Origin: Minisyncoccota bacterium
GTDB taxonomy: Bacteria > Patescibacteriota > Minisyncoccia > Phycocordibacterales > Phycocordibacteraceae
Length of the DNA stretch: 33,045 nt
Direction: 5' to 3'
Assembly (NCBI GenBank): GCA_028687085.1
Contig: JAQUAU010000003.1
Coordinates: 1-33,045 of the forward strand
The notes beneath the pieces are model-generated. The model worked only from the letters and a program-made list of their open reading frames with translations. It searched no databases and was not told the origin of the DNA. Below, piece by piece: positions 1 through 33,045 of this stretch. Within the stretch, counting starts at the first letter, position 1; every line of letters begins with the position of its first letter. The position numbers and the translations under genes are program-made.

Positions 1-2
1 CT

Positions 3-1607
3 GCACTCGTCGTGTACCCGCAAGACGCGAACGATGTTTCTGAAATCGTTCGCGTCATAGGCGCCGAGCGGAGTCGAGGAGCCGACATATCGCTCGCGGC
101 GAGAGCGGCCGGCACCGACATGTCGGGCGGCCCGCTGACCACCGGCGTCGTCGTCTCCTTCACCAAGCATATGAACAAGGTGCTCGAAGTCGGCACGAAC
201 TTGGAAGCTCAACTTCCAAGTAATTCGAATTTGGAAGTTGAGCTTCCAAGTGGGTACGCAGTGACGGAGCCGGGCGTTTTTTATAGAGATTTCGAGAAGG
301 CGACGCTCGAGAAAGGGCTCCTGATGCCCTCCTACCCCGCAAGCCGCGAGATAGCCGCCATGGGCGGCATCGTCTCGAACAACGCCGGCGGCGAACGCAC
401 GCTCAAATACGGCAAGACAGAAAAGTATGTCGAAGAGGTCGACGTTGTTCTCTCTGACGGTTCGCAGGCGACCTTTAAGGCGCTCACGCCCGCCGAACTC
501 GAAGAGAAGAAGAAGCTGGAGACGCTTGAAGGCAGCATTTATCGCACCATGGACGCACTTCTCACCGAGCACGCCGCGCTTATCGAAGAACGCCGCCCGA
601 AGGTGTCCAAGAATTCTGCCGGCTACGCGCTCTGGAGCATCAAGGACGGCGACCGCTTCAATCTCGCCAAGCTTATCTGCGGCTCGCAAGGTACGCTCGC
701 CCTCTGGACGAAGGCGAAGCTCTCTCTCGTGAAGCCTAAAGAGCACCGCGCGATGCTCGTCATCTTCCTTTCCGACCTGAACATTCTCCCCGAGGTGGTG
801 AACCGCGTCCTGCCTCAAAATCCAGAATCGTTTGAGAGCTACGACGATCACACCTTCACGCTTGCGGTGAAGTTTATGCCGCAGATGCTCTCTCAGATGG
901 GGCTTGTGAAGGCCGCGCGGCTCGGCATCGACTTTATCCCCGAGGCGCTCATGGTCGCCACCGGCGGCGTACCGAAGCTTATCCTTATGGCTGAGTTCGC
1001 CGAGGACACTATCGAAGAGGCAGACCGCCGCGCGACAGTCGCACGCGATGCGCTTGCCGGTCTCGAGGTGCAGACCAAGATCGAAAAAGACGAGAAAGAA
1101 TCAGAGAAATATTGGATCGTGCGCCGCGAGAGCTTCAATCTCCTGCGCAAAAATCTCCACGGCCTCGTCTCTTCACCCTTCATCGACGACTTCGTCGTCC
1201 CGCCCTCGAGCTACCCCACCTTCTTGCCCAAGCTGAACGCCCTTCTCGACGAATATAAAGACAACATGATCTACACGGTTGCCGGCCACATCGGCAACGG
1301 CAACATCCACATTATCCCGCTCATGGACCTGACCAAGGAGGAGAATCGAAGGGTGATTCTGGAACTTGCACCCAAGGTCTACCAGATGGTCATCGAGGCC
1401 GGCGGCACCACGACCGGAGAGCACAACGACGGCATCGTCCGCACGCCCTATCTGCCGATGCTCTTCGGAAGCGAGATGATTGCGCTCTTTGAACAAACTA
1501 AACGGGCATTTGATCCGCAGAATATATTCAACCCCGGCAAGAAGGTCGGCGGCACCTTCGCCGAAATCACACGCGACCTGATCCATCCGGTGCCGCCAGA
1601 AAAGTAA
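3..1607 (+). CDS. FAD-binding oxidoreductase (glycolate oxidase GlcD / D-lactate dehydrogenase-like), 5' truncated by window edge
   Basis: Reading frame is open to the left edge (ALVVYPQDANDVSEIVR...); FAD-binding motifs ARAAGTDMSGG, GGIVSNNAGGERTLKYGKTEKYV; C-terminal GEHNDGIVRTPYLPMLFG...FDPQNIFNPGKK. Confidence 0.9.
   Translation, partial: ALVVYPQDANDVSEIVRVIGAERSRGADISLAARAAGTDMSGGPLTTGVVVSFTKHMNKVLEVGTNLEAQLPSNSNLEVELPSGYAVTEPGVFYRDFEKATLEKGLLMPSYPASREIAAMGGIVSNNAGGERTLKYGKTEKYVEEVDVVLSDGSQATFKALTPAELEEKKKLETLEGSIYRTMDALLTEHAALIEERRPKVSKNSAGYALWSIKDGDRFNLAKLICGSQGTLALWTKAKLSLVKPKEHRAMLVIFLSDLNILPEVVNRVLPQNPESFESYDDHTFTLAVKFMPQMLSQMGLVKAARLGIDFIPEALMVATGGVPKLILMAEFAEDTIEEADRRATVARDALAGLEVQTKIEKDEKESEKYWIVRRESFNLLRKNLHGLVSSPFIDDFVVPPSSYPTFLPKLNALLDEYKDNMIYTVAGHIGNGNIHIIPLMDLTKEENRRVILELAPKVYQMVIEAGGTTTGEHNDGIVRTPYLPMLFGSEMIALFEQTKRAFDPQNIFNPGKKVGGTFAEITRDLIHPVPPEK
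202..251. repeat. Nested in-frame inverted repeat in the FAD oxidase gene
   Basis: TTGGAAGCTCAACTTCCAA-gtaattcgaat-TTGGAAGTTGAGCTTCCAA; 19-bp perfect arms, each arm itself a GGAAG/CTTCC hairpin. Confidence 0.9.
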
Positions 1608-1625
1608 TATGCTATTCTCCACTCT

Positions 1626-1721
1626 ATGAAACGAGCCTTCGCCGTCATCATCGTCGTCCTCTTGGCGATCGGGATGGTAGCTACCCTCTTCCTCCCCGCC
1701 CTTTCTGCATTTACGCGGTAA
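1626..1721 (+). CDS. Candidate 31-aa single-TM small protein MKRAFAVIIVVLLAIGMVATLFLPALSAFTR
   Basis: ATG-to-TAA ORF read directly, 18 bp after the oxidase stop; positively charged N-terminus plus one hydrophobic helix; below the ORF-track size cutoff. Confidence 0.45.
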   Translation: MKRAFAVIIVVLLAIGMVATLFLPALSAFTR

Positions 1722-1725
1722 TGCG

Positions 1726-2709
1726 CTAGCGCAAGACGCTTGTAGCGCCGGCGTCTGCGTTTAGCACGATCGGACCGGAAAGAAAGACGCTCACGAGCAT
1801 CACGGCCGGTATAAAGAGGAGCAGAAATGCCCCGCCGAGAACTACGCTCCGGTGCTGAGCCTTGCCGCGCATAAGGATGGCGATAGTGCACGATATTGAA
1901 ATGACAGCGAACAGCGCGGTAAGAATCGCGAGGAGCGTGCTCTGCGGAGCGGTGAGCAGTCGCGCCACGAGACCGGGCTCTGCGACCGGAGCGGCTGTGC
2001 TCCCTATGTCATCAGCATTTTTAATCTCTGTGCCGAGCACCTGCACCGGTGCAGTAGCAGTAGCAGTAGCAGTTGAAAAAGTCTGACCTTCCCGGGAAAG
2101 TCTGACTTTTTCAACTGCTATGGGAGTTTCTACTGTCGCGGGCGCTGCGAAGAACTCGACGACAAAGGTCGTCTCCTGCCCTTCATACACTCCCTGCGCT
2201 GTGCCGAAGCCGACCTCGGTGTACTCGCGCTTCACAATATTCGCGCGATGCGTGGGCGACTCCATCCACGCCGTCTCCACATTCACCGAGTCGGTGAAGT
2301 TCACCGCGAGATTCTGCCCCGCATAGCGGTAGTGGTAGCCGGCTTCATCGAGCCAGTGCCACGGCGTTTTACCCGAGGGCGACACATGAGAGAAATAGCC
2401 GTTGGCCGCCATATCGGCGGCGGCGGCCTCTGCCGCTGCATCGAGCACGGCGCTTTCAGTCACGCCGGCGAGGCCGAGTGAGGCGCGATCCTGGTTCGTG
2501 AGCACCACGAGCGCGCCCGGCAAAACCGAGGCGAGAAAATCGGTTGTGAAGAACATAAACTTCGTCTGCACGAGAAATCCCGCTTCGAGGATGATGACAG
2601 CGAGCGCGAGCGCCGCGATTGACGCGGTACTGAAGAGATGAGGGCGGTGATTATTGCGCGGATGCGGGAAGAAATAATCCGAGAGATGATGGAGCAACGG
2701 CTTCTTCAT
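1726..2709 (-). CDS. CAP/SCP-like extracellular domain protein with N- and C-terminal TM segments
   Basis: NQDRASLGLAGVTESAVLDAAAEAAAADMAANGYFSHVSPSGKTPWHWLDEAGYHYRYAGQNLAVNF...AWMESPTHRANIVKREYTEVGFG is a typical CAP domain; start taken at MKKPLL. Confidence 0.85.
   Translation of the reverse strand: MKKPLLHHLSDYFFPHPRNNHRPHLFSTASIAALALAVIILEAGFLVQTKFMFFTTDFLASVLPGALVVLTNQDRASLGLAGVTESAVLDAAAEAAAADMAANGYFSHVSPSGKTPWHWLDEAGYHYRYAGQNLAVNFTDSVNVETAWMESPTHRANIVKREYTEVGFGTAQGVYEGQETTFVVEFFAAPATVETPIAVEKVRLSREGQTFSTATATATAPVQVLGTEIKNADDIGSTAAPVAEPGLVARLLTAPQSTLLAILTALFAVISISCTIAILMRGKAQHRSVVLGGAFLLLFIPAVMLVSVFLSGPIVLNADAGATSVLR
2066..2117. repeat. 52-bp in-frame palindrome in the CAP gene
   Basis: AGCAGTTGAAAAAGTCTGACCTTCCCGGGAAAGTCTGACTTTTTCAACTGCT; near-complete dyad with two mismatched pairs. 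Confidence 0.85.
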
Positions 2710-2742
2710 GTGCCTATAACGATACAACAAATCCTAAAAACA

Positions 2743-2770
2743 CACAACCCCCGCCGGAGCGGGGGTTGTG
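2743..2770 (-). terminator. Rho-independent terminator of the large surface protein gene
   Basis: CACAACCCCCGC-cgga-GCGGGGGTTGTG, 12-bp perfect arms, followed on the minus strand by TGTTTTTAGG. Confidence 0.85.
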
Positions 2771-2786
2771 CACTACTATGAACGGT

Positions 2787-5700
2787 TTATTGGCCGAGGG
2801 CCGCCTTCACCTTGTCGATAACCGACTGATCGGCGTTAAAGGACTGCAGGACGCCGATAATCGAGTTCGCCTGTTCGGCAGAGAGCTTGGGGCCCGTCGC
2901 CTGTTCAGGGATCTTCGCGGCCGTGAGGCCCTTATTAAGCTCGGCGCGGGTCAGAGGGCCCACAATGCCCGCCTGCGCGATGCCGCGCGCCTTTTGGTAG
3001 GCGATGACCGCGGCACGCGTGAGCGCGCCGAAGTAGCCCGTCGGTGCGTCCACCTTCAAGAGACCTTCGTTGATGAGAACCTTCTGGAGCTCCGTCACCT
3101 CGTCGCTGCGCACGCCCATCGAGAGCGCCTTGGTGAAGTTGTAGGTCTCAGCACCGAGCACCCTGCCCTGTGCGGGTGTCGCAGGCGTAGCCGGGGTTGC
3201 CGGAGTTACCGTCGGGACTGCCGGTGTCGCCGGAGTGGCCGGTGTTGCGGGCGTTACCGGAGGAGTGTATCCGCCGCCACCGCCGTCATTCGGATAGCTG
3301 AACTGGGCAGACGATACGGCCGAAGCGCTGTCGCCGTCACAACTCACCGCCTTCAGCGTCGTGCCGGCGCTGATGCTGAGCGGCACAGTGTAGAGCGTCG
3401 AGCTGCACGTCGGTGCGGAACCATCGATCGTGTAGCGAATACCGAGACCAGAGGGATTAGAGAGCGTTACGCTCGCCGAACCGCGGACAACGCCCCCGTT
3501 CGGCGTAATCGTCGGCGCAACCGGCGTCAGCCCGCCGAACGTCGTGAAGTGGTAGGTGAGAATCTTGGTGTCAGTGCCATTACTAATGGCACATTCACCC
3601 GGGAAGACTGGGCTCGTTGTGGTCGCAAAACTGCCTCCGCACATCGTGGTGATTTTAGTCCACGATGTCGAACCGGCCGGACGGTATCCGACAACGCCAG
3701 TAACACCGCTGAGAGTTACAGAGACCGGTTTATCGAAGAGGAGGACCGTGTCCGGCGAGCCAACATCGATCGAGGTTCCGCCGACAGAGAATCCGGAAGG
3801 TGCTCCTTCGGTACCACTGTCTGTCCGAGGCGGCTGCATCGTACCGGTCCATCCGCTCGGTGCGAGGATTGTCGTGCCATCAGGAATGGAGACGGAGACG
3901 TTTGAGAGCGCCGAGTTGGTGAGAATGATTGGTTCACCCGGTGTACCTGAGGAGAGCTGGACAGCCTGTGCGACGTCAACGGTCGTGCTGCCGACGGTCT
4001 GCGGTGCGCTTAAGTCAACATTAGAGAGATCTCCACTGGTGAAATTAGAAAGCGTCGTCGTCGCCCCGTCGATTACCAACTCATCGCCAATCGCCATATT
4101 GACGCTCGCCATAAGATCGAGAACGCTGCTATCACCGAGCGCAAGATCGGTTGTGCCTGAAGGAAGCGTCACTGCACCATCAAGCATTTCCTGTAAGTCG
4201 AGATTGCCCGACGTCACATTGATTGTGCCGCCAACGACATCGCTCACCAGAACAGTCCGTCCTGGATTGATGTACCACGGATAGAACGAGACAGTGCTGG
4301 TAGATGCACCCGCGATGGCACCTCCAAGACCGCCAGTATTCGATTCAATTTTCGGACCTGTCGGATCTCCCCACCAGTTGTTGGTCGCATCTACCGGTGT
4401 CACGTCGGCATGCAGAGCGTACAAAGTACTCCCTGAAATTCCGTTCTTATCATTCAACAAAGCTGAATTAGAACCCGATATGTCAACGCTAACCTGATTG
4501 TTCGTCAGTACATTCCCGCTCGCGGTCACACCAGCTCCGTGGGATGCAAAAAGAAATCCAGACGATGTCCAACAATTACTATAGAACGTTATTGTCGCGC
4601 TCGCCGACAGTCCAGATCCGTCCCCAGAACAGGCGCCCGGACCCCCTGTATAGACATGTCCTGATATCTGGTTATTTGTGACTGCAGCAGTATTACCCTC
4701 TGAAATCTGGATTCCATTTTGCGCAATTGCCGTAGTTGGTCCAATTCCAGTGATACTATTGTTGCTAATCGTTCCGGTTATCCCGCCAAAGCCCGCAAGA
4801 CTATTCGGACCGAATGTTATGCCATTCTTGTTGTAACCGCTGATGGTATTTTTATCGACTACCATGTCCGCATTCTGAAGGACATCGATACCGCTTGAAC
4901 CATGAACAATGTTGAAGTTACGGATTGTTACTGTAATCGGCGTCGTATCACTATTTACGGTGATTACAGCGGGATTAGTACTGGCCCCGCCATCAATCGT
5001 AGGAGCAGCAGTTCCTGCACCTTGTGCAGACAAAATTCCGTCTCCAAGCAAGACGAGTGACTTTGTGATGTTCAGATTTTCAGTATACGTTCCCGCGGAT
5101 ATTTTAATCGTATCGCCGTCCGTAGCGCGATCCACGGCTTCCTGAATATTTGTTCCAATCATTCGGAGATACACGTTCTTCAGGGGATCGGTGAGACTGT
5201 TGACCCAGCCAAGCCGTTCGTAGGCACCCGTGCGTGCATCATTATCAGGCGTCAACGTCAGTACCGCCTTATCGAAGGTGTTGTTCGCAAGAAATCCATT
5301 CCAGTAGCCGGCGGGGTTTGTATAGTCACTCGCGCGAGCAATAATCTGATAGGCATTGTCCGCAAAGGTATTGCCCGTGATAGTAACATCGCCAATCGGC
5401 TGTGTTGTCCAACTCGAACCGGTAATCCCTGTCAGACTGATTCCACCCCAGTCGGTTATGTGCTCGATAAGATTCCCGACAATCAAGCGATCTGAAGATG
5501 GGCCAGTCTGTCCAACACCATTAATAACAGTGACTTCTCCGTAGAGAAATTGGTTATTTTGAATAGCGAACTTATTGACATGCATCCCGCCGCGTTCATC
5601 ACTGAGATAAAGACCGGAACATCCTGTCGAAAGATTATCAACAATAGAATTCTTCAGCGTGAAGTTTTCGCCAGTAGCAAAAACGTTTTTGTTGCAACTC

Positions 5701-6563
5701 GGGGTTATGGACGCCAACTCAAACCTTAAACCGCTTAAAGTAACGTTGTCGCCGGTGATGATAGTATCCCCGAGTGATACATCGCGATGTGTTGCAATAA
5801 CAGTGGCAACGACACTTGTTCGATCAGTAATTGGACTACCGGATCCATCAACTCCCTGAATGGTCAAACCATTTTTGTAGACCAGCAATCCGCTTGCCGG
5901 CCCGCCAGAGACACCAGAATAAATATCACGTGAAGTATTACCCTCGCTGTACGAGCCTGCGGCCACATTAATTATGTCGTTTTCAGCTGCTGCATCTACG
6001 GCAGACTGAATCGAGGGATACGAATGGGCACCAATCGAGACGGTGTTTCCGGCTGGGGTTCCGTAATCACCCGCACCAAACGTGTAGATGCTTTCGGGAG
6101 TAAGAGTGGGGCCCGGAGTGACAATGGTGGATTTCCCGGCGACAACATTGCCGCTCGTGTAGGTTACCGAATCAATGGTGGTATCTCCCGAATCTTTAAG
6201 CAAGATCGTGTCTCCTGTATTTGAAAGTCCTGCGGGCGCCGTGTAGCCACATTTGACGCCTCCGTTCAGAGAAACGTCAGAATTTTTACAGATGACGGTG
6301 CTTCCACCAGCAGGAACGGAGTAGCTACCAGAGATTATATGATCTCCTCCTGTATTAAGTTTCCAACCGGCCAAATCCAAGGCTCCGCCGGTATTATTTT
6401 TTACTTCTACCCATTCTCGGTCTGATTCCGTACCGGAAGGATTCGCCAAAAACTCCGTAATAGTTACATCGCCCGGAGCGGCGGCGAAGGCGAGAGGAGC
6501 AGAGGCTCCCAGTGCGAGCACCGCAATGAGAACAGGCAGAGAAGCACGCAAATACGTTTGCAT
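2787..6563 (-). CDS. Large secreted/surface protein: signal peptide, lamin-tail domain, parallel beta-helix repeats, chitobiase-like domain, Pro/Thr/Ala linker, C-terminal peptidoglycan-binding domain
   Basis: N-terminal signal peptide; VTITEFLANPSGTESDREWVEVKN (lamin tail); many right-handed beta-helix-like segments; TITPNGGVVRGSASVTLSNPSGLGIRYTIDGSAPTCSS; LSMGVRSDEVTELQKVLINEGLL..GYFGALTRAAVIAYQKARGI (PG_binding_1). Confidence 0.85.
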   Translation of the reverse strand: MQTYLRASLPVLIAVLALGASAPLAFAAAPGDVTITEFLANPSGTESDREWVEVKNNTGGALDLAGWKLNTGGDHIISGSYSVPAGGSTVICKNSDVSLNGGVKCGYTAPAGLSNTGDTILLKDSGDTTIDSVTYTSGNVVAGKSTIVTPGPTLTPESIYTFGAGDYGTPAGNTVSIGAHSYPSIQSAVDAAAENDIINVAAGSYSEGNTSRDIYSGVSGGPASGLLVYKNGLTIQGVDGSGSPITDRTSVVATVIATHRDVSLGDTIITGDNVTLSGLRFELASITPSCNKNVFATGENFTLKNSIVDNLSTGCSGLYLSDERGGMHVNKFAIQNNQFLYGEVTVINGVGQTGPSSDRLIVGNLIEHITDWGGISLTGITGSSWTTQPIGDVTITGNTFADNAYQIIARASDYTNPAGYWNGFLANNTFDKAVLTLTPDNDARTGAYERLGWVNSLTDPLKNVYLRMIGTNIQEAVDRATDGDTIKISAGTYTENLNITKSLVLLGDGILSAQGAGTAAPTIDGGASTNPAVITVNSDTTPITVTIRNFNIVHGSSGIDVLQNADMVVDKNTISGYNKNGITFGPNSLAGFGGITGTISNNSITGIGPTTAIAQNGIQISEGNTAAVTNNQISGHVYTGGPGACSGDGSGLSASATITFYSNCWTSSGFLFASHGAGVTASGNVLTNNQVSVDISGSNSALLNDKNGISGSTLYALHADVTPVDATNNWWGDPTGPKIESNTGGLGGAIAGASTSTVSFYPWYINPGRTVLVSDVVGGTINVTSGNLDLQEMLDGAVTLPSGTTDLALGDSSVLDLMASVNMAIGDELVIDGATTTLSNFTSGDLSNVDLSAPQTVGSTTVDVAQAVQLSSGTPGEPIILTNSALSNVSVSIPDGTTILAPSGWTGTMQPPRTDSGTEGAPSGFSVGGTSIDVGSPDTVLLFDKPVSVTLSGVTGVVGYRPAGSTSWTKITTMCGGSFATTTSPVFPGECAISNGTDTKILTYHFTTFGGLTPVAPTITPNGGVVRGSASVTLSNPSGLGIRYTIDGSAPTCSSTLYTVPLSISAGTTLKAVSCDGDSASAVSSAQFSYPNDGGGGGYTPPVTPATPATPATPAVPTVTPATPATPATPAQGRVLGAETYNFTKALSMGVRSDEVTELQKVLINEGLLKVDAPTGYFGALTRAAVIAYQKARGIAQAGIVGPLTRAELNKGLTAAKIPEQATGPKLSAEQANSIIGVLQSFNADQSVIDKVKAALGQ

Positions 6564-6653
6564 AATTATTTTTTAGTAACACCCCTTAATAATCGGAGAT
6601 TGGCGCGAGCACCCTCCAGACCATGACAAAACAAATTGTCAATCTCGTAGTAA

Positions 6654-6681
6654 AGTGTACGCCCATTACACTCGCTGTCAA
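6654..6681 (-). promoter_or_regulatory. Sigma70-like promoter for the surface protein gene
   Basis: Minus strand TTGACA-16 bp-TACACT upstream of the 6563 start. Confidence 0.5.
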
Positions 6682-6717
6682 CACGCAAATAGAGTTATCC
6701 CCACAAATGGTACCCCC

Positions 6718-6755
6718 TATCCAAAATAGGGTGCGACCGCACCATATTTTGGATA
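6718..6755. repeat. Palindrome A of the CGACCG-core family (downstream flank of Cas2-like gene 1)
   Basis: TATCCAAAATAGGGTGCGACCGCACCATATTTTGGATA; near-complete dyad; ends 1 bp from the stop codon of the 6757-7344 gene; 31/38 identical to palindrome B. Confidence 0.85.
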
Positions 6756-6756
6756 C

Positions 6757-7344
6757 CTACAACGCGCGCAGTCCGAAATGCTCGCGTAAGTGTTTATCGC
6801 GCTCAAGCTGTTCTACGATCATGTAGAGCACATCTACGCCGATGCGGAAATTCGCTTTTGCAAGCGCTATAAGATCTTCGCAATCATAAGGATAAATCCA
6901 GGCGCTATCCTGGAGTCGTACGAATCCATATTCACTCATAAATAACCGCAACTGATTGCGAATTCCCCGGCGACGCTCGGGTATGTCGAAGAGCACTATG
7001 CGCCAACGACCATCCCAACGCCTCGGTTTCCGAGAACTTGCATCTCGCGCAGACTCAAGGGCGAGTATTTGTTCCCCCGCTTCGGTCACCCGTGCGTATC
7101 GCCTGCCGTTCCGCTCTTCAAATGTCACCAACCCTTTCGCAGCAAGCCGCCCGAGCGCGGTCTTCGCCTGGTAGTTGAACCGCGCACCCTTCTTATAGCC
7201 CGGCATATAGCGCAGCAGCTGTGCGGCGTTCGGCATAGTCGCGGCGACGAGCACGACGCCGCCAATGGCGACGGCGGCAAGGAGCCCTTGCTGGAATGCG
7301 CGCAATCTCCGAATTTTCTTTGCTTCTTTTTCAATAACTCCCAT
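6757..7344 (-). CDS. PaaX-like protein: N-terminal hydrophobic helix, winged helix, C-terminal Cas2-like ferredoxin-fold domain (copy 1)
   Basis: KGARFNYQAKTALGRLAAKGLVTFEERNGRRYARVTEAGEQIL (wHTH) then WRIVLFDIPERRRGIRNQLRLFMSEYGFVRLQDSAWIYPYDCEDLIALAKANFRIGVDVLYMIVEQLERDKHLREHF (Cas2/PaaX C-domain). Start taken at MGVIEKEAKK by alignment with the copy at 13932. Confidence 0.8.
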   Translation of the reverse strand: MGVIEKEAKKIRRLRAFQQGLLAAVAIGGVVLVAATMPNAAQLLRYMPGYKKGARFNYQAKTALGRLAAKGLVTFEERNGRRYARVTEAGEQILALESARDASSRKPRRWDGRWRIVLFDIPERRRGIRNQLRLFMSEYGFVRLQDSAWIYPYDCEDLIALAKANFRIGVDVLYMIVEQLERDKHLREHFGLRAL

Positions 7345-7368
7345 ATTCAGACATCTTCGCACAGGAAC

Positions 7369-7406
7369 TATCCAAATCAGAGTGCGACCGCATTGTATTG
7401 TGGATA
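7369..7406. repeat. Palindrome B of the CGACCG-core family (upstream flank of Cas2-like gene 1)
   Basis: TATCCAAATCAGAGTGCGACCGCATTGTATTGTGGATA, about 25 bp upstream of the start codon; paired with A. Confidence 0.85.
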
Positions 7407-7628
7407 GCGCCACTCGATGCAGACGGCGCCTTACTTTATGCCGGATGTGCCTCAGACCGGAGATGTATCGGTGCGGCTATCCACACCTTTCTCAAAAGGG
7501 GTTGTGCACCTCGAACATTTCTGGCATACTGCTCCCACTCGCAGAGTATTCGAGCTTCGCTCGGTCATCCGCTAAGCGGAGGCCGCAAGTGTTCAGTTTC
7601 GGCGAGGTTAATCAGTTAGATCCAACAC

Positions 7629-7994
7629 ATGGACAATGCAGCATCAGTGCAGGGGAACAAGCTTTACGTAGGCGGTATTCCCTATCGCTCGACAGAAGAC
7701 GATCTCAAGAAGGCCTTCGGTGAGGCCGGTAACGTCGTTTCTGCGAGCATTATTTCTGACCGTATGACGGGTCGCTCGCGCGGCTTCGGTTTCGTCGAGA
7801 TGGCGACCGAGGCAGAGGCGCAGGCGGCTATCGACAAGTGGGACGGCAAGGAGATGGACGGGCGCACGCTCTCCGTCTCGTTTGCTCGCCCGCAGGGTGA
7901 TCGTCCTCCGCGCCGCGAAGGCGGTTTCGGCGGCGGTGATCGCGGGGGCTTCGGTGGTGGTGCCCAGGGTGGGTACGGCCGCGGCGGATACTAA
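7629..7994 (+). CDS. RRM-domain RNA-binding protein with Gly-rich tail
   Basis: KLYVGGIPYRSTEDDLKKAFGEAG...GRSRGFGFVEMATEAEAQAAIDKWDGKEMDGRTLSVSFARP; RNP1/RNP2 motifs; GGFGGGDRGGFGGG tail. Confidence 0.93.
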   Translation: MDNAASVQGNKLYVGGIPYRSTEDDLKKAFGEAGNVVSASIISDRMTGRSRGFGFVEMATEAEAQAAIDKWDGKEMDGRTLSVSFARPQGDRPPRREGGFGGGDRGGFGGGAQGGYGRGGY

Positions 7995-8008
7995 TCCTCT
8001 CTCGTTCG

Positions 8009-8047
8009 AAAATAAAACCGCTCTTCTCTGGAGGGCGGTTTTATTTT
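8009..8047 (+). terminator. Rho-independent terminator of the RRM gene
   Basis: AAAATAAAACCGC...GCGGTTTTATTTT, 13-bp arms. Confidence 0.8.
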
Positions 8048-8064
8048 TAGTATGGATGCTCTAT

Positions 8065-8235
8065 AAAAATTTTAAGGAAAAGCCCCACGCTCTTTGTGGG
8101 ACTTCCCCTGGTAGTTCATCCTGGAGAGACGGAGCCTCGGTTTTATAGGTGGTCCTAGGTAGCAGATACATCTGCAGGTGGGGGACCGGTAAAATAAGTA
8201 AGGTTCCTCCCGACCGAGAATGAACTCCTTTCATT
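8065..8235 (-). ncRNA. Candidate structured ncRNA (6S-like architecture?) with own terminator
   Basis: No good ORF. Minus strand: closing stem AGTTCAT/ATGAACT, apical stem GGTCC...GCAGAT-GT-ATCTGC...GGACC, A/U-rich internal bubble (TTATTTTACC / ACCTATAAAACC), then hairpin CCCAC..GTGGG followed by a T-rich tract. Confidence 0.45.
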
Positions 8236-8293
8236 TTCGTTTTATACATCCCAAAAGTCAAGTAAAAACGGAGGAAAATCAAGTGGGAAAGCT

Positions 8294-9133
8294 GTGCATA
8301 TCACTGTATACTGCGTGCATAACATGACTTCTCCCTACTTCACCGAGGTTTCGAAGGGCAAAGACGAAAAATGGCTCCTGGATGAAAAATATGGGGGTTT
8401 ACGAAACCCCCGCTTTGAAGCAGATGTGAAGCGGCTCGCCTCGGGCGAGCCGCTTAGTTATGTCATCGGCCACCAACCCTTCATGGGTCTCACCATCTAC
8501 CTCGACTCTCATCCGCTCATCCCCCGCCCCGAGACCGAGTGGTGGACCGAAAAACTAGTGAGCAGTTTGCAGGAGCAGGAAGCAGCGGTGCGGCTTTTGG
8601 ATCTGTGCGCAGGCTCGGGCGCAATCGGCTGTGCCGCACTCGCGTCACTACCATATATGGAAGTGTTTTTCGGCGAGATCGATCCGGCACATGAGACGAT
8701 TATCCGGAAAAATATCCGCGAGAATCATCTCGACGAGTCACGCACCCACATCTCTATCGGCGACCTCTTCGAACCGTTCGAGAATATGACATTCGATATC
8801 ATCGCCGCGAACCCGCCCTACGTCCCCGCCGGCCGCACGCTCGAGCAAAGCGTCGCCGACTATGAGCCGGCGCTCGCCCTTCGCGCAGGCGACGACGGAC
8901 TCGCTATCATCCGCCGCATCGCCACAGAGCTCCCAAAGCACCTCACTAAGAGCGGTGTCGCCTGGATCGAGGTCGACAGCGCGCACGCGGCAGCTCCGAC
9001 GCCCGAAGGGATCGGAGCCCCGACCGAAAGCGTCGGGGCCGCGTGCGCGCTCTTCACCTCCCAAGGCCTCGCGGCCGAGATACGCACCGACCAGTACGGC
9101 GCGCCGCGCGTCATCCTGGTATCATTCCCCTAA
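8294..9133 (+). CDS. prmC: Release factor glutamine methyltransferase (HemK/PrmC)
   Basis: GEPLSYVIGHQPFMGLTIYLDSHPLIPRPETEWW, LLDLCAGSGAIGCAAL, DIIAANPPYVP. Start may be the internal ATG at 8324. Confidence 0.92.
   Translation: MHITVYCVHNMTSPYFTEVSKGKDEKWLLDEKYGGLRNPRFEADVKRLASGEPLSYVIGHQPFMGLTIYLDSHPLIPRPETEWWTEKLVSSLQEQEAAVRLLDLCAGSGAIGCAALASLPYMEVFFGEIDPAHETIIRKNIRENHLDESRTHISIGDLFEPFENMTFDIIAANPPYVPAGRTLEQSVADYEPALALRAGDDGLAIIRRIATELPKHLTKSGVAWIEVDSAHAAAPTPEGIGAPTESVGAACALFTSQGLAAEIRTDQYGAPRVILVSFP
8993..9039. repeat. Tandem hairpins inserted in prmC (encodes APTPEGIGAPTESVGA)
   Basis: GCTCCGA..TCGGAGC and GCCCCGACCGAAAGCGTCGGGGC; second unit recurs in rpsP at 28859-28878. Confidence 0.8.
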
Positions 9134-9417
9134 TGCCTGATCAGCCGCTCCAGCCGTTTGCGCCCCCGACCGCACTATTCAAACAATTCGCTCTCTCGGG
9201 CGCTCCTTCAAGCGGCGTGCTCGTCGAGTGGACGCTTCTCATCATCTTCGCTTTCTGGGCAATCTATACGCTCATCGCCATCTACCATTGGCTTAAATAT
9301 TCTCACGCCTCATGGGTCGCCGTCCCGGCGATAGCGGTTCACCTCTTTATCTCATTCGCGCTCATGTCCTATGCTCTTTCAGGCAACGCCTTCTCCCTCA
9401 CGCCCTACCTACCATGA
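9133..9417 (+). CDS. Small membrane protein of unknown function
   Basis: MPDQPLQPFAPPTALFKQFALSGAPSSGVLVEWTLLIIFAFWAIYTLIAIYHWLKYSHASWVAVPAIAVHLFISFALMSYALS; 2 TM helices; ATGA overlap with the next gene. Confidence 0.65.
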   Translation: MPDQPLQPFAPPTALFKQFALSGAPSSGVLVEWTLLIIFAFWAIYTLIAIYHWLKYSHASWVAVPAIAVHLFISFALMSYALSGNAFSLTPYLP

Positions 9418-9941
9418 GAGAATTTGAACTCGAACCCGGTGAACACCTTGTGATGGAAGCGCGCAAGCATTGGTTCCTCTTTCTCGGCGAGCTCCTGCCC
9501 TTCGCTATCCTCGCCGTACTTCCCTTCGCGCTCCCGAAGCTGCTTGTCCTCGCGCCGCCTATGGCAGACTACGCATCCCTCTTCGACTATCACACAACGC
9601 TCGCGCGCGCCGGACTCGGCGTCTGGCTTCTTATCTCGTGGACGCTCGCCTGGAGCGCCTTCACTCGCTACTACTTGAATGCCTGGGTGCTCACCAATAA
9701 GCGCATTGTCGATATCAAACAGCGCGGCTACTTCTCTCGCTCGGTGTCGAGCCTCTTCCTTACCCGCGTGCAAGACGTGACGACGAACGTCGTCGGCGTC
9801 CTACCCTCGCTTCTCAACATTGGTGATATTAAGGTCCAGACAGCGGCTGAGGATGTCGAGTTTATCATGCACGGCATCCCGCGTCCTGAACAAATGCGCG
9901 ACATCATCCTGCGCTACGTCTCCGAGAAGCCAGCCCAGTAG
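9414..9941 (+). CDS. bPH2/YdbT-like PH-domain membrane protein
   Basis: ELEPGEHLVMEARKHWFLFLGELLPFAILAVL...YYLNAWVLTNKRIVDIKQRGYFSRSVSSLFLTRVQDVTTNVVG.. typical bacterial PH domain. Confidence 0.75.
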   Translation: MREFELEPGEHLVMEARKHWFLFLGELLPFAILAVLPFALPKLLVLAPPMADYASLFDYHTTLARAGLGVWLLISWTLAWSAFTRYYLNAWVLTNKRIVDIKQRGYFSRSVSSLFLTRVQDVTTNVVGVLPSLLNIGDIKVQTAAEDVEFIMHGIPRPEQMRDIILRYVSEKPAQ

Positions 9942-9989
9942 GTACGTCTGCTGGTTCAAAAATACCGCTGTCTGATATACTCGAGGCAT

Positions 9990-11225
9990 ATGTCAGAACC
10001 GCTCTCAACCGAACCCTACAAAGGCGTCCGCGATTTCTACCCCGCCGACTGGGCGAGAATGGACGCTCTCTTCTCTACGCTCCGGAGCGTGCTCCGCGGC
10101 TGGGGCTATGAAGAGTACAATGCCTCTCCGCTCGAACGTGCCGAACTCTATGAGGCGAAGACCTCTGACGAGATAGTCGGTGAGCAGACCTACACCTTTA
10201 TAGACCGCGGCGACCGCAAGGTAACGCTCCGCCCCGAGATGACGCCGACCTTGGCGCGCATGGTGGCGAATAAGCGCCGCGAGATTCCCTTTCCGCTCCG
10301 CTGGTTCTCGATCCCGAACGTCTTTCGTTATGAACGACCGCAGAAGGGGCGCCTGCGCGAGCACTACCAGCTGAACGTCGACCTTGTTGGCGCCAGCTCA
10401 GACGAGGCGGATATCGAGATAATCCAGCTCGCCTCGGCGCTCCTCAAGGCATTCGGCGCACGAGAAAGCGACTTCATTATTCGCGTGAACTCGCGCTCGC
10501 TTCTGAACGCCGCGTGCGCGGCGGCCGGACTCAAGGGCGAGCATATCCGACAGTATCTGCACCTGCTCGACAAGAGAGCCAAGATGACGCCGGCGGCGTT
10601 TGAAGCAGCGCGCAACGCCATCACGACCAAGGACCCGCTCGCACTCATCGACTCAAAGGTGATGGAAACATTCATCGAGACACTGAAGGCGCGCGGCGTC
10701 GGTAACGCCGTCTTCGACCCCGGTACCACGCGCGGCTTCGACTACTACACCGGTATCGTGTTTGAAGTTTTCGACACGAACCCAGCGAACCCCCGCTCGC
10801 TCTTCGGCGGCGGCCGCTTTGATAAGCTGGTCGCTCTCTTCGGCAGTGACCCAATTCCCGCAGTCGGGTTCGGCATGGGCGACGTTACGCTCGCCGACTT
10901 CCTCGAGACGCACGGGCTCCTGCCGAGCGCAAAGGGCGGCACGCCGGAGCTCTATCTCGGCACCCCCTCAATAAACGACATCCCCGCCGCACAGGCCTTC
11001 GCCGATACGCTCCGCGCAGAAGGCGGTCGCGTGTTTGTGAACCTCAGCGACCGCGCGCTCGGCGACCAGATAAAAGATGCCGTGAAGCGCGGCATTCCGC
11101 TCTTTATCGCCTATGGCGCCGACGAAGTGAAGAACCAGACGCTTCGCATGAAGATACTCGCCACCGGCGAAGAGGCCGGTCTCCCTGTTTCTGAATTGCC
11201 CGCGCGCTTGCGTGCCGGGAGCTGA
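9990..11225 (+). CDS. hisS: Histidyl-tRNA synthetase
   Basis: GVRDFYP, TLRPEMTPTLARMV, FRYERPQKGRLREHYQLNVDLVG, GTTRGFDYYTGIVFEV, GGGRFDKL. Confidence 0.95.
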   Translation: MSEPLSTEPYKGVRDFYPADWARMDALFSTLRSVLRGWGYEEYNASPLERAELYEAKTSDEIVGEQTYTFIDRGDRKVTLRPEMTPTLARMVANKRREIPFPLRWFSIPNVFRYERPQKGRLREHYQLNVDLVGASSDEADIEIIQLASALLKAFGARESDFIIRVNSRSLLNAACAAAGLKGEHIRQYLHLLDKRAKMTPAAFEAARNAITTKDPLALIDSKVMETFIETLKARGVGNAVFDPGTTRGFDYYTGIVFEVFDTNPANPRSLFGGGRFDKLVALFGSDPIPAVGFGMGDVTLADFLETHGLLPSAKGGTPELYLGTPSINDIPAAQAFADTLRAEGGRVFVNLSDRALGDQIKDAVKRGIPLFIAYGADEVKNQTLRMKILATGEEAGLPVSELPARLRAGS

Positions 11226-11229
11226 CCCT

Positions 11230-11811
11230 ATGCGCGCCATAACGTTCGATATCGAATCAATCTCCGATTCCATGGTGCGCGGGCATATCGATGTGAACGA
11301 GCAGGAGCTCACGGTCGTCGCCATCCATGATTCGGAGACTGGTGCGTATACCTCATTTTTTAAAGAAGATTTGCCGAGGCTCTGGCCGATACTAGAGCGC
11401 GCCGATATGCTCATCGGTTTCAATTCTGATACGTTCGATATCCCGCTTTTGAATCGCTACTATCCGGGCGATCTGACCCACATCCGCTCGCTCGATCTCC
11501 TGTCTGAGGTGGCTAAGGTGCTCGGCCGGCGCATCCGGCTCCAGTCGATCGCTGAAGCAACGCTCGGCAGAGGCAAGAAGGGTGACGGTCTTAAGGCGGG
11601 AGAATGGTGGAAGGAGGGCAAGCGAGACAAGGTGGCCGAGTACTGTATCGAGGATGTGCGCCTTACCCGCGAGCTCTACGACTATGCGCTCAAACACGGC
11701 ATATTGAAATACAAGGATCTGCGCGATAAGCGCGACATTAAGATTGATACGTCGCACTGGAACGGCTCGTCGGCCGATGCTCCCGCGATGACGCACGCCT
11801 TGGGGCTATAA
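11230..11811 (+). CDS. RNase H-like 3'-5' exonuclease (YprB/RNase_H_2-like)
   Basis: ITFDIESI, LIGFNSDTFDIPLLNRYY, VAEYCIEDVRLTRELYDYA exonuclease motifs. Confidence 0.75.
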   Translation: MRAITFDIESISDSMVRGHIDVNEQELTVVAIHDSETGAYTSFFKEDLPRLWPILERADMLIGFNSDTFDIPLLNRYYPGDLTHIRSLDLLSEVAKVLGRRIRLQSIAEATLGRGKKGDGLKAGEWWKEGKRDKVAEYCIEDVRLTRELYDYALKHGILKYKDLRDKRDIKIDTSHWNGSSADAPAMTHALGL

Positions 11812-11818
11812 TAGGCCT

Positions 11819-12490
11819 ATGAAAAACTCCCTCACTATCCCTCTCGCCATTATCACCGGAGGCTGTATCATCGCGGGCGCCATCTATTTCTCAATTGCAA
11901 AGAGTCCTGCAGCCGATCTTACTATCGGCAATCCGGCTCTCATGCGGCCGCTCAGCGCCTCCGACCACATTCTCGGCAACCCCGCGGCCAAGGTGATGAT
12001 TGTCGAGTACTCCGACTTCGACTGCGAGTACTGCAAAAACTTCCACGAGACCCTGCATCAGCTCGTCGCTAATGAAGGCGCGAAGGGCGACGTCGCATGG
12101 ACGTTTCGACAATTCCCGCTTTCTGAGATACACCCAAACGCTCTCTCTCATGCGCTCGCCGCCGAGTGCGCCGCAGCAGTCGGCGGCAACGACGCGTTCT
12201 GGAGATTCGCGGATATTCTCTACGCGAACCAGCCGGCGAGTCCGGAGCGATATGGCGCACTTGCACAGGCTGCAAACGTGCCGAGTGACGCATTCGCGTC
12301 GTGCTACGCGAACGCCTCGACGACAGAGAGCATGCGCGTTGCCTCCGACCGGCAGAACGCTCTCGATATGGGCGCAGACGGGACGCCCTTCTCGATTATT
12401 TTCGTCGTCGGCAAACCGCCGGTCGTGATGAACGGCGCCTACGCCTACGACGCAGCGAAGCAGCTTATCGACGAAGCGCTCGCGAACTAA
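11819..12490 (+). CDS. DsbA-family thioredoxin-like disulfide oxidoreductase, membrane anchored
   Basis: MIVEYSDFDCEYCKNFHETL, VAWTFRQFPLSEIHPNAL, ADGTPFSIIFV. Confidence 0.88.
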   Translation: MKNSLTIPLAIITGGCIIAGAIYFSIAKSPAADLTIGNPALMRPLSASDHILGNPAAKVMIVEYSDFDCEYCKNFHETLHQLVANEGAKGDVAWTFRQFPLSEIHPNALSHALAAECAAAVGGNDAFWRFADILYANQPASPERYGALAQAANVPSDAFASCYANASTTESMRVASDRQNALDMGADGTPFSIIFVVGKPPVVMNGAYAYDAAKQLIDEALAN

Positions 12491-12599
12491 CGAAAAGGCG
12501 TAAGGTAATTTTTTGGGGCTCCGCAGACTGACGAGGCGAGGACTGAGCGATTTTTCAGCAGAAAAATCGCGTACCCAAAAATTACCTTACGCCTTTTCG
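12491..12599. repeat. Long nested inverted repeat between convergent genes
   Basis: Outer arms CGAAAAGGCGTAAGGTAATTTTT(T)GGG / CCCAAAAATTACCTTACGCCTTTTCG; inner hairpin GCGATTTTTC-agca-GAAAAATCGC at 12547-12570. Confidence 0.9.
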
Positions 12600-12601
12600 A
12601 G

Positions 12602-13447
12602 TCACTCCTCATCCACCAGTTCAAGCCGATAGATATCAAACGAGTTGTCGCCCTCGAACATATCGGAGGGGTTCGGCAGATAGACACGCCGGCGCATAAT
12701 CTCTTCGGTCGCGTCGTGCAGTAGCCGATGAAAGACTTTAAAATCTTGAGCGTGCTTTGCAAAATCTATTTCATACCGCCTCATCTGCTTACGGCCATCG
12801 GCATTCCGCGTCTTCTTGCACTCGTAGACGATAAAGCGCCGCACCGGCTTGCCGAACATTTCTCGCACGGTGTAGTAATTAAAGAGCGCCTGAATGACGA
12901 ACAGCGACTTCGTCGCGCCGCCCTTGCTAAACGACGCCACGAACTTATGATCCACGATATCTACCGCGCCTTTTTCTACTTTTGATTCAACTACGAGATC
13001 TGAAATTGCTTTGATAGGAATGGGGAGCCCTTCCACCTCTACCACGCCGCGCACTTCGACGCCGAGCACCTTGTGCCGCGGCGGCCGCGCGAGATAGTAG
13101 CCGATAGCGCGCAGGTACTCAGCCTCCATATGCTGACGCTTCTCTCTCTTCGCTTTCTTAGTCTTCGCTGCACCAAAATTAATCTCGAAGTCGGCGACGT
13201 TGCGCACATATTCCAGCCCTTTTTGTATCGCGATATTCTTGGGCACTCCGCTATAGAAGTGTTCAAGCGCCTTGTGCCCGGCGCTCCCGACGACCGCCGC
13301 GGGTGTTGTCGGCGTGTCGTAGATCTCTTCGACATAGCGCTTGTACCACGCCAAAGGGTTCCTCAAAAACGCCATCAAGCTCGAATGGCTCCAGTGCTTG
13401 ATCGGCGCCTTCCTTTTCTTCGCGACGACTCTCTTCTTACGCTTCAT
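12602..13447 (-). CDS. PD-(D/E)XK (RecB/Cas4-like) nuclease family protein
   Basis: HWSHSSLMAFLRNPLAWYKRYVEEIYD, GSAGHKALEHFY, VDIVDHKF motifs. Confidence 0.75.
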   Translation of the reverse strand: MKRKKRVVAKKRKAPIKHWSHSSLMAFLRNPLAWYKRYVEEIYDTPTTPAAVVGSAGHKALEHFYSGVPKNIAIQKGLEYVRNVADFEINFGAAKTKKAKREKRQHMEAEYLRAIGYYLARPPRHKVLGVEVRGVVEVEGLPIPIKAISDLVVESKVEKGAVDIVDHKFVASFSKGGATKSLFVIQALFNYYTVREMFGKPVRRFIVYECKKTRNADGRKQMRRYEIDFAKHAQDFKVFHRLLHDATEEIMRRRVYLPNPSDMFEGDNSFDIYRLELVDEE

Positions 13448-13468
13448 ATGAGCAGTATACCAGATACT

Positions 13469-13496
13469 TGACGATACGCATGAAGAGTGTATAATA
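13469..13496 (+). promoter_or_regulatory. Sigma70-like promoter for the small ORF 13566
   Basis: TTGACG-16 bp-TATAAT. Confidence 0.65.
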
Positions 13497-13565
13497 GATA
13501 TGGCGATTAATTCCGTCTAAGACTCTGTTTCTTGGACATTTCCGGGTAGAACTTGGAGATTCATC

Positions 13566-13760
13566 ATGTTGAAAGTATTGCTCATTTATATCATCGGACT
13601 TACCCTGTCTTATGCGATCTGGGGACTCGCCGGGCTTCTATTTATGTTTATCTGTCTGACGCCTGTCGCGTTTCTTGCAATGGTAGCCATCTCTGCACTC
13701 GGCAACATAAACCCGAAGACCGCCCGTGAATTCGGCCATGCGCTCGCAAAAAGACACTAA
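13566..13760 (+). CDS. 64-aa membrane protein of unknown function
   Basis: Two hydrophobic segments; own promoter upstream and terminator downstream. Confidence 0.6.
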   Translation: MLKVLLIYIIGLTLSYAIWGLAGLLFMFICLTPVAFLAMVAISALGNINPKTAREFGHALAKRH

Positions 13761-13784
13761 AGTGCCGAACTATCCTCAAACTCT

Positions 13785-13817
13785 CAAACCGCCCTTCCGG
13801 ACGGTTTGTATTTTTTT
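13785..13817 (+). terminator. Rho-independent terminator
   Basis: CAAACCG...CGGTTTG followed by TATTTTTTT. Confidence 0.7.
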
Positions 13818-13839
13818 AATACGACTTCAGGCACCTCGC
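13816..13839 (-). pseudogene. Detached rpoD C-terminal tail remnant 2 (ARCLKSY*)
   Basis: Minus strand GCG AGG TGC CTG AAG TCG TAT TAA; TTAATACGACTTCAGG matches TTAGTACGACTTCAGG of remnant 1 at 15/16 positions. Confidence 0.5.
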
Positions 13840-13888
13840 ATTATTGTTTATCCATCCTGATTCCCTCACAACCCCCTCACACATGAAC

Positions 13889-13927
13889 TATCTCTAACTT
13901 GTGCCGACCGGTACATCTCTGGTGATA
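13889..13927. repeat. Palindrome C of the CGACCG-core family (downstream flank of Cas2-like gene 2)
   Basis: TATCTCTAACTTGTGCCGACCGGTACATCTCTGGTGATA, 4 bp from the stop codon; 33/39 identical to D. Confidence 0.85.
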
Positions 13928-13931
13928 CCCC

Positions 13932-14519
13932 TCATTGTTCGGTCGGAAGGTCAAAGTGTTCACGCAAATGTTTGTCGCGTTCAAGCTGTTCAACGATCAT
14001 ATACAATACGTCGGTTCCAATACGAAACTTAGCTTTGACGAGAGAGATGAGTTCTTCACAGTCATACGGGTATACCCAAACACTGTCTTGAAGCCGCACA
14101 AACCCATACTCCTCCATAAATCGCCGGAGTCGCACACGAATGCTTCTCCGTCGTTCTGGAATGTCAAAAATAACTACTCGCCAGCGTTTGTCCCATCGTT
14201 TTGGTTTTCGCGTGCTCGCATCCTTCAATGTTTCTAGCTCTAGCACCCGCTTCCCCGCGTCGGTTAGGCAAGCGTACTGCTTCCCATTACGTTCCTCAAA
14301 TGTAATGAGACCCTTTGTAACAAGACGCCCAAGCACCGACTTGACCCGATAATTTAATCGCGCTCCTTTCTTCTGCCCAGTGTAATACTTTAATATTTTT
14401 GAAAAATCTGGCACTGCGCCGATAGCGACCATAACGCCACCGACCGCGGCGAAAAGAAGCGCCTTTTGAAATGCGCCCCAACGCCGTCCTCTCCTTGCAG
14501 ATTGTTCGATGACACCCAT
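13932..14519 (-). CDS. PaaX-like protein: N-terminal hydrophobic helix, winged helix, Cas2-like domain (copy 2)
   Basis: MGVIEQSARRGRRWGAFQKALLFAAVGGVMVAIGAV...KGARLNYRVKSVLGRLVTKGLITFEERNGKQY...RWRVVIFDIPERRRSIRVRLRRFMEEYGFVRLQDSVWVYPYDCEELISLVKAKFRIGTDVLYMIVEQLERDKHLREHF. Confidence 0.82.
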   Translation of the reverse strand: MGVIEQSARRGRRWGAFQKALLFAAVGGVMVAIGAVPDFSKILKYYTGQKKGARLNYRVKSVLGRLVTKGLITFEERNGKQYACLTDAGKRVLELETLKDASTRKPKRWDKRWRVVIFDIPERRRSIRVRLRRFMEEYGFVRLQDSVWVYPYDCEELISLVKAKFRIGTDVLYMIVEQLERDKHLREHFDLPTEQ

Positions 14520-14559
14520 CTTTCATATGCTATCCCGTGTCTCTATTTTTCTGTATCAC

Positions 14560-14598
14560 TATCCACAACTTGTGCCGACCGGTACATCTTTGAGGATA
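14560..14598. repeat. Palindrome D of the CGACCG-core family (upstream flank of Cas2-like gene 2)
   Basis: TATCCACAACTTGTGCCGACCGGTACATCTTTGAGGATA, about 40 bp upstream of the Cas2-like start and about 10 bp from the divergent promoter. Confidence 0.85.
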
Positions 14599-14608
14599 CC
14601 TTGCTAAC

Positions 14609-14636
14609 TTGATAAGTGGTAGGAACGGTGTATAAA
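14609..14636 (+). promoter_or_regulatory. Sigma70-like promoter for the DUF5680-like gene
   Basis: TTGATA-16 bp-TATAAA. Confidence 0.6.
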
Positions 14637-14722
14637 TGAGGGCTGATAGGAAGTTCTTGGCAGGATTCCCTGCCCCTCGAGAATTCTCTCGGGTTTCAAA
14701 CACTATAGAGCAGGAGTCCAAT

Positions 14723-15268
14723 ATGCTAAATCTTAAGCGGCTTAAGGAATTCGCGAAAACGGACGAATTCCGGGCTGAAGCGCAAGATGTCTTCTTCGAC
14801 GGGATGCAGGCCGGGTATGCAAGCAGCTCGAAGAAAGGGACCATCGTCGAACTGCCCGGATTCAAGCTGATTCCAGCGTACGTTTGTGGACCGTGGAAAG
14901 TCATCGACGGCTATCACGTTACGCCTCTTAGTCCGGCGAGCGGAGGCACCACAATTATCTCATACGAAATATCCATCGCCGCGGCAAAAAAGGACGTACC
15001 GGTATGGATGATGCAGTACTTCGGCTGGTACTACGAGGAAGTAATTCCATGCCTCAAAGCGGCTCTTCGCGAATCGTACGGAAAGAAGGAGTTCCGCGGC
15101 GGTCGCGGGCCTGATTTCTGGGAATCAAAATCGCCTGTGTTTCACTACACAAACAAATCGGATGTCTTTGAAAACACATTCGGGTGTTTCCGTGGCGAAG
15201 AATCTATTGAGACGCCAGGAGGTGCGACTATGGGTGTCCATCGCTATCAAGGCGGCCTCATGCTCTGA
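14723..15268 (+). CDS. Hypothetical protein resembling DUF5680 family
   Basis: FFDGMQAGYASS...ISYEISIAAAKKDVPVWMMQYFGWYYEEVIPCLKAAL...FRGEESIETPGGATMGVHRYQGGLML; RBS CAGGAG before ATG; family recognised from memory only. Confidence 0.55.
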   Translation: MLNLKRLKEFAKTDEFRAEAQDVFFDGMQAGYASSSKKGTIVELPGFKLIPAYVCGPWKVIDGYHVTPLSPASGGTTIISYEISIAAAKKDVPVWMMQYFGWYYEEVIPCLKAALRESYGKKEFRGGRGPDFWESKSPVFHYTNKSDVFENTFGCFRGEESIETPGGATMGVHRYQGGLML

Positions 15269-15288
15269 ATGGAACACCGAATGACAAA

Positions 15289-15325
15289 ACGCGCGGGAGA
15301 TGGAATCCCCGCGCGTTTTTATTTA
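15289..15325 (+). terminator. Rho-independent terminator
   Basis: ACGCGCGGG-agatggaatc-CCCGCGCGTTTTTATTT. Confidence 0.85.
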
Positions 15326-15337
15326 CATACGAAACAA

Positions 15338-15373
15338 TTAGTACGACTTCAGGTGGCGGGCTTTATCATGGGC
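15338..15373 (-). pseudogene. Detached rpoD C-terminal tail remnant 1 ([11 protein letters not shown])
   Basis: Minus strand GCC CAT GAT AAA GCC CGC CAC CTG AAG TCG TAC TAA encodes the same last 10 aa + stop as rpoD, with different codons. Confidence 0.85.
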
Positions 15374-15435
15374 GACATTGTTTTGTTATGAGCGGAGCGA
15401 ATTAGAAAACAAGAAGTTCACATGATAATGCTAGT

Positions 15436-16719
<1,284 letters not shown>

Positions 16720-16757
16720 GTGAAAATGAATTGGAAATAGAAACGAAAACCTCTGCA

Positions 16758-18461
16758 TTAGATCCCAAAGGCGGCGAGACGTGCTGAAAGTTTTGCACAC
16801 TCGTTTTGAGCATGAATGACTAGAGAGGCGTCCCCCGATGCCTCAGCTCTGCGTAAATCTGCTACCGCTTTCTGATATGCCTCGCGGATAACCGCTTCTT
16901 CAAAGGCATTAAGAAGCTCGTCTCCCGCCCCCTCCTCCGGATTCTCACCGAACGTCTGCTCTGCATAGAACAGAGCTGATTCCGGAGAAGTGACAGGCGG
17001 CAGGTCTTGAGCCTCAGTAATTCGACAATACTCTGATTTGACGCGCTCTGCAAGCGACGTCCCGGGGTAGGCGTGTATAACCGCTATAAGCTGCTCCCGA
17101 CGTAGCTCAACCGTCGAGCGTGCGGCCGACAAGGTTCGACCTTGAGAATTCGGGGTTAAGGTCGAACCTTGAGTGGCCGCCCCGGTATTTTTCGGCAATC
17201 GATTGAGCGATTCGCGGACAGCTTCATTTGAGAGACTGAGGGTCCGGGCGGTTGATTGTATGAAATGTTCGCGCTCCATCGGGCTCGGGATAGCCAAGAG
17301 TAGCGGAAGAACGATACCCTCGGCGAGTCGCAAGAGGCGATGCGGGTCGCGCTCCCCTTCAGCGAGCTCAGCGAGGAAGAACTCCACGATAGGCTTCGCC
17401 TCGGTCACCCGCTTCGCGAAATCCTTCGGGTCTTCACTGATAAGATCGGCTGGGTCCTTGCCTTTCGGCAAACGCGCAGCCTTGACCCGCAGCCCGAGGG
17501 TGAGCGCGAGTGCCGCCGAGCGCGCGGTGGCCTTGAGCCCCGCCGGATCAGCGTCAAGGACGAGCATCAGGTTCTCGCTGAAGCGCTTCATCAGAGCGAG
17601 ATGCCTCTCGGAGAGCGCGGTACCCGAGAGTGCGATGGCGTTGCTGAAGCCGGCCTGATGCGCATGAATGACATCTATCTGCCCTTCTACGAGCATGGTG
17701 AACTTGCGCACGCGTATCGCCTCTTTCGCCATATCCATGCCGAAGAGGACCTCTGACTTGTGATAGAGCTCGGTCTCGGGACTGTTAAGATACTTCGCCT
17801 GTTCGTCGGCTGCGAGAGCTCGGCCGGTGAAGCCGACCACGCGCCCGGCAGCGTCGCGTATCGGGAAGATAAGCCGATTGCGGAAGCGATCGTAGTAGGT
17901 GCCTGGCTTGCCGTCGGCCTCTTTAACGAGCCCCGCCGCAAGCATCTCGGGCACCGTGAAGCCCTCGGCCGTGAGCGCCTCCAAGAGGGCGCGCCACGCC
18001 TCAGGCGCGTAACCGAGCCGCCATGCAATGATGGTTTCTGGAGTGAGCCCGCGACTCTTCGCATAGGCCTCAGCAGGACTCCCGGCGAGCTTGCCTGCGT
18101 ACCACTCGCTCGCGCGACTGATGAGCGCGCGCATCCGATCTATCTTCGATGCTTCTTCTTTACTCCTCCCTCCCGAATATTCGATAGTCACACCTGCCTT
18201 CTCGGCGAGGATCTTCATTGCACCCTTGAAATCCACCCCCTCCACTTTTTCAATAAAAGAAAATCCATCGCCGCCGAGTCCACACCCGAAGCAGTGCCAG
18301 CTCCCGCGCTCCGCGCTCACGTGAAAGGAGCCGGTCTTTTCTTTATGAAATGGGCAGAGCCCCACCATGCTCCGCCCCGCGCGGCGCAGCTTCACATAGG
18401 GCGCAATGATGTCCTGGATGTTCAGCCTTTCCTTTATCTCCGCCACCGTGTCCTTCGCCAT
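16758..18461 (-). CDS. dnaG: DNA primase
   Basis: [48 protein letters not shown] zinc finger; [28 protein letters not shown] Toprim. Confidence 0.96.
17130..17171. repeat. Nested in-frame inverted repeat in dnaG
   Basis: CAAGGTTCGACCTT-gagaattcggggtt-AAGGTCGAACCTTG; 14-bp perfect arms. Confidence 0.9.
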
Positions 18462-18541
18462 AATGAATTGATTCTACCTCGCCAGAGGGGTTAACAAAAA
18501 CCGCCCTTTCGAGCGGTTTGTGTTTTGTAAAATTCTTGAAC

Positions 18542-21500
18542 TTAGAGTCCGCGAGGGACACGCGGGGCGAACGAGGTCGTGCGTGACTCGTAGCTAGCCG
18601 GTGCCGGGCGCTCAGCCTGAAGCTTCGCGATGTGCGCATGCTTCTTAGAGCCCGCAAAGCCAGTGCCCGAGGGAATCAGGCGGCCGAGAATGACGTTCTC
18701 TTTGAGACCGCGCAGACGATCCACCGAGCCGCGAAGTGCAGCATTGATGAGAATCTTCGTTGTCTGCTCGAAAGATGCGGCCGAGAGGAAGGAGCGGCGA
18801 GAGAGAGCGCTCTCCTTGATGCCGAGCACGATCTCGTGCGCCTTCGGCGCAATCTTGCCGGCGTCCTCCATCTCCTTGATCGACTTCGCGAACTCCCAGT
18901 CTTCGACAACGTCGCCGACCGAGTAGTCGGTATCGCCTGCGTCGCTTATCTTCACGCGCGAGAACATCTGCTTCACCACGACCTCCAAGTGCTTGCGAGA
19001 AACCGGTGCGCCCTGGAGCTCATAGATCTTCGACGCCTCGGTGATGATGTACTCCTGCACCAGCGCGCGACCTGCGTACTCGAAGAGATCATCGAGGTCG
19101 GCAGAACCGTCGGTGAGGATCTGACCCTTCACCACCTTGTCGCCCTCCTTCACCAAGGGCACGCGCGGATACGGCGCGAGGTATTCGAAGGACGAACCGT
19201 CCTTCTTGCCCTGCCCTGCCTCCGGAGCGACCACGATGACTTTCTCGCGACCCTCTTCTTTAATTTCAGTGACCAAGCCGTCAGTCTTGCTGATAACAGC
19301 CGGGTTCTTCGGCGAGCGCTTCTCAAACACTTCTTCGACGCGAGGGAGACCGCTGGTGATATCGCCACCAACTGAGGCCACACCGCCGGCGTGGAAGGTG
19401 CGCATCGTGAGCTGAGTGCCCGGCTCACCGATAGCCTGTGCCGCGACCGTGCCGACCGCTTCGCCGAGATCGACGATCTCTTGTGTCGTGAGGTCCATAC
19501 CGTAGCAGGTCTGACAGACGCCGTAGCGCGTCTCGCAGGACATCGGAGAGCGCGAGACGATAGTGCTCACTGTCGACGCTGCGAGCGCATCGGCATCGAG
19601 AATCGAGAGATAGTGCCCCTTCTTGAAGAGGACGGTGCCGTCAGCATCCTTCGCATCCTCGGCGAGCACGCGCCCGCGGAGCGCCTCAGCGTAGTTGATC
19701 TGGATGCCAGAAGCAGAGACGCGATTAATCTTCACGCCGCGCTTGGTGCCGCAGTCTGCCTCAGTCACGATAGAGTCTTGTGCAACGTCGAAGAGGCGGC
19801 GCGTGAGATAGCCGGCCTTCGCGGTGCCGAGCGCTGTGTCGGTGAGGCCCTTGCGTGCACCGTGTGTGGACATGAAGTACTCGATCGGATTCAACCCCTC
19901 GATCATCGAGGAGATAATCGGCACCTCGATCGTCTTGCCAGAGGTGTCCTGAATGAGACCCTTCATACCGGCCATCTGAGTGAGGTTACCCAAGGTACCG
20001 CGAGCGCCGGACTTCACCATGTCGGCGACGGAGCCCATCGGGTCGAGCTGTGCGGCAACCTTCTCTTCCACGGCCTGCTTCGTGCCCTGCCAGATCTCGA
20101 TTGCCATGCGGCGCTTCTCCTCTTCAGAGAGGAGGCCGTTCTGATAATCTGCTTCAATCTTAGCGACCTTCGTTACTGCTTCGTCGATGATGCCAGCCTT
20201 CTCCTTCGGGACCGAGACGTCGTCGATAGCCCAGGAGATGCCCGAGCGCGTCGCATAGTCGAAGCCGAAGCGCTTCACCTTATTCACGATGTTCGGCACT
20301 GCGTCGATGCCGTAGCGACTGATGCAGTCGGTCACGATGCGCGCAAGCACTTTTTTCGTTATCGTTTCATTCACATATGGGTAGTCGGCAGGAAGAACCG
20401 TGTTGAAGAGGAGTCGACCGACGGTCGTCTCAAACGGATGGTTCTCAAACTGTGCATACTTCTCCTTGCCTTCAACCGGCAGGACGTTAATCTTGGCGCG
20501 ACGGTCGATCGCATCATACTCAGACGCGAGAATAGCTGCGTTTGGCGAAGCGAAATATTCGCCCTCGCCCCTCACCTTGTCCACGGCCTTGGTGAGCCAA
20601 TAGACACCGAGGATAATGTCGAGCGGCTTCCCGGTGAGCACAATCATGTCGCCCGAGCCCGGCTTGAGGATGTTCTTGTTGGCGCTCATGATGTTCGCCG
20701 CTTCCCACTGCGCCTCTTCAGAGAGCGGGACGTGCACGGCCATCTGGTCGCCGTCGAAGTCCGCGTTGAAGGCGTTACAGACGAGCGGATGGAGCTGGAT
20801 CGCGTCACCCTCGATGAGTCGCGGGCGGAATGCCTGGATGCCCTGACGGTGCAGGGTCGGTGCGCGGTTGAGGAGGACGTGCTTGCCCTTAATCGCCTCT
20901 TCAAGCAGCTCCCACACTTCGGCGACACCGTCTTCGATCAAGCGGCCTGCGCCGCGAATGTTGAACGCGAGTTCGCGTTCGAGAAGCCCACTGATGACGA
21001 ATGGGCGGAAGAGCTCCAAGGCCATGTGCTTGGGCAGACCGCATTCATCGAGTTCGAGGTCCGGACCGACGACGATCACGGAGCGACCAGAGTAGTCGAC
21101 GCGCTTACCGAGCAGGTTCTGGCGGAAGTAGCCCTGCTTACCCTTCAGGTAGTCAGCAAGCGACTTGAGTGGACGACGCTGGGCCATCGTCATCGCGCCG
21201 GCAGAGGCGCCCGACTTGCGGATCGAGTTGTCCAGAAGCGCGTCAACAGCCTCTTGGAGGATGCGCTTCTCATTGCGCAGGATCACCTCCGGCGCATGGA
21301 TGTCGATGAGTTTCTTCAAACGGTTGTTGCGGTTGATGACGCGGCGATAGAGGTCGTTCACGTCGCTCGTCGCGTGACGACCGCCTTCAAGGGCGACCAT
21401 CGGGCGAAGCGCCGGCGGGATGACCGGGATGCGCGTGAGGAAGAGCCACTCGGGACGCACGCCAGAGGCGATGAGCCCAGCGATAAGCGACAGGCGCTTC

Positions 21501-22264
21501 GCGAGCTTCTCGCGCTCGGCGGCGCCGGCGTGCTCGTAGCGCGCCGAGAGCGTCTTCTCGAGCTCCTTGAGGTCGAGCTTGGTGAAGATGTCATAAATAG
21601 CTTCGGCGCCGATGCGAGCCTCGAAGAGGCCACCGTACTTCACCGAGAAGCGGTGATACTCGAGCTCGTCGAGCACTTTTCCAACCACAACTCCTTCAAT
21701 TTCGGCCTTGGTGAGGGTCATCTTCTCTTTGAGCGCATCGCGCTCTTTATCAGAGCCGAGCGACTTGTACTTGGACTTGTATTCGCTCTCGAGCTCGGTC
21801 AAGAGGCGCTTCTTCTCTTCATCGGCAATCTTGGTGATGATGTAGCCCGCGAAGTAGACGACCTTCTCGATGTCGGTCGCGGATGCGCCAAGGAGCAAAG
21901 CCATGCGGCTCGGCACGGAGCGCAAGAACCAGATATGCGCGACCGGCGTGCAGAGCTCGATGTGGCCCATGCGTTCGCGGCGCACGATTGAGCGCGTGAT
22001 CTCGACACCGCACTTGTCGCAGACGATGCCCTTGTAGCGGATGCCTTTGTACTTGCCGCAGTAACACTCGTAATCCTTTTCAGGACCGAAGATCTTCTCG
22101 TCGAAGAGCCCGTGCTTCTCGGAGCGCTGGGTGCGGTAGTTGATGGTCTCCGGCTTGGTGACTTCGCCACTGGACCACGCGAGAATGCGTTCCGGACTCG
22201 CGAGCGCGAGACGGAGTCCGTTCCAGGTGTCCTTCGGAGGGAGTTTGCGAGGGGTGAATGCCAT
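18542..22264 (-). CDS. rpoC: RNA polymerase subunit beta'
   Basis: NADFDGDQMAVHVPLS, CYCGKYKGIRYKGIVCDKCGVE, GEPGTQLTMRTFHAGG. Confidence 0.98.
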   Translation of the reverse strand: MAFTPRKLPPKDTWNGLRLALASPERILAWSSGEVTKPETINYRTQRSEKHGLFDEKIFGPEKDYECYCGKYKGIRYKGIVCDKCGVEITRSIVRRERMGHIELCTPVAHIWFLRSVPSRMALLLGASATDIEKVVYFAGYIITKIADEEKKRLLTELESEYKSKYKSLGSDKERDALKEKMTLTKAEIEGVVVGKVLDELEYHRFSVKYGGLFEARIGAEAIYDIFTKLDLKELEKTLSARYEHAGAAEREKLAKRLSLIAGLIASGVRPEWLFLTRIPVIPPALRPMVALEGGRHATSDVNDLYRRVINRNNRLKKLIDIHAPEVILRNEKRILQEAVDALLDNSIRKSGASAGAMTMAQRRPLKSLADYLKGKQGYFRQNLLGKRVDYSGRSVIVVGPDLELDECGLPKHMALELFRPFVISGLLERELAFNIRGAGRLIEDGVAEVWELLEEAIKGKHVLLNRAPTLHRQGIQAFRPRLIEGDAIQLHPLVCNAFNADFDGDQMAVHVPLSEEAQWEAANIMSANKNILKPGSGDMIVLTGKPLDIILGVYWLTKAVDKVRGEGEYFASPNAAILASEYDAIDRRAKINVLPVEGKEKYAQFENHPFETTVGRLLFNTVLPADYPYVNETITKKVLARIVTDCISRYGIDAVPNIVNKVKRFGFDYATRSGISWAIDDVSVPKEKAGIIDEAVTKVAKIEADYQNGLLSEEEKRRMAIEIWQGTKQAVEEKVAAQLDPMGSVADMVKSGARGTLGNLTQMAGMKGLIQDTSGKTIEVPIISSMIEGLNPIEYFMSTHGARKGLTDTALGTAKAGYLTRRLFDVAQDSIVTEADCGTKRGVKINRVSASGIQINYAEALRGRVLAEDAKDADGTVLFKKGHYLSILDADALAASTVSTIVSRSPMSCETRYGVCQTCYGMDLTTQEIVDLGEAVGTVAAQAIGEPGTQLTMRTFHAGGVASVGGDITSGLPRVEEVFEKRSPKNPAVISKTDGLVTEIKEEGREKVIVVAPEAGQGKKDGSSFEYLAPYPRVPLVKEGDKVVKGQILTDGSADLDDLFEYAGRALVQEYIITEASKIYELQGAPVSRKHLEVVVKQMFSRVKISDAGDTDYSVGDVVEDWEFAKSIKEMEDAGKIAPKAHEIVLGIKESALSRRSFLSAASFEQTTKILINAALRGSVDRLRGLKENVILGRLIPSGTGFAGSKKHAHIAKLQAERPAPASYESRTTSFAPRVPRGL

Positions 22265-22289
22265 AAAGGAAGAGTTCAGGATTAATAAA

Positions 22290-25475
<3,186 letters not shown>

Positions 25476-25704
25476 GTCGTGGTGGCTGAAGTGGATAAGT
25501 AATCGCCCAACTAAACATATATAAATGCGAACGCACGGAAATAAATCCGCTTGCGCTTATGCGTTTTTCTCTGTGTTCCCGTATGAATCTGCCCTTCCCG
25601 CCCTCCAGTACTCAGTCGTATCTAATACCTCCAACCTATCACCCCCCGCCTTTTCCTGCAACCCCCGAAAACAGGGGTGGGGATAAGCGAAATAGGATAA
25701 AAAG

Positions 25705-25726
25705 ACGGACCCGTCACCGGGTCCGT
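25705..25726 (-). terminator. Rho-independent terminator of the 25747 gene
   Basis: ACGGACCCG-gtga-CGGGTCCGT then CTTTTTATCC on the minus strand. Confidence 0.85.
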
Positions 25727-25746
25727 TCAAGCAAACTGATTGATAC

Positions 25747-26454
25747 CTATGCTGTTGCCGCTTCGGGCGACTTCTTCGAATGGACATCAATGGCGTGCTG
25801 TGCAATCTCGAAGTATTTGTCGTAGCCGCCTGATGCGAGCCCGATTCGATGCAGTGTGTTGTAACGCCTGGTGAATTCAGCTTTCGAATTTCCTGCCAAT
25901 ATCTGCATCCGTTCCCGGTGCTCAGGAGACTTGGCTGACCTCACTCCTTCTTCCAGTCGGAGTACTTCTGCAGCGCAATCTACGAGAATACTGGTGCCGA
26001 TCTGCCTTATTGCTTCATCGTCGGTGTCAGGCAGTAGTAGTTCGAAACTTGCAGAAGTCCAACTACGTGCAAGATCAAGATGTTCGCAGAAATCAACGGC
26101 ATGAGAAATTGTCGCGTCGTCCACCTCTTCGGCCTTTCCTTCAAGAGCCCCGAGTATCACCATGGAGGCCATCGCGAGAAACACCGCCTGTGGTAGGTGC
26201 ACGAACCAGTTCCCCATTCCTTCCTTGTCAGTCACGACGCCCCATACGACAAAGCCGAGAAGAACGAGAAGAACGAGAAGCATCATAGCGAAGCCCAGGA
26301 AACTTCTGTTTCTGTTCCTCCGTTTGTTTTCGACGATTTGCATCGCCGTCCTAACCGGATTGCTGCCGCCGCTGCGCATCCACGCGCGCTCGAAGAGTGG
26401 TGAGATCGTACGCTGGCGACCAAGCTTGGCTAGATATTCAATTGAAATGCCCAT
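25747..26454 (-). CDS. Hypothetical membrane protein
   Basis: 235-aa ORF with two hydrophobic segments (FLGFAMMLLVLLVLLGFVVWGVV; AVFLAMASMVILGALEG); clean terminator; no family recognised. Confidence 0.65.
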   Translation of the reverse strand: MGISIEYLAKLGRQRTISPLFERAWMRSGGSNPVRTAMQIVENKRRNRNRSFLGFAMMLLVLLVLLGFVVWGVVTDKEGMGNWFVHLPQAVFLAMASMVILGALEGKAEEVDDATISHAVDFCEHLDLARSWTSASFELLLPDTDDEAIRQIGTSILVDCAAEVLRLEEGVRSAKSPEHRERMQILAGNSKAEFTRRYNTLHRIGLASGGYDKYFEIAQHAIDVHSKKSPEAATA

Positions 26455-26624
26455 GATAAAGAACTCCTTTTACCTTAAATAGACCATCCGTGGTCGAGCG
26501 AAGGAGGCGTCCGTGCCTCACTGTACTTCGGGTTTCCGGCCCGAATCACAGCTTTTCATCACTCACCCGTGCTCTAAGGCAAAGCAGTAGGCACCTCCCT
26601 TGTACCACATTTCTTTATTAAAGC

Positions 26625-26679
26625 TATTTCTCCTTCCTCCAGGCATCAATCTTGGCGTGATGGCCAGTTTGAAGGACCG
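26625..26679 (-). pseudogene. Detached trmD 3'-end remnant (AVLQTGHHAKIDAWRKEK*)
   Basis: Minus strand GCG GTC CTT CAA ACT GGC CAT CAC GCC AAG ATT GAT GCC TGG AGG AAG GAG AAA TAG; matches the TrmD C-terminus KVLQTGHHANIDKWREKR*. Confidence 0.85.
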
Positions 26680-26680
26680 C

Positions 26681-26720
26681 ATGTTCCATAAGTAATGCGG
26701 TCGCACATGACATGGAACAT
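26681..26720. repeat. Palindrome E of the CGACCG-core family
   Basis: ATGTTCCATaagtaaTGCGGTCGCAcatgacATGGAACAT; its complement shares GTGCGACCGCATT with palindrome B. Confidence 0.75.
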
Positions 26721-26727
26721 CGATGTC

Positions 26728-26757
26728 TCAATTTTTGTCCTATAGGACAAAAATTGA
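26728..26757. repeat. Perfect 30-bp palindrome G
   Basis: TCAATTTTTGTCCTATAGGACAAAAATTGA, no spacer; lacks the CGACCG core. Confidence 0.9.
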
Positions 26758-26770
26758 TACAAGCGGTATG

Positions 26771-26800
26771 CCCTTATTTTGACGGTCGGCAAAATAAGGG
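26771..26800. repeat. Palindrome F of the CGACCG-core family
   Basis: CCCTTATTTTGaCGgtCGgCAAAATAAGGG. Confidence 0.75.
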
Positions 26801-26832
26801 AAAACGACTTCCCCACTTTGGATAAAACAAAA

Positions 26833-26854
26833 CCGCCCCGATGTTCCGGGGCGG
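26833..26854 (-). terminator. Rho-independent terminator
   Basis: CCGCCCCG-gaacat-CGGGGCGG then TTTTGTTTT on the minus strand. Confidence 0.85.
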
Positions 26855-26872
26855 CGCGGTTGTTGCGCGTGG

Positions 26873-27247
26873 CTAACGCGCGAGGGCAAGGGTAAAGGTT
26901 ATCTCGTTTTCTTTGGCCGTCATTGTGACCAGTATTCCCTTTTCAGAGTTTCGGACCGCGTCTTCGAAACAGAGGAGGAGTTGAGAACACTGGCAACGTT
27001 TGAATTCCTCCTCGAGACACTTGGCAAGATGGTAGTTATATTGCCAGTCGAACGACCCGAGCTTGAGGTGAAGATCCTTCGAGGTCGTCACCAGCGTGAA
27101 TTGCTCTCTCGAAGTCACGTCATCGATATACGTCCGATAAACCCGCGACTTATGTTCCAACGCTTCGGTCATACCTTTCCAGACCCACCACAGATGGGAG
27201 TTCTTATCTGCCGGGGGATTGGCGGTCGACAGTACTACTGTATGCAT
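26873..27247 (-). CDS. Hypothetical 124-aa protein between trmD and its detached tail
   Basis: MHTVVLSTANPPADKNSHLWWVWKGMTEALEHKSRVYRTYIDDVTSREQF...; upstream GGAGAA; clean terminator; the longer ORF in the track overlaps trmD. Confidence 0.6.
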   Translation of the reverse strand: MHTVVLSTANPPADKNSHLWWVWKGMTEALEHKSRVYRTYIDDVTSREQFTLVTTSKDLHLKLGSFDWQYNYHLAKCLEEEFKRCQCSQLLLCFEDAVRNSEKGILVTMTAKENEITFTLALAR

Positions 27248-27326
27248 TACATTCTCCTTGGACCCGCAGTAACGTCGCGAACCTGCTTGCCAAGATGGAA
27301 AAAGAACAAGCGACGTTCTTTCTATC

Positions 27327-28043
27327 CTACCTCTTTTCTCTCCACTTGTCAATGTTCGCGTGATGGCCGGTTTGGAGGACCTTGGGGACCTTATAGTTCT
27401 TACCCTTGTATGAAATCGTTTCGGGGCGGGTGTAGACCGCAGAGGAGGCGATGCGGCGTTCCTCAACGGAGGCGTCTTTACCCAAGACGCCGGGCAAGCG
27501 GCGCGTGACGGCGTCGACGATGGCGAGCGCCGGCACCTCTCCGCCGGTATAGACCGCCTCGCCTACGGCAAACTCCTTGACCGGCGCGAGCGTCTTCAAG
27601 ATCTTCTTCGCACGTTCGTCGATGCCCTCGTAGCGACCGCAGACGAGCACCACGTCACTATACTTCGCGAGCGCATCCGCGTCTTTGTTCGTGAACTGCT
27701 TTGCTCCCGGTTTAAACCACACAATCACCGCCTTCTTCCCTTTCTTTTCGCCCATGTAGGGTCTCGTAGACCCTACATTAGATGTAGGGTCTACGAGACC
27801 CTTCAATGCTTTCTGAACAGCTTTGATGATGGGGAGGGCTTGCATCACCATCCCCGGGCCGCCGCCGTAGGGGCGCTCATCTACCTTTTTATAACTACCC
27901 TCTTTCCCCGCGACGAAGTCGCGGGGGTTCTGATACTTTATTGAAATCTTCTTGTCCTTACGCGCGCGTCCGATGATTGACGCGCTCAAGTATGCGTCGC
28001 AAGCTTCTTCAAACAATGTGATGAGATGGAATTTGAGCATCAA
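27327..28043 (-). CDS. trmD: tRNA (guanine-N1)-methyltransferase
   Basis: KFHLITLFEEACDAYLSASIIGRA, RPYGGGPGMVMQALPI, VLVCGRYEGIDERA, EFAVGEAVYTGGEVPALAIVDAVTRRLPGVLG. Confidence 0.95.
   Translation of the reverse strand: MMLKFHLITLFEEACDAYLSASIIGRARKDKKISIKYQNPRDFVAGKEGSYKKVDERPYGGGPGMVMQALPIIKAVQKALKGLVDPTSNVGSTRPYMGEKKGKKAVIVWFKPGAKQFTNKDADALAKYSDVVLVCGRYEGIDERAKKILKTLAPVKEFAVGEAVYTGGEVPALAIVDAVTRRLPGVLGKDASVEERRIASSAVYTRPETISYKGKNYKVPKVLQTGHHANIDKWREKR
27754..27802. repeat. Nested in-frame inverted repeat in trmD
   Basis: ATGTAGGGTCTCGTAGACCCTACAT-tag-ATGTAGGGTCTACGAGACCCT; 21-bp perfect arms spaced by 3 nt, each unit itself a hairpin. Confidence 0.92.
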
Positions 28044-28054
28044 GAACCCCGTGG

Positions 28055-28414
28055 TTATCTAGTCGCAGCACAGACTGGCGCTTGGCCGTCATTAGTGACG
28101 GCGAACTCTGCAAAACTTGGTGGTAACGCGCCACAAAGCCGGACATTATATTCGCCAAAAGACTCGGTCTCGCCTGCGGGGGTGAATTTCAAGGTGTCCA
28201 CCTGCCCCTTATTTATGACTGTTACCATCAACGTGTCATCGCCATCAGTGTTAATCGAGTCGAGACGCAGTTGCACGTTTCGGTCTAATGAGAATACGGA
28301 ATCGCCAACATTCAGAGCAACCTGGCCGGGAATGTGTGGAATTATGAAAACATAAACTCCTAATCCAATAAGAATAACGAGGACGAGCCCGATCATCCAT
28401 TTAGTAGTAGTCAT
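28055..28414 (-). CDS. Hypothetical membrane-anchored extracytoplasmic protein
   Basis: MTTTKWMIGLVLVILIGLGVYVFIIPHIPGQVALNVGDSVFSLDRNVQLRLDSI...; N-terminal TM anchor and beta-rich remainder. Confidence 0.6.
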   Translation of the reverse strand: MTTTKWMIGLVLVILIGLGVYVFIIPHIPGQVALNVGDSVFSLDRNVQLRLDSINTDGDDTLMVTVINKGQVDTLKFTPAGETESFGEYNVRLCGALPPSFAEFAVTNDGQAPVCAATR

Positions 28415-28447
28415 TGTTTGATTATACACCTCGAAAGGTATTTGGGA

Positions 28448-28747
28448 CTAGAGCTCCTCGACAACTTGGTCGACGGTCTTTATTTCGGGGTCGCGCTTGC
28501 CGCCGACCGGCTCGTTGATTTTCAGGTTCACGCGCGCATTCCCTTTCATCCCCACCACGCGCAGGAGGATGCGGAGCGCCTCGGCGGTCTTGCCGCTCTT
28601 GCCGATTATCTTGCCCATATCCTCGGGGTGCACCGTGAGAGTGAGCAGGACGCCCATCTGATCGATGGTGCGCGTGGTCTCGACCGCCTCGGAGTGGTCA
28701 ACAAGCGCCTTCACCGCGTATTCGAGAAATGCTTGGTCAGGTTCCAT
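28448..28747 (-). CDS. KH-domain RNA-binding protein (KhpA-like)
   Basis: VHPEDMGKIIGKSGKTAEALRILLRVVGMKGNARVNLKI; located next to rpsP. Confidence 0.88.
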   Translation of the reverse strand: MEPDQAFLEYAVKALVDHSEAVETTRTIDQMGVLLTLTVHPEDMGKIIGKSGKTAEALRILLRVVGMKGNARVNLKINEPVGGKRDPEIKTVDQVVEEL

Positions 28748-28803
28748 TTTTATATAGTAGCAGGAGGCAGGAGCAGTTTGCAGTAAATGCAAACCGGCGG
28801 CGG

Positions 28804-29355
28804 TTACGCTGCCGGAGTTTCCTCGGCTGTCGAAACTTCGGGGGCTGGGGTGACTTTTCCGACGCTTTCGGTCGGAGCCTCGACTTCTGACATCGGGGCT
28901 GGAGCGGGCTCGGCTTCTGCAACTACCTCAGCCTCGGTCGGCATCGGTGCGGCCTCTTCTACAACCACCTCGGGTGCTACTTCTACGGCCGGTGCTTCTT
29001 CAGCTGCCTTTGCCGCCGCCGCTTCAGCCTTGGCTGCCTCAGCCGCTGCCGCTTCTGCGGCAATCGCCGCCTCGTTCTTCTGCGGAGTCTTCTTAGGGAG
29101 CACGTTCACCTTCTTGCCCTCGATGACCTTCTTGTTCACAAGGAGATTATGAATCGAGTCAGTCGGCTGAGCGCCCTTGCTGATCCAATACTTCACCTGC
29201 TCCTCGTCGAGCGTGAGCGCCTTAGAGCGCGGGTTGTAGGTACCGAGGAGTTCGAGAATATTACCCGCCTTGGCGGCGCGCTCCTTCTCGAGGACGACAA
29301 TGCGAAACGCCGGATCATTGGTCCGGCCGATGCGCTGGAAACGAATCATCAACAT
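28804..29355 (-). CDS. rpsP: 30S ribosomal protein S16 with long Ala/Glu/Pro-rich C-terminal extension
   Basis: MLMIRFQRIGRTNDPAFRIVVLEKERAAKAGNILELLGTYNPRSK...KYWISKGAQPTDSIHNLL. Confidence 0.95.
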   Translation of the reverse strand: MLMIRFQRIGRTNDPAFRIVVLEKERAAKAGNILELLGTYNPRSKALTLDEEQVKYWISKGAQPTDSIHNLLVNKKVIEGKKVNVLPKKTPQKNEAAIAAEAAAAEAAKAEAAAAKAAEEAPAVEVAPEVVVEEAAPMPTEAEVVAEAEPAPAPMSEVEAPTESVGKVTPAPEVSTAEETPAA

Positions 29356-29423
29356 GTAGGCAGAACTGTACCAGATTGACTCAAAAATCGCAAATAACCC
29401 GATAATTTGTTAGAGTGAGAGAA

Positions 29424-31442
29424 ATGGCGGCAGGCGAGCTCTACGAAGGTCCCATCACGATGACCCGCAAAGGTTTCGGATTTTTTGCCGTTCCTACGGC
29501 ATCCTCCGAAGCCTTGGCGAAGGAGGACTTACTCATCCCACCGCAATGGGCCGGTCACGCGCTCTCGGGCGACATCGTGAAGATTGAGGCGGCCGGGCTC
29601 TACCGCGACCCCTCGGGCCGGATGCCCGAACGTGAAGCCGGCAAGGTCGTCGCCATTGTCTCGCGCGCTCGTGAGACCTTTGTCGGCACACTTATCGAAG
29701 AGAACGGCCTCACGATGATGGCCCCGGATTATAAGAAGATGTACGTCCCGCTCGTCATTCTCCCCTCGACTTCGCTCGGGGCAAGCGACCTCGCAAAGTT
29801 GCATGGGCATAAAGTGCTCGTGCGCCTCGGTGAGTGGGCGGCCGACAAGGAGTACCCGCTCGGCACTATCGAGGAGGTTATCGGCAAGGCAGGCGTGCAT
29901 GAGACCGAGATGCGCGCGCTCGCTCTGGGCCAGGGATTCTCAAGCGACTTCCCTCCCGGTGTCGTCGCCGATGCAAGACGTCTTGAGACCGAAGGTCAAG
30001 AAATGATTGCGAAGGAGGTGCGTGAGATGCGCCCCTACTCCGCTTCTGAAGCTACGAAGGGCAGGAGAGACTTCAGACACGTGCCTACCTGTACCATCGA
30101 CCCCTTTGATGCAAAAGATTTTGACGATGCCCTTTCGGTGCAGAAACTTCCTGATGGGAATATCGAGGTTGGGGTACACATCGCCGACGTCTCCTACTTC
30201 GTCTCGCCCGGCACTGAGCTCGATAAAGAGGCGATTGCGCGCGCAACTTCTGTATACCTCGTCGACCGCACTATCCCGATGCTCCCCGAGGTCCTCTCCA
30301 ACGATCTCTGCTCGCTGAAACCGGACGAAGACCGCCTCGCGGTCTCGGCAGTCTTCACACTCGATAGTGAAGCGAACATCGAGGATGTATGGTTCGGCGA
30401 GACCGTCATCCACTCTGACAAGCGCTTTACCTATGAGAACGCACAAGAAGTGCTCGATGCGGGTTCGGGAACAATGCACGAAGAACTCTCGACCCTGCTC
30501 GCGCTCTCCAAGAAGATCCGCGCGCGCCGCGCAGCCAAGGGCGCCATCGAATTCGATACCGCTGAAGTGAAGATCGAGCTCGATGCCGAAGGCAAGCCGA
30601 TTGCCGTCCACCTGAAAGAGCGCAAAGCGACGAATGTTCTCATCGAGGACTTCATGCTTCTCGCCAACGAAGCGGTAGCGAAGCATCTCTCTAAGCTGAC
30701 CAGCAATGGTGGCCCCCACTTTCAGTCGCTCTACCGCGTCCACGACGCTCCCGACACCGACCGTATCGAGAACCTCGCCAACCTGCTCCGCATCATGGGC
30801 TACCACCTGAAGACCAGTGGAGCCGGGACCGTCACGGGTGCAGAATTGAACAAACTTATGGAATCGGTAAAAGGGAAGCCAGAGGAGTATCTCGTGAAGA
30901 TGGCGACCCTGCGCTCGATGAGTAAGGCCGTCTACACGACACGCAACATCGGCCACTTCGGGCTCGCCTTCGATTTCTATACCCATTTCACTTCGCCGAT
31001 ACGCCGCTACCCCGACCTCGTCATCCATCGACTCATCAAGGCGCACGCGGGCGGCGATCCGATCACGCCGAGCGAGATGCAGACGTTCGACAAGCTCGCC
31101 ATCCACTCGTCTGAACGAGAAGTGGCCGCCTCTGACGCCGAGCGCGACTCGATCAAGATGAAACAGGTCGAGTTCCTCGCGCCGCGCATCGGCGAAGAGT
31201 TTGACGCCGTGATTTCCGGCGTCACCGAACGCGGTCTCTATGTGGAGCTGAACGAGACACATGCCGACGGGATGATCAACGTCCGCAACGTCGGTGATGA
31301 TTATTTTGAATACGATGAGAAGCACTATCGCCTCGTCGGCAAGCGCACCCACAAGGCCTATCAGCTCGGCGACCCAATTAAGGTGAAGCTAACGGCAGCT
31401 CGGATTGCCGAAAAAGAATTGGATTTCGTGCCCGTTGTATAA
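29424..31442 (+). CDS. rnr: Ribonuclease R / RNase II family
   Basis: TIDPFDAKDFDDALSV, VHIADVSYFVSPGTELDKEAIARATSVYLVDRTIPMLPEVLSNDLCSL, GHFGLAFDFYTHFTSPIRRYPDLVIHR, C-terminal S1 domain. Confidence 0.95.
   Translation: MAAGELYEGPITMTRKGFGFFAVPTASSEALAKEDLLIPPQWAGHALSGDIVKIEAAGLYRDPSGRMPEREAGKVVAIVSRARETFVGTLIEENGLTMMAPDYKKMYVPLVILPSTSLGASDLAKLHGHKVLVRLGEWAADKEYPLGTIEEVIGKAGVHETEMRALALGQGFSSDFPPGVVADARRLETEGQEMIAKEVREMRPYSASEATKGRRDFRHVPTCTIDPFDAKDFDDALSVQKLPDGNIEVGVHIADVSYFVSPGTELDKEAIARATSVYLVDRTIPMLPEVLSNDLCSLKPDEDRLAVSAVFTLDSEANIEDVWFGETVIHSDKRFTYENAQEVLDAGSGTMHEELSTLLALSKKIRARRAAKGAIEFDTAEVKIELDAEGKPIAVHLKERKATNVLIEDFMLLANEAVAKHLSKLTSNGGPHFQSLYRVHDAPDTDRIENLANLLRIMGYHLKTSGAGTVTGAELNKLMESVKGKPEEYLVKMATLRSMSKAVYTTRNIGHFGLAFDFYTHFTSPIRRYPDLVIHRLIKAHAGGDPITPSEMQTFDKLAIHSSEREVAASDAERDSIKMKQVEFLAPRIGEEFDAVISGVTERGLYVELNETHADGMINVRNVGDDYFEYDEKHYRLVGKRTHKAYQLGDPIKVKLTAARIAEKELDFVPVV
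29502..29527. repeat. Dispersed 26-bp repeat, copy in rnr
   Basis: TCCTCCGAAGCCTTGGCGAAGGAGGA, similar to 31831-31856 in smc. Confidence 0.8.
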
Positions 31443-31445
31443 AAA

Positions 31446-33045
31446 CTACTTCGCCACGGCGACGGCCTCGTCGAACTTTACGGAAAGCAATTTGCTGACG
31501 CCATCGCTACCCATGGTGACGCCATAGAGAATGCTCGTGCGACTCATGGTCTCGCGGTTGTGAGTAATCACGATAAGTTGCGACTTCTTGGCCAAGTTCT
31601 CGATCATGTCGCCGTAGCGGCGGCTGTTCGCTTCGTCGAGCGCCGCGTCGGTCTCGTCGAGAATCAAAAATGGTGGCGGGTTCACCTGACTCATCGCGAA
31701 GATGAGCGCGATCGAAGTGAGCGCCCGCTCCCCGCCCGAGAGTTGCATCAAGGAGCGCACCTTCTTCCGAGGAAGATTTACCGCTATTTCTATTCCTGGC
31801 CTCTCCTTCTCTCGTGGTAAATCTTCCGAGTCCTCCGTAGCTTCAGCGAAGGAGGATTCATCTTCAGGTTCCGGTTCTTCAAGCGTGAGGCGCGCGCCGC
31901 CGCCGCCGAACATAAGCGCGAAGTATTCGCCAAACGAGGCATTCACCTTCGCTAGACCCTCAGAGAAATGTTTCTGCAATTCAGTATCGAGATCGTCGAT
32001 AAGCGCGCGGAGTCCGGCGGCCGACTTAGCCAGATCCTCAAGCTCGGTGGCGAGGAACGTCTCGCGTTCGGCGACCTCCTTGTGCTCCTGCCGTATCTCT
32101 TCGCCGGTGCCGCCTGCCTCTTCGAGGCGAATCTTCGTGCGCTCCAACAAACGCTTGCGATCTTCTTGTATTTTTCGTTCTTCTGCTGGCAACTGAGCAA
32201 GATGTTCATAAGAGACTACCGAGGCTCCGCCGAGCGCCAATGCTTCGGCCTTCTCTCTCTCGAGCGATTCAGAGAGCAGCGTGAGTTCATAGTCGCGCGC
32301 CTCGGCCTTCGCCACCAAGCCTTCCTCATGCGCCTTAGATTGCGCAGAGTCGAGGATGCGGCGGCGGATATCGCGCCCCGTCTCTTCAAGTGCAACCATC
32401 GCTTCGCGGGCGCGGGCGCGGGCGCTCTCGGCCTTTTCGAGGTCGATCGATACCGTCGTATATTTCTCAGTGAGTTCGGCACGCTCATTTTCGAGTCGCG
32501 CAGCGGTATCTTCTTCGTCGGAGAAGACTTCGTCGCGAGATGCGCCATGGCGAGCGAAGAACGATTTGACCGCCATCGCGATCGCCTCAAGCGCAGCACG
32601 CAGCGCTTCAACGCTTCCACTAGCGGCGGCGTTTGACTGCCTCTCGACCTCGTCGCGAAGCGCGGTAAGCGCTTCGCGCGGCACCTTCACATACGGTTCG
32701 TGCGCGACCGCGATGGCGCGGCGCTTCACCTCGGTCAGAGCCCCCTCGATGCGCCCCATCTCGCGCGAGAGTGTCGCGCGCGTCGCCGAGAGCTCTGAGA
32801 CTTCTCGCTCCGCCTTTCGCAAGGCTTCAGTGCGCTCGATCGTCTCATGATCTGCTGATGCAGGATCGGCGACCCGATCGAGCTCGGCACTGGCCACCGC
32901 GAGCCGCTCCTGCGCATCGCGCTTCTCCTTAGCAACCCGCGCTTTCTCTTGGGTGAGATAGAGATCTTCAATCGCGAAGTAGGTCTGCGCGAGGCCGATA
33001 AGATCAGCGCGCAAGCTGTCGGCACGCTCCAGCTTCTTCACCTGA
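31446..33045 (-). CDS. smc: Chromosome segregation protein SMC, C-terminal part (truncated by window edge)
   Basis: Coiled coil followed by LSGGERALTSIALIFAMSQVNPPPFLILDETDAALDEANSRRYGDMIENLAKKSQLIVITHNRETM. Confidence 0.9.
   Translation of the reverse strand, partial: QVKKLERADSLRADLIGLAQTYFAIEDLYLTQEKARVAKEKRDAQERLAVASAELDRVADPASADHETIERTEALRKAEREVSELSATRATLSREMGRIEGALTEVKRRAIAVAHEPYVKVPREALTALRDEVERQSNAAASGSVEALRAALEAIAMAVKSFFARHGASRDEVFSDEEDTAARLENERAELTEKYTTVSIDLEKAESARARAREAMVALEETGRDIRRRILDSAQSKAHEEGLVAKAEARDYELTLLSESLEREKAEALALGGASVVSYEHLAQLPAEERKIQEDRKRLLERTKIRLEEAGGTGEEIRQEHKEVAERETFLATELEDLAKSAAGLRALIDDLDTELQKHFSEGLAKVNASFGEYFALMFGGGGARLTLEEPEPEDESSFAEATEDSEDLPREKERPGIEIAVNLPRKKVRSLMQLSGGERALTSIALIFAMSQVNPPPFLILDETDAALDEANSRRYGDMIENLAKKSQLIVITHNRETMSRTSILYGVTMGSDGVSKLLSVKFDEAVAVAK
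31831..31856. repeat. Dispersed 26-bp repeat, copy in smc (encodes SSFAEATED)
   Basis: TCCTCCGTAGCTTCAGCGAAGGAGGA. Confidence 0.8.

Follow-up and report, generated by a model that had tools for sequence, protein, structure and literature searches.

Displaced 3′ ends of trmD and other housekeeping genes, and their association with palindromes and Cas2-like genes, in Patescibacteria

What could have left a second copy of the last codons of trmD downstream of the intact gene, and what is the DNA that lies between the two copies? In the window (the whole stretch of 33,045 nucleotides that was analysed, contig 35 of a 0.93-Mb genome in 97 contigs, here G000), a repeat search finds a direct repeat of 55 nt at 26624–26678 and 27327–27381, with 75% identity and the copies 703 nt apart, and when the last 66 nt of trmD are searched by BLAST against the 3 kb that follow, they match at E = 7.5e-9. 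The minus-strand reading frame of the intact tail ends in VLQTGHHANIDKWREKR and the stop TAG, and that of the remnant in AVLQTGHHAKIDAWRKEK, again followed by TAG. The duplication of the trmD 3′ end, claimed in a preliminary description of this DNA, is borne out by the repeat, which is in frame to a stop in both copies; the site of the remnant had been recognised correctly, with a start that was off by 1 nt (26625–26679 instead of the 26624–26678 measured here). Palindrome E does adjoin the end of the homology, starting 2 nt from the remnant, and the 124-aa ORF, the terminator and palindromes E, G, and F all lie between the two tails, as had been described. From trmD downstream, the features are:

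27327..28043, minus strand: intact trmD, tRNA m1G37 methyltransferase (Pfam PF01746, E = 8e-31)
27327..27381, minus strand: intact (current) trmD tail, repeat copy 1, with its TAG stop at 27327 (repeat search)
27260..27317, minus strand: conserved leader between the trmD stop and the cargo ORF, with the inverted repeat AACGTCGC..GCGACGTT (genome comparison)
26873..27247, minus strand: cargo ORF of 124 aa with no assigned family (relatives at the same site in G073 and G067)
26831..26854, minus strand: terminator-like inverted repeat after the cargo ORF (sequence)
26771..26800, unstranded: palindrome F, core CCGACCGT, CGACCG type (palindrome family search)
26729..26756, unstranded: palindrome G, core GTCCTATAGGAC, CCTATAGG type (the same type flanks Cas2-like genes in G017, G066, and G126)
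26681..26720, unstranded: palindrome E, core TGCGACCGCA, CGACCG type (palindrome family search)
26624..26678, minus strand: displaced trmD tail (remnant), in frame to its own stop codon (repeat search; BLAST E = 7.5e-9)
25747..26454, minus strand: second accessory ORF, 235 aa (homologue and leader after the displaced trmD tail in G066)

The leader is found with strong E-values in only three of the 106 family genomes (G000, G067, and G073), each time directly after a trmD tail, and may be regulatory. The 124-aa ORF is accessory, since it has no match in Pfam or NCBIfam and only weak relatives in 3/106 genomes. Palindrome E is nearly identical to the left-end palindrome of a Cas2-like unit at rpsG (L214); a PF20803 (Cas2-like/PaaX_M) match is absent from the trmD insert, and a phage-integrase match is absent both from the insert and from the rest of contig 35. 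As a separate observation, the leader, about 60 nt long, is 90–96% conserved in the three genomes, and the small protein encoded after it is only 32–44% identical.

Tails that match at the trmD level (E = 7.5e-9) are rare, only a handful among 722 ORFs at about 80 loci, and the mirrored control with 5′ ends (722 ORFs, about 80 loci) gave no comparable gene-head duplication except for paralogues and chance hits. An assembly artefact as the source of the duplicated tails is ruled out by their recurrence in independent genomes. We consider it probable that the remnant was left as a scar by an integrative element that replaces gene tails and stacks at a hotspot, and that the copy at trmD is without its Cas2-like gene.

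Other inverted repeats of the window are recorded here for completeness: a near-perfect one at 27755–27805, in frame within the trmD coding sequence (GLVDPTSNVGSTRPYMG); a perfect one of 21 nt at 199–251, in frame within ORF 12–1607; and one of 26 nt and 96% at 12491–12599, at the 3′ ends of two convergent genes. Rfam returned nothing for the trmD region but chance miRNA-type matches to the inverted repeat inside trmD.

The trmD–rpoB interval in related genomes

Up to 20 kb from trmD was taken in 80 genomes of the same genus. A tail profile identified displaced trmD tails in G103, G028, G059, G081, and G022 besides the window, and further ones occur in G105, G066, and G073 (two alleles), giving at least nine genomes of the genus with such a tail. 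The gap between trmD and rpoB is about 190–240 bp in many genomes, where it holds no insert and represents the empty site, and 0.5–8 kb with unrelated ORFs in many others: the interval is a hotspot. In G066 and G073, the insertions with a displaced trmD tail are palindrome-only, being gene-less or nearly so. A GC shift of the trmD tail between loaded and empty sites is weak (p = 0.03, uncorrected, with genomes that are not independent).

The gene order at trmD reads as a series of successive insertions, the newest adjoining trmD. In the window, the leader and the 124-aa ORF come after the current tail. In G073, this leader and an ORF related to the 124-aa one stand behind a displaced tail, their place at the current tail having been taken by a later insert that bears a CGACCG half-palindrome. 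Furthermore, behind the displaced tail both the window and G066 have a second leader, homologous between them, and homologous ORFs of about 235 aa (34% amino acid identity).

G022, G028, and G081 share one small insert at trmD. Between these three, identity is 70–77% for the trmD bodies, 90–94% for the replacement tails, and 62–65% for the displaced tails. Since the replacement tails are more alike than either the bodies or the displaced tails, the current tail came with the insert; in this one trmD trio, the replacement tail travels with the insert. In the window, the intact tail compares with the tails of the closest relatives mostly at 0.82–0.87, and the remnant with the same tails mostly at 0.67–0.71. 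Because the intact tail resembles close relatives more than the remnant does, either of the two tails may be the newcomer in the window; a crossover near the stop codon would give such a pattern. An intact trmD ending exactly in the remnant sequence, which the preliminary description had proposed to look for in relatives, was found in none of them, but the intact trmD of G084 ends in the same 17 residues as the remnant (identity 0.85 over the 55 nt).

Short palindromes can promote template switching, and the gene tails are direct repeats on one strand, both of which would suit a local tandem duplication of the last 40–60 nt of the gene, with unrelated inserts gathering later between the copies. 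This explanation is largely refuted for the trio, in which the current tails are alike between genomes and the displaced tails are not. It would also leave unexpected, for a decaying duplicate, that the remnant of the window still encodes the exact 17-residue ending of a functional TrmD in G084, and duplications of 5′ ends are absent; we find it hardly credible.

Palindromes, Cas2-like genes, and displaced tails at other genes

The preferred reading, an integrative element that replaces gene tails, draws on loci well beyond trmD. About 78 PF20803 genes are found in 30 of the 106 family genomes, with up to 11 per genome; related Cas2-like loci with an assigned name belong to Candidatus Kaiserbacteria, Nomurabacteria, Adlerbacteria, and other Patescibacteria. 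Many of these genes are flanked by matched palindromes with the cores CGACCG, CCTATAGG, or a few variants, and 106 of 136 palindromes have a Cas2-like gene no more than 350 bp away, in a sample enriched for such loci, so that the fraction is not a genome-wide one. The other 30 are orphans, gene-less copies apart from any Cas2-like gene. Across these 30, tail-duplication scores reach 60 for trmD in G000, 19 in G066, and 17 in G073, and 40 in G066 at a different gene, one with an anticodon domain; the null does not exceed 14.

Among 61 Cas2-like units examined with stop-anchored scores, the tail of the flanking gene recurs on the far side of seven, which score 33–103, while none of 2193 shuffled pairs exceeds 28. 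These seven are at rpsG, rplE, fusA, rpoD, pheT, gyrA (this one in the window's own genome), and a short unassigned ORF in G109. Extension to 124 units adds an RNase J-like gene, a second rplE (in another organism), a second rpoD, and glmS. Here, reversed-tail and opposite-strand controls served as nulls; random regions contained other copies of the target genes. Just 6/121 units stand above every null when the most stringent control is applied, in which the opposite strand scores at most 38. The usual order of a unit is the gene with its current tail, optional cargo, a palindrome, the Cas2-like gene, a palindrome, about 10–50 nt, and the displaced tail. Counting all searches, tails are also displaced at rpoD, rpoC, rpsG, rplE, fusA, gyrA, pheT, the RNase J-like gene, and others. 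It is thereby shown that tails are displaced at many genes and that the palindromes are linked to Cas2-like genes, and the tie between 3′-end duplication and one palindrome family, which had been proposed from two cases, now includes many Cas2-like units with those palindromes inside duplicated housekeeping 3′ ends.

Two loci deserve separate mention. The fusA duplication beside a Cas2-like gene in G017 (L222) was not counted, the gene lying between rpsG and fusA, outside the duplication. At the pheT-tail insertion of G015 (L208), a phosphoglycerate-mutase-like cargo gene, recognised by eye, lies between the current tail and the Cas2-like unit. How Cas2-like units are oriented with respect to the ends of neighbouring genes gave no information. 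Some Cas2-like units are away from any gene 3′ end, including one of the two in the window, the other being found behind sigA:

15338..15372, minus strand: displaced sigA (rpoD) tail 1, 10 residues, behind a small hairpin insert (tail search)
14558..14600, unstranded: palindrome, core CCGACCGG, on one side of the Cas2-like gene 13932–14519 (repeat search)
13932..14519, minus strand: Cas2-like (PaaX_M) gene between sigA and the second displaced sigA tail (PF20803, E = 8e-20)
13887..13929, unstranded: palindrome, core CCGACCGG, on the other side of this gene (repeat search)
13816..13839, minus strand: displaced sigA tail 2 (ARCLKSY*), degraded, beyond the Cas2-like unit (tail search)
6757..7344, minus strand: the window's other Cas2-like gene, away from gene 3′ ends (Pfam, repeat search)
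6717–6755 and 7368–7406, unstranded: palindromes flanking the Cas2-like gene 6757–7344 (repeat search)

The sigA/rpoD tail is displaced in at least eight genomes, where ten codons in the small hairpin insert are recoded almost throughout: nearly every one of the last ten, the stop included, differs from the displaced tail, and the protein is unchanged. Comparison of these hairpin inserts does not tell mobility from vertical descent. With respect to their structure, the small insert behind sigA (window 15362–15480, minus strand; also L131–L152) contains the hairpin ACTTCTTGTTTTCTAATTCGCTNCGCTCATAA.AAAACAANGTCGC, a dispersed repeat of many family genomes that is often found inside a larger palindrome with locus-specific outer arms. 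In the sigA inserts (window 15360–15475, minus strand), an inverted copy of the pre-stop codons stands directly after the new stop, so a hairpin spans the stop, and the sequence of its stem covaries in several genomes, as judged by eye.

On the tree of the Cas2-like proteins, target genes as labels change 23 times, against 43 times when shuffled, and none of 200 shuffles is as low. The proteins thus cluster by target gene, to which vertical inheritance may contribute in part. This clustering, the recoded sigA endings, and the essential nature of the targets would all fit a homing-type selfish gene, whose Cas2-like protein would cut uninterrupted tails and whose spread would be by copy repair; recoding of the tail would shield the occupied allele and still leave the essential protein able to function. 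Against this, no cleavage activity is known for this Cas2-like subgroup, its PaaX relatives are transcription regulators, other replacement tails differ from the displaced one no more than by ordinary species divergence, and many inserts have no Cas2-like gene. We regard homing as quite improbable.

A different kind of insert is found in G063, where duplicated rpoC tails in the rpoC–dnaG interval (L067) enclose a Fic/Doc-type toxin gene and a probable antitoxin gene, with no palindrome of the CGACCG/CCTATAGG family and no Cas2-like gene. The trmD inserts of G103 and G105 likewise displace the tail but have neither. Since these three tails were displaced without a family palindrome, the palindromes are not required for the scar. 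Inserts of this kind (rpoC in G063, trmD in G103) are explained by the main rival, homology-facilitated illegitimate recombination after natural transformation, in which a donor fragment with a gene tail and the DNA downstream of it is joined homologously inside the recipient gene and illegitimately at its other end, the old tail being pushed downstream and the palindromes and Cas2-like genes being passengers. The process has already been put forward to explain how 3′ ends came to be displaced in Vibrio T6SS effector and Rhs genes (PMC5361080), and Patescibacteria have been described as naturally competent (PMC12455944), which makes it plausible. It would, however, be expected to leave ends anywhere, yet all the remnants detected, by tail queries only, measure about 25–75 nt and start near the same codons, nor would it predict any linkage to a palindrome or gene family, such as that of the 106/136 palindromes or of the Cas2-like clades with their target genes. 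On this evidence, we think the recombination explanation rather unlikely, and return to the tail-replacing element.

Proposed mechanism and comparison with known systems

In the proposed mechanism, the element would enter trmD about 18 codons before the stop, probably by way of a circular or single-stranded intermediate, and would bring, in this order, its own copy of the last codons of the gene with a stop, optional cargo, and palindromes. The gene would remain whole, with a new ending in place of its own, and its former ending would be pushed downstream as an in-frame fossil of 25–75 nt. Repeated insertions would stack cassettes between trmD and rpoB in the manner of an integron, the newest adjoining trmD. 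Autonomous copies would consist of one PaaX_M gene between two matched palindromes beside a displaced tail, and the insertion at trmD in the window would be a non-autonomous or decayed member, because palindromes E, G, and F and a cargo gene are present and a Cas2-like gene is absent. The part of the preliminary description that called it a non-autonomous derivative is supported by this composition and by the palindrome-only trmD inserts of G066 and G073, while transposition by the Cas2-like protein is something that we infer.

The Cas2-like protein is a winged-helix and Cas2-fold (PaaX_M) protein. It belongs to Pfam PF20803 and scores above the NCBIfam cas2 cut-off; AlphaFold gives high confidence for the C-terminal half only, and the best Foldseek matches are PaaX (8a39), followed by Cas2 structures. 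The protein may recognise the palindromes and/or the gene tail and catalyse integration. Most of the genomes checked, among them G066, G017, G073, G081, and G101, have one tyrosine recombinase each, and these five have 1–11 Cas2-like matches each, so that a dedicated tyrosine integrase per element is unlikely. The specific idea that a stand-alone Cas2-fold protein, in the absence of Cas1, works together with paired palindromes and serves as a site-specific integrase, swapping the last codons of one particular housekeeping gene, is one that we put forward tentatively and with some doubt. If true, it would describe a widespread patescibacterial mobile element with a recombination unlike that of known transposases and integrases, and it allows a direct test of whether the integration of DNA can be driven by a Cas2-fold protein when Cas1 is absent. 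The element would also account for the gain of accessory genes by streamlined Patescibacteria at fixed hotspots in the absence of phage-type integrases, and for the many stray genes in their genomes to which annotation pipelines would give the name cas2, and the displaced tails would be a readable, ordered record of past insertions. The open-access literature gave no description of Cas2-like elements with palindromes, nor of tail displacement in Patescibacteria.

Several known systems share part of this picture. Streptococcal ICEs and IMEs of the tyrosine integrase type use the 3′ ends of housekeeping genes (e.g., the rplL, rpsI, guaA, and rpmG sites), form direct repeats of 12–54 bp with the gene tail, and have recombinases that group by insertion locus (PMC4701971). 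The inserts described here likewise lie precisely at the 3′ ends of conserved genes, leave the gene intact, and form short direct repeats with its tail (about 25–75 nt), and the Cas2-like protein, if a recombinase, also groups by insertion locus, to which vertical descent may contribute. Unlike ICEs and IMEs, they can be as short as about 100 bp, their repeats differ by 6–27%, palindromes are associated with them, and no tyrosine or serine integrase was seen in them, the only recurrent gene being the Cas2-like one.

REPtrons, in which RAYT genes (IS200/IS605-type TnpA-REP) are flanked by palindromic REPs and accompanied by non-autonomous REP copies (PMC3733652), resemble the Cas2-like units in having one gene between matched short imperfect palindromes, with gene-less palindromes elsewhere. 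The gene here is, however, a PF20803 Cas2-like/PaaX_M gene and not an HUH tyrosine transposase, and it is coupled to replacement of host 3′ ends. At polymorphic toxin and T6SS effector loci (PMC5361080), too, a new 3′ end and a downstream gene arrive, the old end is displaced, and events stack into arrays; there, a large functional domain is swapped under diversifying selection, whereas here about 8–25 C-terminal codons of essential genes are exchanged and function is unchanged.

PaaX regulators and CRISPR Cas2 share with our protein the PF20803 assignment, the NCBIfam cas2 score, and the top Foldseek matches, but the genes described here are multicopy, patchy, flanked by palindromes, and located in duplicated gene tails, and in their neighbourhoods, as read by eye, neither Cas1 nor a CRISPR array was noticed. 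Finally, Rickettsia palindromic elements (RPEs) are short palindromic mobile elements inserted in frame inside protein-coding genes. The elements proposed here are like them in being short, palindromic, mobile, and tolerated in frame within protein-coding genes, and differ in that, rather than interrupting the gene from within, they would replace its ending and leave the old one behind.

Follow-up and report, generated by a model that had tools for sequence, protein, structure and literature searches.

Palindromic repeats associated with Cas2/PaaX-like genes in Patescibacteria: a candidate REP/RAYT-like system

To our knowledge, the only partner genes described so far for palindromic repeats are those of HUH transposases. 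In REPtrons, short palindromes are dispersed through the genome, palindromes of that type also lie on either side of one partner gene, and the gene and the repeat co-evolve (PMC8266576). REPINs provide a comparison system (PMC3116915), and REP palindromes bear GTAG/CGTC tags at their foot (PMC3733652).

We analysed a stretch of 33,045 nucleotides from a Minisyncoccota bacterium (the window), in which three neighbouring palindromes had been noticed, together with the rest of its assembly and the genomes of its relatives. Going by those relatives that are named, it is a Kaiserbacteria-like Patescibacterium. As in REPtrons, a partner gene is flanked by palindromes that are also dispersed in the genome, and gene and repeat co-evolve; the difference lies in the partner, which here has a Cas2/PaaX fold and is not an HUH Y1 transposase (PF01797). 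The best reading is a REP/RAYT-like system in which the partner is an unrelated protein, to which we assign a probability of roughly two in three. It appears to represent a small genetic element of a hitherto undescribed kind, made of a repeat and a partner gene, and no description of a system of palindromes and Cas2-like genes was found in the searchable open-access literature.

Cas2/PaaX-like genes and their flanking palindromes

Four copies of the Cas2-like gene are present in the assembly, two of them in the window, both on the minus strand and each coding for 195 amino acids. The gene of unit 1 (13932-14519; PF20803, E = 8.4e-20) lies between two imperfect palindromes with the core CGACCG, one downstream at 13888-13930 and one upstream at 14559-14600. 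The gene of unit 2 (6760-7344; PF20803 PaaX_M, E = 1.2e-18) has a downstream palindrome at 6717-6756 (TATCCAAAATAGGGTGCGACCGCACCATATTTTGGATA) and an upstream one at 7367-7406, referred to below as palindrome B. All four genes have palindromic or near-palindromic repeats of about 40 bp with a C-N4-G centre on both sides, and each parent unit is one gene of about 190 codons with one such palindrome per side. The second palindrome directly follows the stop codon in most units.

In a sample of 287 genomes from across the phylum, the gene turned up in 91, commonly as several copies; the maximum was 11 matches per genome, and some matches contain stops. When palindromes with a score of at least 10 were sought in the 130 bp upstream and the 80 bp downstream, they were present on both sides of 50 of the 85 distinct Cas2-like genes with enough flanking sequence, compared with 0 of 85 control windows. 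The link to the two Cas2-like proteins of the window, which the original prediction had proposed, is thus borne out, as palindromes of the same family flank these genes both in the window and across Patescibacteria. The centres mostly belong to a few types, CGGTCG/CGACCG, CTATAG, CCATGG and CGATCG. Both palindromes could be scored in 63 gene/palindrome pairs; the identity of the left and right palindromes was 0.73 within one unit and 0.39 between units, and the type of core followed the protein tree (19 changes versus 35.6 after shuffling, 0/200).

In Pfam, the two window proteins matched only PaaX_M/Cas2 entries, with E-values of 1e-18 to 8e-20 for PF20803. The AlphaFold model of the unit 1 protein (mean pLDDT 76, low for residues 12-59) combines a winged helix with a Cas2-like ferredoxin domain. 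Among PDB entries, PaaX-type proteins and Cas2s matched best, none of them with E below 0.001, and a Foldseek comparison with SpCas2 (5zyf) gave a probability of 1.00 and an E of 0.02-0.03. The winged helix combined with a Cas2-like domain is shared with the PaaX repressors (PF20803; E. coli PaaX, 8a39; Rv0674, 3kfw), and recognition of a DNA dyad and autorepression are probably shared as well. Unlike PaaX, these proteins are below the full PaaX length, their genes have palindromes on both sides, and they occur in multiple copies with a patchy distribution; the full-length PaaX equivalog TIGR02277 was missed by a wide distance (35-37 bits, cut-off 264.55). The family is not PaaX proper.

The unit 2 protein just passed the NCBIfam cas2 cut-off (27.0 versus 24.5 bits), and family genes above this cut-off would be misnamed CRISPR Cas2. 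In Cas2, an Asp is situated after the first strand of the ferredoxin fold; the corresponding residue of the Cas2-like domain, D119, was invariant in 46 aligned sequences. Unlike CRISPR Cas2, the protein has an added winged helix and is encoded in a single-gene unit, no array lies beside the gene, and Cas1 is absent from 89 of the 92 genus genomes and in none adjoins these genes. Among the three genomes with Cas1 is the one studied here, where it is found on another contig (C68) with its own Cas2-like neighbour and an array. The system is not CRISPR adaptation. The locus on C68 (10801-14500), a contig that is possibly misbinned, is a type II-like CRISPR locus with the end of cas9 (inferred by eye), cas1, a separate cas2-like ORF at 13171-13533 and 46-bp repeats with a 76-bp period; a RAYT-like ORF and GTGAGGGCTTCAC palindromes lie between the effector ORF and cas1.

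Three palindromes between rpoB and trmD

The three palindromes are packed into 26681-26805. Palindrome E (26681-26720) has the core CGGTCG and 13/20 pairs, with the outer nine bases perfect; palindrome G (26724-26761), which belongs to the CCTATAGG class, has 18/19 pairs; palindrome F (26766-26805) again has the core CGGTCG and 16/20 pairs, 13/15 in its inner 30 bp (26771-26800). The predicted dyad centres, 26700.5, 26742.5 and 26785.5, were exact, as was the CGGTCG centre common to E and F. Palindromicity scores were 17.2 for G, 14.4 for F and 8.0 for E. In Markov shuffles of the whole window (n = 20), scores of at least 14 occurred 0.05 times and scores of at least 17 never, so that a chance origin of G and F is ruled out. 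E by palindromicity alone was not significant against the shuffles; what sets it apart is solely that the nine outermost bases of its arms pair perfectly and that its core is of a family type, and so it is weak on its own and fits the family plan.

The sequence that E was said to share with palindrome B is real, a 13-mer (GTGCGACCGCATT), and the E core TGCGGTCGCA is that of Cas2-like unit 2 (6717-7406). F is similar to another solo palindrome of this genome (contig C46, position 13346) and resembles the flanks of Cas2-like genes of the 'MGKLEE' type, e.g. L016. Near-identical copies of G, with no family gene nearby, were found in three related genomes (G089, G097 and G048). The arms had been called unrelated; in view of these relatives of F and G, they are not wholly so with respect to other sequence. 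Within the cluster, E, G and F are of three different core/arm types. We consider that E, G and F are probably solo copies of a dispersed family of ~40-bp palindromic repeats tied to the Cas2/PaaX-like proteins.

The spacing of 42-43 bp between the centres was measured as predicted. It is close to four helical turns, and it had been taken as a sign of a functional array, with three dimers of the two Cas2-like proteins binding cooperatively along the same helix face. We give hardly any weight to this explanation. The units are 38-40 bp long and are packed end to end with gaps of 2-5 bp, which by itself produces the spacing, and the periodicity is not conserved: the orthologous site in G089 has a single palindrome, and in the one further close pair of distinct classes that was found the spacing is 56 bp. 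The cluster also holds three palindrome types, and since the G type has no cognate gene in the assembly, it is unlikely that the same two proteins bind all of E, G and F.

The region is bounded on one side by the upstream side of the gene 25747-26454 and on the other by the intrinsic terminator of the gene 26873-27247, which lies on the minus strand at 26832-26855; by this location it is intergenic dead space. The palindromes were also considered as terminators and rejected, the real terminator being separate from them and beyond F. An Rfam search of the region for RNAs found none. Abutting E is a decayed second copy of the 3' end of trmD (26630-26680, minus strand; CTCCAGGCATCAATCTTGGCGTGATGGCCAGTTTGAAGGACC), recognised by direct reading against the intact end at 27340-27382, and a comparable relic of the trmD tail lies beside the palindrome of G089. 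In two other genomes (G078 and G048) the orthologous rpoB-trmD gap measures about 30-40 bp, and the palindrome of G089 in this gap is F-like.

Two further palindromic features were seen in coding sequence of the window. A 51-bp palindrome (ATGTAGGGTCTCGTAGACCCTACAT...) is inserted in frame in trmD at 27755-27805, and an imperfect inverted repeat of 42 nt, 79% complementary and without a spacer, lies at 2052-2135 with a stretch of CAGTAG repeats.

Solo copies and their sites

A covariance model of class G (R1) gave matches in 12 of 93 genus genomes. Two of these (G003 and G043) were left out of the solo count because their matches are flanks of a gene. The remaining ten, this genome and nine others, all carry Cas2-like genes (10/10, p = 3e-7), and the association was retained without the four genomes on which the model had been trained (6/6, p = 8e-5). 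The complete genome G023 has one Cas2-like gene, two flanking and seven solo class-G palindromes. Most of these solos follow the plan TGTNNNAATTTT..CCTATAGG..AAAATTNNNACA, and changes on one arm are matched on the other; in three with identical inner sequence, the outermost three bases differ and are still complementary (CAA/TTG, CAC/GTG, AAC/GTT). The G023 copies point to palindromic hexamers such as CAATTG, CACGTG and AACGTT as candidate targets. Symmetric variation was also evident in 20 distinct class-G copies, where 269 of 320 tested positions pair, compared with 200 after shuffling.

Genes for Y1_Tnp (RAYT) are widespread in the genus, occurring in 58 of 92 genomes and with eight matches in the one studied here, and the palindromes might be ordinary REPs spread by these enzymes, with the Cas2-like genes as mere neighbours. 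This is very unlikely: G023 has no Y1_Tnp and yet nine class-G palindromes, the association of solos with Y1_Tnp is weak (9 of 10 solo genomes, p = 0.085), arms and cores follow the Cas2-like protein and not chance neighbours, and the aligned class-G copies start with CTTGTATC or GATGTATC and lack the foot tags of REPs. The elements also differ from REPtrons in being dyads of 38-40 bp with a low copy number, about 3-10 per genome. Palindromic repeats of a second family (CAAGGTTCGACCTTG, TTGGAAGTTGAGCTTCCAA), for which the Y1_Tnp genes are candidate partners, are dispersed in this genome (window 199-251 and 17130-17171; contigs C58, C76 and C28) and occur in the miaA loop of relatives (L374, L379, L383-L385).

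In the genome studied here, a palindrome scan covering 895 kb of the 935-kb assembly gave about seven solo copies, including class-G solos that have no cognate short-form gene in this genome. Solos are intergenic or, in miaA, lie in frame inside the coding sequence, as does the copy at C51:4679. Related perfect palindromes occupy the same miaA loop in G040 and G050; in other genomes the loop is short or holds an unrelated palindromic repeat. Rickettsia palindromic elements (RPEs) are short palindromic repeats found in frame within protein-coding genes, and the insertion in miaA is similar to them in this respect. RPEs are longer, and we know of no Cas2-like partner gene for them.

Many units are located between genes that are adjacent or nearly adjacent in this genome, i.e. 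opposite empty sites (for instance L017 versus C17; L006 versus C75; L221 versus the window at 31443; L207/L216/L218 versus the rpoC-dnaG junction of the window). A base-exact empty site was sought in the pair G029/G037, but these genomes are only about 74% identical, and their 99.9% match is one contig shared by both bins. Neither an exact insertion junction nor a short target-site duplication of fixed length was resolved at the units. Four Cas2-like units (L032, L010, L208 and L169) lie between long direct repeats of host sequence, with lengths of 51 to about 300 bp and identities of up to 99%, which are comparable in kind to the second trmD tail beside the palindromes of the window and of G089. 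A REP/RAYT-like model does not account for these repeats; they may be a target duplication of great length, or may come from single-crossover integration of a circle carrying neighbouring sequence. An all-against-all BLAST found no near-identical gene copies at different sites, only vertical orthologues, which indicates that the gene unit moves rarely or slowly. A search of this genome for decayed Cas2-like genes beside the solo palindromes turned up the four intact genes only. In another genome (G001), perfect palindromes lie exactly at the ends of seven contigs (C4, C5, C6, C11, C19, C20 and C22), which indicates that these repeats break metagenome assemblies, and copy numbers are therefore probably underestimated.

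Palindrome anatomy and the proposed action of the protein

In 104 flanking copies, pairing by position from the centre was 92-98% at positions 2-4, 58-67% at positions 6-10 and 87-97% at positions 14-18, and dropped off at position 20. Such bipartite pairing corresponds to a two-fold protein site that is contacted both near the centre and further out. Of the 52 upstream copies, 17 had TATAAT on the gene strand, versus 6 of the downstream copies; in discordant units the numbers were 12 and 1 (p = 0.003). Many upstream copies extend into the start codon. As a -10 box or the start codon often lies within the upstream palindrome, autorepression is the natural interpretation, and DNA binding and autorepression by the Cas2-like protein are implied.

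The protein would probably act as a two-fold symmetric dimer, its winged helices reading the outer arms at positions 13-19 from the dyad centre and another contact reading the central C-N4-G. On the upstream palindrome it would repress its own gene; here the anatomy and the sequence are observed and the binding is what we infer. It might be asked whether the protein is only a transcriptional repressor, the flanks being its own operators and the solos, including E, G and F, operators of other genes. The family has a match to PaaX_M, PaaX itself being a repressor, the upstream copies contain -10 boxes or overlap start codons, and the bipartite dyad fits a protein operator. This explanation is nevertheless unlikely, since most units have the palindrome behind the stop codon, solos occur within the reading frame of miaA, E, G and F are more than 220 bp from the nearest start codon and behind a terminator, and the class-G solos of this genome lack a cognate gene.

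In the REP/RAYT-like reading, the protein, or a hairpin or cruciform that it recognises, would carry solo palindromes to new locations, a role like the one proposed for REP-associated transposases in the spread of REPs; that the protein causes this dispersal is inferred. Three units of three types would then have accumulated end to end in dead space beside the duplicated trmD tail. More tentatively, and somewhat short of even odds, the stand-alone winged-helix Cas2-fold protein could be the mobilising enzyme of a new minimal class of elements. Each would consist of a single gene enclosed by two palindromes; such elements would sow 40-bp palindromes across the genomes of Patescibacteria and, on occasion, duplicate the 3' end of the gene next to the insertion. 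If so, these elements would be the Cas2-based counterpart of the HUH-based REPtrons, with a possible link from mobile elements or repressors to the Cas2 of CRISPR adaptation.

The Cas2-fold partner occurs in a phylum with tiny genomes, which have no obvious reason to keep the gene. If the protein only binds, the dozens of gene/palindrome pairs would still be a clean natural experiment in the co-evolution of protein and DNA. If it moves or copies the palindromes, it would be a Cas1-independent, mobile-element relative of Cas2 that bears on the origin of the CRISPR integrase.
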